Source: Clostridia bacterium (GTDB taxonomy: Bacteria > Bacillota > Clostridia > Oscillospirales > CAG-272). From it: a stretch of 64,000 nt of DNA. A program made the translations under genes and the position numbers. Location: positions 1 through 64,000 of the forward strand of contig JAFQEC010000029.1 in NCBI GenBank assembly GCA_017415805.1. The letters run 5' to 3'. Under the pieces are notes generated by a model, which saw nothing but the letters and a program-made list of their open reading frames with translations, was not told the DNA's origin and ran no database searches. Positions 1 to 64,000 of this stretch are shown piece by piece; within the stretch, counting starts at the first letter, position 1; each line of letters opens with the position of its first letter.

Positions 1-842
1 AGATCAAGCGCCGCGTAGAGGAGGCTGCCCGTATCCTGGACATCACCCACCTGCTCGACCGTAAGCCCAAGGCTCTCTCGGGCGGTCAGAAGCAGCGTGT
101 GGCACTCGGCCGCGCCATCGTGCGTAACCCCATGGTCTTCCTTTTGGACGAGCCGCTTTCCAACCTGGATGCAAAGCTGCGCGCAACCATGAGAACCGAG
201 CTGACCAAGCTCCATAAGAGAGTCGAGACCACCTTTATCTACGTTACGCACGACCAGGTCGAGGCTATGACCATGGCAACCCGTATCGTGGTTATGAAGG
301 ACGGTTTGATCCAGCAGGTCGACACTCCCCAGAATTTGTACGACAAGCCCGTCAACATCTTCGTTGCAGGCTTCATCGGCACGCCCCAGATGAACTTCAT
401 CAACGGCACGCTGACCAAGGCTAAGGGCTCGAACGATGTGTATTTCAACTTTGAGGGCAACGCCATCAAGCTTCCCGCAGAGAAGAATGCAGACGGCCAG
501 CTCAACGAGTATATTGATAAGGAAGTTGTTGCAGGCCTTCGTCCCGAGTGCATCCACGATGCTCCCATGCAGCTGGCCGCATTCCCCGAGAGCTGCATTG
601 AGGTTGACGTTGACGTTACCGAGCTGATGGGTGCTGAGATCTACCTCTACCTCAACAGCTACGACAGAACCCCCAAGGAAGGCGTTTCGAGCAACAAGGA
701 TATTTCGGATGATCCCACCCGCCTGATCGCACGCGTTTCCTCGCGCTCCACCAGCCGCGCAGGCGACACCATCAAGGTGGCGCTGGACGTGTCCCGTATC
801 CATATCTTTGATAAGGATACCGAGCGCTGCATCGTCCACTGA
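1..842 (+). CDS. ABC transporter ATP-binding protein, MalK/MsmK/UgpC type (5' part outside window)
   Basis: ATPase subunit of a carbohydrate or glycerol-3-phosphate type ABC importer, acting on the cytoplasmic face of permeases that are not in this window. The frame is open at the left edge, so Walker A is missing. Visible are the signature LSGGQKQR, Walker B plus D-loop [16 protein letters not shown], the switch histidine in [10 protein letters not shown], and a C-terminal extension of about 150 residues with GLRPE, typical of the TOBE regulatory domain of MalK-like proteins. That tail separates it from amino-acid and metal importers. In this family one ATPase often serves several sugar permeases; the substrate cannot be read here. 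No further gene follows on this strand before the next promoter. Confidence 0.9.
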
Positions 843-865
843 TCGGTGCATATTTGAGTCAGAAC

Positions 866-894
866 GTCCCCCCACGACCTGGTCGTGGGGGGAC
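866..894 (+). terminator. Very stable hairpin after the ABC ATPase gene
   Basis: Perfect 14-bp inverted repeat (arm GTCCCCCCACGACC) around a single T, which would fold as a 13-bp stem with a 3-nt loop 24 nt after the stop codon. No T run follows, so it is either a terminator of unusual form or a 3'-end protecting hairpin. Confidence 0.5.
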
Positions 895-895
895 T

Positions 896-953
896 ATTCA
901 TTTGCGCGAGGATCGGAGTAGGCGTACTACACCTTCACCTCGCGCAAATGAAT
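896..953. repeat. 16-bp inverted repeat with 26-nt loop
   Basis: Arms ATTCATTTGCGCGAGG (896-911) and its exact complement (938-953). The loop holds a smaller self-complementary stretch, AGTAGGCGTACT. It starts 2 nt after the preceding hairpin and ends about 95 nt before the next promoter. It may be transcribed from the ABC operon; function unknown. Confidence 0.7.
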
Positions 954-1048
954 TCTGCTCTCAAATCTGCGACCGATCCGCATCGGTCTTTTCCAAACAC
1001 GCACAAACGCGGCTCAAATTGTAAACTTGTGAAAAAAGGTGCATATGA

Positions 1049-1077
1049 TTGACACATGCGGCTTTTTGCGGTAAAAT
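1049..1077 (+). promoter_or_regulatory. Sigma-A promoter of the CPBP protease gene
   Basis: TTGACA, 17-bp spacer, TAAAAT; about 35 nt before the start codon, with GAGGGGAGGG as ribosome binding site. Confidence 0.75.
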
Positions 1078-1111
1078 ATACATATGAAGTAACGAGGGGA
1101 GGGAACGCACA

Positions 1112-2107
1112 ATGACACCTGTAGAGCAGCAATACCGAAGCGTGGTGAACCGCATTGCGGCCTCACTTTTGCTCTTTCTCGGTCTGTCTCAGATCATGGG
1201 CGTGATCCTCACCTTTTTGCCCGTATTTTTGAACAATATGAGTATGCGTACGGCCGACATTGTGTATGAGCTGATCCACGGTCTGCTGTATGCCGCGGTG
1301 TTTGTGCTCCCTGTCTTTTTCTTCCGACTGATCTCGCGCGGCAAAGAGCAGCAGCCGCTGGAGCTTGCGCTCGAGCTTCCGCGTGAAACGCCGCTGTATC
1401 TGTTTGTCGGCGTTGCTGTGATCTGTGCGGCGGTCTATATCAATTCGCTCATCGTGGGGCTCTTTGATTACGCGTCCTTCACCGACGAGGTCATTTGGAA
1501 TCAAAGCGTTACCTTTCATTATCAGCTCGTGCTACAGGTCTTTGTTATGGCGGTCGTTCCCGCTTTTGTCGAGGAGCTGCTGTTCCGTGGGCTTGTGCTC
1601 AAAAACCTGCTCCCCTACGGGCGCACGGCGGCGATCGTTGCCAGTGCGCTGTTGTTCGGTGCGATGCACCAGAATGCAGGGCAATTCTTTTACGCCACGG
1701 CGGCAGGTGTGGTGCTGGGGCTCATTTATACAAAGACCAAATCCTTCTGGTGCTGCGTGCTGTTGCATTTTTGCAACAATTTTTTCTCGGCTTTGCAAAT
1801 GGCGATCGCCGAGCGAATGCCCAATCATACGGGCTCGCTTGTGCTGTTGATCATGGACTGCACGCTGCTGGCAGCGGGTCTTGTCTCGGCCGTGATCCTG
1901 ATGCACCGCGCGCGCGATCCGCGCGAGGCTGTGCGTGCACAGGGCGTGTTTGAGAGCACCGTGCCGCCGCATCCCGACTTTGAGGAGTGCCCGATCGCAC
2001 CGCACCGCAAGCTCACGCTCTTTTGCTCGGTGCCCATGGTCCTCTTCCTTGCGCTTTGTGCGGTGCAAATGGTGCTCTATATTTTGCTTGCCGTGTTCTT
2101 TTATTGA
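1112..2107 (+). CDS. CPBP-family intramembrane metalloprotease
   Basis: Membrane-embedded CAAX-protease/bacteriocin-processing (ABI) family protein of 331 residues. The catalytic signature is present in order: EELLFRG (Glu154, Glu155, Arg159), a histidine in FGAMHQN (His186), and HFCNN (His219, Asn223). About eight hydrophobic segments cover most of the chain; a final one lies at the C-terminus after a polar stretch of about 60 residues. Family members act in protein maturation, bacteriocin self-immunity or sensing; nothing nearby indicates a substrate. Own promoter; tadA follows after 7 nt, so the two are probably co-transcribed. Confidence 0.85.
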   Translation: MTPVEQQYRSVVNRIAASLLLFLGLSQIMGVILTFLPVFLNNMSMRTADIVYELIHGLLYAAVFVLPVFFFRLISRGKEQQPLELALELPRETPLYLFVGVAVICAAVYINSLIVGLFDYASFTDEVIWNQSVTFHYQLVLQVFVMAVVPAFVEELLFRGLVLKNLLPYGRTAAIVASALLFGAMHQNAGQFFYATAAGVVLGLIYTKTKSFWCCVLLHFCNNFFSALQMAIAERMPNHTGSLVLLIMDCTLLAAGLVSAVILMHRARDPREAVRAQGVFESTVPPHPDFEECPIAPHRKLTLFCSVPMVLFLALCAVQMVLYILLAVFFY

Positions 2108-2114
2108 GGTGCTT

Positions 2115-2597
2115 ATGGATGTGAAAAACGGGCTTTTGACGGCCGATACGGATTGGATGCGTCTGGCACTTGCCGAGGCGCAGAAGGCCGCCCAAAAGGG
2201 CGAAACGCCGATCGGTGCGGTGGTGGTACGTGGCGGTGCGGTCGTGGCATGTGCGCACAACGCGCGCGAGCAAACGCACGACATCACCGCCCACGCCGAG
2301 CTGATGGCTCTGCGCGCGGCAGGCGAGGCGATCGGCGACTGGAGACTTGGCGATTGCACGCTTTACGTCACGCTTGAGCCCTGCCCGATGTGTGCGGGCG
2401 CGATCCTTGCCGCGCGTGTGGGGCGCGTGGTCTATGGCGCAAAGGATGCCACCGCAGGTGCGATGGGCAGCGTGCTCAACCTGCCGCGCTATCCCCTCGG
2501 TGCACGCCCTGCCGTCACAGGCGGCGTGCTGGAAGAGGAATGCCGCACGATTTTGCAGACATTCTTTCAGAAAAAAAGAAAAGAAAAACAGGCTTAA
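2115..2597 (+). CDS. tadA: tRNA adenosine(34) deaminase TadA
   Basis: Deaminates A34 to inosine in the wobble position of tRNA-Arg(ACG). The 160-residue protein has the complete zinc cytidine/adenosine deaminase signature: HAE (His60, proton-shuttling Glu62) and PCPMC (Cys90, Cys93), plus the GAKD segment of the TadA group. The ATG at 2115 is chosen because GAGGT lies 5 nt upstream and the protein then begins at normal family length. The stop codon lies inside the stem of the transcription terminator. Short basic C-terminal tail (KKRKEKQA). Confidence 0.93.
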   Translation: MDVKNGLLTADTDWMRLALAEAQKAAQKGETPIGAVVVRGGAVVACAHNAREQTHDITAHAELMALRAAGEAIGDWRLGDCTLYVTLEPCPMCAGAILAARVGRVVYGAKDATAGAMGSVLNLPRYPLGARPAVTGGVLEEECRTILQTFFQKKRKEKQA

Positions 2598-2622
2598 CGC
2601 TTTGCGTTAAGCCTGTTTTTTG
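2587..2622. terminator. Bidirectional terminator, tadA / RHH gene
   Basis: 14-bp perfect stem (AACAGGCTTAACGC and complement, 3-nt loop) with a T run on the right and an A-rich run on the left, so it can end both tadA and the convergent ribbon-helix-helix gene. Both stop codons lie inside it. Confidence 0.9.
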
Positions 2623-2801
2623 ATGTCGGACGGGAGTTCGATCGTTCCTTCGGCTTGCTCAAATTCTTTGATGCATTTGCGAATCAAATATAAAATCTGT
2701 GCGTTTGCAGACCGCCCCTCGTACTTGGAAATATAGTGTAGCTTAAAGTGCAGCTCGGGGTCTACTTCTATCCCTAAATGCTTGTTATCCTTATTTCTCA
2801 T
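2607..2801 (-). CDS. Arc-type ribbon-helix-helix DNA-binding protein
   Basis: 64 residues matching an Arc/MetJ-like fold: a short strand (HLGIEVDPELHFKL), then helix A with the SKYEGRSANAQ segment and helix B (ILYLIRKCIKEFE). Such proteins dimerise through the N-terminal strand, which contacts the major groove, and usually autoregulate. The gene faces away from the orphan gene at 2910; the shared AT-rich spacer holds an 11-bp-arm palindrome that is the obvious candidate operator. TTGAGG precedes the ATG by about 7 nt. The divergent layout differs from classic co-transcribed toxin-antitoxin pairs. Function beyond DNA binding is not visible. Confidence 0.75.
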   Translation of the reverse strand: MRNKDNKHLGIEVDPELHFKLHYISKYEGRSANAQILYLIRKCIKEFEQAEGTIELPSDIKKQA

Positions 2802-2853
2802 AACATTTCCTCAAAATATCTTATTTTAAGTATATTTTAAGATTATTTTATGA

Positions 2854-2888
2854 TATAATGTTGTGAGTATACTTAAATTAAGTATACT
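2854..2888. promoter_or_regulatory. Candidate -10 box and palindromic operator for the RHH protein
   Basis: TATAAT at 2854-2859 (preceded by TGA, an extended -10) is followed by a perfect palindrome at 2866-2888 with arms AGTATACTTAA around one base. A half-site, TTAAGTATA, occurs upstream at 2826-2834. The palindrome covers the expected transcription start of the gene at 2910, so binding there should repress it. No good -35 is visible. Confidence 0.6.
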
Positions 2889-2909
2889 AAATTTTATAGG
2901 AGAAGTGTT

Positions 2910-3266
2910 ATGGAACGGTTGCAGAAAGAACAAAACGATGATTTCGAGATCATCAAGGACTCAATTTTATGGGTTGCGCGAAATGTAGACAAGTATATGG
3001 AAACATGGATATTATCGCATTACTGCTTGCATTCAGAGGAGTTGAAGGATGCATATGCAAGATTTCTTTGCACCTTTGCTCGTGAACAAAGTGAAGCGCG
3101 TATGCCAAAAGGATTTCCAAAGCGTAGTCTTATTGTAAGCGAGCAGGACACAGAACGGTATCGCAGATGTGTGGAATGGTGCGTTGCTTTATTGCGCGCC
3201 TACCGCGAGGAATTGGTGCGTCTTGGTATATGCCCATCTTTTTCGGATTTTCGGGAGGGCAGGTGA
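2910..3266 (+). CDS. Hypothetical protein beside the RHH regulator
   Basis: 118 residues, charged and mostly helical in appearance, without signal peptide or membrane segment; it contains several Trp, Tyr and Cys residues (for example ILWVARNVDKYMETW and YRRCVEWCVALLRAYREE). I do not recognise the family. AGGAG lies 8 nt before the ATG. Base composition of the promoter and the first half is clearly more AT-rich than in neighbouring genes, which suggests acquisition. It is transcribed away from the RHH gene behind the palindromic operator, so it is the likely regulated partner. A toxin, an accessory gene remnant or a small cytosolic enzyme are all possible. Confidence 0.6.
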   Translation: MERLQKEQNDDFEIIKDSILWVARNVDKYMETWILSHYCLHSEELKDAYARFLCTFAREQSEARMPKGFPKRSLIVSEQDTERYRRCVEWCVALLRAYREELVRLGICPSFSDFREGR

Positions 3267-3270
3267 ATTA

Positions 3271-3336
3271 CTTTTCGCGGATGCGAAAAGTAAGAGGACG
3301 GGAACCCCTTTTGCAAAAGGGGTTCCCGTCCTTTTT
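3271..3336 (+). terminator. Two hairpins ending the orphan gene; second is a strong terminator
   Basis: First hairpin 3271-3290: CTTTTCGC stem, GGAT loop. Second 3296-3331: a 36-nt perfect palindrome around GGGAACCCC...GGGGTTCCC, followed by CTTTTTG. The second also faces the convergent icd gene. Confidence 0.85.
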
Positions 3337-3345
3337 GTTATTCCA

Positions 3346-4563
3346 TTACGCAAGCCGCTTCTCGAGGCGCTCGCGGATGGCAAGGATGAAGCTGTGAGAG
3401 GTCACGGCCTCGACCTTCGTGCCGGGCACGACCAGACCCGTGAGGTCCTTGGTCATAATGCCGTCGTTGAGGGTGTCGATGCACGCGCCCTCCAGCGCAT
3501 CGGCAAAATTCACGAGTGCGGGGAGGTTATCCAGCTCGCCGCGCTTACGCAGCGCGCCCGACCAGGCGTAGATGGTCGCCATGGGGTTGGTCGAGGTCTC
3601 TTCGCCCTTGAGGTAGCGGTGGTAGTGGCGCGTCACGGTGCCGTGCGCCGCCTCGTATTCGTAGTTACCGTCGGGCGAGACCAGCACCGAGGTCATCATG
3701 GCAAGCGAGCCAAAGGCCGTGGAGACCATATCGCTCATCACGTCGCCGTCGTAGTTCTTGCACGCCCAGATGAAGCCGCCCTCGGAGCGAATGACACGTG
3801 CAACCGCGTCGTCAATGAGGGTGTAGAAGTAGGTGATGCCTGCCTTCTCAAACGCTTCTTTGTATTCGTTTTCAAAGATCTCCTGGAAGGTGAGCTTGAA
3901 GGTCTGGTCGTACTGCTTGGAGATGGTGTCCTTGGTGGAGAACCACAGATCCTGCTTGGTGTCCAGCGCGTACTGGAAGCAGGAGTGTGCAAAGGAACGG
4001 ATCGAGCTGTCCTTGTTGTACGAGCCCTGCAAAACGCCCGGGCACTCAAAGTCGTACACCGTCTGGCGGAAGGTCTCGTTGCCGCCCTTGTCGGTGAAAA
4101 CCAGCTCGGCCTTGCCCTCGGCGGGGACGCGGTACTCGGTCGCCTTGTAGATGTCACCGTAGGCGTGGCGGGCGATGGTGATGGGCTTTTTCCAGTTGCG
4201 CACGGCGGGGCGGATCGAGTCGATCAGGATCGGCGCGCGGAACACCGTGCCGTCCAGGATCGCGCGGATGGTGCCGTTGGGCGACTTCCACATTTCGGAG
4301 AGGTTGTATTCCTCCACACGCTGCTTGTTGGGGGTGATGGTGGCGCACTTCACGGCCACGCCGTACTTTTTGTTGGCCATGGCAGAATCGACCGTCACTT
4401 GATCCTTGGTACGCTCACGCTCGGGGAGGCCGAGGTCATAGTACTCGGTCTTGAGATCCACGAAGGGGAGCAGGAGCTCGTCCTTGATCATTTGCCAGAG
4501 AACACGGGTCATTTCGTCGCCGTCCATTTCGACCAGCGGCGTTGTCATTTTGATCTTTTCCAT
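3346..4563 (-). CDS. icd: NADP-dependent isocitrate dehydrogenase
   Basis: Oxidatively decarboxylates isocitrate to 2-oxoglutarate with formation of NADPH. The 405-residue protein has the layout of the eukaryote-like type II homodimeric enzymes: early MDGDEMTR, then SPNGTIRAILDGTVFR (substrate-binding Ser/Asn/Arg), YGDIYKATEY with the catalytic Tyr region, DDAVARVIRSEGGFIWACKN (includes metal-binding Asp) and AAHGTVTRHY. A TTG six bases upstream is rejected as start because it nearly abuts the GGAGG; the ATG lies 8 nt after it. The gene follows acn by 37 nt on the same strand, giving a citrate-to-2-oxoglutarate unit for glutamate synthesis. No citrate synthase gene is in view. Confidence 0.95.
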   Translation of the reverse strand: MEKIKMTTPLVEMDGDEMTRVLWQMIKDELLLPFVDLKTEYYDLGLPERERTKDQVTVDSAMANKKYGVAVKCATITPNKQRVEEYNLSEMWKSPNGTIRAILDGTVFRAPILIDSIRPAVRNWKKPITIARHAYGDIYKATEYRVPAEGKAELVFTDKGGNETFRQTVYDFECPGVLQGSYNKDSSIRSFAHSCFQYALDTKQDLWFSTKDTISKQYDQTFKLTFQEIFENEYKEAFEKAGITYFYTLIDDAVARVIRSEGGFIWACKNYDGDVMSDMVSTAFGSLAMMTSVLVSPDGNYEYEAAHGTVTRHYHRYLKGEETSTNPMATIYAWSGALRKRGELDNLPALVNFADALEGACIDTLNDGIMTKDLTGLVVPGTKVEAVTSHSFILAIRERLEKRLA

Positions 4564-4600
4564 CTTCAATACCTCCGAATCTTGGAAAATACAATTTGGT

Positions 4601-6844
4601 TTATTTGCTGTGTGCGGCGTAGTAGTTCATCAGGCAACCGCAAAGGATGATCTCCTTCTCGTCGGCGGTCAGGCCCTTGACGTGGAGCGTGATGTCACAC
4701 ACCTCACCACTCGCACGGATCACCCTTGCCTCAAAGGTCTCAATGCCTGCCGCGATCTTGGCGCGTACGTCGGGCACGAATACGAAATCGCCCTCGTCAA
4801 AGGGGAACTCCGCATCGGCGGGAAGCGTGAAGGGCAGAATGCCCCAGTTGATGCAGTTGGAGCGATAGCGCTTGGTGGCGAACTCATAGCAGATGTTCGC
4901 AAAGCCGCCCAGCACCTTCTGGCAGGATGCCGCCTGCTCGCGTGCCGAGCCGTCACCGGGCTTGTTGGCAAACACGCACGAGCCGAACTGGGTGTTCTTT
5001 GCAAGCTCGTCCGCGTTGCCCACGGCCGAGAGTGCCGCGCGCAGCTTGTCGGAGAGCTTACCCTCGCGGCGTGCGGCCTCGTCAGCGGCAACCGCCTTGG
5101 ACTTGCCTACATATGCGGGGCAGCGGCGCGAGAGCGCGAACTCGGAAAGGCGCAAGGGGTTGGAGCGATAGGACGAGGTCTCGCCCGAGGGAATGAGCTC
5201 GTCGGTGGTGGTCACGGGGTCGCGGATGACGGCCGCAAGCTCGACCAGCAGGTTGTCGGCAAGCTCGTATTGCTTGGGCCAGTCGGTGATGTTCGGGCCC
5301 AGGATCAGCTCGGCATCGGGATCGGCCTTGCCAAAGCCGTAATACACGCGCTTTTGGTAGACCGAACGGTCAAAGTGATAGGTATGCGGCGTGTGGTCGT
5401 AGTCCACGTCGGTGGCGGCGGTGATGATGCCGCCGTTGCGTGCGGTGGCCGCGATGCTGCGTGCGTCCATGAGTGCCACGCCCGAGAGCTGTCCCTCACC
5501 GGGCTTCGCGCCCTCGCGGTTGGGGAAGTTACGGGTGGTGTGACGCAGCGACAGGCCGTTGTTGGCAGGCACGTCGCCCGCACCGAAGCAGGGGCCGCAG
5601 AACGAGGGCTTGATCACCGCACCCGCGGCAAGCAGGTCGGCGGAAACGCCGATGCGCGTCAGCTCCAGCGAGACGGGGATGCTGGTGGGGTAGACCGAAA
5701 GCGAGAAATAGCCGTTGCCGACGTTTCCGTCCGCGAGGATCGAGGCCGCCTCGTCAATGCTGTCAAACATGCCGCCCGCACAGCCCGCAATAATGCCCTG
5801 ATCGGCCATTACGCCATCGTCGCGCACCTTGGAGACCAGATCCAGCGACGCCTTGTTGCCGAATTTCGCCTTTGCCTCGGCCTCGACCTCGGCAAGCAGC
5901 TCCTTGGCATGCTCGTTGAAGTAATGAATGGTGTAAGCGCGCGAGGGGTGGAAGGGGAGCGCGATCATCGACTCCATTTTGGAGAGGTCGATCTCCACCA
6001 TGCGGTCGTAGTACGCCACGTTGCCGGGCTTCAGCTCACGGTAGCACTCGGGGCGGCCGTGCGCCTCGTAGTGCGCCTTGACCACCTCGTCGGTCTCCCA
6101 GATTGAGGAAAGACACGTGGTCTCGGTGGTCATCACGTCAATGCCGTTACGGAAGTCGATGGGCAGCTCCTTCACACCGGGGCCCACAAATTCCAGCACG
6201 CGGTTTTTCACAAAGCCGCTTTCAAAGGTCGCACCCACAAGCGCGATCGCCACGTCGTGCGGGCCGATGCCGCGACGGGGCTTGCCCGTCAGATACACCA
6301 GCACCACCTCGGGCGCAGGGATATCGTATGTATTCTTCAGCAGCTGCTTGACAAGCTCGGGGCCGCCCTCACCCACGCCCATCGTGCCAAGCGCGCCGTA
6401 GCGCGTGTGGCTATCCGAGCCCAGGATCATGTTGCCGCAGGCCGCCAGCTCCTCGCGTGCGTAGGAGTGAATGACGCTCTGGTTGGCGGGCACGTAGATG
6501 CCGCCGTATTTCTTTGCCGCCGAGAGACCGAACACGTGGTCGTCCTCGTTGATGGTGCCGCCCACGGCACACAGCGAGTTGTGGCAGTTGGTCATGGCGT
6601 AGGGGATGGGGAACTCGGTAAGGCCGCTGGCGCGTGCCGTCTGAATGATGCCGACATAGGTGATGTCGTGCGAGATCAGGGCGTCAAAGCGGATCTTGAG
6701 ATTTTTTTCGTCTGCGGCCGTGTTGTGTGCGGCGAGAATGGAGTGGGCAATGGTGTTCTTCCGTGCTTCCTCGGGGGAGACGGATGCAGTGGAGGCAGGC
6801 TTGCCGTTTACCAAGAACACGCCCGTTTCGGTTAATTTGACCAT
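4601..6844 (-). CDS. acn: Aconitate hydratase
   Basis: Fe-S hydratase interconverting citrate and isocitrate. 747 residues, close to the mitochondrial-type/YbhJ-like aconitases rather than the 900-residue AcnA. Substrate-loop motifs GSDSHTRYGALG and the three cluster cysteines are present: one in the GCAGGMFD segment and two in SFCGPCFG. The C-terminal swivel domain follows, with NQVGSC-equivalent and RSNCINWGILP segments. Start at 6844 is chosen because AAGGAGC lies at good distance and the family homology begins there; the upstream open frame is the promoter. First gene of the acn-icd unit, with a near-consensus promoter. Confidence 0.92.
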   Translation of the reverse strand: MVKLTETGVFLVNGKPASTASVSPEEARKNTIAHSILAAHNTAADEKNLKIRFDALISHDITYVGIIQTARASGLTEFPIPYAMTNCHNSLCAVGGTINEDDHVFGLSAAKKYGGIYVPANQSVIHSYAREELAACGNMILGSDSHTRYGALGTMGVGEGGPELVKQLLKNTYDIPAPEVVLVYLTGKPRRGIGPHDVAIALVGATFESGFVKNRVLEFVGPGVKELPIDFRNGIDVMTTETTCLSSIWETDEVVKAHYEAHGRPECYRELKPGNVAYYDRMVEIDLSKMESMIALPFHPSRAYTIHYFNEHAKELLAEVEAEAKAKFGNKASLDLVSKVRDDGVMADQGIIAGCAGGMFDSIDEAASILADGNVGNGYFSLSVYPTSIPVSLELTRIGVSADLLAAGAVIKPSFCGPCFGAGDVPANNGLSLRHTTRNFPNREGAKPGEGQLSGVALMDARSIAATARNGGIITAATDVDYDHTPHTYHFDRSVYQKRVYYGFGKADPDAELILGPNITDWPKQYELADNLLVELAAVIRDPVTTTDELIPSGETSSYRSNPLRLSEFALSRRCPAYVGKSKAVAADEAARREGKLSDKLRAALSAVGNADELAKNTQFGSCVFANKPGDGSAREQAASCQKVLGGFANICYEFATKRYRSNCINWGILPFTLPADAEFPFDEGDFVFVPDVRAKIAAGIETFEARVIRASGEVCDITLHVKGLTADEKEIILCGCLMNYYAAHSK

Positions 6845-6875
6845 GGTAAGCTCCTTTGACAAAATATACAAAGAT

Positions 6876-6904
6876 ATTATATAAGATATCGCGCGCAAAG
6901 TCAA
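6876..6904 (-). promoter_or_regulatory. Sigma-A promoter of acn-icd
   Basis: On the minus strand TTGACT, 17-bp spacer, TATAAT, 32 nt before the acn start. Confidence 0.85.
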
Positions 6905-7000
6905 GGTGTTTCGCTGTGTTTTTCGGCTTTTTCTCGGTTGGCAAGTGGGCATAGCCGCGTGTGTTTTTTGCGCGGTGCGGATTTTTTTTGCGCAAACCCG

Positions 7001-7029
7001 TTGCAATCGGGGGGCGTGTGTGCTACAAT
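7001..7029 (+). promoter_or_regulatory. Sigma-A promoter of ddh
   Basis: TTGCAA, 17-bp spacer ending TGC, TACAAT, 50 nt before the ATG. Confidence 0.8.
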
Positions 7030-7078
7030 ATTAGCGTGAAATTCCGCGCGGGCGCGCAAGACCCGAAGGAGGGGAAAT

Positions 7079-8065
7079 ATGAGCATTCGTATTGGTATTT
7101 ACGGCTACGGCAATCTTGGCCGAGGCGTGGAGGCGGCGATCCGCCAAAATGAGGATCTCACGCTTGCCGCAGTCTTTACGCGGCGCGATCCCGCCACATT
7201 GAAGATCCGCACAAAGGGCGTGCCCGTGGTGCATATCGACAAGGCGGCCGAAATGGCCGATCGCATTGACGTGATGATCCTGTGCGGCGGCAGTGCCACC
7301 GACCTGCCCGTGCAGACCCCCGCCATGGCCGCGCTGTTCCACGTGGTGGACAGCTTTGACAACCACTCCAAGATCCCCGAGCACTTCGCCCGTGTCGATG
7401 CCGCCGCGCGCACGTCGGGCAAGGTGGCAATGATCTCGGTGGGCTGGGATCCGGGCCTGTTTTCGCTTGCACGCCTGATGGGCAACGCCGTCCTGCCCGA
7501 CGGCAAGGACTATACCTTCTGGGGCAAGGGTGTGAGTCAAGGCCACTCCGATGCCATTCGCCGCATCGAGGGCGTGTTGGACGCCAAGCAGTATACCGTT
7601 CCCGTAGAGGCCGCGCTGGAAGCGGTGCGCGCAGGCAAGGATCCCACCCTCGCCACGCGTGAAAAGCATACGCGCGAGTGCTTCGTGGTGGCTGCCGAGG
7701 GTGCCGACCGTGCACGCATCGAGCACGAGATCAAGACCATGCCCGCCTATTTTGCCGATTACGACACCACGGTGCATTTTATCTCGGCTGAGGAGCTCAA
7801 GGAAAAGCACAGTGGCATTCCGCACGGCGGATTTGTGATCCGCAGCGGCAAAACGGGGCTCGATCTCGAGCACAGGCACATCGTCGAGTATCGCTTGAAG
7901 CTCGATTCCAACCCCGAGTTCACCTCGTCGGTGCTGGTGGCATACGCACGTGCCGCCTATCGCCTGGCGGCAGAGGGCGCGTGCGGCTGTAAGACCGTGC
8001 TCGACGTTCCCCCCGCATACCTCTCGCCCAAATCGGGCGAGGAGCTGCGCCGCACACTGCTCTGA
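7079..8065 (+). CDS. ddh: meso-Diaminopimelate D-dehydrogenase
   Basis: NADPH-dependent enzyme making meso-diaminopimelate directly from tetrahydrodipicolinate and ammonia, the one-step branch of lysine/peptidoglycan synthesis. 328 residues, the usual length. The Rossmann motif GIYGYGNLGRG opens the protein; CGGSATDLPVQTP, SFDNHSKIPEHF and SVGWDPGLFSLAR are diagnostic for the family; the substrate-binding segment WGKGVSQGHSDAIRRIEGV follows. Strong ribosome site AAGGAGGGG. A single-gene unit with its own promoter and terminator. It implies meso-DAP peptidoglycan, fitting murD further on. Confidence 0.95.
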   Translation: MSIRIGIYGYGNLGRGVEAAIRQNEDLTLAAVFTRRDPATLKIRTKGVPVVHIDKAAEMADRIDVMILCGGSATDLPVQTPAMAALFHVVDSFDNHSKIPEHFARVDAAARTSGKVAMISVGWDPGLFSLARLMGNAVLPDGKDYTFWGKGVSQGHSDAIRRIEGVLDAKQYTVPVEAALEAVRAGKDPTLATREKHTRECFVVAAEGADRARIEHEIKTMPAYFADYDTTVHFISAEELKEKHSGIPHGGFVIRSGKTGLDLEHRHIVEYRLKLDSNPEFTSSVLVAYARAAYRLAAEGACGCKTVLDVPPAYLSPKSGEELRRTLL

Positions 8066-8085
8066 CCGAAAAACAAAAAATCAAA

Positions 8086-8114
8086 GGACGCGCCGCATGT
8101 CGGCGCGTCCTTTT
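8086..8114 (+). terminator. Terminator of ddh
   Basis: 10-bp stem GGACGCGCCG with 5-nt loop and TTTT. Confidence 0.85.
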
Positions 8115-8144
8115 GCATATCGTTGCTTGAAGGGGAGTGAGCGT

Positions 8145-9056
8145 ATGTGGATCGCGGACGGACACTGTGACAGCATTTTGTGCCTTGCCACGGGCGCACC
8201 GTTGGTCGGCGTGCACAATTTCAGCGCAAAATATCCGCAATTGCAAATGACCGCCGTGTTCGCCGAGGACCGCGCGCGCTTTGATACGCTTTTTCGGGAT
8301 TTTCACGCCGCGCTCGCGCAGGAGAGCAAGCGCATCGTGCAGGTGCGTACCGCACGGGAGATCACACGCACGCTAGGCGCGGGCAAGCACGCGGCGCTGT
8401 TGACGGTAGAGGGGGGTGCTGGCATCACAACCCCCGAAACGGTGCGCGAAATGTACGGCTTTGGCGTGCGCGTGCTGGGGCTTGCCTGGCACTCCAATGC
8501 GCTGGCCGTTTCCAGCCGTCACCAAGCCGAGGGTATCCCCGACACAGGCCTTACGCCCCTGGGGCGCGCCGCGGTCAGGGCAGGGAATGCCTGTGGTATG
8601 ATCTTTGATGTCTCGCATCTCTCGGACGCGAGCTTCTGGCAGCTGCTGGAAACGGCAAAAACGCCACCCGTTGCCACCCATTCGTGCATGCGTGCTCTGT
8701 GCGCGCATCCGCGCAATCTCACCGATGAAATGGCACGCGCATTGGTGGCGCGCGGCGGGATGATCGGTGTCAACCTCTATCCGCCATTTCTTACAAAAAA
8801 CGGCGAAAATTGCACCGTTTCGCACTATTTTGCGCATATTGAGCACGCCCTTGGCCTGCTGGGCGAGGATGCGGTCGGCTTCGGTGGCGACATCGACGGC
8901 ACGGACCGCGTGTATCCCGCACCGCTGGATGAATCGTGCTCGATCCACGACACCCTGATAGAGGAAATGGCGCGCCGTAACTATCCCGCGTGCCTGATCG
9001 CCAAGCTCGCGGGCGAAAATTGGCTGCGCTATCTGCAAAAAAATCTGCCCGATTGA
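8145..9056 (+). CDS. Membrane-dipeptidase-like peptidase, family M19
   Basis: Zinc dipeptidase of the renal dipeptidase family, 303 residues, predicted cytosolic (no signal peptide). The binuclear metal site can be followed: DGHCD at residues 5-9, the bridging Glu in LTVEGG, FDVSHLSD and THSCMRAL with the two C-terminal histidines, then GFGGDIDGTD. Members cleave dipeptides, including ones with a D-residue at the C-terminus. The ATG at 8145 is chosen for GAAGGGGAG 7 nt upstream. The gene begins 35 nt after the ddh terminator; no separate promoter was recognised. Shorter than the 350-400 residue secreted enzymes. Confidence 0.85.
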   Translation: MWIADGHCDSILCLATGAPLVGVHNFSAKYPQLQMTAVFAEDRARFDTLFRDFHAALAQESKRIVQVRTAREITRTLGAGKHAALLTVEGGAGITTPETVREMYGFGVRVLGLAWHSNALAVSSRHQAEGIPDTGLTPLGRAAVRAGNACGMIFDVSHLSDASFWQLLETAKTPPVATHSCMRALCAHPRNLTDEMARALVARGGMIGVNLYPPFLTKNGENCTVSHYFAHIEHALGLLGEDAVGFGGDIDGTDRVYPAPLDESCSIHDTLIEEMARRNYPACLIAKLAGENWLRYLQKNLPD

Positions 9057-9126
9057 TCGCGCGGCAACGCCTTTTGCTGCGGTTACGCACCCCTACGAGG
9101 CTTGTGCAAACCATGCGGCTACATTT
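9057..9126. other. Start of a 582-nt gene-free spacer
   Basis: The region 9057-9638 has no supported gene. It holds two composite inverted-repeat elements, a possible extended -10 (TGC TATTAT near 9580) and a palindrome just before the lipoprotein gene. This first part shows nothing further. Confidence 0.6.
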
Positions 9127-9250
9127 GCCTTCTCCTGTGGGAGAAGGTGTCACCCACAGGGTGACGGATGAGGAGGTTCTTTATGCTTGTTTGCGCTTGG
9201 CTACACCCCATCCGTCGGCTGTGCCGCCACCTTCCCCCACTGGGGAAGGC
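9127..9250. repeat. Composite inverted-repeat element, copy 1
   Basis: Left end GCCTTCTCCTGTGGGAGAAGG then GTGTCACCCACAGGGTGAC and GGATGAGG; right end is the inverse form (CTACACCCCATCCGTCGGC, then a GCCACCTTCCCCCACTGGGG hairpin). Same plan as the elements at 11394 and 34911: two end hairpins, a second small hairpin inside each, and GATGAGG/CCTCATC junctions. Confidence 0.75.
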
Positions 9251-9307
9251 AGGGAACGCGCAAACAGCGCACATCCGCGACATGCAAAGGGAAAACGCAC
9301 AAAAAGA

Positions 9308-9428
9308 CCTCCCCTGTGCAAGGGGAGGTGAGACCGATAGGTGTCGGAGGGGTTGTTCTTTTCTGAAACAAACCTTCACAATCCCTCCGCCTCGCATTCG
9401 CTCAGCCCCCCCTTTACACAAGGGAGAC
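9308..9428. repeat. Composite inverted-repeat element, second subtype
   Basis: Left end hairpin CCTCCCCTGTGCAAGGGGAGG, then GACCGATAGGTGTC and GGAGGGG; right end inverse with CCTCCG, a small CGCATTCGCTC stretch and CCCCCCTTTACACAAGGGAG. It has the plan of the other elements but the junction word is GGAGGGATTG-like instead of GGATGAGG. Confidence 0.65.
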
Positions 9429-9592
9429 TCTATACCCTCGCACCGCACCCCCACAAATATCTTGTAAATATTTCCCAAATTTTCGGATTTGTAGTTGCTA
9501 CATTATATATTTATTACGAAATCATGAAAAAAATATTTCCGTGAACACAAATGTAGTCACGCAATCGGTTTTGTTGTGCTATTATATAGTAA

Positions 9593-9612
9593 ACAAGGTA
9601 ATTTTACCTTGT
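9593..9612 (+). promoter_or_regulatory. Palindrome in the lipoprotein gene leader
   Basis: ACAAGGTAA, 2 nt, TTACCTTGT: perfect 9-bp arms, 8 nt downstream of a likely -10 (TATTAT preceded by TGC) and upstream of the ribosome site CAGGAGG. Position fits an operator or a 5'-leader hairpin. Confidence 0.5.
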
Positions 9613-9638
9613 AAATTAAATTTCAGGAGGAATTTCTC

Positions 9639-11285
9639 ATGAAAAAGAAGCTTTTGGTTCTTGTGGCCATGCTCCTTTGCATCGTGACCGTTCTTTCGGC
9701 TTGCGGCGAGACCGTCAAGTTCAAGAAGATCGTTGCAGATGAGTATGTCGACCAGAACCCCACCCTCACCAAGGCCGAGGCTGTGACCTTGACCGGCGAT
9801 TGCCTGGATCAGGCAGAAGATCTGCTCTATTTTGCAGGCCTGAATGACGACGGCAAGGCTGTCACCACGGTCTACAACATGGCCGAGAACAAGAAGGTCT
9901 TCGAGGCTACCGCGACCGACACCAAGTCCTATAGCGTTGAGCTGAGATACGGCTACTACGACGACGTTGCTTGGTTCGTGGTTACCGTTACCGAGGACGG
10001 CGAGGAAGAGGACACCATCACCAAGGAGATCTACGACCAGAAGGGTAACAAGGTCACCTCGTTCGATACCGAGGACGCATCCATGTCCGGTGTGGCCGAT
10101 CTTATCATCGTTGACACCAAGGCTTACCGCATCGCAGAGGACGGCACCATTGCCGAGGCCTTCGAGGTCAGCCCCCTGCGCGAGCTCCCCGATGTTAGCG
10201 CTATGAACAACGGCTACTACTATGATGTTGAGTTTATCGTGCCCGAGGAAAATAGCGGCGACATGATGCCCGAGTACATCTCGATTGCAATCTATGACGA
10301 TGAGCTCAATGCTATTTGCTACTACGAGCTTCCCGAATATGCATACGAGGGCGCATTCTTCGCGCTGAACAACGGCAACGTTCTGGTTCAGTACAAGGTC
10401 TACGAGCCTTGGACGGCTGAGGAGTACACCTATCTGGACGACGAGGGCAGCAAGATCACCCTTGTTTCCAAGCTGATCACCGCCAAGAACGGCAAGATCA
10501 AGGATCTTGATCTTGATTTCGTTGTTCTGGTGGCTGACAGCCGCAATAACAGCGGCTGGTTCGATTACGACGAGCTCAACGAGAAGATTGAGAACGTCGC
10601 ACTCGTTTCCTACATTGAGGACGGCCGCGTGCTTGGTGTTGACTGCGTCAACGATGTAAGCGACGAAGACGAGCTGTTCATGAACACCAGCATCATCTCG
10701 CTTTCCAACAAGGGCAAGGATAAGGGCATTCTGGATGGAACCGTTGTTGCACAGGCTTGGCTCCCCGAACTGGTTGCCGAGAACCGTTGGGTCATCGAGA
10801 CCTTCACCGGTGAGGAGTATCTGGTTGACGAGAAGGGCAAGATCGTTGCCGAGATCGGCAACGCTTCCATTCGTGGTGGCTACCTGATTGCCGACGGCAA
10901 GCTCTTCAACATGGACGGCGAGATGGTCTATGACTATGAGGCGGCTGATCTTGAGCGGTATAATAACTATGCAACTGCACGCGGCATCTTCTTCGAGGAT
11001 GAGGACGGTGTGATCACGCTGTTCGCAAACGGCGAGAGCAAGACCATTGTCGCAAAGGATGCCGACCGTGAGGTCATCGCGGTGATAGACAACTACTTCA
11101 TCGTTGAGGATAACACCGGCGACGACACCAAGTACGAGATCTACAACGATGTGGGCACCCTGCTCTACGCCGTTGAGAAGGCAAGCGGCTACGCAAATGC
11201 TTACTACGCTTCCAACAACGTCATCGTCCTCACGGGCCTTGAGTCCGACGACAAGGACGTTGTGATCCGTCTGTCTGTGGCATAA
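9639..11285 (+). CDS. Acidic surface lipoprotein of unknown function
   Basis: 548 residues with a lipoprotein signal peptide: MKKK, hydrophobic core, lipobox LSAC with Cys near residue 21. The mature part is strongly acidic and built of recurring short strand-turn units (Tyr-Asp/Glu, Asn-Gly, Asp-Gly rich; for example DEKGKIVAEIGNAS, DGKLFNMDGEMVYDY), which resembles a beta-propeller or stacked beta-sheet surface protein. I recognise no enzymatic motif. Codon use is noticeably more uniform (AAG, GAG, GTT/GAC) than in neighbours, as in highly expressed genes. Single gene with its own leader and terminator. A solute-binding or adhesive role is possible but not shown. Confidence 0.8.
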   Translation: MKKKLLVLVAMLLCIVTVLSACGETVKFKKIVADEYVDQNPTLTKAEAVTLTGDCLDQAEDLLYFAGLNDDGKAVTTVYNMAENKKVFEATATDTKSYSVELRYGYYDDVAWFVVTVTEDGEEEDTITKEIYDQKGNKVTSFDTEDASMSGVADLIIVDTKAYRIAEDGTIAEAFEVSPLRELPDVSAMNNGYYYDVEFIVPEENSGDMMPEYISIAIYDDELNAICYYELPEYAYEGAFFALNNGNVLVQYKVYEPWTAEEYTYLDDEGSKITLVSKLITAKNGKIKDLDLDFVVLVADSRNNSGWFDYDELNEKIENVALVSYIEDGRVLGVDCVNDVSDEDELFMNTSIISLSNKGKDKGILDGTVVAQAWLPELVAENRWVIETFTGEEYLVDEKGKIVAEIGNASIRGGYLIADGKLFNMDGEMVYDYEAADLERYNNYATARGIFFEDEDGVITLFANGESKTIVAKDADREVIAVIDNYFIVEDNTGDDTKYEIYNDVGTLLYAVEKASGYANAYYASNNVIVLTGLESDDKDVVIRLSVA

Positions 11286-11326
11286 TCCACAACAAGCAAT
11301 CGCGCACACTGTGCGCAAACAATAAG

Positions 11327-11352
11327 GGCGGTGGCTTCGGCCACCGCCTTTT
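11327..11352 (+). terminator. Terminator of the lipoprotein gene
   Basis: GGCGGTGGC, TTCG loop, GCCACCGCC, then TTTTCC. Confidence 0.85.
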
Positions 11353-11393
11353 CCTTTGCGCCTGTAATCTGGCGGCGCGATACGGCGTTACTT

Positions 11394-11534
11394 GCCTTCC
11401 CCTTGAGGGGAAGGTGTCAGCCGAAGGCTGACGGATGAGGTGTAGTCGCCCTTTGGCGGCGTTCTTTTTTACGGATGCCTCGCATCCTACACCTCACCAC
11501 CCGCTTCGCGGGAGCCTCCCCTCAAGGGGAGGCC
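11394..11534. repeat. Composite inverted-repeat element, copy 3
   Basis: Left end GCCTTCCCCTTGAGGGGAAGG, GTCAGCCGAAGGCTGAC, GGATGAGGTGTAG; right end CTACACCTCACC, CCCGCTTCGCGGG, then CCTCCCCTCAAGGGGAGG. Clear terminal inverted repeats with paired inner hairpins. The 11286-11664 spacer contains no gene. Confidence 0.8.
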
Positions 11535-11572
11535 TGTTTTTACGCGATCTGCGGCGCAATACGGCTAAGGTA

Positions 11573-11594
11573 GCCTTCCCCCGCCGGGGAAGGC
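11573..11594. repeat. Solo end-hairpin of the same element family
   Basis: GCCTTCCCCCGCCGGGGAAGGC. The about 30 nt before it (ATCTGCGGCGCAATACGGC) closely repeat the sequence before the element at 11394, so the unit seems duplicated with its flank. Confidence 0.6.
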
Positions 11595-11664
11595 AAAAAG
11601 AACGCGCGAATAACCCCATCAACGCAAAACCCCCGAAACGGTATGCCGTTTCGGGGGCTTTTGA

Positions 11665-13665
11665 TCAAATATCCGCGTCCTTGGCGTATTTACTGCCGTT
11701 CTCGGCGATGAACACCTTGCGTTCGGCCAGGTTGTCGCCCATGAGCACGTCAAACATATACTCGGTGCGCTCCACGTCTGCGGGCTCAATGGAAATGAGT
11801 CGCCGCGTGGCGGGGTTCATGGTGGTCTGCCACATCATCTCGGGCTCGTTCTCGCCCAAGCCCTTGGAGCGTTGCAGGGTGTATTTCTTGCCCTCCAGAT
11901 TTTTGAGGATCTCGGCCTTTTCAAACTCGTTATAGGCAAAGAAGGTCTCGTCCTTGGTGGTGATCTCAAACAGGGGGGACTCTGCAATAAACACCTTTTT
12001 CTCTTTGAGAAGGGTGGGGAGCAGACGGTAGAACAGCGTCAGCAGCAGGGTGCGGATCTGAAAGCCGTCCTCGTCCGCATCGGTACAAATGATGATCTTG
12101 GACCAGGAGAGCTTGGCAAGATCAAAGCTCTTGATGTCGCCGCGGCTCTTGCCCTCAAATTCCACGCCGCAGCCGATCACGCGCAGAAGGTCAATGATGA
12201 TCTCGCTCTTGAAAATGCGGTCATAGGTGGCCTTGACGCAGTTGAGCGTTTTACCGCGCACGGGGATAATGGCCTGAAACTCGGCGGCTCTGCCCAGCTT
12301 ACACGAGGAAAGTGCCGAATCGCCCTCCACGATATACAGCTCGCGGACGCTCGGGTCCTTGGAGCGACAGCTGACGAATTTCTCCACGCGGTTCATGGAG
12401 TCCACGGGCTTGTTAATGCCGGTGTTTTTGATGTCCAGACGCACCTTGTCGGCGTGCTCGCGGCTGCGCTTGTTCAGCAGCACCATATCGCCGATCTTCT
12501 CGGCCTCTGCGGGGTGCTCCACAAAATAAATGGCCAGATTTTCGTTGAGAAAATCCTTGAGCGCGTCGGCAATAAAGGGATTGGTGATCGCCTTTTTGGT
12601 CTGATTTTCATAAGAGGTCAGGGTGGAGAAGCTGTTGATCACCAGCAAGAGGCAATCTGCCACGTCCTGAAAGGTGATCTTGCTCTCGTTCTTTTTATAC
12701 TTACCCTTGTCCGAGAGATATTTGTTCAGCGAGGACACGAAGGCCAAGCGTACGGCCTTGTCGGGCGAGCCGCCGTGCTCCAGAAAGCTGGAGTTGTGAT
12801 AGTATTCCAGTCTGGTATGCGTGCCCGTGATGCAAAAGGAGATGTCTGCCTTGAGCTTGTATTCCTCCTGATCCTCGCGGTCGCGCCCCTTTGTCTCCAA
12901 ATGCCAGAGAACGGGCTCGGTTTTTGCGCTTCCCTCAGCACATTCGAGCACATAGTCCGAGATGCCGTTCTCGTACACGAAGGTCTCGGTCTCAAACTTG
13001 TTCTTTTCCTGCTCCAAACGCAGCACAAAGGAGATGCCGGGGTTGACCACCGCCTGGCGCTTCATGGTGGCGCGGAAGTTCTCGTGGGGAATATCAATGG
13101 CGGTAAAGACCTCCAGATCGGGCTTCCAGCGAATGACCGTGCCCGTGCGGCGCTCGCCGCGCTCCAACGGGCGCGTCTCCAGCTCGCCCTTGACCTTGCC
13201 CTTGGCAAAGGAAACGGTGTGTACGCTCTGTCCGTCGTATGAGGCCACGTGCATGTATTCCGAGGAATACTGCGTAGCGCACGCGCCAAGGCCGTTGAGG
13301 CCGAGGGAATACTCATACGAGCCGTCGCTTTTGTTGTTGTTGTACTTGCCGCCCGCATAGAGCTCGCAGAAAATGAGATCCCAGTTCCAGCGGCCCTCTT
13401 TTTCGTTGTAGCCAAGCGGAATGCCGCGGCCGCGGTCGTCCACCTCGATCGACAGATCGCGGAACACCGTCACGGTGATGACCTTGCCGTGCCCCTCGCG
13501 CGCCTCGTCCACGGAGTTGGAAAGGATCTCAAAAAAGGAATGCTCGCAGCCCTCCAGTCCGTCCGAGCCGAAAATGACCGCGGGGCGCTTGCGCACGCGA
13601 TCGGCACCCTTGAGCGCGGTGATACTGGCATTTCCGTAGGATTTTGCGGTGTTCTTGGCGGACAT
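11665..13665 (-). CDS. Divergent type IIA DNA topoisomerase subunit B (GyrB/ParE-like)
   Basis: 666-residue ATPase-toprim subunit. GHKL motifs: FFEILSNSVDEA (catalytic Glu and Mg-binding Asn at correct spacing), DDRGRGIP, and a GLNGLGACATQYSS lid region. The toprim part has VEGDSALSSCKLGR (canonical GyrB has EGDSAGGSAKQGR) and DADEDGFQIRTLLL; the C-terminus keeps QRSKGLGENEPEMMWQTTMNP. So the catalytic residues are retained but the chain is clearly a separate branch from housekeeping GyrB and ParE (ALKGADRVRKRPAVIFGSDG at the N-terminus). The start at 13665 has GGGAGG upstream. No subunit A gene follows; the next gene downstream is on the other strand. Confidence 0.85.
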   Translation of the reverse strand: MSAKNTAKSYGNASITALKGADRVRKRPAVIFGSDGLEGCEHSFFEILSNSVDEAREGHGKVITVTVFRDLSIEVDDRGRGIPLGYNEKEGRWNWDLIFCELYAGGKYNNNKSDGSYEYSLGLNGLGACATQYSSEYMHVASYDGQSVHTVSFAKGKVKGELETRPLERGERRTGTVIRWKPDLEVFTAIDIPHENFRATMKRQAVVNPGISFVLRLEQEKNKFETETFVYENGISDYVLECAEGSAKTEPVLWHLETKGRDREDQEEYKLKADISFCITGTHTRLEYYHNSSFLEHGGSPDKAVRLAFVSSLNKYLSDKGKYKKNESKITFQDVADCLLLVINSFSTLTSYENQTKKAITNPFIADALKDFLNENLAIYFVEHPAEAEKIGDMVLLNKRSREHADKVRLDIKNTGINKPVDSMNRVEKFVSCRSKDPSVRELYIVEGDSALSSCKLGRAAEFQAIIPVRGKTLNCVKATYDRIFKSEIIIDLLRVIGCGVEFEGKSRGDIKSFDLAKLSWSKIIICTDADEDGFQIRTLLLTLFYRLLPTLLKEKKVFIAESPLFEITTKDETFFAYNEFEKAEILKNLEGKKYTLQRSKGLGENEPEMMWQTTMNPATRRLISIEPADVERTEYMFDVLMGDNLAERKVFIAENGSKYAKDADI

Positions 13666-13719
13666 TTGTGGGCCTCCCTGTTTTTTGAAATCGGGTATAT
13701 TGTGGTTTCCTGATATGAC

Positions 13720-13748
13720 ATTATACCATATCTTGTGGATTTTGTAAA
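13720..13748 (-). promoter_or_regulatory. Sigma-A promoter of the topoisomerase gene
   Basis: Minus strand TTTACA, 17-bp spacer ending TGG, TATAAT. Confidence 0.75.
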
Positions 13749-13786
13749 GTTTTTTTTGCAGATCGCGAAAAAAAGCGCACTTCCTC

Positions 13787-13815
13787 TTGCACACGCGCGC
13801 CCGAATCGGTATAAT
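13787..13815 (+). promoter_or_regulatory. Sigma-A promoter of the murD operon
   Basis: TTGCAC, 17-bp spacer, TATAAT, 35 nt before the murD start; back to back with the topoisomerase promoter. Confidence 0.8.
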
Positions 13816-13849
13816 ATACTATGGATACAAGTTTTTTGAGGTATCCGCT

Positions 13850-15214
13850 ATGCAAACCGATTTCAAGAATTTACCCTGTGCCGTGCTGGGCTTCGGGCGC
13901 GCGGGGCGCGCCGCGGCCGAGTGGCTGCTTACGCGCGGAGCGCGCGTGACGGCCTACACCGAGACGCCCATCACTCCCACGTATGCGGCCGAATTTTCCG
14001 CGCGGGGCGTGCAATTTCGTGTGGGACCGTTTCCCGATGTGTTTGAGGGGGTGGTGCTCGTCCGATCCCCCGGGCTTCGCCCCGATTATCCCGCCATTCG
14101 CGCCGCACTCGCAAGGGGCGCACAGCTCACAAGCGAGACCGAGCTCACGCTCGCGCACGCGCCTTGCCGTGTCATCGGCGTGACGGGGAGCGACGGCAAG
14201 ACCACCACCACGGCGCTGATCGCCGCCATCTTGTCGGCGGCGGGTTCTACCGTGTGGCAGGGCGGTAACAACGGGTATCCGCTTTTGCCCCACGTGGGGG
14301 AGATGCGCGCCGACGATATTGCCGTGCTGGAGCTCTCCAGCTTTCAGCTCATGACCTGTACGCGCGCACCCGAGGTGGCGGTGCTGACCAACCTCACCCC
14401 CAATCACCTGAACTGGCACACCGACGTGGACGAATACGCCGCCGCAAAATGCCGCATTTTCCACGGCGCACGGCGACTTGTTACCAACGCCGACTGTGCC
14501 GCGACCGCCGCCATTGCCGCGCGTGCGGCACTGCCCGTGACCTGCTTTTCGCACGGCGGCGCACCGCTTGGAGACACGCGCGTTTTCCCACGTGGCAACG
14601 CGCTGGTTCTGGCGGATGCCACGGGCGAGCGCGCGATCGACTGTCTTGATGAATTTCGCCTGCCGGGGCGGCACAACTTGGAAAATTTGATGGCCGCCGT
14701 GGGCGCGGTGCACGACCTTGTGCCGCCCGAGGCCATCGCGCGCGCCGCGCGCGAATTTCGCGGCGTGCCGCACCGCTTGCAGTATGTGGACACCGTGAAC
14801 GGTGTAAAATACTATAACAGCTCGATCGATACCTCACCCACCCGCACCGCGGCCGCGCTGGCGGGGCTGGGCGGCGCGCCCCTTGTGATCGCGGGCGGGC
14901 AGGGGAAGGGGATCTCACTCACGCCCTTGGCAGACGCGCTTGCTACACACGCCAAAGCGGTGTTTCTCTACGGAGAGACGGCGGGGGAGATCGAGCGTTT
15001 GCTTGCGGGCCGTGTGTCTGCGGTATGCCACCACCGCTTTGCCGATGCCTTTTCCGCCGCCGCAGACGCGGCCGAGGCAGGTGACACCGTCCTGCTCTCA
15101 CCCGGCTGTACCGCCTTTGACCAATTCCGTGATTTCGAGCACCGCGGCGAGTACTTTTGCGCGCTTGTTGCCGCGCGTGCTTCACAGTTCAAAAGAAAGG
15201 AACCAACGCCTTGA
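13850..15214 (+). CDS. murD: UDP-N-acetylmuramoyl-L-alanine--D-glutamate ligase
   Basis: Cytosolic Mur ligase adding D-Glu to UDP-MurNAc-L-Ala. 454 residues. N-terminal Rossmann-like UDP-binding domain (AVLGFGRAGRAAAEW), ATP loop VTGSDGKTTTT near residues 112-122, GGNNGYPL, LELSSFQL, LTPNHLNWH, and the C-terminal domain with HRLQYV, YYNSSIDTSPT and LSPGCTAFDQF. All are standard MurD signatures. The ATG at 13850 follows GAGG by 8 nt; the upstream in-frame codons lie in the promoter. First gene of a tightly spaced series: its stop overlaps the TTG start of the next gene. It stands apart from the usual dcw cluster position. Confidence 0.95.
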   Translation: MQTDFKNLPCAVLGFGRAGRAAAEWLLTRGARVTAYTETPITPTYAAEFSARGVQFRVGPFPDVFEGVVLVRSPGLRPDYPAIRAALARGAQLTSETELTLAHAPCRVIGVTGSDGKTTTTALIAAILSAAGSTVWQGGNNGYPLLPHVGEMRADDIAVLELSSFQLMTCTRAPEVAVLTNLTPNHLNWHTDVDEYAAAKCRIFHGARRLVTNADCAATAAIAARAALPVTCFSHGGAPLGDTRVFPRGNALVLADATGERAIDCLDEFRLPGRHNLENLMAAVGAVHDLVPPEAIARAAREFRGVPHRLQYVDTVNGVKYYNSSIDTSPTRTAAALAGLGGAPLVIAGGQGKGISLTPLADALATHAKAVFLYGETAGEIERLLAGRVSAVCHHRFADAFSAAADAAEAGDTVLLSPGCTAFDQFRDFEHRGEYFCALVAARASQFKRKEPTP

Positions 15215-16251
15215 AGCTTCGCGAGATCATCCCTGCCGTTGCAGGGCTTATGAGCATTACAGGATACGAGACCTATGCCGCGGCGGAGCTGACGCCGTGG
15301 CTGGGCGCGTTTGATGCCGACACCACCGACACCGTGGGCAATCGCATTCTCGTGCGCCGCTGCGGCAGGGAAAACGCGCCCCGTATTCTGATCGACGCGC
15401 ATTTTGACGAGATCGGCTTTTTTGTCACCGACATCCGCGAGGGTGGGTTTCTTGCCGTTGCCCCTGTCGGGGGGCAGGATCTGCGCTCGCTCCCTGCGGC
15501 AGACGTCAAAATCTACGGCACGCGCGTGCTCGACGGCGTGATCACCTCGACACCGCCCCATCTGCAAAAGAAAACGGACAAGCCAACGCTCACCCCCGTG
15601 GACGAGCTGCTGGTCGATACGGGCTACACCAAGGACGAGCTTGCACAATGGGTGCGCATCGGCACACCCGTGGGCTATGTGCCGCGCTATGTGCCGCTTG
15701 AAAATGGCCGCATCGCGGGCAAAAGCTTTGACAACAAGGCCTGCTGTGCCGTGGCCATCGCGGCACTCTCCGAGATCCCCGCACACGAGCTTGCGGGCGA
15801 CGTGTATCTGGTGCTTGCCGCACACGAGGAGACCGACCGCATCGGCGGCACGGCGGTGGGCGGCATGAGCGTTGATCCCCATTACGCCATGGTGCTGGAC
15901 GGCAACATCGGGCGCACACCGCACACCAAGGCGTGTGAGACCGTGGCGCTCGGCAAGGGCCCCTCGATCACGCGGGGCGCGATCGTGCACCGCACGCTTA
16001 CCAAAATGACCGAGGCGCTGTGTGAGCGCGCGGGTATCCCGTGGCAGCGAAGCATTGAGCCCGCCGGCACGGGCACCGATACCACCGCACTGCATCTGGT
16101 GGGCACAGGGATACCCGTGGTTGACGTGGGACTTCCCTTGCGCTCTATGCACACCGCCGTGGAGATGCTGGATCATGCCGATGCCGAGCAGCTGGCGGCA
16201 CTGGTGCGCGCGTTTGTGTGTGACCGTGAGATCGCGGAGGTGTTTGCATGA
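15211..16251 (+). CDS. M42-family metallo-aminopeptidase, paralog 1
   Basis: Cytosolic co-catalytic zinc aminopeptidase of the glutamyl-aminopeptidase/TET group, 346 residues. Ligands can be followed: HFDEIGF, SFDNKAC (bridging Asp), HEETDRIGG (catalytic Glu pair), MVLDGNIG (Asp) and MHTAVEM (His). Start is taken as TTG because it overlaps the murD stop (TTGA), has AAAGAAAGG upstream and gives family length; no ATG is suitable. Members trim peptides from the N-terminus as large oligomers. This copy differs from the next two at each motif, so it is a separate subtype rather than a recent duplicate. Confidence 0.88.
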   Translation: MKLREIIPAVAGLMSITGYETYAAAELTPWLGAFDADTTDTVGNRILVRRCGRENAPRILIDAHFDEIGFFVTDIREGGFLAVAPVGGQDLRSLPAADVKIYGTRVLDGVITSTPPHLQKKTDKPTLTPVDELLVDTGYTKDELAQWVRIGTPVGYVPRYVPLENGRIAGKSFDNKACCAVAIAALSEIPAHELAGDVYLVLAAHEETDRIGGTAVGGMSVDPHYAMVLDGNIGRTPHTKACETVALGKGPSITRGAIVHRTLTKMTEALCERAGIPWQRSIEPAGTGTDTTALHLVGTGIPVVDVGLPLRSMHTAVEMLDHADAEQLAALVRAFVCDREIAEVFA

Positions 16252-17309
16252 CATGTGGCGTTGAATTGATTAAAAAATTGGCACTCGCCTTCGGCCCCTC
16301 GGGGTGTGAGGAGGCGGTGGCGGCCCTCATCCGTGACGAGCTTGCGGACACGGCCGCGATACTCGAAAGCGACCGCATGGGCAATCTCGTTGCCCATCTG
16401 CCTGGGACCGTGGGTGCGCCGCGCATTCTCCTGTCGGCGCATATGGACGAGGTCGGCTTTCTGATCACCGATATTGAGGAGGACGGCACGCTGCGCTTTG
16501 CCAATCTCGGCGGCATCGACCGTCGGGTGCTGTGCGGCCGCTTTGTCACCGTGGGTGACGAGACAAAGCAGGTCAGCGGCGTGATTGCGGGCAAGAGCCT
16601 GCACTTGCAGGAGTCCGATGAGCGCGACCGCGTGCCCGAGGGCAAGGATCTGTATATCGACATCGGCACTGACAGCCGCGCCGAGAGTGAGCGACTGCTC
16701 GCACGCGGCGATTTCGGCACGTTTTCCACACCGTTCGTGTGCTTTGGCAAGGACGGGGACTCTATCAAATGCAAGGCGCTGGACGACCGCATGGGGTGTG
16801 CCGCGCTCATTGAGGTGATCCGCGCGCTGGAGGGTAAGCAGCTGCCCCTGGATCTCTATTTTGCCTTTACCGTGCGCGAGGAGCTCGGCATTTCGGGCGC
16901 ACTGCCCACGGCCAATCGCATCGCGCCCGACGTTGCCATCGTGCTGGAGACCACCGCGATTGCAGACGTGGCCGACGTTGCGCCTGCGCGCCGCGTGGCC
17001 GAGGTGGGGGATGGCGGTGTGCTCTCGCTGATCGACCGTTCCACCATTTATGACCGCGCGCTCGTGGATTTTGCGCTCGCCACAGGAAAGGCGCATAACA
17101 TCCCCGTGCAGGTCAAGCGATACGTTTCGGGCGGCAACGACGCGGGGCATATTCAAAGAAGCGGTGTGGGGGTGCGATGCCTTGCGCTCTCGGCCGCCAC
17201 GCGCTATTTGCACGCACCGATCTCGGTCGCGTCGCTCACGGACTATGCGGCGATACGCGATCTGGTGCTTGCGATGCTTGAGGATTGGAAGGAGGGGGAG
17301 ACCCGATGA
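16248..17309 (+). CDS. M42-family metallo-aminopeptidase, paralog 2
   Basis: 353 residues; starts within an ATGA overlap with paralog 1. Motifs: SAHMDEVGF, KALDDRMGC, VREELGISGA, then VLETTAIADV where the other copies have Asp (the Glu form is common in one M42 subgroup), and RYLHAPISVAS with the C-terminal His. Predicted cytosolic. The overlapping frames imply translational coupling and a shared job, perhaps peptides of different N-terminal residues. Confidence 0.88.
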   Translation: MTCGVELIKKLALAFGPSGCEEAVAALIRDELADTAAILESDRMGNLVAHLPGTVGAPRILLSAHMDEVGFLITDIEEDGTLRFANLGGIDRRVLCGRFVTVGDETKQVSGVIAGKSLHLQESDERDRVPEGKDLYIDIGTDSRAESERLLARGDFGTFSTPFVCFGKDGDSIKCKALDDRMGCAALIEVIRALEGKQLPLDLYFAFTVREELGISGALPTANRIAPDVAIVLETTAIADVADVAPARRVAEVGDGGVLSLIDRSTIYDRALVDFALATGKAHNIPVQVKRYVSGGNDAGHIQRSGVGVRCLALSAATRYLHAPISVASLTDYAAIRDLVLAMLEDWKEGETR

Positions 17310-18310
17310 TATATAACACGCTCAAAAGACTTCTGCCCGCAAGACCCTCGGTCTCGGGGCGTGAGGGCGGTATTGCCGCCGTGATCGCGGACGAGATGCG
17401 TCCGCTGGTCGACCGCGTGGAGACCGACGCGATGGGCAATCTGATCTGCTTTAAGAAGGGAAGCGCCACAGCACCGCGCAAGGTGATGCTGGTGGCGCAT
17501 ATGGACGAGATCGGCTTTATCGTGCATTTCATTGAGGACAACGGCTATCTGCGCGTCTCGCCTGTGGGCGGCATTGATTATACCGCCGCAGCAAATTGTG
17601 AGGTGGCGTTTGAAAACGGCGTGCGCGGCGTGCTCGTGCCTGAGGGCGATCTGCCCGCCAAGGAAGCACCCACCGCCGAAAAATGCTACGTGGATATCGG
17701 CGCGGCCACCAAAAAGGAGGCCGAACGGCGCGTGCGGATCGGGGATTGCTGCGCGCTCGTGCCGCATCTGACAAGACTCACCGCGCACCGCGTGACGGGC
17801 CGCCCCTTGGACGACCGCATCGGCTGTGCGTGTCTGATCGAGCTGGCGCGCACGCTGACCGCACCTGCAGACGACATCTATTACGTGTTCTCGGTGCAGG
17901 AGGAGGTCGGCTGTCGGGGTGCAAAGCCCGCGGCCGCGCGCATCGCACCCGATCTTGCGCTGATCTATGACGTCACCGCCACGGGCGACGAGCAGGGTGC
18001 CAAGCCCATGGCCGTGAAGCTCGGTGCGGGGGTCGCCGTGAAGATCAAGGATCGCTCGGTGATCTGCCATCAGGGGCTGGTTTCCGAGCTGCTTGCCACC
18101 GCAAAGGAGCAGGGCATCGCCGCACAGAGCGAGATATTAGCCATTGGCGGCACCGACACCTCGGCCGTGCAGATGACGGGGCTTGGCTGCCGCGCAGGCG
18201 CGCTCTCGCTGCCCTGTCGCTATATCCATTCGGGCGTGGAAATGCTCGATCTGCGTGATGCCAAGGCGGCACTCGCGCTCACGCTTGCCTATCTTGGAGG
18301 AGAAAAATAA
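17306..18310 (+). CDS. M42-family metallo-aminopeptidase, paralog 3
   Basis: 334 residues; ATGA overlap with paralog 2, ribosome site AAGGAGGGGG. Motifs: VAHMDEIGF, PLDDRIGC, VQEEVGCRGA, IYDVTATGD and CRYIHSGVEM, all ligands intact. An in-frame TTG 21 bases earlier overlaps the ribosome site and is rejected. Its stop overlaps the start of the next gene (TAATG). Confidence 0.88.
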   Translation: MIYNTLKRLLPARPSVSGREGGIAAVIADEMRPLVDRVETDAMGNLICFKKGSATAPRKVMLVAHMDEIGFIVHFIEDNGYLRVSPVGGIDYTAAANCEVAFENGVRGVLVPEGDLPAKEAPTAEKCYVDIGAATKKEAERRVRIGDCCALVPHLTRLTAHRVTGRPLDDRIGCACLIELARTLTAPADDIYYVFSVQEEVGCRGAKPAAARIAPDLALIYDVTATGDEQGAKPMAVKLGAGVAVKIKDRSVICHQGLVSELLATAKEQGIAAQSEILAIGGTDTSAVQMTGLGCRAGALSLPCRYIHSGVEMLDLRDAKAALALTLAYLGGEK

Positions 18311-19572
18311 TGGAATTTTCAAATGAGCTTCTGGCGATTGCCGATCGCGCCGATGCGGCATTGGCCGAGCAGTTTGCACACGTGGATGCGGTCGCACGCC
18401 GCAACACCGCGCGCGTGATGGAGGCCTTTGCGCGCCATCGCGTGGATACCGCCTGCTTTGCCGCCAGCAGCGGCTACGGCTACGACGACCGCGGCCGTGA
18501 CGTGCTGGATGCCGTCTTTGCCGACGTGATGGGCGCGGGAAAGGCCTTTGCGCGCCACAGCATCGTCAACGGCACGCACGCGCTGGCCATCGGCCTGTTT
18601 GGTCTTTTGCGCCCCGGTGACATTCTGCTCTCGATCGCGGGCAAGCCCTACGACACCCTCGGCGAGGCCATCGGCATCGCGGGTGAGGCAGGGAACGGCT
18701 CGCTTGCGGATTTCGGTGTGGAGTACCGTCAGATCGAGATGAAGGAGAACAAGGTGCTGGATCTGGATGCCATCGCCGCGGCACTTCGTGCCGAGGACGG
18801 CGCGCGTGTGAAGGTCTGCTTCATTCAGCGCTCCAAGGGGTATCTCAACCGCCGCACGCTCACCGTCGCCGAGATCGGCGAGGCCGTGCGCACCGTCAAG
18901 GCCATCCGCCCCGACTGCTTTGTGGTGGTGGACAACTGCTACGGCGAGTTTACCGAGGAGCTTGAGCCCCCCGCCGTGGGCGCGGATCTGGCGATCGGGT
19001 CGCTCATTAAGAACCCGGGCGGCGGCATGGCCGAGACGGGCGGCTATCTCGCGGGCACGGCACGCGCCGTGGAGCTGGCCTCGTACCGCCTCACCGTGGC
19101 GGGCATCGGCCTTGAGGTGGGGGCGACGCTCGGGCAGAACAAAAACATGTTCCGTGGGCTGTTTTATGCGCCGCACACCGTCGCACAGGCGCTCAAGACC
19201 GCACATTTCGCGGCCTACATCTTCGAGCAGCTCGGCTACGCCGTCGAGCCTGCCTCGCACGAGCAGCGCTCGGATATCATTCAGACCGTGATCACGGGCA
19301 GTGCCGAGGGGCTTTGCGCCTTCTGCCGCGGCATTCAGGCAGGCTCGCCCGTGGATGCCTACGTGACCCCCGAGCCCTGGGCGATGCCGGGCTATCAGGA
19401 CGAGGTCATCATGGCGGCGGGCACCTTTGTGCAGGGCGCGTCGATCGAGCTCTCGGCCGACGGACCTCTCAAGCCCCCCTATACCGCCTTTTTCCAGGGC
19501 GGCCTTACCTATGAGAGTGGGCGCATCGGCGTGCTCTCGGCCGCAGCCCAAATGCTGCGAGTGAAATCGTAA
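18310..19572 (+). CDS. Methionine gamma-lyase family PLP protein (YnbB-like)
   Basis: 420 residues, fold-type I pyridoxal-phosphate protein of the group once named aluminium resistance protein; B. subtilis YnbB is a relative. Motifs: SSGYGYDDRGRD near the start, NGTHALAIGLFGLLRPGD, VDNCYGEF with the PLP-binding Asp, and SLIKNPGGG with the Schiff-base Lys. Substrate is not established for the family. It follows three peptidases with a TAATG overlap, so a role in using sulfur amino acids released from peptides is an inference from context. Confidence 0.85.
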   Translation: MEFSNELLAIADRADAALAEQFAHVDAVARRNTARVMEAFARHRVDTACFAASSGYGYDDRGRDVLDAVFADVMGAGKAFARHSIVNGTHALAIGLFGLLRPGDILLSIAGKPYDTLGEAIGIAGEAGNGSLADFGVEYRQIEMKENKVLDLDAIAAALRAEDGARVKVCFIQRSKGYLNRRTLTVAEIGEAVRTVKAIRPDCFVVVDNCYGEFTEELEPPAVGADLAIGSLIKNPGGGMAETGGYLAGTARAVELASYRLTVAGIGLEVGATLGQNKNMFRGLFYAPHTVAQALKTAHFAAYIFEQLGYAVEPASHEQRSDIIQTVITGSAEGLCAFCRGIQAGSPVDAYVTPEPWAMPGYQDEVIMAAGTFVQGASIELSADGPLKPPYTAFFQGGLTYESGRIGVLSAAAQMLRVKS

Positions 19573-19587
19573 AAGAAGGGAATTGTT

Positions 19588-20124
19588 ATGAAAAAAATTG
19601 CTTCGATCCTGCTCTTGCTCGTGCTGCTGCTCGGTCTTGTCGCCTGCGCCGAGGAGTCCGACGTGCCCACGAACATGCAAAACGTCGCGGCCGAGAACGC
19701 CAAATTCAATCTCTATGTGCCGCTTTCCTGGACATCCTACGCCGACAGCGGCGTATCGGGCGGTGTTGCCCCCACCGAGGATAAGGCCAACGTCACCGTC
19801 ACGGCCACGCTTGCCGAGACCATGAACCTCACCCCCGCACAGTATTGGGAGAGCAAATGCCTGCCCGAATACAAGGCAGAGCACTCGCCCCTTGCGGAAT
19901 TTCACATGGTGGATGCCGAGTGCGGCGATACCACCCTTGGCGGCAAGGATGCCAAGCGCTACGTCTTTACTTACCGCATGGACGGTCAGTTTTATAAGGT
20001 CATGCAGATCATCACCGTCGCCGACGACGTTGTGTACACCATGACCTTTACCACCAAGGACACCGCCTTTGGCAATTACAACGAAACCATTGAGCAGATC
20101 CGTTCTGCCTTCTCCTTCCGTTGA
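19588..20124 (+). CDS. Small lipoprotein, PsbP/DcrB-like fold
   Basis: 178 residues. Lipoprotein signal peptide with lipobox LVAC (Cys near residue 20), then a single compact domain whose pattern (FNLYVPLSWTSY ... VTATLAETMNLTPAQYWES ... AKRYVFTYRMDGQFYKVMQ ... IEQIRSAFSF) resembles PsbP/DcrB-like lipoproteins. Function unknown. Lies 15 nt after the PLP enzyme and its stop nearly touches the cysteine desulfurase gene, so all seven genes from murD on may be one transcript. Confidence 0.75.
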   Translation: MKKIASILLLLVLLLGLVACAEESDVPTNMQNVAAENAKFNLYVPLSWTSYADSGVSGGVAPTEDKANVTVTATLAETMNLTPAQYWESKCLPEYKAEHSPLAEFHMVDAECGDTTLGGKDAKRYVFTYRMDGQFYKVMQIITVADDVVYTMTFTTKDTAFGNYNETIEQIRSAFSFR

Positions 20125-20126
20125 GC

Positions 20127-21290
20127 ATGCGCGAGATCTATCTGGACAACAGCGCGACCACCGCGCTCTCGGAGGCGGCCAAGACCGCCATGCTCACCGC
20201 CATGGAGCAGTACGCCAACCCCTCGTCGCTCCATGCGGCGGGCGGGCGCGCCGCAGCACTGCTGCGTACGGCGCGTGCACAGGTGGGCGCGGCACTGGGT
20301 GAGCGACACCTGAAGGACGGTCAGCTGATCTTCACGGGATCGGGCACCGAGGCCACAGCACTCGCCTTGCTCGGCACGGCACACGCCAAGGCGCGCCGCA
20401 CCGCCGCCACGATCCTGACCACCGATTCCGAGCACCCCTCGGTCGAAAAGAATTTGCAGACCTTGGAAAAAGAGGGCTTCACCGTGGTGCGCGTGCCCAC
20501 CAAGGGCGGCGCGCTTGATATGGACACCGTGCGCGCGCACTGTACGCGCGATCTGTTTCTGGTCACCATGATGCTGGTCAATAACGAGACAGGCGCACAC
20601 TATCCGTTGCGCGAGGTCTTTGCCGCCGCACACGCGGCAAGCCCCGACTGCATCTGCCACTGTGATGCGGTGCAGGGCTTTTTGAAGGTGCCCTGTACGC
20701 CCCGCGCGCTGGGTGCGGATTTCATGACCGTGAGCGCACACAAGGTGCACGGCCCCAAGGGCGTGGGTGCGCTTTTTGTGATCGAGCAGATCTTAAAGCG
20801 CCGCGCCCTCGTGCCCGTGTTCGGCGGGGGAGGGCAGGAATACGGACTTCGCTCGGGCACCGAGAACACCGTAGGGATCGCGGGCTTTGGCGCGGCCGCG
20901 GCCGAGGGTGCAGCGCACATGGCCGCCGATACCGCGCATATGCGCGCCCTGCGCGATCGGCTGATCGCGGCGCTTGCCGCAACGCCCGTTCGTGCAAACG
21001 ACCCCGCCGTCTCCGCGCCGCACATTTGCAACGTCACCCTGCCCGACATCAAAAGCGAGACCATGCTCCACTTCCTTGCGGGCAAGGGTATCATGGTCTC
21101 CAGCGGCTCGGCCTGCTCCGCGCACGCCAAGCACCCGAGCGCCGCGCTCCTTGCCTTCGGGCTCACCGCCGCCGAGGCAGACTGCTCGCTGCGCATCAGC
21201 CTTTGCGCGCAAAATACCGCCGCCGACATCGATGCACTCGTCGCCGCCCTGCACGAGGGGCTGGACACGCTGGTGCGCATCCGAAGATAA
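20127..21290 (+). CDS. Cysteine desulfurase, NifS/IscS-like
   Basis: PLP enzyme releasing sulfur from cysteine as a protein persulfide. 387 residues. YLDNSATT at the start, TGSGTEA, HCDAVQGF with PLP-binding Asp, SAHKVHGPKG with the Schiff-base Lys, and SSGSACSAHA with the catalytic Cys in the short-loop (group I) form. The ATG at 20127 is preferred over a TTG two codons earlier. No iscU or thiI is adjacent, so the sulfur acceptor is unknown (Fe-S assembly or tRNA thiolation). Confidence 0.9.
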   Translation: MREIYLDNSATTALSEAAKTAMLTAMEQYANPSSLHAAGGRAAALLRTARAQVGAALGERHLKDGQLIFTGSGTEATALALLGTAHAKARRTAATILTTDSEHPSVEKNLQTLEKEGFTVVRVPTKGGALDMDTVRAHCTRDLFLVTMMLVNNETGAHYPLREVFAAAHAASPDCICHCDAVQGFLKVPCTPRALGADFMTVSAHKVHGPKGVGALFVIEQILKRRALVPVFGGGGQEYGLRSGTENTVGIAGFGAAAAEGAAHMAADTAHMRALRDRLIAALAATPVRANDPAVSAPHICNVTLPDIKSETMLHFLAGKGIMVSSGSACSAHAKHPSAALLAFGLTAAEADCSLRISLCAQNTAADIDALVAALHEGLDTLVRIRR

Positions 21291-21295
21291 ACAAA

Positions 21296-21327
21296 GGACC
21301 GCCTGTTTTCAAGCAGGCGGTCCTTTT
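21296..21327 (+). terminator. Terminator of the murD series
   Basis: 10-bp stem GGACCGCCTG with 8-nt loop, then TTTT. Confidence 0.85.
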
Positions 21328-21330
21328 GCG

Positions 21331-21359
21331 TCATATTCAAGATCCCTCGCGCATAGCAT
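21331..21359 (+). promoter_or_regulatory. Sigma-E-type promoter of spoIVA
   Basis: TCATATT (21331-21337), 14-bp spacer, CATAGCAT (21352-21359). This fits the B. subtilis sigma-E pattern KMATATT - 14 bp - CATACAMT well, and spoIVA is a sigma-E gene in B. subtilis. No sigma-A boxes were seen here. Confidence 0.7.
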
Positions 21360-21399
21360 ATAGCGATACACCGATACCGAGAATGCGGAGGGAGAAGAT

Positions 21400-22878
21400 A
21401 TGGCAGAGCAATCAATTTACCGTGACATCGCTGAACGGACGGGCGGCGATATTTACATCGGCGTGGTAGGGCCCGTCCGCAGTGGCAAGTCCACCTTTAT
21501 CACGCGCTTTATGCAGGAGCTGGTGCTGCCGAACATGACAGGGGATTACAGCCGCGAGCGCGCACGGGACGAGATGCCCCAGAGCGCCGCAGGCAAAACG
21601 GTCATGACCACCGAGCCCAAGTTCGTGCCCGACGAGGCGGTGGGGTTATCGCTCGAGGGCGGTGCCTCAATGCGCGTGAAAATGATTGATTGCGTGGGCT
21701 ATATGATCCCCGAGGCCATGGGCGCAGAGGAAAACGGCGCGGTGCGCATGGTGCATACCCCGTGGCAGCAGGAGCCCATGCCTTTTTCGGACGCTGCCGA
21801 GCTTGGCACGAAAAAGGTCATCCGCGAGCACGCCACCATCGGGATGCTCGTCACCTCGGACGGCACGGTGGGGGAGATCCCGCGCGCCTCGTACGAGGAG
21901 GCGGAGGCGCGCCTTGTGGCCGAGCTCAAGGCGTACGGCAAGCCCTTTGCCGTGGTGCTCAACTCGGCCGATCCCACGGCAGAGCGCTCGGTGGCACTGG
22001 CTGCCGCGCTGGAGGAAAAATACGGCGTGCCCGTGGCGCTTGTGAATTGCCTGACGCTGGGGGCGGACGACATTCGCGGCATCCTGTCGATGATCTTATG
22101 GGAGTTTCCCGTCACGGCGGTGCGTATCGCGCTGCCTGCGTGGGCAAGGGGACTGGAGGAGAGCCACCCCATCCGTCGCTCGCTGACCGATGATATCTGC
22201 CGCCTTGCAGGCGGTGTGCGCCGCATGGGTGACGTGCAGCGCGTGTTTGCCGCGTTGGAGGAAAACGAGGCTGTTGCGCGCGTCACCCCCGAGGAGCTCA
22301 ACATGGGCAACGGCTGTGCGCGCCTTGGCGTCAAGCTTGAGCCCGCACTGTATTACGACGTGCTCAGTGAGCTTGCAGGTGAGGAGATCCGCGACGAGGG
22401 GGCACTGTTTTCGCTCATCCGCGCGCTGGCCGAGACCAAGCGCAAGTATGACCGCGTGGCCGAGGCGCTGGAATGTGCCGACGCCGACGGCTACGGTATT
22501 GTGATGCCCGAGGTGGCCGATCTGCGCTTGGAGAAGCCCACCATCGTCAAGCAGTCGGGCGGCTACGGTGTGCGCCTGTGCGCCTCGGCACAGTCGATCC
22601 ATATGATCCGTGCCGACATCCGCACCGAGATCAACCCGATCGTGGGCACCGAGCAGCAGTCCGAGGAGTTCGTGCGCAACATCCTCGCAGAGTTCGAGAA
22701 CGATCCGCAGGGGCTGTGGGAGTCCAATATGTTCGGCAAGAGCCTTTACGAGCTGGTCAACGACGGCCTGCGCGGCAAGCTCGCGCATATGCCCGAGGAT
22801 GCGCGCCGCAAGCTGGGTGAAACGCTGGAGCGCATCATCAACGAGGGCAGCAACGGACTGATCTGCATCTTGCTTTGA
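21400..22878 (+). CDS. spoIVA: Stage IV sporulation protein A
   Basis: ATP-hydrolysing coat morphogenetic protein that polymerises on the forespore surface and anchors the spore coat. 492 residues, the usual length. Walker A GPVRSGKST at residues 24-32; MPQSAAGKTVMTTEPKF and MIDCVGYMIPEAMG follow (switch and Walker B regions of this TRAFAC-like ATPase), and the conserved C-terminus ends with GLICILL. GGAGGGAGA lies 8 nt before the ATG. Own sigma-E-type promoter and terminator. It shows that the organism is, or recently was, a spore former. Confidence 0.97.
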   Translation: MAEQSIYRDIAERTGGDIYIGVVGPVRSGKSTFITRFMQELVLPNMTGDYSRERARDEMPQSAAGKTVMTTEPKFVPDEAVGLSLEGGASMRVKMIDCVGYMIPEAMGAEENGAVRMVHTPWQQEPMPFSDAAELGTKKVIREHATIGMLVTSDGTVGEIPRASYEEAEARLVAELKAYGKPFAVVLNSADPTAERSVALAAALEEKYGVPVALVNCLTLGADDIRGILSMILWEFPVTAVRIALPAWARGLEESHPIRRSLTDDICRLAGGVRRMGDVQRVFAALEENEAVARVTPEELNMGNGCARLGVKLEPALYYDVLSELAGEEIRDEGALFSLIRALAETKRKYDRVAEALECADADGYGIVMPEVADLRLEKPTIVKQSGGYGVRLCASAQSIHMIRADIRTEINPIVGTEQQSEEFVRNILAEFENDPQGLWESNMFGKSLYELVNDGLRGKLAHMPEDARRKLGETLERIINEGSNGLICILL

Positions 22879-22904
22879 AAAAAGGCGGCTTTGCCGCCTT
22901 TTTT
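22878..22904 (+). terminator. Terminator of spoIVA
   Basis: A-run, GGCGGC, TTT, GCCGCC, T-run; the stem begins at the stop codon. Confidence 0.88.
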
Positions 22905-22905
22905 C

Positions 22906-22934
22906 TTGCAATTGCCGCCCTGCTGTGCTATACT
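22906..22934 (+). promoter_or_regulatory. Sigma-A promoter of the PHP gene
   Basis: TTGCAA, 17-bp spacer ending TGC, TATACT, 28 nt before the ATG. Confidence 0.78.
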
Positions 22935-22962
22935 GAACATATCAAAGGCAAGGAGTATTGCA

Positions 22963-23895
22963 ATGAAGGCGTATCATGACGTTCATATTCACAATTACCT
23001 CTCCAGCTGCTCGAATGACAGCGGCGCCACAGTAGAGCGCTATATTGAGGGAGCAAGGCAGCTCGGTCTTAAGCTGATGGGCTTTGCCAATCACACCTGG
23101 GACGAGAGTATTCCGTTTCCCGCGCCCTCGGGCTTTTACAGTCGACAGAGCATGGCGTTTCAGATGCAGATCAAGGCCCAGATCCCACAGGACGTGCCGG
23201 GCATCAAGGTACTGGTGGGCGCTGAGACCGAGTATTGCGGAATGTACGATGTGCTTGGTATGGGCAAGGAGGCGGCAGAGCAGCTGGATTTTTTGCTCAT
23301 CTCCCACACGCACGTGCATATGCGCGGCTTTGTGATGCCTGCCAATCCCGATTTTGCCGTGGCGCGCCGCGCGCTGGCCGAGCGACTTTCCACTGCCGAG
23401 GGAATCACGCCCGAATACGCCGCGTTGCTGGCTTCTAAGGCTCCCGAGGACTCGCTGGAGCCCTTCATGCCTGCCGAACGCTTTGATTTCGTGGGCTTTA
23501 CCGCGGATTTTATGGTCAAGAGCCTTCGGTCGCTTCTGGAGAACGAGACTCTGAACAGCTACGCTGACCGTCTGCCTGTTTCGGTGGCGCACCCCTTTCA
23601 GCCCGTCAACTTTGGCAAACTGCGCCACGCGATGCTGGAGCGCATTTCGAGCAATACCTTCGGTGAGCTGTTTGAAACGGTGGCGGCACGCGGCATCGGC
23701 CTGGAGATCAATCCTCATACGGGCAACGATGACGATTTTCGCATGTTTTCCATTGCTAAGGAGTGTGGCTGCAAATTCACGCTCGGCAGCGACATGCACA
23801 CCCGCGCCGAGGCACCCGACATCTTCAAAACCGAGGTGCTGACCGCACGGCTCGGTCTTACCGAATACGATCTGATGGATTTTGTTCGCGTATAA
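22963..23895 (+). CDS. PHP-domain phosphoesterase
   Basis: 310-residue metal-dependent phosphoesterase of the PHP superfamily (histidinol-phosphatase-like). DVHIHNYLSSCSND gives the HxH motif and later ligands are visible: FANHTW, GAETEY, SHTHVHMRG, VAHPF and LGSDMHTRAEA. No HisJ context is present and the chain is longer than HisJ, so the substrate is open. AAGGAG lies before the ATG; the open frame upstream is the terminator-promoter segment and is excluded. Confidence 0.85.
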   Translation: MKAYHDVHIHNYLSSCSNDSGATVERYIEGARQLGLKLMGFANHTWDESIPFPAPSGFYSRQSMAFQMQIKAQIPQDVPGIKVLVGAETEYCGMYDVLGMGKEAAEQLDFLLISHTHVHMRGFVMPANPDFAVARRALAERLSTAEGITPEYAALLASKAPEDSLEPFMPAERFDFVGFTADFMVKSLRSLLENETLNSYADRLPVSVAHPFQPVNFGKLRHAMLERISSNTFGELFETVAARGIGLEINPHTGNDDDFRMFSIAKECGCKFTLGSDMHTRAEAPDIFKTEVLTARLGLTEYDLMDFVRV

Positions 23896-23900
23896 ACGCG

Positions 23901-23935
23901 AAAGCGCCGAGGCACTGCCTCGGCGCTTTCTTTTT
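23901..23935. terminator. Bidirectional terminator, PHP gene / rsmA
   Basis: 13-bp perfect stem AAAGCGCCGAGGC with ACT loop, followed by CTTTTTATTTT; the rsmA stop overlaps its edge. Confidence 0.88.
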
Positions 23936-24800
23936 ATTTTGCGATCTCTGCGGCGATCAGATCCGAGAGGGCTACGAAATCGGCGGTGTTCAGCCGTTCG
24001 CCACGGATGTCGGCGCGGTGTCCTGCTGCCTCGACCAGTGCCACACACTGCTCCTTGGAAAGCTCGGGGAAGCCCGCCGAGAGGGCGTTTGGCAGCGTTT
24101 TGCGCCGCTGCTCAAAGGCGGCGCGCACCGTGCGGAAGAACAGAGCCTCGTCCCGCGGTACAAGGGGCTTTTGCGCGTACAGACGGATCTGCACCACCGC
24201 CGAATCCACCTTCGGGGGAGGGAGGAAGTTGCCTGCCGAGACCTTGAACAGTCGCTCGGCCGTTCCGTAATAGTTTAGCACCGCGGTGATCGCGCCGTAG
24301 GCGGCAGTGCCTGCGCGTGCCGCAAGACGGTCGGCCACCTCGGATTGGATCATCACCGTGATCGAGCGGAAGGGAAGTCCGCTTTCCAGCAGCCGCATCA
24401 GGATCGGCGTGGTGATGTAATAGGGGAGATTTGCACACACCGAAACAGGCCCCTTTCCAAAATAGGGCGCGAGGAGCGCGGCAAGGTCGGCCTTCATCAC
24501 GTCCTCGTTCACGACCTTCACGTTGTGAAAGTCGTTCAGGGTGTAGGTCAGTACGGGGATCAGGCCGCGGTCGATCTCCACGCTCACCACGTTCGCGTAG
24601 CGCGCGCAAAGCTCGCGCGTCAGTGTGCCGATGCCTGGGCCGATCTCTAAGATCGTGCTCTCGGCCGAGTCGGCCGCCGCGTCGGCAATATCGCCCACGA
24701 TCATGGGATTGGTGAGAAAGTTCTGCCCGAACTCCTTGCGAAAGCGCAGGGAGAAGGTGTCCATCAGGCTTTTTACAGTTTTGATGTCACAAAGATTCAT
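23934..24800 (-). CDS. rsmA: 16S rRNA (adenine1518/1519-N6)-dimethyltransferase
   Basis: KsgA/RsmA, dimethylates the two adjacent adenosines in the 16S 3' hairpin during small-subunit maturation. 288 residues. FGQNFLT substrate/SAM segment, SAM motif LEIGPGIGTLT, SVEIDRGL, and the catalytic NLPYYITTPI. The C-terminal domain has FLPPPKVDSAV. The ATG at 24800 follows GAGGT; an in-frame TTG four codons earlier is part of that ribosome site. Own promoter. Loss of this gene gives kasugamycin resistance in other bacteria. Confidence 0.95.
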   Translation of the reverse strand: MNLCDIKTVKSLMDTFSLRFRKEFGQNFLTNPMIVGDIADAAADSAESTILEIGPGIGTLTRELCARYANVVSVEIDRGLIPVLTYTLNDFHNVKVVNEDVMKADLAALLAPYFGKGPVSVCANLPYYITTPILMRLLESGLPFRSITVMIQSEVADRLAARAGTAAYGAITAVLNYYGTAERLFKVSAGNFLPPPKVDSAVVQIRLYAQKPLVPRDEALFFRTVRAAFEQRRKTLPNALSAGFPELSKEQCVALVEAAGHRADIRGERLNTADFVALSDLIAAEIAK

Positions 24801-24829
24801 TGTATACCTCAAAAAAGATCGTTGGTTGT

Positions 24830-24858
24830 ATTATAGCACAAACAGTGGGACGCGTCAA
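24830..24858 (-). promoter_or_regulatory. Sigma-A promoter of rsmA
   Basis: Minus strand TTGACG, 17-bp spacer ending TGC, TATAAT. Confidence 0.8.
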
Positions 24859-24890
24859 TGAGAGCGTGCGTCTAAAGCAGCTTGTGTAGC

Positions 24891-25247
24891 TTATCCGTTG
24901 CGGTTTTCCTTTGCGGTTTTGCACGATGCGATCAGCATTACCCGTAACGAAGTGCATTTGGAAGAAAGCACTTTGAATTTTTGCTCGTCAATATACTTTG
25001 TTCGATAAAGCAATTCCAACCAATAGCCCGTTTCGCTTGCTTCTTTAAGGGCGATTTCAAATTTGGATATAAAATCCTTTGTCCCTTGTGCGTATTGCGC
25101 TTCGTGTATGTTCGCACCGATGGAGGTGCCGCTTCTACCGATTTGATTTGCGATCACCGTTTCGTGGTTTGCCTTCAGGAGTTTAACCAGATTGATGATA
25201 TCAACGGAAAAATCCATTGAGAGCTCGACAAGCTTGTTTTCCTTCAC
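24891..25247 (-). CDS. Four-helix-bundle protein (23S rRNA intervening-sequence protein family)
   Basis: 118 residues of the S23/IVP four-helix-bundle family, relatives of which include ORFs in 23S rRNA intervening sequences and Avd of diversity-generating retroelements. Signature segment QIGRSGTSIGANIHEAQYAQG, then KFEIALKEASETGYWLELL. The start is GTG at 25247, 8 nt after AAAGGAG; the frame is open further upstream, but that part is the hairpin array and promoter and is unlikely to be translated. Composition is more AT-rich than neighbours. It lies downstream (minus strand) of tRNA-Val with the array in between. No reverse transcriptase is near, so an Avd role is unlikely. Confidence 0.82.
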   Translation of the reverse strand: MKENKLVELSMDFSVDIINLVKLLKANHETVIANQIGRSGTSIGANIHEAQYAQGTKDFISKFEIALKEASETGYWLELLYRTKYIDEQKFKVLSSKCTSLRVMLIASCKTAKENRNG

Positions 25248-25266
25248 AGAAGTATCTCCTTTTTCT

Positions 25267-25294
25267 ATGTTATAGGCGTTGTTTGGGTTGTCAA
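25267..25294 (-). promoter_or_regulatory. Candidate promoter of the four-helix-bundle gene
   Basis: Minus strand TTGACA, 16-bp spacer, TAACAT; the -35 begins right after the last unit of the hairpin array. Confidence 0.5.
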
Positions 25295-25303
25295 AACGAT
25301 GCA

Positions 25304-25461
25304 TCGCCTGTGGCGACATGATGCATTTGCTTTGCAAATATGATGTTGCTGCACTTTGTGTCGCAATGATGCGATGTTTGCCATAAAATGTGGCGAAGCC
25401 ACGCATCATTCGCGAAGCGAGCATCATTGGGCATAGCCCAACATCATTTGCCGCAGGCAAA
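25304..25461 (-). repeat. Array of about seven small hairpins with ATGATG/CATCAT linkers
   Basis: Short stems of unlike sequence but similar size: TTTGCC/GGCAAA (25447-25461), TGGGC/GCCCA (25428-25440), TCGC/GCGA (25410-25420), GTGGC/GCCAC (25390-25402), an imperfect TTGC-GCAC one (25346-25366), ATTTGC/GCAAAT (25325-25339), TCGCC/GGCGA (25304-25316). On the minus strand the linkers are AATGATG in the first half and CATCAT in the second half, so the linkers of the two halves are complementary. It lies between the tRNA-Val terminator and the promoter of the four-helix-bundle gene. Confidence 0.75.
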
Positions 25462-25470
25462 CATCATTGA

Positions 25471-25500
25471 AAAAAAGCACTGCTAATGCAGTGCTTTTTT
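25471..25500 (-). terminator. Terminator of tRNA-Val
   Basis: 13-bp stem AAAAAAGCACTGC with 4-nt loop and T run, starting 2 nt after the encoded CCA. Confidence 0.88.
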
Positions 25501-25502
25501 TC

Positions 25503-25579
25503 TGGTGGGGACAGTTGGGATCGAACCAATGACCTCATGCATGTCAAGCATGCGCTCTAACCAGCTGAGCTATGCCCCC
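25503..25579 (-). tRNA. tRNA-Val (anticodon GAC)
   Basis: Cloverleaf readable on the minus strand: acceptor GGGGGCA/TGTCCCC with one G-U pair, D arm AGCTCAGCTGGTTAGAGCG, anticodon stem CATGC/GCATG with loop TTGACAT (anticodon GAC), T arm ATTGG TTCGATC CCAAC, discriminator A and encoded CCA. GAC reads valine codon GUC (and GUU by wobble). Own promoter and terminator. Confidence 0.95.
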
Positions 25580-25609
25580 GTTTTGGCAGCGACTTGCGCC
25601 ACGAACGCT

Positions 25610-25638
25610 ATTATAGCACACCCCATGACAAAATGCAA
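25610..25638 (-). promoter_or_regulatory. Sigma-A promoter of tRNA-Val
   Basis: Minus strand TTGCAT, 17-bp spacer ending TGC, TATAAT, 31 nt before the tRNA. Confidence 0.82.
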
Positions 25639-25863
25639 GCCCTTTTTTCACTTTTTCCAAAAAAAGTTTAACAAAGAGCGCGCTTCACGCGTGTGCGCGC
25701 CCGCGCGTTTACAAAATGTTAACATTCTATTTTTTGAAAAGCCGCGCAAAACTGTGCAATTTGTGGTAAAATTATGGTAAACTGGGGAAGAAGGTTTTGT
25801 ATTTGATGTTTTGCACAAAAATCCTCTTTCCACTCCCATTAGCAACAGGAACGGAGGTTGTTT
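25639..25863. other. Leader region of the decarboxylase operon
   Basis: Gene-free. Two weak -10-like boxes (TGGTAAAAT near 25768 and TGGTAAACT near 25780) could start the operon; neither has a good -35. GGAGG at 25851 is the ribosome site. Nothing else recognised. Confidence 0.4.
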
Positions 25864-27204
25864 ATGAAGGAAACGATCCTGGCGGGAAAGGCGCGCCTGA
25901 CCGCGTTTTTTGACGCCGCTACCTTTGTGGAGCTCAATGCCCACATGCGCCGCGCGAGCGATATTTCCGAGAACGAGGGTGTCGTTTGCGGCTACGGTGC
26001 GCTGGACGGACGCTTGGTGTTTGCCTTTGCGCAGGACGCCTCGGCCATGAAGGGCGCGCTGGACGGCCGCCACGCCGAGAAGATCGCCGCGCTCTACGCC
26101 AAGGCTTTGAGCGTGGGCGCACCCGTGGTCGGTTTTTTTGACTGCGCGGGCGCAGTTGTGTTTGAGGGTGCTGCGGCACTCTCGGGCTACGGCAAGCTAC
26201 TTGCCACCGTGGCATCCGCCTCGGGCGTGATCCCGCAGATCGCCGTGATCGACGGTGTTTGTGCGGGTACGATGGCGGCCGTCGCCGCACTCTTTGATTT
26301 CACGGTCTTGAGCAACGAAAGCAAGCTGTATGTCGGCTCGCCCACGCAGCTGGGGGATGCCGTAGCCACCGCCGCCTATGCGGCCGAGAAGCGCGGTGTC
26401 GCCCTTGTGGCGGACGACACGGCTCAGGCCGTACGTACACTGCTGTCCTATCTGCCCGATCACTGTGCGAGCGGCGCGCCAAACACCGCCCTCGACGATG
26501 CCAACCGCGCCGTCGCGCTCGCGGATTACACCGATGCCGCCACCGCGTTGAACGCCGTGGTGGATCAAGGAACTCTGCTTGCCTTGTACGAGGGAATTGC
26601 CCCCAATGTCAAGATCGGCCTTGCCCGTATGGGCGGTGCCCCCGCGGCCGTGCTTGCTATTGACGGTGAGTTGACGGTTGCCGCGCTGTCCAAGATGCGC
26701 AATCTCGTTTCGTTTGCCGATGCCTTTGCGCTTCCCGTCATGTCGCTTGTGAACTGCGAGGGGCTTGCCACCTCGGCCGAGGATGAGCCGCGCCTTGCCG
26801 CAGCCATGGCCGATCTTGCACTCGTGCTTGCAAAGAGCACAGCCCCCCGCGTCACCGCGATCGTGGGTGCGGCCATCGGCGCAGGGTTCCTCTTTGGCGG
26901 AGCAAAGGAGCTGGGCGCAGACCTTGTACTGGCGCTTCCCGGTGCAGAGATTGCAGCACTCACCGCGCCTGCCGCCGTGGCGTTCCTCTGGAACGACCGC
27001 ATCACGGGGGAGATAAGCCGCGCCGATCTGGAAAAGGAATGGACACGCACCGTGGCAACCCCCGAGAACGCGGCTGCCACAGGCGCGATCGACGATATCG
27101 TAGCCCCTGCCGAGCTGCGTGCGCGCCTGATCGCCGCACTTTATATGCTTGAAGGCAAGGCAAACGGTGCACCCGTGCGTCGCCACGCCGTTCGCCCGAT
27201 GTAA
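25864..27204 (+). CDS. Carboxyltransferase of the MmdA/PccB (12S) type, divergent
   Basis: 446 residues with the two crotonase-like halves of acyl-CoA carboxyltransferases (methylmalonyl-CoA decarboxylase alpha, propionyl-CoA carboxylase beta, transcarboxylase 12S). N half: GVVCGYGALDGRLVFAFAQD, ASGVIPQIAVIDGVCAGTMA; C half: FADAFALPVMSLVNCEGL, KELGADLVLALPGAEIAAL. It is about 60 residues shorter than usual and several hallmarks are altered: the DSGGARIQEG-like segment reads DCAGAVVFEG, and the CAGGAVYSPA oxyanion segment reads CAGTMAAVAA. First gene of the operon; ATG at 25864 follows GGAGG (TTG two codons earlier rejected). Substrate not certain; could bind a short acyl-CoA or act with OadA as a transcarboxylase part. 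Confidence 0.78.
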   Translation: MKETILAGKARLTAFFDAATFVELNAHMRRASDISENEGVVCGYGALDGRLVFAFAQDASAMKGALDGRHAEKIAALYAKALSVGAPVVGFFDCAGAVVFEGAAALSGYGKLLATVASASGVIPQIAVIDGVCAGTMAAVAALFDFTVLSNESKLYVGSPTQLGDAVATAAYAAEKRGVALVADDTAQAVRTLLSYLPDHCASGAPNTALDDANRAVALADYTDAATALNAVVDQGTLLALYEGIAPNVKIGLARMGGAPAAVLAIDGELTVAALSKMRNLVSFADAFALPVMSLVNCEGLATSAEDEPRLAAAMADLALVLAKSTAPRVTAIVGAAIGAGFLFGGAKELGADLVLALPGAEIAALTAPAAVAFLWNDRITGEISRADLEKEWTRTVATPENAAATGAIDDIVAPAELRARLIAALYMLEGKANGAPVRRHAVRPM

Positions 27205-27216
27205 AGAGGTGCTGCA

Positions 27217-27567
27217 ATGATGAATACGCTTTTACAGGCAACCGCCATGTCCTTCGGTGAGCGCGCTGCGTACGCAGGTAAAATGGTGCTGATCGGTATG
27301 GGTGCGGTGTTTGGCTCGCTTGCCATTCTGTGGCTGGCGCTCGTGCTGTTCCGCCTGCTCGTTGCGCGCGACAGCAAGAAAGAGAGTACCCCCACCCCGC
27401 CTTCCGCAAAAGAGGGAACACTCGTCGCACAACCGACGGCACCCGAGCAGGATGGTGCCGTTGTGGCCGCCATCACCGCGGCGGTCGCCGCAACCCTTGC
27501 CGCCGAGAACGGCGGTGTCGCACCCGCCTTCCGCGTGGTATCCTTCCGCCGTGTCGGCAAGCAATAA
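27217..27567 (+). CDS. oadG: OadG-type gamma subunit of Na+-pumping decarboxylase
   Basis: 116 residues: one membrane helix near residues 18-47 (KMVLIGMGAVFGSLAILWLA), then a flexible Ala/Pro/Thr-rich cytosolic tail. In oxaloacetate and methylmalonyl-CoA decarboxylases this subunit holds the complex together and its C-terminus contacts the alpha subunit. 12 nt after the carboxyltransferase gene. Confidence 0.82.
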   Translation: MMNTLLQATAMSFGERAAYAGKMVLIGMGAVFGSLAILWLALVLFRLLVARDSKKESTPTPPSAKEGTLVAQPTAPEQDGAVVAAITAAVAATLAAENGGVAPAFRVVSFRRVGKQ

Positions 27568-27588
27568 AAGAAAGGTCAGGTAAAAACC

Positions 27589-27957
27589 ATGAAAAGATAT
27601 CAGATCACCGTGAACGGTGTTGCATATGACGTCACCGTAGAGGAGCTTGCAGGCGCGCCTGCCGCTTCCGTTTCTCCCACACCCGTCGCCCCCGTTGCGA
27701 CACCCGCCCCTGCGGCAGTCGCTCCCGCCCCTGCGCCCGCAGGCGGCACGCCCGTGAACTCCCCCATGCCCGGCACGATCCTGCGTGTGAACGTCAAGGT
27801 CGGCGACACGGTAAAGAACGGCGACGTTCTGATGGTGCTGGAGGCCATGAAGATGGAGAACGACATCTGCGCCCCCTGTGACGGCACGGTTGCGGCCGTG
27901 GCGGTCGCGCAGGGCGCGGCCGTCACCACCGACGCGCTTCTTTTGACGCTTGCTTAA
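27589..27957 (+). CDS. Biotin carrier protein (1.3S / BCCP-like)
   Basis: 122 residues: N-terminal short strand region, an Ala-Pro linker (residues about 25-55), and a biotinyl domain with NSPMPGTI and the biotin attachment motif EAMKMEND; the target Lys is at about residue 86. It shuttles CO2 between the carboxyltransferase(s) and the OadB pump. Standalone, because OadA here lacks its own biotin domain. Confidence 0.93.
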   Translation: MKRYQITVNGVAYDVTVEELAGAPAASVSPTPVAPVATPAPAAVAPAPAPAGGTPVNSPMPGTILRVNVKVGDTVKNGDVLMVLEAMKMENDICAPCDGTVAAVAVAQGAAVTTDALLLTLA

Positions 27958-27974
27958 CGTAAGGAAGGTTCTCT

Positions 27975-29156
27975 ATGCTCGATAGTATTCAGAACTTTTT
28001 GGAGAGCACGGGCATCGCGCGGCTCTTTGGAAACAGCGATTGGTGGCAGACCGCGGTCATGTTTGTGATCTCTGCGGTGCTGATCTACCTTGCCGTTGCG
28101 AAGGGCTACGAGCCCTTGCTGCTGCTACCGATCGCGGTTGGCATGCTGCTCACCAACCTGCCCGGTGCGGGGCTGTTCCACCCCGACATGTTCATCGGCG
28201 CGGCAGAGGTCAACTTCGGTGACGTTCTGCACCACGGTGGCTTGATCGATCTCTTGTATCTGGGCGTCAAGCTCGGCATCTATCCGTCGCTGATCTTCAT
28301 CGGCATCGGTGCGATGACCGATTTCAGCCCTCTGATCGCAAACCCCAAGAGCCTGATCATCGGTGCGGGCGCACAGCTCGGCGTGTTCGTGGCCTTTGCC
28401 TTCGCGCTCATGACGGGCCTTTTCACCCCGCAGGAGGCGGCGGCCATCGGCATCATCGGCGGCGCGGACGGCCCCACGGCCATTCTCGTCACCAAGACCC
28501 TCGCGCCGCAGCTGCTGGGTGCGATCGCGATCGCGGCGTACAGCTATATGGCGCTGATCCCGATCATTCAGCCCCCCTTTATGCGCCTGCTCACCACCGA
28601 ATCCGAGCGCAAGATCCGCATGACCAATCTGCGCAAGGTTTCCACGGTGGAGAAGGTCTGCTTCCCGATCCTTGTCACCTTCATCGTGGCCATGATCGTG
28701 CCCGATGCCGTGCCGCTGGTCGGATGCCTGATGTTCGGTAATCTGCTCAACGTCAGCGGTGTGACCGACCGCCTTTCCAAGACCGCGCAAAACGAGCTCA
28801 TCAATATTGTCACGATCCTGCTCGGCATCAGCGTGGGTGCAACGGCAACGGCGGCAAACTTCCTCAGCGTCCAGACGCTGGCGATCATCGCCTGTGGCCT
28901 TGCCGCCTTCTGCGTTTCGACCTGCGGCGGCCTGCTGACCGCAAAGATCATGTGCATCGTAACGGGCGGAAAGATCAATCCTCTGATCGGCTCGGCAGGT
29001 GTGTCGGCCGTGCCGATGGCGGCGCGCGTGGCACAGCGTGAGGGGCAGAAGGCCGACCCGGGCAACTTCCTGCTCATGCACGCAATGGGCCCCAACGTGG
29101 CAGGCGTCATCGGCTCTGCCGTGGCGGCAGGTGTATTCCTGTCGTGGAATTTTTAA
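27975..29156 (+). CDS. oadB: Na+-translocating decarboxylase beta subunit
   Basis: 393-residue integral membrane subunit that decarboxylates carboxybiotin and exports Na+. Nine or so membrane helices; the signature GGADGPTAI with the essential Asp, and NFGDVLHHGG, SLIFIGIGAMTDF and GVSAVPMAARVAQ are typical of OadB/MmdB/GcdB. It generates a sodium gradient from decarboxylation in anaerobes. Confidence 0.95.
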   Translation: MLDSIQNFLESTGIARLFGNSDWWQTAVMFVISAVLIYLAVAKGYEPLLLLPIAVGMLLTNLPGAGLFHPDMFIGAAEVNFGDVLHHGGLIDLLYLGVKLGIYPSLIFIGIGAMTDFSPLIANPKSLIIGAGAQLGVFVAFAFALMTGLFTPQEAAAIGIIGGADGPTAILVTKTLAPQLLGAIAIAAYSYMALIPIIQPPFMRLLTTESERKIRMTNLRKVSTVEKVCFPILVTFIVAMIVPDAVPLVGCLMFGNLLNVSGVTDRLSKTAQNELINIVTILLGISVGATATAANFLSVQTLAIIACGLAAFCVSTCGGLLTAKIMCIVTGGKINPLIGSAGVSAVPMAARVAQREGQKADPGNFLLMHAMGPNVAGVIGSAVAAGVFLSWNF

Positions 29157-29168
29157 GTGAGGTAAGCT

Positions 29169-30566
29169 ATGGCTAATGTGAAAATTACCGAAACCGTTTT
29201 GCGTGACTCGCATCAGTCTTTGATCGCCACGCGCATGACCACCGAGGAGATGCTCCCGATCCTGGAGACGATGGATGCCGTCGGCTACCATTCGCTCGAG
29301 GCATGGGGCGGCGCGACCTTTGATGCCTGTCTGCGCTTTCTGAGTGAGGATCCGTGGGAGCGCTTGCGCAAGATCCGCGACAAGGTGAAGAACACCAAGC
29401 TGCAAATGCTCTTCCGCGGTCAGAATATCCTTGGCTACCGCCATTATTCCGATGACGTGGTGTCTTATTTCGTGGAAAAGTCGATCGCCAACGGCATCGA
29501 CATCATCCGTATCTTTGACGCGCTCAACGACCCCCGCAACCTCAAAACCGCCATCGACGCGACCAAGCGCGAAAAGGGCCACGTGCAGGCGGCGTTCTCC
29601 TATACCACGGGCCCCGGCTACACGCTGGAATACTATGCGAAGTACGCCAAGCAGCTCGAGGAGATGGGCGCGGATTCGATCTGCATCAAGGATATGGCAG
29701 GTCTGCTCAAGCCCTTTGAGGCCTATGATCTTGTCAAGGCACTCAAGGAGTCGGTGAAGCTCCCCATTCAGCTGCACACCCACGCCACCGCAGGCCTTGC
29801 GTCGATGACGCTGCTCAAGGCCGCCGAGGCGGGCGTTGACGTGATCGACACGGCGATCTCGCCTTTGTCAATGGGCACCTCACAGCCCCCCACAGAGGCG
29901 ATCGTGGCGGCGCTTGCGGGCACGCCGTACGACACGGGCATCGACCTTGCCAAGCTCGATACCGTGACGCGCTATTTCGCCCCCTTGCGCGAGAAATATC
30001 TCGAGGAAGGTCTATTGAACGTCAAGGCGCTGAAGGTGGACGTCAACGCGCTGCTCTACCAGGTTCCGGGCGGCATGCTCTCCAACCTGATGCGCCAGCT
30101 TGCCGAGGCAGGGAAGTCCGACCAGCTCCCCGAGGTGCTGGCCGAGGTTCCGCGCGTGCGCGCTGACATCGGGTATCCCCCTCTTGTCACGCCGTCCTCG
30201 CAGATCGTGGGCACGCAGGCCGTGCTCAACGTCATCGGCGGCGAGCGCTACAAGATGGTCACCAAGGAGTTCAAGGGCGTTGTGCGCGGCGAGTACGGCA
30301 AAACGCCGATGCCCATCGACCCCGCCTTCGTCAAGAAGATCATCGGTGACGAGCAGCCCATCACCTGCCGCCCCGCAGACCGTCTTGCCCCCGAGCTGGA
30401 TGCTCTGCGCGCCAAGATCACAGGCTATATCGAGCAGGATGAGGACGTGCTCTCCTATGCGCTCTTTGAGCAGGTCGCCATCAAGTTCTTTGAGGCACGA
30501 AAGGCCAAAAAATACGGCATTGATGCCGAATCCGCGGACGCCACACTCGGCGTGCATGCGGTCTGA
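29169..30566 (+). CDS. oadA: Oxaloacetate decarboxylase alpha / transcarboxylase 5S-type carboxyltransferase
   Basis: 465 residues: DRE-TIM-barrel carboxyltransferase domain with VLRDSHQSL, metal ligands in LHTH, the carbamylated Lys in ICIKDMAG, and the PYC_OADA C-terminal helical domain (QVPGGMLSNL, GKTPMPID). There is no C-terminal biotin domain, matching the separate carrier gene. It uses oxaloacetate/pyruvate. Together with the 12S-like subunit it gives an operon with two different carboxyltransferases on one carrier. Confidence 0.93.
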   Translation: MANVKITETVLRDSHQSLIATRMTTEEMLPILETMDAVGYHSLEAWGGATFDACLRFLSEDPWERLRKIRDKVKNTKLQMLFRGQNILGYRHYSDDVVSYFVEKSIANGIDIIRIFDALNDPRNLKTAIDATKREKGHVQAAFSYTTGPGYTLEYYAKYAKQLEEMGADSICIKDMAGLLKPFEAYDLVKALKESVKLPIQLHTHATAGLASMTLLKAAEAGVDVIDTAISPLSMGTSQPPTEAIVAALAGTPYDTGIDLAKLDTVTRYFAPLREKYLEEGLLNVKALKVDVNALLYQVPGGMLSNLMRQLAEAGKSDQLPEVLAEVPRVRADIGYPPLVTPSSQIVGTQAVLNVIGGERYKMVTKEFKGVVRGEYGKTPMPIDPAFVKKIIGDEQPITCRPADRLAPELDALRAKITGYIEQDEDVLSYALFEQVAIKFFEARKAKKYGIDAESADATLGVHAV

Positions 30567-30573
30567 CCGAACA

Positions 30574-30609
30574 AAAAGGGAGAGGATCCACACGGATCCT
30601 CTCCCTTTT
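30574..30609 (+). terminator. Terminator of the decarboxylase operon
   Basis: 16-bp stem AAAAGGGAGAGGATCC with ACAC loop and T run; it also faces the convergent alcohol dehydrogenase gene. Confidence 0.9.
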
Positions 30610-30626
30610 GCATGCCTGTGGGCACA

Positions 30627-31739
30627 TTATTTCTTTTTCAAGAACAGACGGCGGTAAATGTCGTACATCTCCTCGACCGAGAGCACGTAGGGGCTGTTGG
30701 TATAATTTCCCGCACCCTTGACCAGCTCCACGCGCCGTGCGATCTCCTGCTCGGTAAAGGAGAAGGAAACATCGGAAAGCCCCGTGAGCAGAGCCTTCAT
30801 CACGCGGGGCGTCGCGCCAATGGCCTCGGCAAAGGTGGCGATGCGTGCCTTTCCTTGCTCGGCTTTTTCGTTGTAGTCGATATAGTCGGCGGCAAAGGCC
30901 GCGCAGGCGCGCCCGTGGGGCACACCGTCGAGCAGCGTTAGGCTGTAGCCCAGCGGGTGCGGGAAGCCCGTGCCCGTCACGCTGATCGCCATGCCAGCCG
31001 CGCATGAGGCGGCCATGAGATCGTCCCGCATCTCGGGGCTAAAGGTGGCAGGGGATTGCGAGAGCACGTCCCAGATGCGTGCCGCCGCAAAGAGCGCAGC
31101 CCCCTCGGAAAAGGCGGAGCTTTTGGGTGAGAGGTAGGATTCCAGCGCGTGTGCAAAGGCGTCCAGTGCCGTGCTGATTGTGGTCTCGCGCGAGAGCGAT
31201 TCGGTGTAGCACGGATCGACGAAGGCCGTGCGAAACCAGGTATCGGCGGCCTTGAAGGTCTTTTTTCGCTCGCCGTCGGGCAGCGTCAGCACGCTGTACG
31301 GATTGGCCTCACTGCCCGTGCCTGCCGTTGTGGGAACGGCGACCAGGGGCAGGGTTGGATGGATGCGCTTGGCATCGTCGTAAAGATCCTTGGCCGAGAG
31401 CGTCGGGTTTGTGGCAAAGGCGGCAATTGCCTTGGCGGCATCCAGCGGTGAGCCGCCGCCGATGCCGATCACGAAGTCCACGCCCTCGCGCGCGGCCAGC
31501 GCTCCACCCTCAAGGCAGGTCAGGATGGGCGGATTTTCGGTCACGCGGTCAAAGATCACATAGGCAACGCCTGCACCGTCCAGCACGCGTGTAACGTCGT
31601 CCAGCGCGCCCGAGGCGCGTGCGCCGTTGCGGCCCGTGACGATCATGGCCTTTTTGCCAATCGTCAGATATGAGGGGTTTGCCATGATGACGCCGCGCCC
31701 GAACAGGACGCGGACGGGGAGATAAAAGGATGCTTGCAT
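30627..31739 (-). CDS. Iron-containing alcohol dehydrogenase
   Basis: 370 residues of the group III Fe-ADH family. NAD-binding GIGGGSPLDAAKAIA, PTTAGTGSEANPYSVLT, and the metal-site histidines in DAFAHALESYLS, FPHPLGYSLT and GVPHGRACA. Likely an alcohol/aldehyde oxidoreductase in fermentation; butanol dehydrogenase-like and 1,3-propanediol-like members share these motifs, so the substrate stays open. AAGGAG precedes the ATG; own promoter. Confidence 0.9.
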   Translation of the reverse strand: MQASFYLPVRVLFGRGVIMANPSYLTIGKKAMIVTGRNGARASGALDDVTRVLDGAGVAYVIFDRVTENPPILTCLEGGALAAREGVDFVIGIGGGSPLDAAKAIAAFATNPTLSAKDLYDDAKRIHPTLPLVAVPTTAGTGSEANPYSVLTLPDGERKKTFKAADTWFRTAFVDPCYTESLSRETTISTALDAFAHALESYLSPKSSAFSEGAALFAAARIWDVLSQSPATFSPEMRDDLMAASCAAGMAISVTGTGFPHPLGYSLTLLDGVPHGRACAAFAADYIDYNEKAEQGKARIATFAEAIGATPRVMKALLTGLSDVSFSFTEQEIARRVELVKGAGNYTNSPYVLSVEEMYDIYRRLFLKKK

Positions 31740-31783
31740 AAGGACTCCTTTCCCGCTGCTTGGCGGAGCTGAGATTTGCTATT

Positions 31784-31812
31784 ATTGTATCATAAAAGCA
31801 GGGAAAAGACAA
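31784..31812 (-). promoter_or_regulatory. Sigma-A promoter of the Fe-ADH gene
   Basis: Minus strand TTGTCT, 17-bp spacer ending TGA, TACAAT. Confidence 0.75.
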
Positions 31813-31902
31813 GTCCCATGTGCGCAAAATGTGTGTGCGCGGGGCGTTTTCGCACCTTTGCAAAAAACTTGCGAAATTCTTGCAAAATCCCGAAAAAAAT
31901 AT

Positions 31903-31931
31903 TTGCAATTCAAATAAAACTATGTTATAAT
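31903..31931 (+). promoter_or_regulatory. Sigma-A promoter of cdaA
   Basis: TTGCAA, 17-bp AT-rich spacer ending TGT, TATAAT; about 98 nt leader before the ATG. Confidence 0.82.
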
Positions 31932-32028
31932 AAAATAAATAACTGTATTTTGCCCAAAACGGCTCTGCCGCGGGCGAGAGAGAACGATTGTGCGGCAGAT
32001 TTGCCGCTCGACATATAGGAGTGCATAC

Positions 32029-32880
32029 ATGAAAGCTTTTTTTGACCGACTTTTTTCGGGTGGCTTGTCCGACGGGTATTTTAACCGTGCCTTTTCGGGC
32101 TTTGGTTGGCGCGACGTGCTGGACGTTCTGTGTCTGGCGCTGCTCTTTTTCGCGTTGTACCTGTTCGTGCGCGACCGCCGCGCAGGCAAGCTCTTTGTGG
32201 GTATTGCGGTCGTTTCCGCAGTATATTTCCTGAGCGTGCTGCTTGATATTTATGCCCTGCGTTATGTCTTCAGCGGCCTTTTCGGCTACGGCCTGATCGC
32301 CCTGCTTATCATTTTTCAGCCCGAGATCCGCGCGGCGATGGAGCGCATCGGCTCGATCCCGTTCCACGGCCTCAAAAGCATCGGTGTGGAGTCGCGCGAT
32401 CTGTCGCTCTCTCCGACGGCTGTGGAGCACATCGTGGACGCAGTGCAGGAAATGCACTTTTCCAAAACGGGCGCGCTGATCGTGATCGAGCGCTCCACGC
32501 GCATCGGCGAGTACATCCGTACGGGCACCACGCTCAATGCCGACCTTTCCTCGGAGCTGGTTCGGGCCATTTTCTTTGACAAGGCCCCCTTGCACGACGG
32601 GGCGGTGGTCATCCGCGGTGGCCGTGTGTATGCGGCGGGCTGCTATCTGCCCCTTTCGGAAAAGCCCGACATCTTTAAGGGTCTGGGCACCCGTCACCGC
32701 GCGGCGATCGGCCTCTCGGAGCAGAGTGACTCGATCATCATCGTGGTGTCGGAGGAGACGGGCATCATCTCGCTTGCCTATAAGGGTGAGCTCTTCCGCG
32801 ATTTCACCTCGGTCTCGCTTCGCGCCAAGCTGTTCGAGCTTTTGCGCAAGCAGGATGCCGAGGAAGAGAAGGAGGATTGA
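32029..32880 (+). CDS. cdaA: Diadenylate cyclase CdaA
   Basis: Membrane-bound enzyme joining two ATP into c-di-AMP, the regulator of K+/osmolyte balance and cell wall. 283 residues: three membrane helices in the first 100 residues (VLCLALLFFALYLFV and following), then the DAC domain with PLHDGAVV (Asp190) and TRHRAA (Arg222-His-Arg224), both intact. ATAGGAG lies before the ATG; the upstream in-frame codons lack a ribosome site. Followed 2 nt later by a CdaR-like gene, as in Bacillota generally, though glmM is absent here. Confidence 0.95.
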   Translation: MKAFFDRLFSGGLSDGYFNRAFSGFGWRDVLDVLCLALLFFALYLFVRDRRAGKLFVGIAVVSAVYFLSVLLDIYALRYVFSGLFGYGLIALLIIFQPEIRAAMERIGSIPFHGLKSIGVESRDLSLSPTAVEHIVDAVQEMHFSKTGALIVIERSTRIGEYIRTGTTLNADLSSELVRAIFFDKAPLHDGAVVIRGGRVYAAGCYLPLSEKPDIFKGLGTRHRAAIGLSEQSDSIIIVVSEETGIISLAYKGELFRDFTSVSLRAKLFELLRKQDAEEEKED

Positions 32881-32882
32881 CC

Positions 32883-33281
32883 GTGAATCGCAAGCATACG
32901 CTTCCCATACAGGAGGAAGAAACGAATACCAGCGGCGCATACGCCGTACACCGCAGTTGGCTTGTGGATATCGTTGCATTGGCCGTCTGCCTTTTGCTGG
33001 CACTGCTCATCTGGATCGTGGTGATGAATACCGAGGATACCGAGGAGCTCGCGCTCCGTGTGCTCGCACCGCAAGAGGGATATACCTATACGCTCTCGGT
33101 CGAGCAGCTTGAGGTCGAGGGCAAGACCGTGGATCTCAAGGCGGCAAAGAGCATCGGCGTGTGCATTCCGGGCCACGCATCGGGCACGTACGTGCTCGCC
33201 GAGGAGGATCTGGTGCTGCCCGAGGGGGTGCACCTGACCGCGCCGCTCACCGTGACGATCACGGTGCACCCGCAGGCATGA
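32883..33281 (+). CDS. Short CdaR/YbbR-like membrane-anchored protein
   Basis: 132 residues: a cytosolic N-terminus, one membrane helix (IVALAVCLLLALLIWIVVM, residues about 28-47), then a single beta-rich segment of about 80 residues with the strand pattern of one YbbR repeat (LRVLAPQEGYTYTLS ... VDLKAAKSIGV ... VTITVHPQA). Normal CdaR has three or four YbbR repeats and about 400 residues, so this is either a minimal form or a degraded one. GTG at 32883 is 8 nt after AAGGAGG. Position after cdaA supports the assignment. Its stop overlaps the next start (ATGA). Confidence 0.65.
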   Translation: MNRKHTLPIQEEETNTSGAYAVHRSWLVDIVALAVCLLLALLIWIVVMNTEDTEELALRVLAPQEGYTYTLSVEQLEVEGKTVDLKAAKSIGVCIPGHASGTYVLAEEDLVLPEGVHLTAPLTVTITVHPQA

Positions 33282-34894
33282 TCCGGGCAAGCGAATTTCT
33301 CATTCCGAACGTGCGCGCCCCCTTTGATGCACCCGAGGATGAGGTTTTACGAATAGCAAAAGCGAAAATGAAGCGCGTGTGCAGCTCTGCCGCGGGGCTT
33401 CATTTTCGCCTTTATAAAAAGTCCTTTGATGCGCGCCAAAAATCCGCGATCCTGCAGGTCTGCACCGTCAGGGTAAGCGCCAAGGAGCCTGTTTGCGTGC
33501 GCGAGGATGCACTTGTGCGCGCGGGCGTGCGCGTCTTTACCGAGGCCGTACCCGAGATCACGCACGGAACCGAGCCCCTGAACAGCCGACCGCTGGTAGT
33601 GGGCATGGGCCCCGCGGGGCTGTTCTGTGCGCTGCTGCTCGCCGAGCAGGGCTATTGCCCGATCCTTATTGACCGCGGTGACGGTGTGGCGGCGCGTGCC
33701 GCCGCAACCGAGCGCTTTCGCACGGGCGGAGCGTTGGATACCGAATCGAATATTCAGTTCGGCGCGGGGGGCGCAGGCACCTTTTCGGACGGCAAGCTGG
33801 TCACGCGCGTGAACGATCCGCTGTGCAGCTACGTGTTACAGCGTCTTGTGGAATTTGGCGCACCCGCGGAGGTCCTGACGCGCGCCAAGCCCCACGTGGG
33901 CACCGATATTCTGCGCCGCGTGGTCGAAGGGCTGCTCGCACGCATCGAGACGCTGGGCGGCACCGTGCTCTATCGCACGCGGCTCGACGAATTTACCGAG
34001 GAGTCGGGCGGCGTGCGCGCCGCGACCTCGGCAGGGGAGCTGCACGTCGGTGCGCTGGTGCTGGCCATCGGACACAGTGCGCGCGACACCTTTGCCATGC
34101 TGATGCGCCACGCGCTCGCGCTTGAGCCCAAGCCCTTTTCGGTGGGCGTACGCATTGAGCATCTGCGTGCCGATATTGACCGCGCGCTCTGGGGTGATGC
34201 CGCAGGGCATCCCGCGCTGGGTGCGGCCGAATACGCGCTCTCGGATACCACGCTTGCGCGCGGTGTTTACACCTTTTGCATGTGTCCGGGCGGTGAGGTC
34301 GTGACCGCCGCCTCCGAGGAGGGGGGCGTGGTGGTCAACGGCATGAGCTACCACGCGCGCGACGGGCTCAATTCCAACGCCGCCGTTGCGGTGTCGGTGA
34401 GCCCTTCGGACGTGGGCGGTAGCATCACCGATTCGATCGAATTTCAGCGCCGACTGGAGCGCGCCGCATTTGCGGCGGGCGGCGGCGATTTTGCCGCCCC
34501 CGTGCAGACCGTGGGCGATTTTCTGGAGGGCAAGCAGGGCACCGCGCCCTCGCGCATCCAACCGACCTATGGCGGCGGCCGTGTGCGCACGGCCGACCTG
34601 CACGCGGTGCTCCCGTCCTTTGTGACCGAGATCCTTGCGGCGGGGCTGCACTCCTTTGACCGCAAGCTCGCGGGCTTTGCCGCGCCCGACGCGGTACTCA
34701 CGGGCGTGGAAACGCGCACCTCGTCACCCTTGCGCATCCTGCGCGGCGCGGCACGCACCGCGCTCGGGCACGATCGCATCTATCCCGCAGGAGAGGGCGC
34801 AGGCTACGCGGGCGGCATCACCAGCGCCGCGCTGGACGGCCTTTCCACCGCGCTGGCCATCATGGCGCGCTTTGCACCGCCAAAGAGGAATTGA
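33278..34894 (+). CDS. FAD-dependent oxidoreductase, COG2509-like
   Basis: 538 residues. N-terminal alpha/beta region of about 90 residues (DEVLRIAKAKMKRVC ... LYKKSFDARQKSAILQVCTV), then the FAD dinucleotide motif VVGMGPAGLFCALLLAE, GAGGAGTFSDGKL, ALVLAIGHSARDTF, and the C-terminal IYPAGEGAGYAGGI. This is the pattern of a widely distributed bacterial family of uncharacterised FAD proteins, sometimes labelled NAD(FAD)-utilising dehydrogenases. Reaction unknown. ATGA overlap with the CdaR-like gene. Confidence 0.85.
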   Translation: MIRASEFLIPNVRAPFDAPEDEVLRIAKAKMKRVCSSAAGLHFRLYKKSFDARQKSAILQVCTVRVSAKEPVCVREDALVRAGVRVFTEAVPEITHGTEPLNSRPLVVGMGPAGLFCALLLAEQGYCPILIDRGDGVAARAAATERFRTGGALDTESNIQFGAGGAGTFSDGKLVTRVNDPLCSYVLQRLVEFGAPAEVLTRAKPHVGTDILRRVVEGLLARIETLGGTVLYRTRLDEFTEESGGVRAATSAGELHVGALVLAIGHSARDTFAMLMRHALALEPKPFSVGVRIEHLRADIDRALWGDAAGHPALGAAEYALSDTTLARGVYTFCMCPGGEVVTAASEEGGVVVNGMSYHARDGLNSNAAVAVSVSPSDVGGSITDSIEFQRRLERAAFAAGGGDFAAPVQTVGDFLEGKQGTAPSRIQPTYGGGRVRTADLHAVLPSFVTEILAAGLHSFDRKLAGFAAPDAVLTGVETRTSSPLRILRGAARTALGHDRIYPAGEGAGYAGGITSAALDGLSTALAIMARFAPPKRN

Positions 34895-34910
34895 CGCGAC
34901 GGAATGGAAA

Positions 34911-35070
34911 GCCTTCCCCTTGTGGGGAAGGTGTCACACGTGTGTGACGGTTGAGGTATAGCCGCCACGGCGGCGTCACTCGGGGGATTTCCTCGGGATA
35001 AGAAACGGATGCTTCGCGTCCTACACCTCATCAGTCGCCTGCGGCGCCAGCTTCCCCTCGAGGGGAAGCC
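34911..35070. repeat. Composite inverted-repeat element, copy 4
   Basis: Left end GCCTTCCCCTTGTGGGGAAGG, GTCACACGTGTGTGAC, GGTTGAGGTATAG; right end CCTACACCTCATCAGTCG, a GCCTGCGGCG stretch, and GCTTCCCCTCGAGGGGAAGC. Same layout as copies 1 and 3 with an unrelated middle. The 34895-35197 spacer holds this and the short repeat that follows, no gene. Confidence 0.8.
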
Positions 35071-35090
35071 TTATAAGGTCGCACCGCAAT

Positions 35091-35120
35091 CGTAGGGACA
35101 GGCGTCCTCGACTGTCCGCA
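35091..35120. repeat. Short GGACAG...CTGTCC hairpin repeat
   Basis: CGTAGGGACAGGCGTCC TCGACTGTCCG: a 6-bp stem (35096-35101/35112-35117). This word resembles short intergenic repeats common in some Clostridia; only one copy is in the window. Confidence 0.4.
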
Positions 35121-35197
35121 AAGCGCGTCGATGCCGTCACATCTATCCGATCAACAAAATTCAATCAAATTTGCCTCGTGGCAGAAAGGAGTGGCAC

Positions 35198-37378
35198 ATG
35201 GAGCCCGAACGCAAGAATAAGATCTGGCAAATGCCTGCGGACCTGACCCCCGACGAGCAGGCGCAGGTGGCCGCTCTCGTGGCCGATACGGGGCTTTTGC
35301 CCCTTACCGCGCGTTTGTTGTATACGCGCGGCCTGCGCAGTGCCGAGGCAATCACGCGCTTTTTGCACTGTGAGGATACACTTTTGCACAGCCCCTTTTT
35401 GCTCCCCGATATCGACCGCGCCGTGGCGCGCGTGCGCGCCGCTGTGGAGGGCGGAGAGAAGATCGCGATCTACGGCGATTACGACGTGGATGGCGTGACC
35501 GCCGTCAGCCTGCTCTATCTTTTTCTCAAGGAGAAGGGCGCGGACGTTGGTTACTATATCCCCAGCCGTACGGGCGAGGGCTACGGTCTCTCGCACGCGG
35601 CGCTGGATTCCTTGGCCGCGCGCGGCGTGAGTTGCATCATCACGGTCGATACGGGCATCACCGCCGTGGAGGAGACCGAGTACGCACGCGAAAAGGGAAT
35701 GGATCTGGTGATCACCGATCACCACGAGTGCCGCCCCGTTCTTCCGAACGCCGCCGCGGTGGTCAATCCCCACCGTCCCGACTCACGCTATCCCTTTGCG
35801 GAGCTGGCGGGCGTGGGTGTGGTATTCAAGCTTGTCACCGCCTACGAATGTACCCTCGGCATGGAGCGCGGTGAGCGCGAGGCAGAGGGTGTGCGCCGCG
35901 TTACGCGCGCATATGCGGATCTCGTGGCACTCGGCACGATCGCCGACGTCATGCCCATCGTCGATGAAAACCGCCTGATCGTTACGCTGGGGCTCGCGCA
36001 AATGGAGCGCGGCGGGCGCGCAGGCCTTACCGCCCTGATTGCCGAGGCCTCGGCGGGAAATGGCGGTACAACGCAAAAAAGAAAGATCAACTCACAGTTC
36101 GTGGGCTTTGGCCTTGCGCCTCGGCTGAATGCCGCGGGCCGTATGCGTGATGCGTCACTCGCGGCCGAGCTGCTGCTCGCCGAGACCGAGGCCGAGGCAA
36201 GACCGCTTGCCGCCGCGCTGTGCGCCATCAACCGTGAGCGCCAGCAGGAGGAAAATCAGATCGTCGAGCAGGCGCTGCACCGCATCGAGCAGGAGTTTGA
36301 CCTTGCCGACACGCGCGTGCTGGTTCTGGAGGACGATCACTGGCGGCAGGGCATCATCGGCATTGTGTCCTCGCGTATTACCGAGCGCTACGGTCTGCCC
36401 TCGATCCTCATCTCCTTCGATCAAGCCAACGAGGGCTTTTCTGCGCCCGATGACATCGGCAAGGGCTCGGGGCGCAGTGTCAAGGGGCTCAATCTCGTGG
36501 AGGCACTGACCGCCTGTGAGGAGCTACTGGTCAAATTCGGCGGCCATGAGCTCGCGGCGGGCCTTTCGATCCGCCGTGCGGATCTCGCGGAGTTCCGTAC
36601 GCGCATCAACGCTTATGCAAAGGATCGCTTGCCCGAGGGCGGCGCCAAGGTCACGCTGATGACCGACGGCGCGCTTTCCCTCTCGGACGTGGAGCTTGCG
36701 TTCGTGGCGGAGCTCTCGCGCCTCGAGCCCTTTGGCTCGGGCAATCCCGTGCCGCAGTTCGTGCTGTTCGATCTCACCGTGACCCGCATCACCGAGCTTG
36801 GCGGCGGCAAGCATCTCAAGCTCACCGTCACGCAAGGTGAGAAGTCGCTGTTTGCGCTTTTGTTCTCCACCTCGCTTGCGCGCTTCGGCTTGCGCGAGGG
36901 GGATCGCGTCGATCTGCTGTGCACACTCTCGGTCAACGAGTACCGCGGAGTCCAAAGCGTGCAGCTGGTGGTGCAGGATTATCGCGTTTCCGCGCACTAT
37001 GCCGACGAATGTGACCGCATGGCCGAGCGTTATCGCACGGTACGCAGCGGCGCACCCTTTCTTGCCTGCGAGTGCTTTGTGCCCACGCGCGAGGACTGCG
37101 CCCACGTCTATACCGTTTTGCGGCGCGAGTTCCGTATGGGCAACGACGCCTTTCCCGAGCGCACGCTGCTCTCGCTGGTCAATGCCGACGGTACGCATAA
37201 CATCAATTACGTATGCTTAAAATACATTCTCGACATCTTCCGCGAGCTCAATATCTGCGGCGTCGAGGAGGACGGAGCGGGCCATTACCGCTTTGATATT
37301 TATTTCAATCCTTCCAAAACCAGTATCGAGCATTCCTCGATCCTGAAACGGCTGAAAAGCCAATGCTCTGACGATTAA
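35198..37378 (+). CDS. recJ: Single-stranded-DNA-specific exonuclease RecJ
   Basis: 5'-3' ssDNA exonuclease for recombination and mismatch repair. 726 residues, longer than E. coli RecJ (577), with an extra C-terminal domain as in Bacillota. DHH phosphoesterase motifs: IYGDYDVDGVT (metal Asp residues), VDTGI, ITDHHECR, NPHRPDSRYPF; DHHA1 motif FGGHELAAG; OB-like domain and tail after it. ATG at 35198 follows AAAGGAG; the TTG nine codons earlier is rejected. relA follows after 12 nt, an order common in Clostridia. Confidence 0.95.
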   Translation: MEPERKNKIWQMPADLTPDEQAQVAALVADTGLLPLTARLLYTRGLRSAEAITRFLHCEDTLLHSPFLLPDIDRAVARVRAAVEGGEKIAIYGDYDVDGVTAVSLLYLFLKEKGADVGYYIPSRTGEGYGLSHAALDSLAARGVSCIITVDTGITAVEETEYAREKGMDLVITDHHECRPVLPNAAAVVNPHRPDSRYPFAELAGVGVVFKLVTAYECTLGMERGEREAEGVRRVTRAYADLVALGTIADVMPIVDENRLIVTLGLAQMERGGRAGLTALIAEASAGNGGTTQKRKINSQFVGFGLAPRLNAAGRMRDASLAAELLLAETEAEARPLAAALCAINRERQQEENQIVEQALHRIEQEFDLADTRVLVLEDDHWRQGIIGIVSSRITERYGLPSILISFDQANEGFSAPDDIGKGSGRSVKGLNLVEALTACEELLVKFGGHELAAGLSIRRADLAEFRTRINAYAKDRLPEGGAKVTLMTDGALSLSDVELAFVAELSRLEPFGSGNPVPQFVLFDLTVTRITELGGGKHLKLTVTQGEKSLFALLFSTSLARFGLREGDRVDLLCTLSVNEYRGVQSVQLVVQDYRVSAHYADECDRMAERYRTVRSGAPFLACECFVPTREDCAHVYTVLRREFRMGNDAFPERTLLSLVNADGTHNINYVCLKYILDIFRELNICGVEEDGAGHYRFDIYFNPSKTSIEHSSILKRLKSQCSDD

Positions 37379-37390
37379 GGAGGTGAGCAT

Positions 37391-39619
37391 ATGCCAAACG
37401 AGGTTCATACCGATATTACCCGATTGCTTGAAATTCTCGACGCCTCGGGGAACAACTACAACAAAGAAAAGATCCGCCGTGCGTTTGAATATGCCTCGCT
37501 TCTGCACGAGGGGCAGTTCCGCCAGAGCGGAGAGGCCTATATCTCGCATCCCATCGCCGTGGCTGAGATCGCCGCTACCCTGGGGCTGGATTCCGATTCG
37601 ATCTGTGCGGCACTTTTGCACGACACCGTGGAGGACTGCCCCGATAAGACCAACCTCAAGGACATTGAAAAGCGCTTTGGCGCAGACGTCGCACTCATCG
37701 TGGATGGCCTTACCAAGATCGTGATGCTGCACATTGAGGACAAGGAGGAGGCGCACATCGAGACCATCCGCAAGATGCTGCTGGCGATGTCGCGCGATAT
37801 CCGCGTCATCTTCATCAAGCTCTGCGACCGATTGCACAACATGCGCACGCTGGCTGCACGTCCCGATAACAAGCAGCGCGTTACCGCACTGGAGACCATG
37901 CACATCTATGCGCCCCTGGCACACCGCCTCGGTATGCAGCGCATCAAGCAGGAGCTGGAGAATCTGAGCCTGCAATACCTGGACCCGTACGGCTACAGCG
38001 AGATCAAAAACGACATGGAGACCCGCTACGGCCAGCACACCGATTTCGTGGAGCATATCCGTGAGCAGGTCGACGCAAAGATGCGCGAGAACAATATTTC
38101 CTTCTCGCTGGAGGGGCGCATCAAGTCGGTGTACAGCGTCTACAAGAAGATGTACACGCAAAACAAGAGCTTTGACGAGATCTATGACTTTTACGCTCTG
38201 CGCATTATCGTGAATACGGAGCTTGAGTGCTACACGGCGCTGGGCCTGATCCACGAGATGTACAACTCGATCCCCGGGCGCTTCAAGGACTATATCTCCA
38301 CCCCCAAGCCCAATCTGTACCGTTCTCTCCATACCACCGTTATCGGTCGCTACGGCATTCCCTTTGAGGTGCAGATCCGCACCTGGGAGATGCATCAGAT
38401 CGCCGAATACGGCATTGCCGCGCATTGGAAATACAAGTCGGGCGCACACAGCAAGGAGGATATGGACAAGAAGCTCGAATGGGTCTCGCGCCTGTTGGAG
38501 AGCGAGGGTGAGGCGCACGACCCCGACGAGTTCATGGACGCCTTCAAGACCGATATTTTTCAGGATGAGACCTTCGTCTTTACCCCCAAGGGCGACCTGA
38601 TCACGCTGCCGCAGGGTGCCACCGTGATCGACTTTGCCTACGCCATTCACTCGGCGGTGGGCAATAAGATGGTGGGTGCCAAGATCAACGGCATGATCGT
38701 GCCCATTGACCGCGTGCCCCAAAACGGTGAGATCGTGGAGATCATCACCTCGAATGCGGGCAAGGGCCCCAGCCGCGACTGGCTCAAGATCATCAAAACA
38801 AGCGAAGCGCGCAGTAAGATCCGCCAATGGTTCAAGAAGGAAAAGCGCGCCGATAACATCGTGCTGGGCAAAGCAATGGTGGAGATGGAACTCAAGAAAT
38901 ACGGCCGCCCCGCCACCGAGTCACAGCGTGCCGAGATCGTGGCGAGCACCGCCCAGCGCGTGGGCTACGCCTCGGCCGACGACCTTTACAACACCATCGG
39001 CTACGGCGGCATTACGGTCTCCAAGATCGCGGCGCGTCTGCGTGAGGAGTTTGACCGTGTGGTACGCCCCGAGGTGCAAGAGGCTCCCGTTCTGCCCACC
39101 GAGGCCGAGCACATCACCGTGGCACAGGCCATTCGCCGCCCCATCCGCGGCAACGGTGGCATCGTGGTGGACGGCGAGCGCGGCTGCCAGGTCAAGTTTG
39201 CCAAATGCTGTAACCCCCTGCCCGGTGATGCCGTGATCGGCTTTATCACCAAGGGCTTCGGTATTTCGATCCACAAGGTCGACTGTCCCAACGTGGAAAA
39301 CGGCATGAAGCGCCCCGAGGACGCCGATCGCTGGGTCGAGGCGCACTGGGAAACGGGCGGGAAGGATACCGAGCAGGATGTCTATGAGGCACTTGTCCAA
39401 ATGCACGTGTATTCGAGCCTGACGATCCTTGCCGACGTCACCATGGCGCTGGCCGATATGAAGGTCCTGCTTTTGCAGATCAATACGCAAAAAAAGAGCG
39501 ATGGCCGCATGGTCATCAATCTCAAGATCAGTTGTAAGAACGTCGACCATTATCATTCCATCGTCTCGCGCCTCAAGGGTCTGCGCGACGTGATCGACGT
39601 GGTGAGAGGTTATTCATGA
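37391..39619 (+). CDS. relA: Bifunctional (p)ppGpp synthetase/hydrolase
   Basis: RSH enzyme for the stringent response, 742 residues, full length. HD hydrolase domain (HDTVEDC, CDRLHNMRTL), synthetase domain (YDFYALRIIV, YRSLHTTVIG, FEVQIRTWEMH), TGS domain (VFTPKGDLITLPQGAT), zinc-finger helical part (KCCNPLPGD) and a C-terminal ACT domain. Both catalytic halves look intact. Strong ribosome site GGAGGTG. Overlaps dtd by ATGA, reproducing the relA-dtd order of many Firmicutes. Confidence 0.96.
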   Translation: MPNEVHTDITRLLEILDASGNNYNKEKIRRAFEYASLLHEGQFRQSGEAYISHPIAVAEIAATLGLDSDSICAALLHDTVEDCPDKTNLKDIEKRFGADVALIVDGLTKIVMLHIEDKEEAHIETIRKMLLAMSRDIRVIFIKLCDRLHNMRTLAARPDNKQRVTALETMHIYAPLAHRLGMQRIKQELENLSLQYLDPYGYSEIKNDMETRYGQHTDFVEHIREQVDAKMRENNISFSLEGRIKSVYSVYKKMYTQNKSFDEIYDFYALRIIVNTELECYTALGLIHEMYNSIPGRFKDYISTPKPNLYRSLHTTVIGRYGIPFEVQIRTWEMHQIAEYGIAAHWKYKSGAHSKEDMDKKLEWVSRLLESEGEAHDPDEFMDAFKTDIFQDETFVFTPKGDLITLPQGATVIDFAYAIHSAVGNKMVGAKINGMIVPIDRVPQNGEIVEIITSNAGKGPSRDWLKIIKTSEARSKIRQWFKKEKRADNIVLGKAMVEMELKKYGRPATESQRAEIVASTAQRVGYASADDLYNTIGYGGITVSKIAARLREEFDRVVRPEVQEAPVLPTEAEHITVAQAIRRPIRGNGGIVVDGERGCQVKFAKCCNPLPGDAVIGFITKGFGISIHKVDCPNVENGMKRPEDADRWVEAHWETGGKDTEQDVYEALVQMHVYSSLTILADVTMALADMKVLLLQINTQKKSDGRMVINLKISCKNVDHYHSIVSRLKGLRDVIDVVRGYS

Positions 39620-40080
39620 TAGCAGTGTTACAGCGTGCTGATGCCGCATCGGTGCGCGTGGACGGAGAAATCGTTGGAGCGATCGGCAAGGGCCTTTTGA
39701 TCCTGCTCGGCGTGGCCGAGGGTGACACCCGTGAGCACGCCGAGGTGCTCGCGCGCAAGATCCTGGCCTGCCGCATCTTTTGTGACGAGGACGAGAAAAA
39801 GAATCTGTCGGTGCGGGACGTGAACGGAAGCGCGCTTGTGATCTCCAATTTCACGCTGATGGCAAACTGCCGCCGCGGCAACCGCCCCGATTATGTGGGC
39901 GCGGCCAAGTCCGAGGTCGCGCGCCCACTCTACGAGTATTTTACCGAGCTCCTCGCGCGTGAGCTGCATACCGTGCAAACGGGGCGGTTTGGCGCGCACA
40001 TGGACGTTTCCTTGCAGGCAAACGGCCCTGTGACCATTCTTTTGGACAGCTATGCATTAATGCAAAAAAGGGAGAAGTGA
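39616..40080 (+). CDS. dtd: D-aminoacyl-tRNA deacylase
   Basis: Removes D-amino acids wrongly attached to tRNA. 154 residues. VLQRADAASVRVDGE start, catalytic-site segment SNFTLMANCRRGNRPD (the SQFTL-like motif) and the cross-subunit NGPVTI (Gly-cisPro) motif. Coupled to relA through ATGA; hemZ begins 1 nt after the stop. Confidence 0.95.
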   Translation: MIAVLQRADAASVRVDGEIVGAIGKGLLILLGVAEGDTREHAEVLARKILACRIFCDEDEKKNLSVRDVNGSALVISNFTLMANCRRGNRPDYVGAAKSEVARPLYEYFTELLARELHTVQTGRFGAHMDVSLQANGPVTILLDSYALMQKREK

Positions 40081-40081
40081 C

Positions 40082-41569
40082 ATGAAGCTGCACATTGAAG
40101 GGAACATCAACGAATATTATGTGCAGACGCTGTGCATGATCTTTTTCCCGGGGGAGAAGTTCACCAAGGAGGAGGAAGAGGGTGCACCTCGGCTGTATTT
40201 GAGCGTCGAGGAGACCGAGGCCGAGATCACCGCCACGGTGCGCCTTTGCTACCGCGGCAAGGAGGCGAGTGCCACCAAATCCTCGCCCATGCGCGAGGAT
40301 CTGGGGCTTGACCGCACGCGTAAGATCGTCACGGGCCGCGCCGTGGTCAGCGCCGCGAGCGAGCTGTTGCACTATCGCCCCTCGTGGGGGATGCTGACGG
40401 GTGTGCGCCCCTCGAAGGTCGCCACCGAGCTGTTGCTGGCGGGCATGAGCAAGACCAAGACGCGTCGCGCGCTTGCCGCCGATTATCTGGTCACACCCAA
40501 AAAGGCCGCGCTCGCGACCGACGTGGCACTGCGCGAAATGGCGATCATCGGCACGCCCGATCCGCGCGATTGCAGTATTTACATCTCCATCCCGTTCTGC
40601 CCCACGCGCTGCTCGTATTGCTCGTTTGTTTCGTACACGTCCAAGCGCTTGCTCTCGCTCATCCCCTCGTATCTGGAGCTGCTTTGCCGCGAGGTGCGGC
40701 AGAAGTTTGCCACCGCTAAGGAGCTGGGGCTTCGCGTGCTCACCGTGTACATCGGCGGCGGTACACCTACGATTCTCGATGCCGATCAGCTGCGCACGCT
40801 CCTTGCCACGGTCAAGGAGTGCACCGACGTGTCGGCATTGCAGGAGTACACGCTGGAATCGGGTAGACCCGACACCATCACCGAGGAAAAGATGCGCATT
40901 GCCAAGGAATACGGCGTGACGCGCGTTTGCGTGAATCCCCAGACACTTTGTGACGAGGTGCTGCGCGGTGTGGGGCGCTGTCATTCCACCGACGATTTTT
41001 ACCGCGCGTATGATATTGCGCGCCGAGCAGGCATAAACTGTATCAATACCGATCTGATCGTCGGGCTGCCGGGCGATAACTTTGCAACCTTTGCCGAGAG
41101 CTTTGATAAGATCCTGGAGCTTGCCCCCGAGAATATCACCGTGCATACCTTTTGCGTCAAGCGCGCGGCCGAGATCCTGCGCGAGGGCAACCGTGTGTAT
41201 AATCTGCGCGGCGGAGATGCAGGCAAGTGCGTGGATTATTCGCAGATCCGTGCGGCCGAGCTTGGCTATCAGCCCTACTATATGTACCGCCAGAAGAACA
41301 TGGTGGGCAACTTTGAGAACGTGGGCTTTGCGCGCGAGGGAACCGAGTGCCTGTATAACATCTACATGATGGAGGAGGTACATTCGATCCTTGCCGCAGG
41401 CGCGGGCGCCGTGACCAAGCTGGTGGAGTATGCACCTGCCGCCACGGGCAAAAAGTCGGTCATTCGCCGTCTGTTCAACCCCAAATACCCGTATGAGTAT
41501 CTGGAATCCGACGGCGGTGCCGCACAGTCCGATCAGATCGTGCAGTTTTATCGGGAACGGGGGCTGTGA
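40082..41569 (+). CDS. hemZ: Coproporphyrinogen III dehydrogenase-like radical SAM protein HemZ
   Basis: 495 residues: an N-terminal domain of about 150 residues typical of HemZ, then a radical SAM core with CPTRCSYC (Cys173, 177, 180), YIGGGTPT and a HemN-type C-terminus. In B. subtilis HemZ works in anaerobic haem synthesis; in strict anaerobes the role is uncertain, and no other haem genes are nearby. The relA-dtd-hemZ order is conserved in Clostridia. Confidence 0.9.
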   Translation: MKLHIEGNINEYYVQTLCMIFFPGEKFTKEEEEGAPRLYLSVEETEAEITATVRLCYRGKEASATKSSPMREDLGLDRTRKIVTGRAVVSAASELLHYRPSWGMLTGVRPSKVATELLLAGMSKTKTRRALAADYLVTPKKAALATDVALREMAIIGTPDPRDCSIYISIPFCPTRCSYCSFVSYTSKRLLSLIPSYLELLCREVRQKFATAKELGLRVLTVYIGGGTPTILDADQLRTLLATVKECTDVSALQEYTLESGRPDTITEEKMRIAKEYGVTRVCVNPQTLCDEVLRGVGRCHSTDDFYRAYDIARRAGINCINTDLIVGLPGDNFATFAESFDKILELAPENITVHTFCVKRAAEILREGNRVYNLRGGDAGKCVDYSQIRAAELGYQPYYMYRQKNMVGNFENVGFAREGTECLYNIYMMEEVHSILAAGAGAVTKLVEYAPAATGKKSVIRRLFNPKYPYEYLESDGGAAQSDQIVQFYRERGL

Positions 41570-41599
41570 CCCCTCGTGCCCGAAGCGAGAGGTGATCGG

Positions 41600-43231
41600 A
41601 TGCAAAGCGACGGGCAAAATTCGCACAAAAAAACCTTTATGGGGGGCGTGCTGGTTCTGATGCCGGCAGCCCTCTTTGCCAAGGTCATCGGGCTTTTTTA
41701 TAAGATCCCGCTGATCGCCATCGTGGGTGTGGAGGGTATGGCCTATTTTTTGGCCGCCTATCATATCTATTCCTTGCTGTTCGTGCTCTCGGCCACGGGC
41801 CTGCCCACCGCGCTTTCCTTGCAGGTGTCGCGCTGCGTGGCACAGGGGCGCGCCTTTGCCGTTCGGCGCGTATTCGGTGTCGCGCTGGCACTGTTTTTAT
41901 CGCTTGGGCTGGTCGGCACGCTTGCGCTTGTTGTCGGTGCCGATGCGCTGGCCGCGCGGCTTTCTATGGGGGATGCTGCGGCCTCGATCGTGGCGATCGC
42001 TCCCGCACTTTTGCTTGCCGCCTTTATCGGCGCGGCACGCGGCTTCACGCAGGGTAAGCAGCACATGCTCCCCACCGCCGTTTCCGAGGTGTTGGAGGCC
42101 GCGGGAAAGCTGGGGTTCGGCCTTGCCTTTGCACTGCTGGCAAAATCGCGCGCCCTGTCCGTGCCGCAGGTTGCGGCCTATGCCATCTTCGGCATCACCG
42201 CAGGTATGGCGCTCTCGGCACTCTGGCTTGGTGCAACGCTTGTGTATTTCGCATTGCGCGAGCGCACACCGCGCGAGGTGCACGGTGTATTTCCCACGCG
42301 CCGTGGGATTTTTTGTGAGCTTTGCCGCATCGCACTCCCCATTACGGTCAGTGCCTCGGTGATGAGCCTGGTGAGCTTGCTCGATACCGCCCTGATCTCG
42401 GGGAGATTGCAGGCGGCGGGCTTTGCACCCTCGGTGGCCAATGCCATGTACAGCAGCTACGGCAATCTTGCGATCCCACTCTACAATCTCGTGCCCTCGC
42501 TGCTCTCGCCCCTGACGCTCGCGCTCATGCCCTTGCTGGGTGCGTGCTGTGCCAAGGGAGATCGCACAGGGGGAGAGGCTGCCTTTGGCTCGGCGTTGCG
42601 CCTCACGGCCCTGTTTTCCATCCCTGCGGCGATGGGGCTTGCCGTGTTTTCGCACCCGATCCTCTCGCTGATCTATGTGGGGCAGGATGCCGCTGTTTCG
42701 GTGGCGGCACCGCTTCTGTCGATCCTTGCGCTCTCGGTTCCGTCGGCGGCCTTGATCACACTTGCGGGTGCGGCATTGCAGGCCATGGGCCACACGCTTG
42801 TGCCCGTGCTTGCCATGGGTGCGGGAGCCGCGGTCAAGCTCTCGGTCGAGGTGCTGCTGCTCGCACTTCCCGGCGTGCATATTTACGGCGCACCCGTGAG
42901 CACGCTTGCCTGTAACGCCACGGTGCTAGTGATAGAGGCGGTGGTGCTCTTGCGTGTTCTTCCGTTCCGTATCCATGCCGTGCGGGATCTGGCGCGCCCG
43001 TTTCTTGCGGCACTGTGCAGTGTGGGTGCGGTGGCTATGCTTTACTTGCTTCTGGCGCGTCGGTGCGGCCAGCCGCGCTGGCTCATGCCAGCCGTTTTGC
43101 TGCTTGCAGTGGTGCTGTTCGCCCTTCTGGCGCTTTGCTTTCGTGCCGTGGAGGAGAGCGATCTTGTGAATCTGCCGCAGGGCGAGCGCCTTTGCGCGAT
43201 ATTAAAGAAATGTAAATTATTAAAGAGGTAA
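41600..43231 (+). CDS. Lipid-linked polysaccharide flippase, SpoVB/YabM type
   Basis: 543-residue MVF/MATE-like membrane protein with about 14 helices, beginning FMGGVLVLMPAALFAKVIGLFYKIPL, typical of the SpoVB-YabM branch that flips lipid-linked precursors for cell wall or spore cortex. By position it is the equivalent of B. subtilis yabM, directly upstream of mazG (yabN). ATG at 41600 has GAGAGGTGAT upstream; a GTG eight codons earlier is less likely. Confidence 0.85.
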   Translation: MQSDGQNSHKKTFMGGVLVLMPAALFAKVIGLFYKIPLIAIVGVEGMAYFLAAYHIYSLLFVLSATGLPTALSLQVSRCVAQGRAFAVRRVFGVALALFLSLGLVGTLALVVGADALAARLSMGDAAASIVAIAPALLLAAFIGAARGFTQGKQHMLPTAVSEVLEAAGKLGFGLAFALLAKSRALSVPQVAAYAIFGITAGMALSALWLGATLVYFALRERTPREVHGVFPTRRGIFCELCRIALPITVSASVMSLVSLLDTALISGRLQAAGFAPSVANAMYSSYGNLAIPLYNLVPSLLSPLTLALMPLLGACCAKGDRTGGEAAFGSALRLTALFSIPAAMGLAVFSHPILSLIYVGQDAAVSVAAPLLSILALSVPSAALITLAGAALQAMGHTLVPVLAMGAGAAVKLSVEVLLLALPGVHIYGAPVSTLACNATVLVIEAVVLLRVLPFRIHAVRDLARPFLAALCSVGAVAMLYLLLARRCGQPRWLMPAVLLLAVVLFALLALCFRAVEESDLVNLPQGERLCAILKKCKLLKR

Positions 43232-43235
43232 AAAC

Positions 43236-44042
43236 ATGACCCGTGATGAGAAAATGCAACAAATTCTGCAAAAAAACGCATACCGCGCCGAGGATCTGGT
43301 AACGATAGTAGAGCTGCTGCGCCTGCCGGGCGGCTGTCCGTGGGATATGGAGCAGACGCACGCGAGTATTCGCAACGACCTGATCGAGGAGACCTATGAG
43401 GTCATCGAGGCGATCGATAAGGACGACCCTGCGCTCTTGCGCGAGGAGCTGGGCGACGTGCTCTTGCAGGTCGCGATGCACGCGCAGATGGAGCGCGAGG
43501 CAGGGCGGTGCAGCTTTGACGATATTGCGAACGATATCTGCAAAAAGATGATCCACCGTCACCCACACGTGTTCGGGGACGTCAAGGCTGAGACCAGCGA
43601 CGCGGTGCTGGCCAACTGGGAGGTCATCAAAAGCGAGGAAAAGAAGCGCGAGAGCGTAACCGATAAGCTCAGTGCCATCCCGCGTCAGCTTCCCGCACTC
43701 ATGCGCGCCGCCAAGGTCGGGAAAAAGGCCGCGATGCTGGATTTTCCCGACGTTGCATCGGTCTGTGACAAGCTGCGCGAGGAGCTCGCGGAGGTCGAGC
43801 AGGCGCTGGGGGCAGGGGATGCTGCCGCCGTCGAGGAGGAGATCGGGGATCTCTTGCTCACTGCCGCAAGCCTTTCGCGCAAGCTGCGCGTGGACCCCGA
43901 GCAAGCGCTCGCAAAGGCCACCGATAAATTTATCGCACGCTTTGCCAAGGTCGAGGGGCTGGCGCGCGCCGAAGGTGCGGATCTTGCGCAAATGAGCGTG
44001 GATGCGCGCGAAAACCTCTGGAAAATCGCAAAAAAAGCTTAA
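43236..44042 (+). CDS. mazG: Nucleoside triphosphate pyrophosphohydrolase MazG
   Basis: 268 residues with two MazG helical domains. First: [26 protein letters not shown] (EExxE/ExxD metal site). Second: [10 protein letters not shown] and [10 protein letters not shown]. It hydrolyses non-canonical NTPs to NMP and PPi. It lacks the long N-terminal methylase part of B. subtilis YabN. Part of the yab cluster, 4 nt after the flippase gene. Confidence 0.93.
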
Positions 44043-44079
44043 AAAACGCAAAAAACCACAAAAAAGTTTGAAAAAACTA

Positions 44080-44108
44080 TTGCTTTTTTGTCATAAATAT
44101 GATAGAAT
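44080..44108 (+). promoter_or_regulatory. Sigma-A promoter of the HU gene
   Basis: TTGCTT, 17-bp spacer ending TGA, TAGAAT; 64 nt leader with GAAAGGA. Confidence 0.78.
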
Positions 44109-44172
44109 GTGCACAAGTGGTGGGGGGATGCCCCGTCCATTCATTTCAAATTTCAGAAAGGATGTATGTACA

Positions 44173-44445
44173 ATGAACAAGGCAGAACTCATCAGCGCAA
44201 TCGTTGCAAAGAGCGAAATGACCAAGAAGGAGGCTGAGGTTGCCCTTAACGCTGTGATTGACTCTCTCACCGACGCCCTCAAGGCAGGCGAGAAGGTCCA
44301 GCTCGTTGGCTTCGGCACCTTCGCTGTGAAGGCAAGAGCCGCAAGATCGGGCTTCAACCCCAAGACGGGCGAGAAGATCGAGATCGCCGCATCCAAGGTT
44401 CCCACCTTTGCCGCAGGCAAGGCTCTCAAGGACGCGATCCAGTAA
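44173..44445 (+). CDS. hup: DNA-binding protein HU
   Basis: 90-residue nucleoid protein. [34 protein letters not shown], the arm region [17 protein letters not shown] with the intercalating Pro, and [11 protein letters not shown]. Codon use is strongly biased, as expected for a very abundant protein. It sits between mazG and yabO with its own promoter and terminator, an arrangement common in Clostridia but absent in B. subtilis. Confidence 0.97.
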
Positions 44446-44460
44446 TCAAGGCAAAAGCAT

Positions 44461-44495
44461 GGCGCGGTAAGGGCAACCTTCCCGCGCCGTTTTTT
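44461..44495 (+). terminator. Terminator of the HU gene
   Basis: GGCGCGG/CCGCGCC outer stem, AAGG/CCTT inner stem with a GCAA tetraloop, then GTTTTTTC. Confidence 0.85.
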
Positions 44496-44505
44496 CGGGT
44501 GAGAT

Positions 44506-44748
44506 ATGAGGCTTGATAAGTATTTGAAGGTGTCGCGCATCATCAAGCGCCGCACCGTCGCAAACGAGGCGTGTGACGCCTCGCATATTTGTGTCAACGG
44601 CCGCCCCGCAAAGGCGTCCTACGACGTCAAGGAAAACGATATCATCGAGGTGGCGTTCGGTGCACGCACGCTCCGTGTGCGCGTGCTCTCGGTCAAGGAG
44701 ACCGTGGGCAAGGCCGATGCCGCCACACTCTTTGAGGTGCTGGAATAA
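44506..44748 (+). CDS. rqcP: S4-domain RNA-binding protein RqcP (YabO)
   Basis: 80 residues: a complete S4 domain (MRLDKYLKVSRIIKRRTVANEAC, ICVNGRPAKASYDVKENDIIEV). RqcP binds the 50S subunit with RqcH and tRNA and drives alanine tailing in ribosome quality control; it is the yabO gene of the sporulation-linked cluster. Ribosome site is weak (GGGTGAG). Begins 11 nt after the HU terminator, so it needs read-through or an unseen promoter. Confidence 0.9.
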   Translation: MRLDKYLKVSRIIKRRTVANEACDASHICVNGRPAKASYDVKENDIIEVAFGARTLRVRVLSVKETVGKADAATLFEVLE

Positions 44749-44795
44749 CGACGCGCGCGTGCGCATATATTCTACCAAAAGGGTGGAGGTGCGCT

Positions 44796-45077
44796 ATGGC
44801 GGAAAGACCTATCACGGAGGAAAAACGGCACACACTGACGATCGGTGCCCGCACGGCAACGCGTGTGGAGGGGGTGTGCGAGGTCATCAGCTTTGACGAG
44901 GAGAGCGTGGAATTGGTGACGGTCTGCGGCGAGCTGACCGTGGAAGGGGAGTCGCTCCATGTTTCCACGCTGGATACCGAGCGCGGCGTGGTCGTGATCG
45001 ACGGGCGCGTGAGTGGCGTGCTGTATCACGACACCGCACCCCGGAAGCAAGGACTGCGCGCGCGGTGGTTCGGCTGA
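44796..45077 (+). CDS. yabP: Sporulation protein YabP
   Basis: 93 residues; one YabP/YqfC-type beta domain (HTLTIGARTATRVEGVCEVISF ... LTVEGESLHVSTLD ... GVVVIDGRVSGVLY). In B. subtilis yabP is a mother-cell sporulation gene needed together with yabQ. GGAGG precedes the ATG; TGATG overlap with yabQ. Confidence 0.9.
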   Translation: MAERPITEEKRHTLTIGARTATRVEGVCEVISFDEESVELVTVCGELTVEGESLHVSTLDTERGVVVIDGRVSGVLYHDTAPRKQGLRARWFG

Positions 45078-45820
45078 TGGAGATCGATCCCTATCTTCAG
45101 CTGGCCATGCTGATCACCGCCTTCCTTGCGGGGGCGGGCCTTGGCGGTCTTTGGGAGCTGCTTGTTGCGGTGCGTGTTCTGCTGGGAGCGCACGAAGCGC
45201 CCTTGTTTTTGCGTGCACGCTACGAGCGTCCGTTGCCGCTTTTACACCGCGGTGTTCCGTGGCGTGAGGGGCGTACCGCGCGCCGCGTGTGGCGCGGTCT
45301 CGTGGAGGGCGTGGGGGATCTTTTGTATTGCCTGTTGTTCGCGCTCACGCTTGAGCTGATCCTATACCGCTTCAACGACGGCGAGTTTCGCGTGGCCGTG
45401 CCGCTTTTGCTTTTTGCGGGGCTGGCTGCCTTTCGCGTGTCGGTCGCGCGCGTCACGGGGCTTTTGGTGGCGTGGATGGCGTATTTGCTCGCGGCACTTT
45501 GGATGTACCTCACGGCGCTTTTGCAGCTGCCGTGGCGGATTTTGCGCGCGCTGGCGCGCAGGCTGATCCTGCCGCCCCTTGTGCGTCTTTCGCACAGGCA
45601 TCGGGCAAGGATCACACAGCGGCTCTCGGCCGCACAGCTCGCATACGCCGAGCAAGGATTTCAAAAGGAAGGGGAGCGAGGAAATGGATCGCCAAAGAAA
45701 GCAAAGCGGAAGCAAGGGGATGCGATGGATCATTCGCATTCTGGTGATCGTGATCCTCACACTGGCGCTGATCCTCACGGCAAATCGTCTGATGGAGTGG
45801 CAGCAGCGCGAGCAATATGA
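45077..45820 (+). CDS. yabQ: Spore cortex biosynthesis membrane protein YabQ
   Basis: 247 residues. Four hydrophobic helices in the first 160 residues (LAMLITAFLAGAGLGGLWELLVAV; LLYCLLFALTLELILY; two more), then a basic stretch. The last about 45 residues (KKAKRKQGD, HSHSGDRDPH) are low-complexity because they are read out of frame from the divIC-like gene; the ancestral stop was probably earlier. In B. subtilis YabQ is required for cortex synthesis. Overlaps yabP by one base. Confidence 0.85.
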   Translation: MEIDPYLQLAMLITAFLAGAGLGGLWELLVAVRVLLGAHEAPLFLRARYERPLPLLHRGVPWREGRTARRVWRGLVEGVGDLLYCLLFALTLELILYRFNDGEFRVAVPLLLFAGLAAFRVSVARVTGLLVAWMAYLLAALWMYLTALLQLPWRILRALARRLILPPLVRLSHRHRARITQRLSAAQLAYAEQGFQKEGERGNGSPKKAKRKQGDAMDHSHSGDRDPHTGADPHGKSSDGVAAARAI

Positions 45821-45866
45821 GCGTGAGCTGCAGGAGAAAAAAGAGGCGCTCACCGAGCAGAAATAG
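45684..45866 (+). CDS. DivIC/FtsL-like septum protein, very short
   Basis: 60 residues: basic N-terminus (MDRQRKQSGSKGMRW), one membrane helix (IIRILVIVILTLALILTA), and about 25 residues of heptad-like coiled coil (LMEWQQREQYERELQEKKEA). Topology and place after yabQ match divIC, but DivIC proteins usually have 90-125 residues, so the extracellular part seems cut off. GAGGAA lies before the ATG. The first 137 nt overlap yabQ in another frame. A terminator follows directly. Confidence 0.65.
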   Translation: MDRQRKQSGSKGMRWIIRILVIVILTLALILTANRLMEWQQREQYERELQEKKEALTEQK

Positions 45867-45893
45867 AAAAAGAGGGCATGCGCCCTCTTTTTT
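45867..45893 (+). terminator. Terminator of the yab/divIC cluster
   Basis: AGAGGGC, ATGC, GCCCTCT stem with flanking A and T runs. Confidence 0.85.
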
Positions 45894-45954
45894 GTGTATA
45901 AATTCACCCCAAAACGCAAAAAATGGAAGTAGCGAAACGAAAGGGGGAAGTGCA

Positions 45955-46176
45955 ATGTCGGAAATGCTGATGGAGCTGGTCGGCAAGCGGTGCCTGATCC
46001 GCAATGAGGAAATGGAGTATCTCACGGGAAGTGCGGACGTGGATTGCCGCGTGCTGGCGGCCGATGACGATTGGATCAAGATCGCGTATCTGGATCGCAT
46101 GGGACGGCGCATCACGCGCTTGGAGCGTGTGGAAACGTTGGACAGTGTGGTCATCTTTGAAGAGACCGAGGAATAA
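45955..46176 (+). CDS. Small conserved-looking protein of unknown function
   Basis: 73 residues, acidic, beta-rich in appearance (LVGKRCLIRNEEMEYLTGS, VDCRVLAADDDWIKIAYLD, ITRLERVETLDSVVIFEE). The strand pattern resembles a small SH3/PRC-barrel-like fold; I do not recognise the family. AAAGGGGGAAG precedes the ATG. Lies between two terminators, so it is expressed alone. Confidence 0.65.
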   Translation: MSEMLMELVGKRCLIRNEEMEYLTGSADVDCRVLAADDDWIKIAYLDRMGRRITRLERVETLDSVVIFEETEE

Positions 46177-46177
46177 G

Positions 46178-46220
46178 AGTGGGTGTTTCAAATGCTTTGG
46201 CATTTGGAACACCCACTTTC
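46178..46220 (+). terminator. Terminator after the 73-residue gene
   Basis: 17-bp stem (GTGGGTGTTTCAAATGC and near-complement with one G-U pair), TTTG loop, then TTTCTTTG. Confidence 0.85.
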
Positions 46221-46319
46221 TTTGTGGCAAGCATCGCGTGCTTTCAACAAATTTCGCGCGTCGGCGTATACTGGGAATGTCCTTGTGAAACATTATAAGA
46301 AAACGCATGGAGGTGTGCC

Positions 46320-47387
46320 GTGAAACGCATTTCGGCCTTTCGCATCGCCGCGACCTATGCGGGCTGCGTGCTCGGCGCGGGCTTCGTGTCGGGTCAGGAG
46401 CTCTGGCAGTTCTTCGGTGCGCACGGCGCATGGGGACTGGCGGGTGCCACGCTTGCACTTGTGCTTTTCTTTGCGGTCGGGGTCTTTCTTCTCGGTTTTG
46501 CGCGTGACAGCGGCATCTCTGCCGTGGACCTGCTGATCGTGGGGAAGGACGCGCCCATCCTGCGCGCCGCTGTCCTTCTCTTTGAGGGGCTGTTTTTGCT
46601 TGTGATCTATATCCTCATGGCGGCGGCAGCAGGCGCGCTCTTTGCCGATCTGTTCGGCATCTCTGCCGTGTGGGGGAGCGCGCTGCTTTGCGTGCTGGTC
46701 ACGCTTCTCTCGCTCTCGGGTGTGGAGGGGCTGGTGCGCGTATTTGCGCGCCTTGTGCCGCTTTTGGTGGTGGCTACCTTTACCGTGTCGTTGCTTGTGC
46801 TCTTGACAGGCGGCGCACCCGATCCCACCCCCGAGCCACCTGTGCATATCGGGGGAAACTTTTGGTGGCTGGATGCCGCCGTGTATGTGAATTTCAATAT
46901 TGTTTGCTCCATTCCCATTCTCGCACCCCTTGCGCAAAAGGGGGCGGATTCCAAAACCGTGCGTCGGGGTGTTTTGCTGGCCTGCCTTGCATTAGGGGCG
47001 ATTGCCGTACCGATCCTTTGCGCCCTTTCTACCAACCACGCGCTCACTGCCTCGGCACTCCCGATGCTCGAGCTTGCGCTCGCAACCAACCGCACAGTCG
47101 GGCTTGTGTATGCCGCACTGCTCTTTGGGGGCATTTTCGGCACGGCGCTTTCCACCGAGAGTGCGCTGAACGCCTACCTGCTCGATCGCGTGCCCGCCGC
47201 GCGCCGTGCCGCGCTCCCCATCACCGCGGCGGTGTCGTTGCTTGCGTTTTTGGCAGGGCAGCTTGGCTTTCGGGATCTGGTGAGTGTTTTGTACCCCGTT
47301 TTCGGGTATTTGGGCGTGATACCGCTCCTGTTACTGCTTGCGCACGCGCGTCGCTTTTACCGCAAAAAAGGGCGGGGGATCCAATGA
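46320..47387 (+). CDS. YkvI-family membrane protein
   Basis: 355 residues with about ten membrane helices and the opening AATYAGCVLGAGFVSGQELWQFF, which is characteristic of the YkvI group related to amino-acid/Na+ symporters (LeuT-like fold). Substrate unknown. The GTG start at 46320 follows GGAGGTG. The stop lies inside the terminator stem. Confidence 0.82.
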   Translation: MKRISAFRIAATYAGCVLGAGFVSGQELWQFFGAHGAWGLAGATLALVLFFAVGVFLLGFARDSGISAVDLLIVGKDAPILRAAVLLFEGLFLLVIYILMAAAAGALFADLFGISAVWGSALLCVLVTLLSLSGVEGLVRVFARLVPLLVVATFTVSLLVLLTGGAPDPTPEPPVHIGGNFWWLDAAVYVNFNIVCSIPILAPLAQKGADSKTVRRGVLLACLALGAIAVPILCALSTNHALTASALPMLELALATNRTVGLVYAALLFGGIFGTALSTESALNAYLLDRVPAARRAALPITAAVSLLAFLAGQLGFRDLVSVLYPVFGYLGVIPLLLLLAHARRFYRKKGRGIQ

Positions 47388-47407
47388 TCTCCCGTCCTTT
47401 GTCTTTT
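47367..47407 (+). terminator. Terminator of the YkvI-like gene
   Basis: 15-bp stem AAAGGGCGGGGGATC against GATCTCCCGTCCTTT (two G-U pairs), CAAT loop, then TTTTTT. The G-U pairs point to function on this strand. Confidence 0.85.
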
Positions 47408-47471
47408 TTGCAGCTGTATGAGCTTGCCTTAAAATGGCGATAATTCATATAAAAAAGAAAAGGAGTGGATC

Positions 47472-48377
47472 ATGGTGGATGTACAGATCATCGGCGCGGG
47501 GCCTGCGGGCCTCTCTGCCGCGTTATATGCCGCTCGTGCGGGGCTTTCGGTGCGCTTATTTGACCCCGCCTCGGGCGGTCAGCTGCTGGAGGCGGCCGAG
47601 GTCGAGAATTATCCCGGTGTGGGGCGTGTGCGCGGAGAGACGCTTGCGGCAAGCTTTCGGCGCGAGGCGCTGGCGGCAGGCGCGCAGCTTGTGCCCGAGC
47701 AGGTGGAATCGGCTGTGCGCGCGCGGGACGGATTTTCATTAAAGACCCCAAACGGGTGCTTTTTCGGCCGTGCGCTGATCCTTGCGAACGGTGCCGAGCC
47801 GCGCCGCTTGAACGTCGAGGGAGAGCAGGAGCTGCGTGGGCGCGGCGTCTCCTACTGTGCGGTGTGTGACGGGCGCTTTTTCGGGGGCAAGCGCGTAGCT
47901 GTCGTCGGTGGAGGAGACAGTGCCCTGTCCGAGGCGCTTTACCTCTCGCGCGTGGCGGCAGCGGTGCACGTGCTCTATCGCGGGGAGCGATTTCGTGGAT
48001 CTAGCGCGTTGCTCTCGCGCCTCGCGGGGCTACCGCAGGTCGTGCTGCATACCGATTGCCGCGTGCGCGCCATTCGCGGCCGCCTCTCGGTCGAGGCGGT
48101 CGAGCTGGAGGGGGGAGAGGAGCTGCGCGTGCAGGGCGTGTTCGTTGCCATCGGGCGCGAGCCCCGAAACGCCCCCTTTGCCAACCTGTTCCCGTTGGAT
48201 GAGCGCGGCTACGTGGCCGCGGACGAGAACGGTGCGTGCGGTGCCGAGGGGCTTTTTGCCGCAGGCGATACGCGCGCCAAGGCGTTACGCCAGATCACCA
48301 CTGCCGTGGCGGACGGCGCAAACGCCGCAGAGAACGCACGGCGCTATCTGACGGCACGCGCCGTATCTCGGATCTGA
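47472..48377 (+). CDS. trxB: Thioredoxin reductase-like flavoprotein
   Basis: 301 residues. FAD motif IIGAGPAGLSAALYAARAG, ENYPGV, redox-active pair CAVC (Cys129, Cys132; canonical CATC), NADPH motif VVGGGDSALSEALYL, and GLFAAGDTRAKALRQI at the end. The layout is that of TrxB. The altered AV between the cysteines occurs in some anaerobe paralogs, so a ferredoxin-dependent or alkyl-hydroperoxide partner is possible. No thioredoxin gene adjacent. Confidence 0.88.
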   Translation: MVDVQIIGAGPAGLSAALYAARAGLSVRLFDPASGGQLLEAAEVENYPGVGRVRGETLAASFRREALAAGAQLVPEQVESAVRARDGFSLKTPNGCFFGRALILANGAEPRRLNVEGEQELRGRGVSYCAVCDGRFFGGKRVAVVGGGDSALSEALYLSRVAAAVHVLYRGERFRGSSALLSRLAGLPQVVLHTDCRVRAIRGRLSVEAVELEGGEELRVQGVFVAIGREPRNAPFANLFPLDERGYVAADENGACGAEGLFAAGDTRAKALRQITTAVADGANAAENARRYLTARAVSRI

Positions 48378-48392
48378 ATTTTCGCGCAGAAC

Positions 48393-48421
48393 TTGCCAAA
48401 TGCGACAAAATGTGCTATACT
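48393..48421 (+). promoter_or_regulatory. Sigma-A promoter of the beta-lactamase-like gene
   Basis: TTGCCA, 17-bp spacer ending TGC, TATACT; the -35 overlaps the codons just after trxB. Confidence 0.75.
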
Positions 48422-48456
48422 TTGGATGCAAGAAATTTTTGAAAGGGGGTGTCGGC

Positions 48457-50229
48457 GTGCGAAGATCGCTGTTGTGCTTGCTTGCGCTTTGTTTTTGTGT
48501 GTCGTTTTTGTCGTGTACGGTCACGGCGGCACCTGCCGATCCCCGCGTCGCCACCGCGCAAGAGCAGCTCCGAAGCTCTCTTGGCGTCGATACCCCAGGG
48601 GCGATCGTTCTGATCGCGCAAGGGGGCGAGCTGACGGTTTCTGAGAGCTACGGATACGCCAATATCGAGCAGCGCACCCTCGTTACGCTCGATACCGCCT
48701 TTGAGCTGGGCGACCTCTCGTCGGTGTTCGTAACGCTCGGCGCGCTTGCGCTGGCCGAGCAGGGTGACCTTGATCTCGGGGCAAGCATCGCCGACTATCT
48801 TCCCGCCGCGCTTTACGACCGCCTTGCACTCACATACCCCGTCTCGGTGCGCCAGCTGCTGTGCGGCACGGCGGGCTTTGAGGGGCGAACGCTGGAGAAT
48901 GTTTTTGAAAAGGACTCCCACCGTTTTGCTTCACTCGAGGAGGCACTGCTCGCCGAGGTGCCGCGTCAGGTCACCCCACCCGACACCGTGATCGTCAGCA
49001 GCCCGTTTGCGATCACGCTCGCGGCCCTTGTGATCGAGGCCGTGTCGGGTGTTTCGTACACCGAATATATCACGCAAAACGTCCTTACGCCGCTTGGCAT
49101 GCACGATACGGTGCTTGAGCCAACGGCAAGCACCCCCTTCGATCGCCCCGCAAGCGGCCACGTTGCCGTGGGCGAGGGGCGCTTTTCGGTTGCCGCACGC
49201 GAGGGGCGCAGCTACTCGGGTCTGTATCCCGCCACAGGGGCGATCTCCACGGGTGAGGATCTTGCAAGCCTTCTTTCTTACCTGACCGCAAATGGAAGTG
49301 CGCTCACACAGCAGCTCTGCTCGGTCGGGCTTCTTTCGCACGGTGCGCTCACCTTTACCTGTAAAGGAGAGGCGTATGTCGCACGTGGTAGCACCCTGTA
49401 TTTCGGCGCCTCGCTTTGCTTGGCACCTGCAAAGGGGCTGGGGGCGCTGGTGCTTACCAACGCTGCCCCAAGCGCGCTGCTGGAGCTGCCCGAAGCGCTT
49501 TGCGGCGCGTCGGTGGGGGTTGCAGTATCGGGCGAGGGGGAACTGCCCGAGCTCAAGGTCTTTGAGGGCGTTTATTCCGCTGCCACCATGGAGCAGCACA
49601 GCCTTCTTGGCAAGCTCCATACCATGAAGAATGCCGCCGAGCTCACCGAGAACGACGACGGCACGCTCTCGTTTTTGGGCAAGCGACTGCGGCAGGTCCA
49701 ACCGGGCGTGTTCGTGGACGCCGAGGGCGACGGCACGCTGGCCGTCGTGCAGATCCTGCGCAATGCCGAGGGCGAGGTCACTGCGCTGATCACCGCCGAG
49801 GGAGAGACCTATTTGCCCTTGCCGTTCTATTACGCAAAGCTCCCCGCAACGGTGCTGCGCGTGCTCCTGGTCGGTATATCGGTGTATTTCCTGCTGGTCG
49901 GCCTGTATGAGCTGCTGCGCTTGCTTACGGGTGCGCGCAGGGGAGATCTGCGTTCTGCGCTGGCGTACGGCCTTACGGCACTGCTTGCGCTGAGCGTGCT
50001 GTTGCAGCTTTTGGTCGCATGGAGCGTGGGCACCGCCGCGCTTTCGGCCTTCTTTGATGCAATGGCCGTGGTTACGCTGTTCTGCGGTTTTGGTGCATTG
50101 GTGGGGCACATCTTCGCTTTCGTCACCTCACTGCTCGATCGCCGCTTGCACCACCGTGTGGCCTATAACGCCATGCTGCTGGTGGTCTATGTGTTGCTGA
50201 TCTGCTTCTTCGGACTTTCCGTGTTCTAA
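48457..50229 (+). CDS. Beta-lactamase/PBP4*-fold membrane protein lacking catalytic residues
   Basis: 590 residues: signal peptide (RRSLLCLLALCFCVSFLSC), an extracellular serine beta-lactamase-like domain (residues about 35-340), a beta domain (LKVFEGVYSAATMEQHSLLGKL), and a C-terminal membrane part with about five helices from residue 465. Fold landmarks are clear (ALAEQGDLDLGASIADYLP, VRQLLCGTAGFEG, ITQNVLTPLGMHDT, PATGAISTGEDLASLLSYL), but the SxxK motif reads DLSS (Asp86-Ser89) and the YxN motif reads VSS (180-182). So nucleophile, general-base Lys and Tyr are all gone. It is expected to bind, not hydrolyse. Start GTG at 48457 follows GAAAGGGGG. Confidence 0.8.
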   Translation: MRRSLLCLLALCFCVSFLSCTVTAAPADPRVATAQEQLRSSLGVDTPGAIVLIAQGGELTVSESYGYANIEQRTLVTLDTAFELGDLSSVFVTLGALALAEQGDLDLGASIADYLPAALYDRLALTYPVSVRQLLCGTAGFEGRTLENVFEKDSHRFASLEEALLAEVPRQVTPPDTVIVSSPFAITLAALVIEAVSGVSYTEYITQNVLTPLGMHDTVLEPTASTPFDRPASGHVAVGEGRFSVAAREGRSYSGLYPATGAISTGEDLASLLSYLTANGSALTQQLCSVGLLSHGALTFTCKGEAYVARGSTLYFGASLCLAPAKGLGALVLTNAAPSALLELPEALCGASVGVAVSGEGELPELKVFEGVYSAATMEQHSLLGKLHTMKNAAELTENDDGTLSFLGKRLRQVQPGVFVDAEGDGTLAVVQILRNAEGEVTALITAEGETYLPLPFYYAKLPATVLRVLLVGISVYFLLVGLYELLRLLTGARRGDLRSALAYGLTALLALSVLLQLLVAWSVGTAALSAFFDAMAVVTLFCGFGALVGHIFAFVTSLLDRRLHHRVAYNAMLLVVYVLLICFFGLSVF

Positions 50230-50264
50230 AAAAACAGTCGCGTGCTGTCACGCGACTGTTTTTT
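50229..50264 (+). terminator. Terminator of the beta-lactamase-like gene
   Basis: 16-bp stem AAAAAACAGTCGCGTG with CTGT loop and T run. Confidence 0.9.
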
Positions 50265-50295
50265 GCAGGGTCTGCGTTTTCTCGGCAAAAAAATG

Positions 50296-50324
50296 TTGAC
50301 AAACGCACCGACTTGTGATACAAT
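50296..50324 (+). promoter_or_regulatory. Strong sigma-A promoter in a non-coding region
   Basis: TTGACA, 17-bp spacer ending TGA, TACAAT. No credible protein gene follows; the next hairpin-plus-T-run on this strand ends at 50737, so it would make an RNA of about 405 nt. Confidence 0.7.
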
Positions 50325-50335
50325 AAAGCCACAAA

Positions 50336-50422
50336 CAAAAAAGGCGGGCCGCCATGTTAGCGCATGACAGCCCTGCACAGAAGTGGGAAAGCACTCCTAT
50401 ACAACCGGATCACCGGCACCCG
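50336..50422 (-). ncRNA. Candidate small RNA 1 (about 87 nt, two hairpins)
   Basis: Minus-strand unit with its own promoter (50429-50457) and T7-like end (50342-50337). Hairpin A: GGAGTG, loop CTTTCC, CACTTC (50397-50380). Hairpin B: GGGCTGTCATG, loop CGCTAA, CATGGCGGCCC (50373-50346), 11 pairs with two G-U pairs that would be A-C mismatches on the other strand, which supports minus-strand function. A related pair lies at 50565-50640. Type unknown; the pyrimidine-rich loop resembles those of sRNAs that block ribosome sites. Confidence 0.55.
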
Positions 50423-50428
50423 AAGGGT

Positions 50429-50457
50429 ATTATAGCACACTTTTTCGGTTTTCGCAA
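50429..50457 (-). promoter_or_regulatory. Sigma-A promoter of candidate small RNA 1
   Basis: Minus strand TTGCGA, 17-bp spacer ending TGC, TATAAT. Confidence 0.75.
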
Positions 50458-50564
50458 GGGGGATTTTGTTGAATGGGCTTTTTCTGACGCGTTTTTGCGC
50501 CGTGCGTGCTTCTGTGCACCGCGGGGCATTTTTGTTTTTTTCATTGAAGCTCTCCGAACGGAGC

Positions 50565-50640
50565 AAAAAACCGCAGGGCTTTCGGCGTTAGCGCGCCGTG
50601 AGTCCGAATGGGTAGGAAAGTACCCTACAAACCGAGCCGC
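50565..50640 (-). ncRNA. Second copy of the hairpin pair
   Basis: Minus strand: CGGTTTGTA, hairpin GGGTA-CTTTCC-TACCC (50625-50610), hairpin CGGCG-CGCTAA-CGCCG (50598-50583) with an interrupted outer stem, then GCCCTGCGGTTTTTTG. The two hexaloops are identical to copy 1 while the stems differ, the mark of a structured RNA. No clear minus promoter was found, and the outer stem of the second hairpin pairs better on the plus strand, so the working strand of this copy is uncertain. Confidence 0.4.
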
Positions 50641-50693
50641 GACACCGATCTGGCAGATGTTGCGCGCGCGGGGCGTCGGATCGCATAGGTGAT

Positions 50694-50737
50694 GCCGCGG
50701 CAGGGAAGGAGCAATCCTTTTACCTGCGCGGCTTTTT
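50694..50737 (+). terminator. Plus-strand terminator of the non-coding region
   Basis: GCCGCG/CGCGGC, CAGG/CCTG, AAGGA-GCAA-TCCTT stacked stems (GNRA tetraloop), then TTTTTG. Confidence 0.75.
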
Positions 50738-50764
50738 GTTTCGGGGGTGCTTATTGTCTGCCAC

Positions 50765-50788
50765 TCCATGGGCGAAAGCCCGTGGAGT
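50765..50788 (+). other. Hairpin with GAAA tetraloop
   Basis: CTCCATGGGC, GAAA, GCCCGTGGAG: 10 pairs with one U-G. It lies downstream of the terminator, between the non-coding region and the convergent membrane-protein gene. Function unknown. Confidence 0.5.
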
Positions 50789-50808
50789 CTCGGCAATCAA
50801 TGGCACCC

Positions 50809-51081
50809 TCACGGTTCTTTAATATCCCCTCGCTTGCACAGCGCGTCGGTGATCAGCACCGCACCCGTGAGCAGCATGATCGCCGCCACGGGAAATTCCA
50901 GCATCGCGCCAAGCTCGGCGGCGGTGGCGGTGGAAAAGGGCGCACGAAGCGAGACCTCAAACAGCAGTCGCAGTGCCACCGCGAGGATCAACGGCAAACC
51001 CGTGCGTAAAAGGGTGTAGGAAAGGGGCGCAAGAGGGAGGATGCACCCACGATTTGGTATGTAAGAACTATTTTTTCTCAT
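50809..51081 (-). CDS. Small two-helix membrane protein of unknown function
   Basis: 90 residues with two hydrophobic segments (LLRTGLPLILAVALRLLFEV and MLEFPVAAIMLLTGAVLI). The inner ATG at 51081 is preferred: GGGAG lies 9 nt upstream, whereas the ATG two codons earlier is only 3 nt from it. A good promoter precedes it. Family not recognised; a small sporulation or signalling membrane protein is possible but not supported. Confidence 0.6.
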   Translation of the reverse strand: MRKNSSYIPNRGCILPLAPLSYTLLRTGLPLILAVALRLLFEVSLRAPFSTATAAELGAMLEFPVAAIMLLTGAVLITDALCKRGDIKEP

Positions 51082-51473
51082 ATTCATTCACTCCCGTAGA
51101 GTATGCATGGTGCGCGGCGCAGTGTGCGACGCGCGGGGGAAAGCTTCTTTGCCTTCTATTATAACAAACTGAGTGAACAAAAGCAATGTAAAAATATTTC
51201 CGGTTGAAGCAAAGCTTTGGTGTCGGCGCATGAAAGGACGGCTTTTGGCTGCATCCCACCCGTGGCGAAAGGGTGAAACGTACGAATAAATATGCAAAAT
51301 GAAGCAAAATAGGGGATCGTTTCCTCTGTTTTTTTGTTTTTGATGAGCAAGGATCGGCATTTTCCACAAAATGTAAGGCGTGTGCGTATGCTTGCTGTAT
51401 ATTTGTCGGTGCTGGCCGTGATAAGATGGGAGCTGTTGCGTCGCTCATCGCGGCCAAGGAAAGGAAGCAGAGT
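51082..51473. other. Divergent intergenic region
   Basis: Contains the minus-strand promoter at 51158-51186 and its 65-nt leader. From 51187 to 51473 I see no convincing gene, promoter or strong hairpin; the region is AT-rich near 51270-51340. Confidence 0.5.
51158..51186 (-). promoter_or_regulatory. Sigma-A promoter of the small membrane protein gene
   Basis: Minus strand TTGCTT, 17-bp spacer ending TGT, TATAAT. Confidence 0.72.
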
Positions 51474-51797
51474 ATGGAATCCAACTTCTCGGGGATGCTG
51501 GCAGATGCGCCCTTTTGCACGGAATGCTCCGCGGTGCGCGAGGAGCGAGTCTGTGCAAAAGGGATTTTGCTTTTGTATCGCCTCTGGGTCTGTCGCACGG
51601 GTGCGATGGAATATGCGGTCGAGATCGCAACAAAACGCGAAACGCGCTTTGCCTTTCTCGGTCGGGATCTCACAGCCGCGTCACAAACCTTCACGTTACT
51701 CGTAAATGGGGCGGTCACACCCAATACGCTGGAGGATGTTTTAGAGGATCTTGCCTTTGAGGCGTGTGTGCCGCAAAAGGCGGGCCGTAAAGGGTGA
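51474..51797 (+). CDS. Small hypothetical protein (possibly DUF6514-like)
   Basis: 107 residues. N-terminal part has four cysteines (APFCTECSAVREERVCAKG), then a compact region (LLYRLWVCRTGAMEYAVEIA ... RFAFLGRDLTAASQTFTLLV) ending NTLEDVLEDLAFE. The late part resembles small Clostridia proteins grouped as DUF6514, but this is from memory and unchecked. GGAAGCAGAGT precedes the ATG. No promoter was recognised. Confidence 0.6.
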   Translation: MESNFSGMLADAPFCTECSAVREERVCAKGILLLYRLWVCRTGAMEYAVEIATKRETRFAFLGRDLTAASQTFTLLVNGAVTPNTLEDVLEDLAFEACVPQKAGRKG

Positions 51798-51866
51798 GTC
51801 ATAAACAGTCGGGTGTAAGGGCGCTTCGCGTATGCGGAGGTGTTCTGCACTTTTTTCGTTTTTGCC

Positions 51867-51895
51867 TTTACAAATCCGTCGGTTTATGATATACT
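51867..51895 (+). promoter_or_regulatory. Sigma-A promoter of nrdR
   Basis: TTTACA, 17-bp spacer ending TGA, TATACT. Confidence 0.75.
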
Positions 51896-51955
51896 AAAGT
51901 TGGCCGAAGCGCCGATACTTCAGGAAGGATTGCCCAGTGCATAGGAATACGAACA

Positions 51956-52411
51956 ATGAGATGTCCAAATTGTGGCTTTGCGGACAGCAAAGTCATTGAT
52001 TCCCGCCCTGTTGAGGAGGGCAACAGCATTCGCCGCAGACGCGAGTGCCTTGCGTGCCAGAAGCGCTTTACCACCTTTGAGGTGCTCGAATCGGTGCAGA
52101 TCCTGGTGGTCAAGAAGGATGGAACAAAGGAGATCTTCGATCGCTCCAAAATGCTCTCGGGTATTATGAAGGCGTGCCAGAAGCGCCCCGTCAACGGTGA
52201 GGAGATCGCCACCGAGATCGAGTCTGAGCTGCAAAACGGACTGGTGCAGGAGATCACCTCGCGCCAGATCGGCGAGATGATCATGAACAAGCTCAAGCAG
52301 CGCGACGACGTGGCGTACGTGCGCTTTGCCTCGGTTTACCGTGAGTTCAAGGATCTGGACACCTTTCTCACCGAGCTCAAGGAGCTCATGGACAGCAACG
52401 AACGACAGTAA
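51956..52411 (+). CDS. nrdR: Transcriptional repressor NrdR
   Basis: 151 residues. N-terminal zinc ribbon (MRCPNCGF ... RRRECLACQKRFTTFE) and an ATP-cone domain (VVKKDGTKEIFDRSKMLSGI ... VAYVRFASVYREFKD). It binds dATP/ATP and NrdR boxes to repress ribonucleotide reductase genes, which are not in this window. Ends at a bidirectional terminator. Confidence 0.97.
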   Translation: MRCPNCGFADSKVIDSRPVEEGNSIRRRRECLACQKRFTTFEVLESVQILVVKKDGTKEIFDRSKMLSGIMKACQKRPVNGEEIATEIESELQNGLVQEITSRQIGEMIMNKLKQRDDVAYVRFASVYREFKDLDTFLTELKELMDSNERQ

Positions 52412-52440
52412 AAAAGCGCGGACGGGAGTCCGCGCTTTTT
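52411..52440. terminator. Bidirectional terminator, nrdR / eno
   Basis: 13-bp stem AAAAAGCGCGGAC, GGGA loop, T run; both stop codons touch it. Confidence 0.88.
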
Positions 52441-53850
<1,410 letters not shown>

Positions 53851-53902
53851 TTAGGGCTTTGCAATACGCCGTGGGCGATTTCGCGAATTTTGCACAAAAG
53901 CC

Positions 53903-53931
53903 TGTACAAATCTATAAATTTATGATATAAT
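53903..53931 (+). promoter_or_regulatory. Sigma-A promoter of rlmB operon
   Basis: TGTACA, 17-bp AT-rich spacer ending TGA, TATAAT. Confidence 0.68.
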
Positions 53932-53961
53932 TTATTTAATTATAACATCGAGGTAACTTGA

Positions 53962-54804
53962 ATGGAAGATCGCAGAAGCAAAAATCAATACCGTGGCAAG
54001 AGCCACGCCAAGGATTCCTACCGTAAGGAAACGCAAAGAAGCGCGCCGCAGGGCGAGGAGCGCATCGGCAACGGCGCTGTGATCGGCCGCAACGCCGTGC
54101 GCGAGCTGCTGCGTTCGGGGCATGCCGTGGATAAGCTGCTGGTGCAAAGCGGTGAGCGAGAGGGGGCACTGGTCCCTTTGGTGGCGGCCGCGCTGGAGCG
54201 CGGTATTCCCGTCATTGAGACCGAGCGCCGCAAGCTCGATGCGCTCGCGGGCTTTGCGCCCCACCAGGGCGTGATCGCCATGGCGGCCGAGAAGGAATAT
54301 TGCAGCATTGAGGATATTCTTGCCATCGCCGCCGAACGCGGTGAGCAGCCGCTGGTCGTGGTGGCCGACGGCATTGCCGATCCCTACAATCTCGGTGCGA
54401 TCATCCGCTGCGCCGAGGGCTGCGGCGCGCACGGCCTGATCCTGCCCAAGCGCCACGCCGCGGGGCTCTCGCCCCTGGTGACCAAGGCGTCCGCGGGCGC
54501 GATCGAGCATCTGGCGATCGCCAAGGTGCCCAACATCAGCGCGGCGATCGAGACCCTCAAAAAAGCAGGCCTTTGGATCTACGCTGCCGAGGCCGACGGC
54601 ACCGATTATCATGAGACCGACCTCAACCGCGCCGCGGCCATCGTGCTCGGTAGCGAGGGAGAGGGCGTTTCGGAGCTCGTGCGGCGCAAGTGTGACTTCG
54701 TGGTGTCGATCCCGCTTTACGGCAAGGTCAATTCACTCAATGTTTCCGCGGCGGCCGCGATCCTGCTGGCCGAGACCGCGCACCGCCAGAGAAAAGGAAA
54801 ATAA
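53962..54804 (+). CDS. rlmB: 23S rRNA (guanosine-2'-O)-methyltransferase RlmB
   Basis: 280 residues, SPOUT/TrmH family. Basic N-terminal extension of about 30 residues, SpoU substrate-binding domain (IGRNAVRELLRSG), then the knotted domain: VVVADGIADPYNLGAIIRCAE, LVTKASAGAIEHL, IVLGSEGEGVSELV and SIPLYGKVNSLNVSAAAAI. RlmB-type by its domain order, though TrmH-like relatives share the motifs. First gene of a four-gene unit. Confidence 0.9.
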   Translation: MEDRRSKNQYRGKSHAKDSYRKETQRSAPQGEERIGNGAVIGRNAVRELLRSGHAVDKLLVQSGEREGALVPLVAAALERGIPVIETERRKLDALAGFAPHQGVIAMAAEKEYCSIEDILAIAAERGEQPLVVVADGIADPYNLGAIIRCAEGCGAHGLILPKRHAAGLSPLVTKASAGAIEHLAIAKVPNISAAIETLKKAGLWIYAAEADGTDYHETDLNRAAAIVLGSEGEGVSELVRRKCDFVVSIPLYGKVNSLNVSAAAAILLAETAHRQRKGK

Positions 54805-54842
54805 CGCATGTCCCATATCCCGCAAGGAAAGGAGGGTGAGCA

Positions 54843-57683
54843 ATGGCAAAAGAGATCGACTGGAACGAGGCTGACCGCTTGATGGAGCAGCTGCAGGCAC
54901 GCATTGACGCGGACGGCGACGCGCCCGACCCTGACGCCAAGGAGCAATCCGAGGCCGAGAGCACCGCGTCCGAGACCGCTGTGTCCGAGCCCGCAAAAGA
55001 GGACGGTACACAGGATGAAGCGTCACGCTCGCCCGTTCCCGCCGTCGAAAAAAAGCCGCGTCCGCGCAAGAAGCGCGCACCTAAATTCCGTCCCGAGGAA
55101 TGGGAACGGATGCAGGCGGCAAAAATGGCGGAAAATCCGTTGCATACCCCTGCCGATCGCGCAAGCAAGAACGCCGCACGGCGTGCCCAAATGCAGCAGC
55201 AGGAGGATTGGAGGACCAGCGGCCCCGTCGCGCCGCGCCGCCCCGCACCGCGCACGCAAAAGACCGCCGAGCCGACACCGATGCCTGCGCGCAAAAGCGC
55301 ACCCGCGCCCACGCCACGCATGCCCTCTCCCGAGTCCCCGAAAAGGGAGCAGGAGAGCCGCACCGAGCACGAGCGCCGCGCCGCCGAGACCGTAGAGGAT
55401 CTGATGCAGGATCTCTTCGGCACTGCCACGGGCACGGGCGAGAGCCGATTTGCAAGCCCCGAGACGGGCAAGAGCCCCGCATCGCCGCAGGTGGAAGCAC
55501 CTGCCGCACAGCAGGTGGAAGCACCCGCCGCACAGCAGGAGGAGCCCCCCACCGTCACGCTGACGTGCGACGGCCAGATCGGCTTGCTTTTGCCCGAAAC
55601 GGGTGCGGTCGGCACGCCGGATCAGACCGAGGAAACGGTCGAGATGGGCGAGGAGCCCATCTTCCCGCAGATCGACGACGCACAGGTGAATTTGTTTTCG
55701 CTCTTTTCGGTGGAAAAGCCGACGGGAGGGGAGAGCGCACCGACCGATTCGCCCGATCCCGAGGAGGAGGCCGAAAAAATGGAGCTCAAGCGCTCGGTCG
55801 AGTCCTCGAAGGAGGATTTTGAGCTTTTGCTGGAGCTCGATTACGAGGATGAGCTCGGCAACACCATCGGCTTTGAGAAGATCCGCGACTATCACGAGCT
55901 CGGTATGAACGGTCAGGAGGTGGTGCGCCGTCGCCGCCGCAGATCGGGCGAGCCCCGTGAGTACGAGACGCAGGGTCAGGACATCAGCCTGCGCCGCACC
56001 TACGCCGAGCGCAGGCGCGGATACATCGTGCAGCTTGTGATCGCCGTGGTGCTGACCGTTGTCCTGTTTATCTATGAGCGCGCATCCTGGATGGCGGCGC
56101 TCTTCGGCGGCCCGTTTGACGGTGCCGCATATCCCGTTTCCTATATTCTGTTCGGTATGCAGATCCTGCTCATCGGCGCGGTCTTTTGTCACAAGCGCCT
56201 GCTGGACGGCTTTTTGCGTCTGGTGCGCTTCTCTCCCATCGACGATTCGCTTTGCTCGGTGCTGGTGCTGGTGACCTTCGGCTACCATTTCGTGCTTTTG
56301 TTCCTGCCGCACAGCGGCTATCCTACGCTGTATCTCTCGCCTGCCGCAGGGTGCATGGCTCTGCTTGCTCTCTCGGATCTGCTGGAGTGGTACCGCGAGT
56401 CGCTGGCGTTCCAGGTCATTTCCTCGCGCAAGCAGAAATATGCGCTGATCCCGCGCGTTTCGGTGGGCGGAAAGCAGAACAGTGCGCGCGCACAGCTGCT
56501 GGAGACCGAAAGAGAGGAAAAGCTCTGGTATGTGCGCCCCGTGGGCTTCGTGCGCAACTATTTTGCCAATACGGCCAGACGCGTGGAGCACACCCATTCG
56601 CTGGGCGCACAGCTTTTGCTGATCGTCTCGATCGGCGCGGCACTCGGTCTTTACGTGCTGGCCTCGGGCGGCAGCGTGGGTGCGATGCTGCACACCGCGT
56701 TTCTCACCTTCCTGTTCTGTCTGCCCACGGTTCTGCTGGTGATCACCTCGCTGCCCATGTTCCTTGCCGCTTGTCTGCGCCTGAAGCGCCGCGGTGCGAT
56801 CGTGGGCGAGGAGACGGTCTATGCCTGCGGTGAGCCCGCCGCACTGGTCATGCCCGATTCCGAGGCCTTTGGGGAGATGGGTAACGAGCAATTTGAGTTT
56901 GTGGGCGATGCAGACGTACAGCGCGTTTCGGTGCTGGTGCACGCCCTTTTGGAGAAGGTGCAAAGTCCTCTTGTTTATTCGGTGGACGTGGAGCGCAGCA
57001 TGCGCATGGACCCCGCCGAGCTTACCCTCACCGAGATCGACGAGCAGGGCGTTGCCGCCGTCGTCGGTGCGGCGCAGACCCCGATGCTGATGGGAAGCGT
57101 GGAATATTTGCAAAAATACGGCATCCGCGTGCGTCCGCGCGCAGGCGTTGCCTTTGGCGAGCTGCGCCGCCGCTTGCTGTGCGTGGCCATTGACAACAAG
57201 GTCACGGCCCTGTTTTTGGTGCGCTACCGCCTCACGGCCGCTATGGCGACGCTCCTGGAGGAGCTGCACGCCGAGGATGTGCGCGTGCTGGTGCGTACCA
57301 AGGATCCCGGCGTGCACAACGGCCTTTTCGTACAGCTCCGCCCCGATTCCCCCGACCCCGTCAGGGTCATGAAGCCCACCGCCAACGAGCTGGATATCCG
57401 CACCGACCGTGTGGATGCCACTGTCGTGGCGCTTGGCTCGTGCAAGGAGGCGGCACGCACCTTCGTTACCTGCCGCCGCGTGCGGCGTGCCGCGATGTTC
57501 GGCAAGCTCTTTCAGGTCGGCTCGATCGTGATGGGTGCCGTGCTCTCGGCGCTTCTCACCGTTTTCGGCAAGATCGGCAGCGTCCCCTCGGTGCTGGTCA
57601 CGCTGTGGCTGCTGTTGTTCTGCGGCATCCACGCTCTTACGTCCTTCCTCTACTTGCGGGAAAAGGACACGAACGCAAATTAA
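54843..57683 (+). CDS. Large membrane protein resembling a degenerate P-type ATPase
   Basis: 946 residues. Residues 1-300: long acidic/Pro-Ala-rich disordered region. Then about four helices (residues 392-520; QLVIAVVLTVVLFIYE is first), a cytosolic segment, a helix pair near 590-645 ending FCLPTVLLVITSLPMFLA followed by RRGAIVGEETVYACGEPAA, a cytosolic domain of about 230 residues, and two final helices. The order matches P1-type ATPases, where the helix with CPx is followed by RRGILVKGG and DKTGT. Here the DKTGT position reads MPDSEAF (Asp672 without KTGT), the TGDN position reads RTKDPG (about 818), and GDGxND is absent. So it should not hydrolyse ATP in the P-type way. AAAGGAGGG precedes the ATG. 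A sensor or scaffold role is inference. Confidence 0.6.
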   Translation: MAKEIDWNEADRLMEQLQARIDADGDAPDPDAKEQSEAESTASETAVSEPAKEDGTQDEASRSPVPAVEKKPRPRKKRAPKFRPEEWERMQAAKMAENPLHTPADRASKNAARRAQMQQQEDWRTSGPVAPRRPAPRTQKTAEPTPMPARKSAPAPTPRMPSPESPKREQESRTEHERRAAETVEDLMQDLFGTATGTGESRFASPETGKSPASPQVEAPAAQQVEAPAAQQEEPPTVTLTCDGQIGLLLPETGAVGTPDQTEETVEMGEEPIFPQIDDAQVNLFSLFSVEKPTGGESAPTDSPDPEEEAEKMELKRSVESSKEDFELLLELDYEDELGNTIGFEKIRDYHELGMNGQEVVRRRRRRSGEPREYETQGQDISLRRTYAERRRGYIVQLVIAVVLTVVLFIYERASWMAALFGGPFDGAAYPVSYILFGMQILLIGAVFCHKRLLDGFLRLVRFSPIDDSLCSVLVLVTFGYHFVLLFLPHSGYPTLYLSPAAGCMALLALSDLLEWYRESLAFQVISSRKQKYALIPRVSVGGKQNSARAQLLETEREEKLWYVRPVGFVRNYFANTARRVEHTHSLGAQLLLIVSIGAALGLYVLASGGSVGAMLHTAFLTFLFCLPTVLLVITSLPMFLAACLRLKRRGAIVGEETVYACGEPAALVMPDSEAFGEMGNEQFEFVGDADVQRVSVLVHALLEKVQSPLVYSVDVERSMRMDPAELTLTEIDEQGVAAVVGAAQTPMLMGSVEYLQKYGIRVRPRAGVAFGELRRRLLCVAIDNKVTALFLVRYRLTAAMATLLEELHAEDVRVLVRTKDPGVHNGLFVQLRPDSPDPVRVMKPTANELDIRTDRVDATVVALGSCKEAARTFVTCRRVRRAAMFGKLFQVGSIVMGAVLSALLTVFGKIGSVPSVLVTLWLLLFCGIHALTSFLYLREKDTNAN

Positions 57684-57714
57684 AATGTGCCGCGCGTGCG
57701 GCAGGAGTTATGTT

Positions 57715-59583
57715 ATGAATGAAAAGATCAGTCAGGTTCTGCGCTCGGTGCAAAAGCCCGGCCGCTATTGCGGCGGGGAATACGGCGCGACCATCAAGGA
57801 CAAGAGCGCGGTCAAGGCGCGCTTTGCCTTTTGCTTTCCCGATACCTACGAGATCGGCATGTCCAATCTCGGTATGCGGATCCTGTACGGCGTTCTGAAC
57901 CGCGAGGACGATATCTGGTGCGAGCGTGTGTTTGCGCCGTGGGTCGATATGCAAGAGAAGATGCGCGAGCACAGTATTCCGCTCTGGGCGCACGAGTCGG
58001 GCGACCCCCTCACCGATTTTGATATCGTGGGCTTCACGCTCCAATACGAAATGTGCTATACCACCGTGCTGCAGATGCTTCGCATGGCGAATATCCCCTT
58101 GCGCGCCGATGCGCGCGGTGAGAGTGATCCCATCGTGATCGGCGGCGGCCCCTGTGCCTACAATGCCGAGCCCTTGGCCGATTTTTTTGATTGCTTCTCG
58201 ATCGGAGAGGGCGAGGATAACCTTGTGGAGGTCACCAAGCTGCAGATCCGCATGAAGGAGGAGGGAAGATATACCCGTGCCGCCTTCCTGCACGAGGCGG
58301 CGGCCACCATTCGCGGTATCTACGTGCCCTCGCTTTACGAGGTGACCTACAACGCCGACGGCACGATCGCCGCCATTACCCCCAAATACGACGATATCCC
58401 CGCACGCGTGGAGAAGTGCATCATGCACGACCTTGACAAGTCCTTTTTCCCCGAGCAGGTGGTCATGCCCTATATCGAGGCCGTGCACGACCGCATCATG
58501 CTGGAGGTCTATCGCGGTTGCATCCGCGGCTGTCGCTTCTGCCAGTCGGGCATGATCTACCGCCCCGTGCGCGAGAAATCGCCCGAGGTGCTGAACAAGC
58601 AGGCGCGGTGTCTGTACGATGCCACGGGCTATGAGGAGATCTCGCTCACCTCACTCTCGATCAGCGATTACACACAGCTCGAGCCCCTCACGCGCGCGCT
58701 GCTGGAGTGGACCGACCGCAATATGGTCAGCCTGTCGCTCCCGTCGCTTCGCGTGGATAGCTTTAGCAAGGAGCTGATGGACCGCATCGCGTCGGTGCGT
58801 ACCTCGTCGCTGACCTTCGCCCCCGAGGCGGGCACACAGAGACTGCGCGACGTGATCAATAAGAACGTCGAGGAGGCTGATCTGATGCGCGCTGTGCGCA
58901 CGGCCTTTGCGGGCGGAAAGACCAACGTCAAGCTCTACTTCATGCAGGGCCTGCCCACCGAGACCGCCGAGGATCTGGAGGGCATTGCCACCCTTGCCTC
59001 GCGCGTGGTGCACGAATATTATCAGACCCCCGAGCGCCCTAAGGGACGCTCGCCGCAGGTCACCATCAGCGTTTCGTGCTTTATCCCCAAGCCCTTTACC
59101 CCCTTCCAATGGGAGGCGCAGGACACGATGGAGATGCTGGAGGAGAAGCAGGCGTATCTGGGCTCAAAGGTGACCGACCGCAAGGTGCGCTATACCCACC
59201 ACGATGCCAAGGTCAGCCGTATTGAGGCCGTGCTGGCGCGCGGCAACCGCCGTCTTGGTGCCGCGCTGGAGCTGGCCGCAAACGAGGGCTTTTGCTTTGA
59301 TGCGTGGGATGAGTTTTTTGATTACGAGAAATGGATCTCGGTGCTGGAACGCACGGGGCTTGACCCTGCGTTCTTTGCCAACCGTGCCTTTGGTCTGGAT
59401 GAGGTCCTTCCGTGGGACGTTATCGACTGCGGCGTGACCAAGGAATTTTTGAAGCGCGAGCGTGCGCGGGCTTATGAGGGGAACACCACCCCCAACTGCC
59501 GCGAGAAATGCTCGGGCTGCGGCGCGAATCGCCTGGGCGGCGTGCGCGCGGTCTGTCCCACGGGCTGCGGAGGTGCGAAATGA
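57715..59583 (+). CDS. B12-binding-like radical SAM protein, TIGR03960 type
   Basis: 622 residues. N-terminal domain related to B12-binding proteins (FCFPDTYEIGMSNLGMRILY, IVIGGGPCAYNAEPL), radical SAM core with GCIRGCRFC (Cys269, 273, 276), then EISLTSLSISDY and FAPEAGTQRLRDVINK, and a Cys-rich C-terminus (CREKCSGCGANRLGG). This family is found next to or fused with DUF2344 (TIGR03936); reaction unknown. ATG at 57715 is 7 nt after AGGAG. ATGA overlap with the next gene. Confidence 0.92.
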   Translation: MNEKISQVLRSVQKPGRYCGGEYGATIKDKSAVKARFAFCFPDTYEIGMSNLGMRILYGVLNREDDIWCERVFAPWVDMQEKMREHSIPLWAHESGDPLTDFDIVGFTLQYEMCYTTVLQMLRMANIPLRADARGESDPIVIGGGPCAYNAEPLADFFDCFSIGEGEDNLVEVTKLQIRMKEEGRYTRAAFLHEAAATIRGIYVPSLYEVTYNADGTIAAITPKYDDIPARVEKCIMHDLDKSFFPEQVVMPYIEAVHDRIMLEVYRGCIRGCRFCQSGMIYRPVREKSPEVLNKQARCLYDATGYEEISLTSLSISDYTQLEPLTRALLEWTDRNMVSLSLPSLRVDSFSKELMDRIASVRTSSLTFAPEAGTQRLRDVINKNVEEADLMRAVRTAFAGGKTNVKLYFMQGLPTETAEDLEGIATLASRVVHEYYQTPERPKGRSPQVTISVSCFIPKPFTPFQWEAQDTMEMLEEKQAYLGSKVTDRKVRYTHHDAKVSRIEAVLARGNRRLGAALELAANEGFCFDAWDEFFDYEKWISVLERTGLDPAFFANRAFGLDEVLPWDVIDCGVTKEFLKRERARAYEGNTTPNCREKCSGCGANRLGGVRAVCPTGCGGAK

Positions 59584-60299
59584 AGGACAACGAACTGAAA
59601 TTCAGCCTGCCGATGCTGGATGCACCGCGCACCGCGCGCGTGCGCTTTCGCAAGGTCGGCAATCTGCAATATATCTCGCATCTCGATCTCCAACGCACCT
59701 TCAGCCGTGTGCTGGTGCGCGCGGGACTGCCGCTTTGGTACACCAAGGGCTTTAATCCCCATATCAAGATGGTGTTCGGCATGCCGTTGCCCGTGGGCGC
59801 GGAGAGCGAGTGCGAGTATCTCGATATCCGCATCGAGCGCGAAATGTCGGATGAGGAGATCAAGGACCGCTTGAACGCCGAGCTCACGCACGAGCTTGCG
59901 GTGGCCGAGGTCTATCCCGCTGAGCGACATTTTTGCGAGATCGCCTTTGCGGAATATGAATATACCGTACACACCGCGGGCGCTGACGAAGCACTTACCG
60001 CACGCGTGCGCGAAGCGCTTTCCACGCGTCCGCTGACCGCGATCAAGCGCAGTAAGTCGGGCGAGAAGGAAGTGGATCTGCTCGACTTCGTGCACCGCTT
60101 CACGGTCGAGGCAACGGACGGCGCGCTCATCATCCGCGCGGTGCTTGCCGCGGGAGAGGGGAATTACCTCAACCCCGATCTGCTCATCACCGCCCTGCGC
60201 GAAAAAACGGGCATCCTTTCGGGCGACCCGATGCAGGAGAGTTATCGTATTTTGCGCCGTCGGGCGTTGCTCGCGGACGGCATTACGGAGTTTCGTTGA
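59580..60299 (+). CDS. Radical SAM-associated protein, DUF2344/TIGR03936
   Basis: 239 residues. RVRFRKVGNLQYISHLDLQRTF and LPLWYTKGFNPHIKMVFGMPLPVG are the hallmarks of DUF2344. It always accompanies the preceding radical SAM type, often fused; RNase E/G and L21 genes usually follow in other Clostridia but not here. The stop lies at the left edge of a 126-nt hairpin. Confidence 0.92.
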   Translation: MKDNELKFSLPMLDAPRTARVRFRKVGNLQYISHLDLQRTFSRVLVRAGLPLWYTKGFNPHIKMVFGMPLPVGAESECEYLDIRIEREMSDEEIKDRLNAELTHELAVAEVYPAERHFCEIAFAEYEYTVHTAGADEALTARVREALSTRPLTAIKRSKSGEKEVDLLDFVHRFTVEATDGALIIRAVLAAGEGNYLNPDLLITALREKTGILSGDPMQESYRILRRRALLADGITEFR

Positions 60300-60423
60300 A
60301 AGAGACCGCTGAAATTCCGCGCAATACCGCGTTGTTCCTCAAAAGCGGCTCGACGTAGGGAACTACGCCTTCGCCTTGCTTTTTGCGGTACGTCTTGTCT
60401 TGCGCGTTTTTCGGCGGTCTTTC
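60298..60423. repeat. 126-nt long imperfect hairpin
   Basis: Outer arms GAAAGAGACCGCTGAAA against TTTCGGCGGTCTTTC with GCGCAA/TTGCGC continuing inward; middle TACCGC/GCGGTA and AAAAGC/GCTTTT; top CGTAG-GGAA-CTACG (60354-60367). Nearly the whole DUF2344-RluA spacer is this structure. No T run follows, so it is not a simple terminator. Confidence 0.7.
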
Positions 60424-60492
60424 TGTCCGTGTCTTATAATCAGAAATAAAAAGTTTTATTAAATGTCGGGAAATCTCGGGAAAGGAGCACGT

Positions 60493-61632
60493 ATGGATAT
60501 TCTCTATCAAGATCGGGATCTCGTCGTGACCGTCAAGCCGCGCGGCGTGCTCGCACAGGCAGGCGAGGGCGAAAATATGCCCGCGTTGCTCGCACCCTCA
60601 TGCGGAACGGTCTTTCCCGTGCATCGGCTGGATCGGGCTGTTGGCGGCGTGATGGTCTATGCCAAGACGCGCGCCGCGGCGGCCGCGCTGTCGGCCTCGG
60701 TTACCAAGGGCGAGCTGGAAAAGCAATATGTTGCCGTGGTCGCAGGTCTGCCCGAGCCCGCCGAGGGCGAGCTGCGCGATCTGCTCTACCACGACGCGCG
60801 GCAGAACAAGACCTTTGTGGTCGATCACGCGCGCAAGGGTGCAAAAGAGGCAATTTTGCGCTATCGCGTGACACAGACCGTCCAAGAGGGTGACAACACA
60901 CTCTCGCGTGTGGAGATCCGCTTGCTCACGGGTCGCTCACACCAGATCCGCGTGCAGTTCGGCTCGCGCGGCTGGCCACTCGTGGGCGACGGCAAGTACG
61001 GCAGCCGCATCAAGGCGCGCTACCTCGCGCTCTTTGCCGCATCGCTTGCTTTTTTGCATCCCACAAGCGGCAAAATCTGCCGTTTTACGGCCGAAGTGCC
61101 CACCGACTATCCGTGGAGCGCCTTTGGTGCTCCGCACCTTGAGATCGAGCGAAAATACCTGATCGCGTATCCCGATGTCGCACAGCTGTGTGCGATCGAG
61201 GGCTGCCGCGTGCGGCACATGGTTCAAACCTATCTGACAGCGCCAAAGGGCGAAACGCGGCGCGTGCGCCGCATCGAGGAGCAGGGCAGCGTGTGCTATA
61301 TCGAGACCGTGAAGCACCGCGTCAGTGCTCTCACCGCCATTGAGGACGAGCGCGCGCTGACCGCCGCCGATTACGAGCGTGCACTCGCCTTGGCAGACCC
61401 CGCCCGCCGCCCCATCGAAAAAACGCGTTATGCCTTTCCCTATGCAGGCCACACCGTAGAGGTGGACGTCTACCCCTTCTGGCAGGATCGCGCCATTGCC
61501 GAGGTCGAGCTCGCCGACGAGCGCGAGGCCGTCGTGCTGCCGCCGTTCTTGCGCGTGATCCGCGAGGTCACCGACGACGTGCGCTACAAAAACGTGCGCC
61601 TTGCGCGGGAAATACCCTTTGACGAAATATGA
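60493..61632 (+). CDS. RluA-type pseudouridine synthase fused to a CYTH domain
   Basis: 379 residues. Residues 1-215: RluA-family synthase without S4 domain, with HRLDRAVGGVMVYAKT (catalytic Asp in HRLDR), KQYVAVV, GRSHQIRVQF and LVGDGKYG. Residues 216-379: CYTH (triphosphate tunnel) domain with LEIERKYLI (ExExK), basic strands YLTAPKGETRRVRRI, CYIETVKH and acidic VEVDVYPF, IAEVELADE. The reading frame is continuous with no sign of a frameshift. CYTH proteins bind triphosphates or polyphosphate; joining one to an RNA-modifying enzyme is unusual. AAAGGAG precedes the ATG. Confidence 0.88.
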   Translation: MDILYQDRDLVVTVKPRGVLAQAGEGENMPALLAPSCGTVFPVHRLDRAVGGVMVYAKTRAAAAALSASVTKGELEKQYVAVVAGLPEPAEGELRDLLYHDARQNKTFVVDHARKGAKEAILRYRVTQTVQEGDNTLSRVEIRLLTGRSHQIRVQFGSRGWPLVGDGKYGSRIKARYLALFAASLAFLHPTSGKICRFTAEVPTDYPWSAFGAPHLEIERKYLIAYPDVAQLCAIEGCRVRHMVQTYLTAPKGETRRVRRIEEQGSVCYIETVKHRVSALTAIEDERALTAADYERALALADPARRPIEKTRYAFPYAGHTVEVDVYPFWQDRAIAEVELADEREAVVLPPFLRVIREVTDDVRYKNVRLAREIPFDEI

Positions 61633-61634
61633 GA

Positions 61635-61675
61635 GAAGTGCGCGGAAGCAGGACTTTCGCGCACTTCCTTTTTTT
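61635..61675 (+). terminator. Terminator of the RluA-CYTH gene
   Basis: 10-bp stem GAAGTGCGCG with 13-nt loop, then CTTTTTTTC. Confidence 0.85.
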
Positions 61676-61752
61676 CTCGACAGGGATGTCGACGGCGGTC
61701 GGAACACTTGCTTCCGACAGGCCTCGACCCTTCCGAAAGCAGAAAAATATCC

Positions 61753-61827
61753 AAAATCGGAAAGAAATTTGCGAAAAGGGCTTTACAAAATCGGAAAAGT
61801 GTGCTAAAATAATGCCAAAGACGGAAA
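61753..61827. promoter_or_regulatory. Three direct repeats around the XRE-S24 promoter
   Basis: AAAATCGGAAA at 61753-61763 and 61787-61797, and AAAGACGGAAA at 61817-61827. The second lies in the promoter spacer and the third past the start site, so they are candidate operators of the regulator itself. Confidence 0.5.
61782..61810 (+). promoter_or_regulatory. Sigma-A promoter of the XRE-S24 gene
   Basis: TTTACA, 17-bp spacer ending TGC, TAAAAT. Confidence 0.75.
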
Positions 61828-61842
61828 AACGGAGGTGCGGAT

Positions 61843-62643
61843 ATGGATTATATCAAGCGCATCAAGCAGATAAAGGCCGAGCGAAAAATGACCAACGACG
61901 AGCTCTCGGAGGCTACGGGTATCCCGAACGGAACACTGGCCAAGATCCTTGCGGGCATCAGCGAGTCGCCCAAGCTGTGCAACTTCGTTGCCATTTGTGA
62001 GGCGTTGCATTGCTCGCTGGATTACGTGATGTACGGCATTGAGGAGAATACCAATAATTTTACCTTGGCCGAGGACGAGGCGGTGCTGGTCGAGCGCTAC
62101 CGTGCGCTGGATGTACGCGGCCGCGCCACGGTGGACGCGATCCTGGAGCACGAGAGCGCACGCAACGGGGAAAGGGCAGAAAAGCCCGCCGCCCCAAAGG
62201 CGCGTGTGCTGCCCGTGGAATCTTTGCAAAGCAAGCTGGCCGATGCTTACGCCAACAGCGATAACGGCATCCGCCGCCGCATGCTCCCCCTTTACGATCT
62301 GCCTGTTTCGGCGGGCGTGGGCGTGATGCTGGACGGGGATAGCACCGACGAGATCGCGGTGCGCGACAATACACGCACGCGTGAGGCGGATTTCGCCCTG
62401 CGCATCAGCGGCAATTCGATGGAGCCCCGCTACCACGACGGCGACATTCTGCTCGTGCAGAACACCGACACGCTGGAGTTCGGGGAGCTCGGCATCTTCA
62501 TTCTCGACGGAAACGGCTTTTTCAAGGTGTTTGGCGGCGACCGACTGTATTCCATCAACGAGGAATACGGCGACATCCTGCTCAAGGATTTTGAGGACGT
62601 GCGCATCGCGGGCCGCGTGATCGGTAAGCTGCGCAGACGGTGA
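61843..62643 (+). CDS. XRE-HTH / S24 peptidase-like self-cleaving repressor
   Basis: 266 residues. XRE helix-turn-helix at residues about 4-60 (RIKQIKAERKMTNDELSEAT), a linker of about 80 residues, and a LexA/CI-like S24 domain: cleavage site Ala157-Gly158 in LPVSAGVGV, catalytic Ser192 in GNSMEPRYHDGD, Lys228 in NGFFKVFGG, 36 residues apart as usual. Predicted to repress target genes until RecA-stimulated self-cleavage, or to sense another signal. No phage genes are near; likely targets are its own promoter and unknown genes. GGAGGTG precedes the ATG. Confidence 0.88.
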   Translation: MDYIKRIKQIKAERKMTNDELSEATGIPNGTLAKILAGISESPKLCNFVAICEALHCSLDYVMYGIEENTNNFTLAEDEAVLVERYRALDVRGRATVDAILEHESARNGERAEKPAAPKARVLPVESLQSKLADAYANSDNGIRRRMLPLYDLPVSAGVGVMLDGDSTDEIAVRDNTRTREADFALRISGNSMEPRYHDGDILLVQNTDTLEFGELGIFILDGNGFFKVFGGDRLYSINEEYGDILLKDFEDVRIAGRVIGKLRRR

Positions 62644-62650
62644 ATTACAT

Positions 62651-62690
62651 AAAAAACAGACGCAACACAGTGTGTTGCGTCTGTTTTTTT
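62651..62690. terminator. Bidirectional terminator, XRE-S24 / addA
   Basis: 18-bp perfect stem AAAAAACAGACGCAACAC, AGT loop, with T runs on both strands. Confidence 0.9.
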
Positions 62691-62704
62691 GCCTCAAAGC
62701 CCGA

Positions 62705-64000
62705 TCAGCACCCGTGCAGCTTGCCGATCTCGGGCAGAGTGATATCCAGCGCCGCACCCAGCGGCAGAGAATAGATCTGCACGCGGTCGGGTGCGCGGCC
62801 GCAGAGCTCACGCAGTGCCAGCGCATAGTAGGCAAGCTGCTCGCCGTGGCGTGCGCCCAGCGTTTTTGCCGCCAGTGCAGGGTCGGCCAGCTCCGCGGGC
62901 GTGAGGCGGTCGGTCTTGTAATCCGCCAAGACCAGCGTTCCTTTTGCATCGGTGTAAAAGAGGTCGATCACGCCCTGCACGGCAAGCCGCTCGCCGTCCA
63001 GCTCTCTTGCAAAATCGGCGTTCGCGGTAAAGAGCGCGGCAGGCAGAAAAATGTGAAAGCGGGTCTCTCGGTGCAGCTCGGTCGCGCCTGCGAGCGAGCG
63101 ATAGAAGTCACTTTCAAAAAAACGCTCCAGCTCGTTCATGCGTACCGCTTCACGCGCCGTTTCGGGCAGAAAGCCCGCCTCGATCAAGCGCTCCAGCTCA
63201 TTCTTTGCGCTTTTGGCCGCCCTTGTGAAATCACAGAACTGCAAAAATTCGTGCGTGGCGGTGCCGCGGCTTGCGGCATCGGGGGTGCTTGCCACCGAGA
63301 AGGGTAGGCGCGAAAAGCGTTCCAGCAGTGCATCGTCATCGGGTGCACGCTGATCGGCGGGCGAGGGCGCACCGTCGCTGTCAAATACGTCCAGCACCTC
63401 GGGTGTGAGGCGCGAGACCGAGAGCTTGGCGGGCAGGCGCGTGAGGTGCGCGTGCGGATAGGTGAAGGAAAAGCGCTCGCGCAAGTGCTTGATCGCGGCA
63501 GGCTCCGCGCTGTCCTCGTGCGGTATTGGCTTGGCTGTGTCAACGCAGTCCGCGTTGCGGCATAGCTCCTCGCGCGTAGGGAGCTCGGATTCCAAGAAAA
63601 CCGATTGCTCCAGAAATGTGCTTGTATCCCGAAGTGCAAGCGCGGTGAGGATCCAATCCAGATAGCACCGCCCCTTGGGAAAGAGCGTGTGCGCAGGGAA
63701 AAGCGCGTCGGCAAGCGCGCGTTGCTTAGCGTTCTCCCTTGGGCCCTCTGCACCGAAGGTGGGGCGTGCGGTGACGTAAAGCTGCTCACGCGCACGGGTC
63801 ATGCCCACGTAGAGCACGCGCATCTCCTGCTCAAGATTTCGGCGCGCGAGCTCCATGGAAAGTGTGGCACGCCAGAAGGTCTGAGCACGCGAAAAGGGCC
63901 CTGCGTTGGGCAGCATGAGCGCACAGCCGATGCTCTCATCGGTGAGGAAGGGGGGATCCGCATCCTCGGTGTTAAAGGGAGAGGCTGCATTTGCCACAAA
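62705..64000 (-). CDS. addA: Helicase-nuclease AddA, C-terminal part
   Basis: The frame is open at the right edge; about 431 C-terminal residues of a protein of roughly 1200. Helicase motif VI VLYVGMTRAREQLYV near the left of the fragment, and the C-terminal RecB-like nuclease: GTATHEFLQF, GVIDLFYTD with the metal Asp, and VLADYKTDR (DxK). AddAB processes double-strand breaks for recombination. Termini to addB cannot be seen. Terminates at the shared 18-bp hairpin. Confidence 0.9.
   Translation of the reverse strand, partial: FVANAASPFNTEDADPPFLTDESIGCALMLPNAGPFSRAQTFWRATLSMELARRNLEQEMRVLYVGMTRAREQLYVTARPTFGAEGPRENAKQRALADALFPAHTLFPKGRCYLDWILTALALRDTSTFLEQSVFLESELPTREELCRNADCVDTAKPIPHEDSAEPAAIKHLRERFSFTYPHAHLTRLPAKLSVSRLTPEVLDVFDSDGAPSPADQRAPDDDALLERFSRLPFSVASTPDAASRGTATHEFLQFCDFTRAAKSAKNELERLIEAGFLPETAREAVRMNELERFFESDFYRSLAGATELHRETRFHIFLPAALFTANADFARELDGERLAVQGVIDLFYTDAKGTLVLADYKTDRLTPAELADPALAAKTLGARHGEQLAYYALALRELCGRAPDRVQIYSLPLGAALDITLPEIGKLHGC

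Follow-up and report, generated by a model that had tools for sequence, protein, structure and literature searches.

A tRNA-Val gene and the gene of a small four-helix-bundle protein are separated, in the window analysed here (the whole stretch of 64,000 nucleotides), by a dense series of short hairpins. What is this hairpin array, why does it stand at the end of a tRNA gene, and how is it connected with the gene behind it? On balance we favour the view that a mobile gene cassette, residing at tRNA 3' ends in gut Clostridia, begins with this array, which would act as folded DNA and be bound by the protein, S23. The features of the locus are as follows.

tRNA-Val (GAC), 25503-25579, minus strand: predicted with ARAGORN; its CCA end is the left junction of the cassette by the junction rule from relatives.
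Intrinsic terminator, 25470-25500, minus strand: AAAAAAGCACTGC-ATTA-GCAGTGCTTTTTTT, between tRNA and array; terminators at the same position travel with arrays in relatives.
Hairpin array, 25296-25469, minus strand: linker-hairpin units, four with ATGATG and then four with CATCAT-type linkers; supported by fold tests and homologous arrays.
Promoter of the S23 gene, 25269-25294, minus strand: TTGACA at 25289-25294, a 14-nt spacer, TATAAC at 25269-25274.
S23 / four-helix-bundle gene (PF05635), 24891-25247, minus strand: 118 amino acids, GTG start, single copy in the genome.
rsmA, 23934-24812, minus strand: host gene and right-hand neighbour of the insertion site.

Read along the minus strand from 25469 to 25296, the array consists of seven mini-hairpins with unlike stems, four and then three, set between linkers. 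The ATGATG linkers lie at 25462-25467, 25442-25447, 25422-25427 and 25404-25409, and those of CATCAT type at 25366-25371, 25340-25345, 25318-25323 and 25296-25301, the last reading CATCGT and the other three CATCAT. The elements between them, all on the minus strand, are listed below.

Hairpin 1, 25447-25461, minus strand: TTTGCC-TGC-GGCAAA; its 5' strand is able to pair with the array centre too.
Hairpin 2, 25427-25441, minus strand: TTGGGC-TAT-GCCCAA.
Hairpin 3, 25410-25420, minus strand: TCGC-TTC-GCGA.
Hairpin 4, 25390-25402, minus strand: GTGGC-TTC-GCCAC.
Array centre, 25373-25382, minus strand: GGCAAACATC, complementary to linker 1 plus the 5' strand of hairpin 1 (GATGTTTGCC).
Hairpin 5, 25347-25365, minus strand: TGCGACACAAAGTGCAGCA, imperfect.
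Hairpin 6, 25325-25339, minus strand: ATTTGC-AAA-GCAAAT.
Hairpin 7, 25304-25316, minus strand: TCGCC-ACA-GGCGA.

The pairing of the centre with the first linker and hairpin strand covaries in relatives (GATGTTTGCC, GATGTGTTCCGC, TAAGTGTTCCG and GATGCGTTCC). Folded alone, the array is more stable than all 200 dinucleotide shuffles both as RNA (z -4.7) and as DNA (z -3.5), and the RNA value reaches z = -6.7 when the terminator is included. The fold prediction proposed by the initial annotation thus bears out its description of about seven unlike-stem hairpins with complementary ATGATG and CATCAT linkers, and its bounds are also correct, with the tRNA-Val terminator (25470-25500) directly before the array and TTGACA (25289-25294) at its end.

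The protein behind the array belongs to the family of 23S rRNA intervening-sequence proteins (PF05635, 23S_rRNA_IVP; E 2.2e-27, 95.8 bits against a cut-off of 33.8). Its AF2 model is a four-helix bundle (pLDDT 94.7) that superimposes on 2RLD with a TM score of 0.90 and on Avd/DGR RNP chains with a TMq of about 0.75. While it resembles the S23 proteins with known structures (2RLD, 2GSC) in sequence and fold, its setting is different: the known open reading frames lie inside the 23S gene, whereas that of the window is flanked by tRNA-Val and rsmA, outside any 23S rRNA gene and behind a hairpin array, and its relatives are likewise found at tRNA genes. Silent differences are in excess between S23 genes, which indicates purifying selection. 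In the open-licence literature, we found S23/four-helix-bundle genes described neither with hairpin arrays nor in tRNA cassettes, and no account of the cassette system. Two human-gut phage records (MT835590.1 and MT835815.1) encode S23 proteins 53-58% identical to that of the window; a search of viral_contigs gave S23 matches of only 39-52% identity.

The initial annotation had suggested looking for arrays upstream of S23-family genes in other genomes. Eighty close S23 relatives were fetched from named genomes, most of them MAGs in which arrays often lie at contig ends, and 75 had enough upstream sequence to be searched for a linker repeated at least twice and then followed by at least two copies of its reverse complement. 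An array directly upstream was detected for 70 of these 75 close PF05635 genes, always in the same orientation. The same detector responded in 4 of 750 shuffles, 2 of 73 regions downstream of S23 and 18 of 958 other windows. The linkers are of several types (among them ATGATG, GTGATG, ATGAAG, GTGAAG, GTGATATT and GCTAAAT), and all linkers of one array change together. When the commonest 6-mer of each half was taken independently, the two arms were complementary in 53 of 55 loci, compared with 1037 of 2970 combinations (35%) between loci. The proposed pairing of linkers across the array is therefore backed by covariation. When the four main linker types are placed on a tree built from 64 S23 proteins, they require 8 changes against a shuffled mean of 33.4, and none of 200 shuffles was as low; since linker types track the tree, array and gene travel and evolve together.

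Several side observations belong here. A box C/D or k-turn motif, considered for the AUGAUG-like linkers, was abandoned, since the linkers of other loci are GTGAAG, GTGATATT or GCTAAAT. A divergent S23 variant (MAKNYLL.YSEQLATD...) stands behind arrays with another linker, TGATGATATAC / GTATATCATCA (L175:203-688 and L052). In another S23 subclade (L018-L022, L025-L027 and L029), hairpin arrays are absent upstream; there, 8 of 9 genes are preceded by at least three tandem copies of a 6-mer, often starting at the preceding gene's stop codon.

As evidence against the association, the initial annotation had named genes commonly found without arrays, or arrays found mostly without the gene. The first is rare, as the 70 genes above show, but the second is frequent. 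The window's own genome (a 1.47-Mb MAG) has arrays at four places and S23 only once: contig C26 is the window copy with S23; C14 has an array 3' of tRNA-Arg without S23; C22 has one with neither tRNA nor S23; and C16 has a half array after three tRNAs. Arrays thus lack S23 in 3 of 4 copies in this genome and in about 34 of 43 sampled in the family, because they head other passenger genes too. A search of PLSDB plasmids for arrays gave no match. In the same genome, C38 (L178:3800-4000) also carries the common terminator and a decayed array, just behind a restriction-modification-like gene pair.

What the arrays share is their insertion site. Of 65 arrays with upstream sequence, 46 adjoin an intact gene on the same strand, namely 45 tRNAs of many isoacceptors and one tmRNA, whereas 2 of 2751 random positions lie 3' of a tRNA; in several other cases a cassette or a tRNA-like 3' remnant stands in front of the array. 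At the junction, a short A-rich trailer and the terminator hairpin start directly after CCA. When the commonest terminator was used as a pattern in 118 genomes of the family, it matched 28 times, in 15 genomes, and every match inspected was followed by an array or the remnant of one, so terminator and array move together. The comparison of tRNA-Val loci with and without the module, which the initial annotation had proposed, shows filled and empty states of one site: within this genus, the tRNA-Val/rsmA site holds array and S23 in G000, array and promoter without S23 in G002, neither array nor S23 in G004, G011 and G017, and another array type in several genomes. Its idea of a mobile module of protein and array 3' of a tRNA gene is supported by these junctions together with the upstream arrays, the covarying linkers and the match with the S23 tree. 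Across species, the tRNA-Val/rsmA interval (L050-L065) is an insertion hot spot with ATGATG arrays, remnants and empty sites, and it also holds ATATCATC arrays with another S23-like gene (L052). In G002 (L051), array and promoter stand directly before rsmA and may give the host gene a new promoter.

Outward from the tRNA, the order is array, promoter and small gene, either S23 or another, and such cassettes occur singly or in tandem (L175, L176, L180 and L181). For example, L176 consists of tRNA-Tyr, an ATGATG array with S23 and a lipoprotein gene, a GTGAAAT array with DUF3885, and an array with an orphan ORF; L181 consists of a tmRNA, a GTGAAAT array with GNAT, and an ATGATG array with an ORF; and L180 of tRNA-Ser, an array with NUDIX, and an array with ORFs. 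S23 is the commonest passenger, and at some loci a small ORF starts about 5 nt past its stop. The other passengers, by Pfam, include NUDIX, GNAT, glyoxalase, AadA_C/NTP_transf_2, methyltransferase, WapI-like immunity, AAA_18, DUF2695, DUF218, DUF4240 and DUF4275. After the passenger's stop comes a conserved tail of about 57 nt with two imperfect direct repeats; its last letters are GCA, and the next terminator usually follows closely. The core of this tail, searched alone in the 118 genomes, occurs at 19 places, compared with 2 for the reversed pattern. Where the upstream sequence is long enough, nearly all of these tails are preceded by an array at a distance of 0.35-1.3 kb and by a cargo ORF that stops 6-67 nt short of them; a terminator usually follows the tail, and a tRNA or tmRNA often stands at the far end. 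As the search used no arrays, S23 or tRNAs, it is an independent recovery of the cassette unit. Neither a recombinase nor a transposase turned up in the cassettes.

Measured against this anatomy, the window copy is, judging by its sequence, a partly decayed cassette. The tail known from relatives is missing between S23 and rsmA, and the spacer between TTGACA and TATAAC is 14 nt rather than the 17 nt of relatives such as L042; the promoter is therefore probably weakened.

Between genera, S23 has diverged less than the core genes. S23 proteins are 90-97% identical between genera whose RsmA proteins are 53-67% identical, and the corresponding DNA identities are 83-86% for S23 and 67-73% for rsmA, with array DNA up to 96% identical. 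S23 being far more conserved than RsmA, the unit moves horizontally, and comparison between species suggests that it is excised and inserted. The modular anatomy, the junctions, the horizontal spread, the exchange of passengers and the co-evolution of array and S23 can all be read from the sequences, and we regard cassette anatomy and mobility as very probable.

Another account would treat the arrays as passive repeats, similar to MITEs or REPs, that insert close to tRNA terminators and have genes behind them only as chance neighbours or hitchhikers. REP/BIME elements with RAYT transposases do likewise consist of linker and hairpin units in inverted orientation outside genes, but in the arrays the hairpin sequences are not conserved, only the linkers within one array. 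The account is in keeping with the gene-less arrays of the window's own genome and with arrays ahead of ordinary host genes such as rsmA (L051) and citrate synthase (L232). It would also suit what we call class B arrays (L245-L248, L251 and L255, and L003 at C22:14657-14808 in the window's genome), which are multi-copy, have no tRNA and no cargo, and have fixed flanks (GGCGACCTGCGATAAAGCAGGTC..GCCGAACGATG ... CCCGAAAACAAAATATCGTATAACACAC); these have the look of a MITE family based on this array, and they suggest that arrays may also be mobilised in another way or have a MITE-like nature. However, passive repeats would hardly stand upstream of nearly all close S23 genes in one orientation, be matched by tails on the far side of the cargo, follow the S23 tree in linker type, or bring with them a gene more conserved between genera than core genes. 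We consider this account improbable.

Whether the cassette's array works as RNA or as DNA is the next question. The initial annotation had pictured a structured RNA or DNA, with RNA or cDNA association as a theme of the protein family, and an RNA-level module, in which the array is transcribed by tRNA readthrough or from its own promoter and bound by S23 as Avd is in the DGR RNP, would agree with the stable RNA fold and with the resemblance of S23 to Avd and DGR RNP chains. The stems argue otherwise: 245 array hairpins contain 14 G.U and 13 A.C positions in all, while the tRNA acceptor stems of the same loci have 64 G.U and 2 A.C (Fisher 5.7e-7 versus arrays); terminators just upstream have 27 and 10, a contrast with the arrays that is not significant (p 0.11). 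Furthermore, the loops are mirror-symmetric, those of the 5' arm being mostly C(TNC)G and those of the 3' arm mostly the reverse complement, C(GNA)G, so that no single RNA strand has uniform loops; such symmetry would be expected of a constraint acting on double-stranded DNA. The terminator before the array and the S23 promoter after it add to the case against a transcript. GC-rich mini-hairpins with a GAA loop are extraordinarily stable as DNA (PMC10527192). From the absence of a G.U excess, the mirrored loops and the flanking terminator and promoter, we judge that the array probably works at the DNA level and that the RNA picture is unlikely.

One further point on the RNA side is that Rfam lists an arm of GTGAAAT-type arrays as the Gut-1 RNA (RF01706), which was proposed as a stand-alone ncRNA and is known only from gut metagenomes (PMC2864571). 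In the window region, Rfam gave only a sub-threshold Gut-1 match, to the 5' arm (28.3 bits, below the gathering cut-off of 50), and chance matches beside the tRNA. Gut-1 exceeds its gathering score on both arms of GTGAAAT-type arrays (64.7 and 55.9 bits), on opposite strands (L181:3928-4112; L176:6337-6422 and 7249-7334), which again speaks against an RNA-level module. In contrast to the stand-alone RNA of the proposal, the Gut-1 "RNA" therefore seems to represent a single arm of these larger, mirror-symmetric arrays at the head of genes.

Group IIC introns and DGRs both recognise DNA hairpins. It is conceivable that a host reverse transcriptase, of group IIC-intron or DGR type, copies cassette RNA in trans into the tRNA/terminator site, with S23 as an Avd-like accessory. 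The Avd-like fold of S23 and insertions adjoining terminator hairpins fit such retrotransposition, and so does the DGR target, which needs a DNA hairpin or cruciform with variable stem sequence and a GRNA loop (PMC3240598) and so resembles the C(GNA)G loops here in putting structure before sequence in the stem and in its G..A loop (PMC3240598). Unlike in a DGR, however, no reverse transcriptase, template repeat or variable repeat was seen here. RVT_1 occurs in 31 and arrays in 33 of 118 family genomes, with an overlap of 8 where 8.7 is expected, and the window's own genome has no RVT_1 match. A DGR-like retro-mechanism is unsupported, as reverse transcriptases and arrays do not co-occur; retrotransposition in trans is very improbable, and the cDNA association named by the initial annotation is not supported either.

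The preferred reading, a mobile cassette headed by folded DNA, can be put as a working model. The unit comprises a terminator, the hairpin array, an outward promoter, one or two small genes and the tail of about 57 nt ending in GCA. It is inserted directly after the CCA of a tRNA or tmRNA, or behind the tail of the cassette before it, giving tandem cassettes. The array DNA would extrude mini-hairpins with C(GNA)G loops and a four-way-junction ladder closed by linker pairing, and the folded array would serve as a structure-recognised site for recombination or protein binding, analogous to integron attC. An S23 oligomer would be its cognate binding protein; a hairpin-DNA-recognising S23 would fit the hairpin requirement of DGR targets and the Avd-like fold. 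We infer these last elements, namely the array working as DNA, the site recognised by structure and S23 as cognate binder. Both the array as a candidate recombination site and S23 as its predicted binding protein are propositions to which we give an even chance.

Integron cassettes (IntI/attC) are the nearest comparison. Both systems have single promiscuous passengers of much the same kinds, an arrangement in tandem, structured sites that recur almost identically within one genome (here L037) and a fixed chromosomal insertion point. Yet attC is a single hairpin, while the array is about 175 bp long with 7-8 hairpins and paired linkers, and unlike integron cassettes, those described here carry their own terminator and promoter, insert at the tRNA CCA end and have S23 as the commonest passenger. 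The integron integrase IntI (TIGR02249) was over cut-off in 0 of 59 relatives, and inspection of the tail consensus by eye revealed no obvious GTTRRRY/RYYYAAC pair of attC R and L boxes. In its widest form, which we put forward tentatively, the model describes a gene-capture system separate from integrons: cassettes would insert at the universal tRNA CCA end, the folded DNA array would be the recombination site, S23 would recognise the array, and the S23 elements of 23S rRNA and the retroelement protein Avd would be relatives in one DNA-hairpin-binding family.

If this is true, gut and rumen Clostridia would trade small genes between genera, among them acetyltransferases, an AadA-like nucleotidyltransferase and immunity-like proteins, by an undescribed route independent of the integron integrase. 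The Rfam family Gut-1, thought to be an ncRNA, would have to be reinterpreted, and tRNA CCA ends, as sockets for cassettes in general, would make up an integration target of a new kind. The widespread S23/four-helix-bundle family would gain a testable function, the recognition of DNA hairpin arrays.

Follow-up and report, generated by a model that had tools for sequence, protein, structure and literature searches.

The minus strand of a clostridial contig carries two hairpin modules, copy 1 and, ~220 nt upstream of it on the same strand, copy 2, which have identical loops on different stems, copy 2 having the weaker hairpins. This arrangement raises the question of whether the modules are two small RNAs (sRNAs) or an sRNA and something that it recognizes. 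The stretch of DNA studied, referred to here as the window, comprises 64,000 nt of Clostridia bacterium GCA_017415805.1 (contig JAFQEC010000029.1, positions 1 to 64,000 of the forward strand), and the locus sits in it beside nrdR and enolase.

Copy 1 is a predicted structured sRNA with its own promoter

A preliminary description had placed both modules on the minus strand, and the promoter, hairpins, loops, and T run that it listed were located in the sequence (Table 1). Its complete unit of about 87 nt corresponds to copy 1, a predicted RNA of ~85 nt with promoter and terminator; the 5' GCCGG-UGAU-CCGGU hairpin of copy 1 had been overlooked. The predicted fold of copy 1 has a free energy of -46.1 kcal/mol (z = -5.4), and covariance models R1 and R2 score it at 104.3 and 91.3 bits, respectively. 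As the conserved pairs of the homologs include 55 G-U versus 2 A-C, copy 1 folds on the sRNA strand. The -36 position and the 17-nt spacing of the sRNA promoter are kept in nearly all homologs.

Table 1. Features of the locus in the window and genes found behind related leaders
Feature	Location	Strand	Basis
Opposing promoter of RNA II, TTGACA-17-TACAAT	50296..50324	+	Conserved in related loci
Putative leader RNA (RNA II): sRNA complement, target hairpins, attenuator, conserved 3' hairpin	50331..50815	+	Alignment of 15 loci
sRNA (copy 1), ~85 nt, three hairpins and terminator	50337..50421	-	Covariance matches, 38-sequence alignment
Hairpin B of sRNA, 11 bp, loop CGCTAA (50362-50357), terminator hairpin, then T6 (50342-50337)	50346..50373	-	Fold
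Hairpin A of sRNA, 12 bp, loop CTTTCC (50391-50386)	50374..50403	-	Fold; conserved G-U pairs
5' hairpin GCCGG-UGAU-CCGGU	50404..50417	-	Fold
sRNA promoter TTGCGA-17-TATAAT	50429..50457	-	Sequence; TTGCGA 50457-50452, TATAAT 50434-50429
Copy 2, probable target hairpins on RNA II	50583..50625	+	Loop identity with copy 1
Putative attenuator, intrinsic terminator CCGCGGCAGG...CCTGCGCGG-CTTTTTGTTT	50697..50740	+	Terminator hairpin at matching place in related leaders
Conserved 3' hairpin of leader	50742..50808	+	Alignment, sequence
Gene behind leader: excisionase-like HTH protein and integrase	L130		
Gene behind leader: integrase	L119		
Gene behind leader: TnpB-like protein	L122		
Genes behind leader: secreted LRR, RCC1, fibronectin, SLH proteins	L140, L142, L145, L146		
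Gene behind leader: ATPase-like protein	L120		Weak match
Gene behind leader: ~230-aa protein family	L114 (4592-5293), L118, L125 (2303-2968)		

The sRNA belongs to a family absent from Rfam

The preliminary description had proposed an undescribed sRNA family, and the database search agrees with this. At the gathering score of Rfam 15 only a tRNA elsewhere in the window was matched, with none for the sRNA region, for which E values of up to 10 returned only unrelated chance matches. No description of the family was found in the open-access literature. The copy 1 sRNA belongs to a family that is absent from Rfam.

A DNA search located two copies of the sRNA unit in genome G007, of the same genus, and one in genome G027, of another genus. 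A first covariance model, built from four sequences and applied with a cutoff of E up to 0.001, gave matches, some of them weak, in 29 of the 395 genomes belonging to the window's family, and no genome had more than seven copies. A second model gave matches in 18 of the 394 genomes of the order at E up to 0.0001, with up to nine copies per genome and with the single-contig genome G700 included. In the rest of the class matches were few, at 3 of 341 genomes, of which two had already been found. An exact pattern run against named genomes identified 36 stretches. With one exception, a Micrococcus record that had a score near background, they belong to metagenome-assembled genomes of Clostridia or Oscillospiraceae, many of them of deer hindgut origin. 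Model matches of 22 to 28 bits in other genomes (L028 to L039) were left out as weak. Viral contigs searched with two patterns gave no match, nor did plasmids searched with one related leader or phages searched with another. The loci are drawn mostly from metagenome assemblies, and several are found at the ends of contigs; these contig-end copies prompted consideration of an IS110-like or similar transposon guide RNA, which was rejected as the flanking genes differ and there is no constant transposase. The sRNA locus adjoins nrdR both in the window (51956-52411, plus strand) and at L047 in genome G378, which is of another genus, and the loops of the two loci differ.

The covariance search also returned the homologs with covarying stems for which the preliminary description had called. 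Across 38 aligned sequences, 98.3% of cells pair and 18 of 27 pairs are changed on both sides, a number reached in 0 of 500 shuffles. All 10 modeled pairs of hairpin B are doubly changed somewhere in this alignment, and one pair of the 5' hairpin has a C-G to U-A double change in 9 of 37 sequences.

Loops are hypervariable and matched within each locus

Read on the minus strand, copy 2 comprises GGGTA-CTTTCC-TACCC (loop at 50620-50615) and CGGCG-CGCTAA-CGCCG (loop at 50593-50588); on the plus strand its loops read GGAAAG and TTAGCG. The compensatory change around shared loops that had been claimed for the two copies is borne out, their stems being different and their loops identical. Across the family, stems are conserved and loops differ between loci, even between copies in one genome. 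Outside the loops, the nine copies of genome G573 agree at 94%; within them, agreement drops to 42%, and every loop pair is distinct. At 20 of 20 window-type loci, the sRNA loops were best matched by copy 2 of their own locus, and 0 of 100,000 permutations reached the observed sum (the permutation tests, here and below, take loci as exchangeable and ignore the tree). The loop identity first noticed in the window is real and far beyond chance, and own-locus matching leads us to conclude that the two copies evolve in step, as a pair linked by their loops. At several tandem or contig-end loci, no second module could be identified.

Other arrangements of modules were also encountered. In genome G203, two tandem sRNAs are present at each of two loci (L056, 216-593, and L057, 4755-5132), with combinations of loops A and B that vary as if shuffled (CCACG with TTGCTG or TTCCAG; CCTAG with TTCCAG or TTGCAG). 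L129 carries two sRNAs 1 kb apart (557-640 and 1603-1686) with identical loops (CTTAGTC and GCTGCAAC) and compensating stem changes, each facing a different gene. At L134 (5574-5664), a second module that shares the long loop (TGCTTGCCACA) and TTGCCG with the first is located ~360 nt downstream of it, not upstream.

Copy 2 is probably the target of the copy 1 sRNA

The initial reading of the locus as two tandem sRNAs holds for copy 1 and is not supported for copy 2, for which only a sister lineage has a full sRNA. In the window and in window-type loci, no promoter on the minus strand was found for copy 2, its T run is not conserved among relatives, and its predicted minus-strand fold is of ordinary stability (z about -0.6 to -1.0). 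A same-strand sRNA pair in the window was rejected, as the second promoter is absent. The stems of copy 2 have no strand preference, G-U counts being 14 versus 13 by strand, and its hairpins taken together are marginally more stable on the opposite-strand RNA, RNA II (P = 0.07). What speaks for copy 2 acting on RNA II is the set of promoters, the leader terminator, and the downstream genes (see below); copy 2 is probably the target of the copy 1 sRNA, on the opposite-strand RNA.

Copy 2 of the sister lineage (L061, L062, L063, and L068) is preceded at the usual distance by a promoter of its own and includes a closing stem and a T run; the covariance model scores it clearly at L061 (39 bits) and weakly at L063 and L068 (~18 bits). 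With this promoter and terminator, copy 2 looks like the older sRNA gene. A duplication of the sRNA gene apparently took place in the window's lineage, whereupon copy 2 may have lost its promoter, the antisense RNA being then supplied by copy 1, and the old copy would have stayed only as a target. We infer this order, duplication followed by promoter loss and a target role, from comparison of the sequences. Recognition in this lineage would rest on the loops, because copy 2 would have kept only its target role.

A promoter facing the sRNA precedes a putative leader with a terminator

Just past the 3' end of the sRNA lies a promoter that faces it, and TTGACA-17-TATAAT or a close variant, with diverged spacers, is present at this place in nearly all loci, including distant ones. 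Window-type leaders have a strong terminator hairpin followed by a T run; among distant leaders, a terminator in the sense orientation was identified in 28 of 33 versus 4 of 33 in the reverse orientation, and the terminator scan found none in 5 of 33. In some relatives, as in the window, the plus-strand form of the 3' leader hairpin is capped by a GAAA tetraloop.

At many loci, genes with ribosome sites lie behind the leader (Table 1). At L008, L044, L048, L050, and L053, an open reading frame of 119 to 148 aa with a ribosome site starts ~510 nt from the RNA II start, and the small proteins behind window-type leaders gave nothing significant in Pfam or NCBIfam. Similarly, the ~230-aa proteins behind L114, L118, and L125, which share 32 to 43% identity with the L114 member, had no Pfam or NCBIfam match. 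In the window, no convincing gene with a good start was found close behind the leader on the plus strand. A 92-aa membrane-like open reading frame on the minus strand (50809-51087), with a TATAAT promoter near 51160, faces the leader end; no homolog of it was found in related loci.

An arm of the probable target hairpin is complementary to the terminator

The terminator of window-type leaders has a 5' arm (GUGGGGU) complementary to the 3' arm of their target hairpin A (usually UACCCCAC), and a change in one arm is matched in the other (CCUCAC with GUGAGG in L048 and L049; CCCUGC with GCAGGG in L009 and L010). This anti-terminator pairing came to -13.0 kcal/mol with the locus' own terminator versus -11.7 kcal/mol with foreign ones (401 of 100,000 permutations; three loci whose T run was missed by the pattern were omitted). 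At distant loci, with the arm of the direct target hairpin, the values were -11.4 versus -9.5 kcal/mol (0 of 100,000 permutations). In the window itself the pairing is weak (-6.0 kcal/mol), and as there is also no gene downstream, the window's own locus may be a decaying or noncoding member.

The locus is read as a chromosomal antisense attenuator

The reading that we favor, with a probability of about 0.7, is that the locus is a chromosomal antisense-RNA transcription attenuator. The features of this class that were found are a structured sRNA convergent to a 5' leader, with both promoters conserved at nearly all loci; complementary sRNA and leader loops (20 of 20 window-type loci, with direct complements elsewhere); an intrinsic terminator in the leader ahead of the gene (window-type leaders and 28 of 33 distant ones); and, family-wide but weak in the window, an anti-terminator arm mutually exclusive with the terminator. 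The sequence supports the sRNA structure and its covariation, both promoters, the loop identity, the terminator, and the locus-specific anti-terminator complementarity; transcription of the two RNAs, their binding, and the direction of the effect, repression, are deduced from these elements.

In the proposed mechanism, the sRNA would be made on the minus strand from its own promoter, and the facing promoter would make RNA II on the plus strand. RNA II would carry a pair of target hairpins, with loops complementary to those of the sRNA, and, downstream of them, an intrinsic terminator; the 5' arm of this terminator could pair instead with one arm of target hairpin A to give an anti-terminator. 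Kissing of the target loops by the sRNA would hold this arm, the terminator would form, and transcription would stop before the downstream gene. Diversification of the loops locus by locus would allow each sRNA to recognize its own leader. In the distant families that were examined, the sRNA seems to have its direct complement as target.

Several other readings of these loci were weighed. The antisense layout, with ribosome sites near the leader end, would also suit an sRNA that blocks translation of the leader or directs RNase III cleavage of the duplex, the terminator being a side feature, and pSK41 RNAI does act on translation with two stem-loops (PMC5703833). However, most leaders have intrinsic terminators, mostly in the sense orientation, and the anti-terminator arm covaries with each of them, which makes this reading unlikely. 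We give still less credence to both modules acting from the minus strand, as two sRNAs or an sRNA and a decoy whose loops bind one common third partner. The sister-lineage copy 2, with its own minus-strand promoter and terminator, and the absence of strand preference in the G-U counts of copy 2 stems would be compatible with that arrangement, but window-type loci have no minus-strand promoter for copy 2, the opposing promoter is conserved, a leader terminator is present, and the loops are too variable for a fixed partner.

LhrC and RsaE sRNAs have exposed pyrimidine-rich loops, and LhrC is multicopy. The preliminary description had likened the modules to this type, noting that their loops are conserved and that C/U-rich loops often pair with ribosome sites. 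The sRNA does have its own promoter and terminator and exposed loops, of which loop A is often C/U-rich in the window's family. Nevertheless, a trans-acting family that binds ribosome sites of many mRNAs is improbable: LhrC and RsaE have conserved loops and trans targets, whereas the loops here are hypervariable between loci and between paralogs in one genome and would pair with a leader in cis. A matching cis module at window-type loci and an opposing promoter at nearly all loci point instead to a convergent antisense RNA on an opposite-strand leader. Least probable of all is a type I toxin-antitoxin system, in which RNA II would encode a toxin and the sRNA would be the antitoxin. Such systems have convergent promoters and antisense overlap, as these loci do, but the products here are long and diverse (integrase, TnpB-like, secreted LRR/SLH proteins, and uncharacterized proteins of 119 to 234 aa), and a recurrent short membrane peptide was not seen among them.

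Relation to plasmid antisense systems

The attenuator reading has its closest counterpart in plasmid pT181, where binding of the 87-nt RNAI to the repC leader releases the terminator from a pre-emptor arm, so that transcription stops (PMC5703833). The proposed device would share with pT181 RNAI/repC a counter-transcribed antisense RNA, kissing hairpins, a leader terminator just before the gene, and a pre-emptor arm able, as long as no antisense RNA is present, to base-pair with the terminator's 5' arm (PMC5703833, PMC3753616). By analogy, the same attenuation logic would apply to the sRNA and RNA II. Unlike pT181, the family here is chromosomal, with many loci per genome and hypervariable paired loops, and in the window's lineage there is a separate target module that shares mainly the loops. 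The ctRNA_pT181 family of Rfam did not match the sRNA region, either at the gathering score or among hits with E values of up to 10, and no rep gene was found among the genes examined behind related leaders.

In the Inc18 plasmid pIP501, RNAIII is antisense to the ~320-nt repR leader, with convergent promoters and a poly-T attenuator upstream of the gene (PMC5703833). The convergent promoters, the antisense leader layout, and the attenuator ahead of the gene are common to pIP501 and the family here; however, pIP501 is a plasmid-borne copy control system that includes CopR. The ~83-nt antisense RNAI of pSK41, with two stem-loops that are both needed and for which full pairing is unnecessary (PMC5703833), resembles the sRNA in size and stem-loops, but it acts on translation in plasmid copy control. 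No Rfam match to any plasmid antisense RNA family was found in the window.

Implications

The proposed device works like a plasmid antisense attenuator; what is new is that it is chromosomal and multicopy, that its paired loops are hypervariable, and that a second target is matched to the sRNA through the loops. More tentatively, and at a little below even odds, the loci may form a natural, order-wide family of mutually orthogonal chromosomal antisense attenuators, in which loop pairs diversify so that copies coexist and sRNA and target are matched by loops alone. Such a family would offer dozens of apparently orthogonal natural pairs, up to nine per genome, with a recognition code concentrated in two loops, and the matched loop changes would be a record of RNA-RNA specificity evolving. 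Because circuits of this kind sense gene copy number, they could, if the reading is true, give dosage or immunity control of mobile and surface-protein genes. As leaders precede integrases, a TnpB-like gene, and surface-repeat proteins, they may set the control of mobile and surface genes in Clostridia.

Follow-up and report, generated by a model that had tools for sequence, protein, structure and literature searches.

Introduction

P-type ATPases are treated as pumps and are defined by one aspartate motif. In the open-licence PMC literature we found no published description of a P-type pseudoenzyme from bacteria; the nearest precedent for the protein described here is human TMEM94 (ERMA), an ER protein that has the P-type shape without TGES or GDGxND, carries a lipid at the break of helix M4, and for which ATPase activity was not detected (PMC12134183). 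That activity is disputed between groups: a 2026 article in Sci Adv claims that TMEM94 with its DKQGI sequence pumps Mg2+ and needs the kept Asp to do so (PMC13322241).

Here we analyze a protein encoded in a stretch of 64,000 nucleotides from a Clostridia bacterium (the window), which an earlier note, made from the DNA alone, had described as a P-type ATPase-like pseudo-pump. It resembles the P1B pumps CopA, ZntA, and CadA (TIGR01525; PDB 3rfu/4bbj and 4umv) in its eight-helix layout, its M4 proline, the order of its P and N domains, its motif spacing, and its sequence homology. Unlike these pumps, it lacks DKTG, TGE[SA], GDGxND, and CPC, has an A domain of only about 60 residues, and carries an acidic, disordered tail in front. 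With TMEM94 it shares the P-type shape and the loss of TGES and GDGxND, but TMEM94 is eukaryotic, has ten helices, and retains both Asp-Lys (DKQGI) and a domain like the A domain (PMC12134183, PMC13322241); its nearest pump is SPCA, whereas that of the window protein is CopA.

Our analysis confirms that the window protein is a relative of CopA-like P1B ATPases that lacks the catalytic machinery. It is probably a P1B-derived pseudo-pump that belongs to one clade, is encoded by a core gene of one order, and acts in the membrane as a scaffold or a sensor. The original claim is exceeded, since the pseudo-pump is conserved throughout the order: a whole clade with the body of a pump, but without its chemistry or its actuator domain, is kept by nearly all sampled genomes. 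It offers a natural case for asking what use a pump scaffold has once catalysis is gone, bears on the TMEM94 dispute, and concerns a gene that is conserved in a large group of gut bacteria but goes unrecognized by curated families.

Fold and ancestry

The pseudo-P1B-ATPase gene, assigned from its open frame, fold, and profile homology, occupies positions 54843..57683 of the plus strand, on which all features of the protein given below also lie. It is an intact open reading frame of 946 codons without internal stop and is present in one copy in the source genome (1.47 Mb, 97.7% complete). As a lone query, the window protein found no informative family in Pfam, NCBIfam, or the PDB sequences, and a search for related loci with this single protein returned zero relatives. 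What detects P1B sequence homology is the family profile rather than the window protein alone. A 20-sequence core alignment of the family, compared by hhalign with 22 real P1B pumps encoded in that genome group, matched end to end over 549 columns (probability 99.1, E 7.9e-19), and profile columns 10-136, which cover the region of helices 1-4, match real P1B pumps. P2-type ancestry was rejected, the corresponding comparison with P2-type pumps giving an E of 0.17; the P1B match is thus above chance. Searched against the PDB sequences, a wider, 26-member profile (A7) matched the copper pump CopA (3rfu) with an E of 9.5e-27; TIGR01525 matched 17 of these 26 diverse members and the CopA model NF007952 matched 13.

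An AlphaFold model of residues 322-946, built with 15 sequences, reached a pLDDT of 73.6 and a pTM of 0.69. Both Foldseek (top match 2.9e-11) and VIA-align gave P1B ATPases as the best 14 matches in the PDB, the top VIA-align match being CopA (4bbj) with a Z of 20.2 and an rmsd of 10.1 Å over 476 residues; TMEM94 was not named among the structural matches listed. Given the middling model confidence, TM-scores of at most 0.5, and rmsd values of about 10 Å in the best matches, the placement of the domains is uncertain; the fold class of the model is trustworthy, its detailed domain arrangement is not. An unrelated fold, which the earlier note had set against its own claim, is not what the model gives: the P1B fold and helix order are present in it, as P1B sequence homology is for the family profile. 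The claim of P-type ancestry stands, and fold, profile matches, and motif spacing narrow it to P1B.

Model and alignment together give eight helices, of which a simple hydropathy scan recovers seven (the fourth is weak). Helices 1-4, equivalent to MA, MB, M1, and M2, fall within residues 391-520 (56013..56402; model and alignment). They are followed, where pumps have the actuator domain, by a remnant at residues 521-583 (56403..56591; model and alignment) that has no TGE but has conserved K532 and F569. Alignment places helices 5-6, the M3 and M4 equivalents, at 56592..56783, with P628 at the CPC position and P638 ten residues on. The degenerate phosphorylation site PDSEAFG, residues 671-677 (56853..56873; alignments), takes the place of DKTGTLT in pumps, and the N (nucleotide-binding) domain, supported by alignment and structural match, spans residues 691-792 (56913..57218) and keeps G736 and G751; the His of the HP motif was not seen in it. 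A degenerate hinge, RTKDPG at residues 818-823 (57294..57311; alignment and orthologue columns), replaces TGDN, and helices 7-8, the M5 and M6 equivalents, lie at residues 867-938 (57441..57656; model and hydropathy scan). The two final helices noticed earlier thus follow the P/N part as described, and the strings on which the earlier reading rested are all where it implied: LPTVLLVITSLPMFLA from residue 627, RRGAIVGEE from residue 649, MPDSEAF at the DKTGT place (residue 670), and RTKDPG at the TGDN place (residue 818).

The spacing of these sites is that of a pump. In real P1B pumps from the source genome and its relatives, the distance from the M4 Pro to the Asp of DKTGT is 43 in 23/23 rows, and that from DKTGT to TGD is 140-151 in 20/23; the exceptions are two rows of one gene with 169 and one row in which TGD was not found. 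In the window protein, P628 to P671 is 43 and P671 to T819 is 148, so that the distance of 146 residues given before was right to within 2.

Lost and kept catalytic residues

Residue counts were taken from 50 distinct orthologues, no two of them more than 90% alike, and the column of the phosphorylated Asp, placed by gapless alignment from M4, corresponds to P671 of the window protein. DKTG, TGE[SA], and GDGxND each occur in 0/50 of these sequences, the region of the last being shortened, which bears out the lost phosphorylation motif and absent GDGxND that had been read from the single sequence. The phosphorylated-Asp column holds Pro in 17 and Asp in 14 sequences and E, S, N, R, and T in 3 each, with Pro as the replacement in the window's genus; the Lys of DKTGT is found in 0/50. 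The loss of the hinge had been overstated. TGD itself is not kept, with Thr in 28/50 and Gly outside the eight most frequent residues of position 820, but the Asp of TGDN (D821) is retained in 49/50, so the hinge is not wholly lost. The reduction of the actuator domain to about 60 residues, with K532 and F569 conserved, comes in addition to the motifs named earlier.

The family has a conserved pattern of its own in the place of DKTGTLT, roughly hydrophobic-[DEP]-x-x-[DE]-hydrophobic-F-P, as seen from the constant positions: G751 (50/50), D821 (49/50), G736 (47/50), and F676 (46/50) vary least, and D672 is retained in 38/50. Since Asp stands at the phosphorylation position in 14/50 and at the TGDN position in 49/50, residual chemistry is conceivable, and the protein could in principle still be an ATP-driven pump that uses D672 or D821 in an unusual way; the claim that TMEM94 pumps Mg2+ with DKQGI (PMC13322241) would favor this. 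We regard it as very improbable. The Lys is absent throughout and the aligned Asp is present in a minority, whereas TMEM94 keeps Asp-Lys; the A domain and the GDGxND loop are gone; and even TMEM94 showed no ATPase activity in one study (PMC12134183).

The pseudo-pump would thus have lost phosphorylation, dephosphorylation, and Mg/ATP chemistry while being retained under purifying selection. A role as a non-catalytic membrane scaffold or sensor is most likely. The eight-helix core would serve as a membrane anchor or platform for a dead cytosolic P/N module, and the kept M4 helix break and N-domain glycines may allow a ligand, whether lipid, ion, or nucleotide, to bind without turnover.

The features of M4 also suit a passive protein in the manner of TMEM94, which would bind a ligand or handle lipid and move a lipid or an ion at the M4 break without ATP turnover. 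CPC occurs in none of 26 aligned members, but the M4 Pro (P628) is kept in 43/50, P638 is among the most conserved columns, and TMEM94 provides the precedent of a lipid at the M4 break with ATPase activity undetected (PMC12134183). Set against this are the few conserved polar residues in the helices, the lack of an evident set of metal ligands, and the fact that TMEM94 has ten helices and is SPCA-like rather than P1B. We consider such passive transport or lipid handling rather unlikely. The idea that the helices hold a new metal site was rejected, as no conserved candidate set was seen.

Selection and distribution

That the gene is a decaying pseudogene or an assembly artefact might be suspected from the loss of every catalytic motif and from the in-frame stop in a few relatives, such as G056. 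This explanation is already refuted. For residues 322-946, codon comparison of the four most similar pairs (88-95% identical) gives a dN/dS of 0.07-0.10; these pairs are few, coming from a cluster of three sequences and from one pair besides. Frames are open in most members, the gene is near-universal in the order, and its gene order is fixed. A maximum-likelihood tree of 18 pseudo-pumps (the window's and 17 drawn randomly from the 50 distinct sequences), 42 P1B pumps, and 4 P2 pumps, rooted at the midpoint, separates the pseudo-pumps from the other sequences by a branch that has support 100/100 and recurs in 100% of 200 bootstrap trees. The low dN/dS and the membership in one clade together argue against decay. 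Very long branches set the pseudo clade apart from all pumps and prevent its assignment to a P1B subgroup of origin.

A first search found the protein in 45/59 genomes, namely the window's own and 58 relatives; misses within its own genus were 3/20 (G002, G008, and G018, with completeness 80, 52, and 93, respectively). A closer alignment (A4) yielded 14 named loci; the nearest named records are genomes from gut metagenomes that bear the label Clostridia bacterium or Oscillospiraceae bacterium. Profile A7 matches 290 of the 297 order genomes that are at least 90% complete at E <1e-50; a looser tally of 297/297 takes in matches to real pumps. At the same threshold, a class-wide draw of 393 genomes gave matches in 21/22 genomes of the order and in 0/371 others. 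The best score outside the order was 1.1e-34, over columns 196-474 only, and the outside loci from an earlier search (L112-L125) are real pumps with DKTGT, TGE[SA], and GDGxND in 14/14 cases. Of the seven genomes of the order without a full match, six are also without a close RlmB, which fits either joint loss or one missing stretch; in the seventh, G446, rlmB is followed by the start of the tail, with the N-terminal motif of the family, at the end of a contig.

Gene neighborhood

Directly upstream of the pseudo-pump gene, across a gap of 38 nt, lies rlmB, encoding a 23S rRNA 2'-O-methyltransferase (53962..54804, plus strand; TIGR00186, 3.4e-62). The same gene stands directly upstream in 41/41 loci, made up of the window and 40 fetched regions that were picked for having the pseudo-pump gene and not for rlmB. 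Both genes are on the same strand in 36/36 loci measured, with gaps of 2-41 nt in 28/36; in five of the 40 regions (L033, L038, L050, L126, and L136) a longer opposite-strand ORF hid one of the two, and adjacency there rests on tblastn positions. Downstream in the window are a TIGR03960 B12-binding radical SAM protein (57535..59583, plus strand; 4.5e-276, match from residue 67), whose listed ORF start overlaps the pseudo-pump gene and whose likely start is near 57715, and a TIGR03936 radical SAM-associated protein (59508..60299, plus strand; 7.1e-54). The TIGR03960 gene is found downstream in 13/41 loci, all in part of the window's family, and an EF-G-like gene in 7/41, so rlmB alone is the fixed link. 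Of the gene unit proposed in the earlier note, which had also suggested checking whether the neighborhood is conserved, the rlmB part therefore holds, while the radical SAM pair is local.

Being near-universal in the order and always beside rlmB, the pseudo-pump is suggested to have an important job other than pumping. If its neighbors reflected a shared function, it might act at the membrane as a factor in ribosome maturation or in translation, a reading encouraged by the constant rlmB, by the TIGR03960/3936 and EF-G-like neighbors, and by the seven non-matching genomes, six without a close RlmB and the seventh with rlmB and a tail start. One deletion or assembly gap could, however, yield both adjacency and joint absence; the EF-G-like and TIGR03960 genes are each confined to part of the order; and Pfam and NCBIfam searches found no RNA- or ribosome-binding domain. 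We think it improbable in this form. A broader version, that the protein is a near-universal housekeeping pseudoenzyme with a new job tied to rlmB (possibly in ribosome maturation or translation on the membrane side) and carried out through its tail motifs and a ligand-sensing dead core, we put forward only tentatively.

Rae1/NYN (PF05991), the gene that usually follows rlmB in Bacillus, was rejected as a partner that the pseudo-pump has replaced: it was found in 18/59 genomes of the order, with no pattern seen. In four order loci (L212-L215) the NYN/YacP domain lies within open frames of about 860-1330 residues, a length that suggests fusion to a large partner and not a stand-alone Rae1. Elsewhere in the window, a plus-strand gene at 60463-61632 encodes an RluA-type pseudouridine synthase. 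PF00849 covers its residues 20-166; the additional C-terminal half has no Pfam match and contains EIERKYL, which we take to be CYTH-like. Another, at 48400-50229 on the plus strand, encodes a serine hydrolase of the beta-lactamase fold (PF00144) whose C-terminal part looks membrane-spanning.

The acidic N-terminal tail

Residues 1-387 (54843..56003) form an acidic and, from composition and pLDDT, mostly disordered tail with 79 D+E, 52 K+R, and a pI of 4.7; the character of the tail had been recognized before, but its length had been put too low, at 300 residues. In a full-length model, pLDDT is mostly below 50 for residues 25-283, the exceptions in the tail being a helix at residues 7-24 and stretches near the membrane. 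This N-terminal helix (54861..54914; relatives' N-termini and model) is at the place where relatives have [ST]x[DE][DE]IL, variants of which occur at many N-termini across the order, in several families. Likewise, [DE][YF]x[SA][PS]x[DQ] is often found just ahead of helix 1 across the order; both were judged by eye and uncounted. Its counterpart in the window protein is the juxtamembrane EYETQGQD at residues 373-380 (55959..55982; alignments), and both motifs have drifted in the window's genus, to IDWNEADRLMEQL and EYETQGQD. Alignments show a further conserved motif, FELLLELDYEDELGNTIGFEKI, at residues 326-347 (55818..55883), in the window's own genus and in the family. In the scaffold or sensor role that we favor, the disordered tail would recruit a cytosolic partner via the N-terminal helix motif and the juxtamembrane motif.

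As a DNA pattern, the N-terminal motif was found in 4 of 8 genomes searched, with 6 matches in total. Three are the pseudo-pump itself and one is the second decayed pump described below, in G370; of the other two, one is inside a large unrelated ORF and one close to where a short ORF ends.

Other decayed P1B-like proteins

A second decayed P1B-like protein was observed in genus g46, in L181 (6535-8424, minus strand) and L183. Like the pseudo-pump, it has an acidic tail with DLDDIL or DLEEIL at the N-terminus and lacks TGE and GDGxND. Unlike it, it reads NKTGT or SLSGT at the phosphorylation site, depending on which of the two genomes is taken, keeps TGDN and HP, and in L181 does not adjoin rlmB. 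Only 2/198 genomes have a full-length match to it. A further P1B-like protein, in L184 (G591), has DKTGV, with TGD standing where TGE is expected and GDGVAD where GDGxND is, and possibly represents an early stage of decay.
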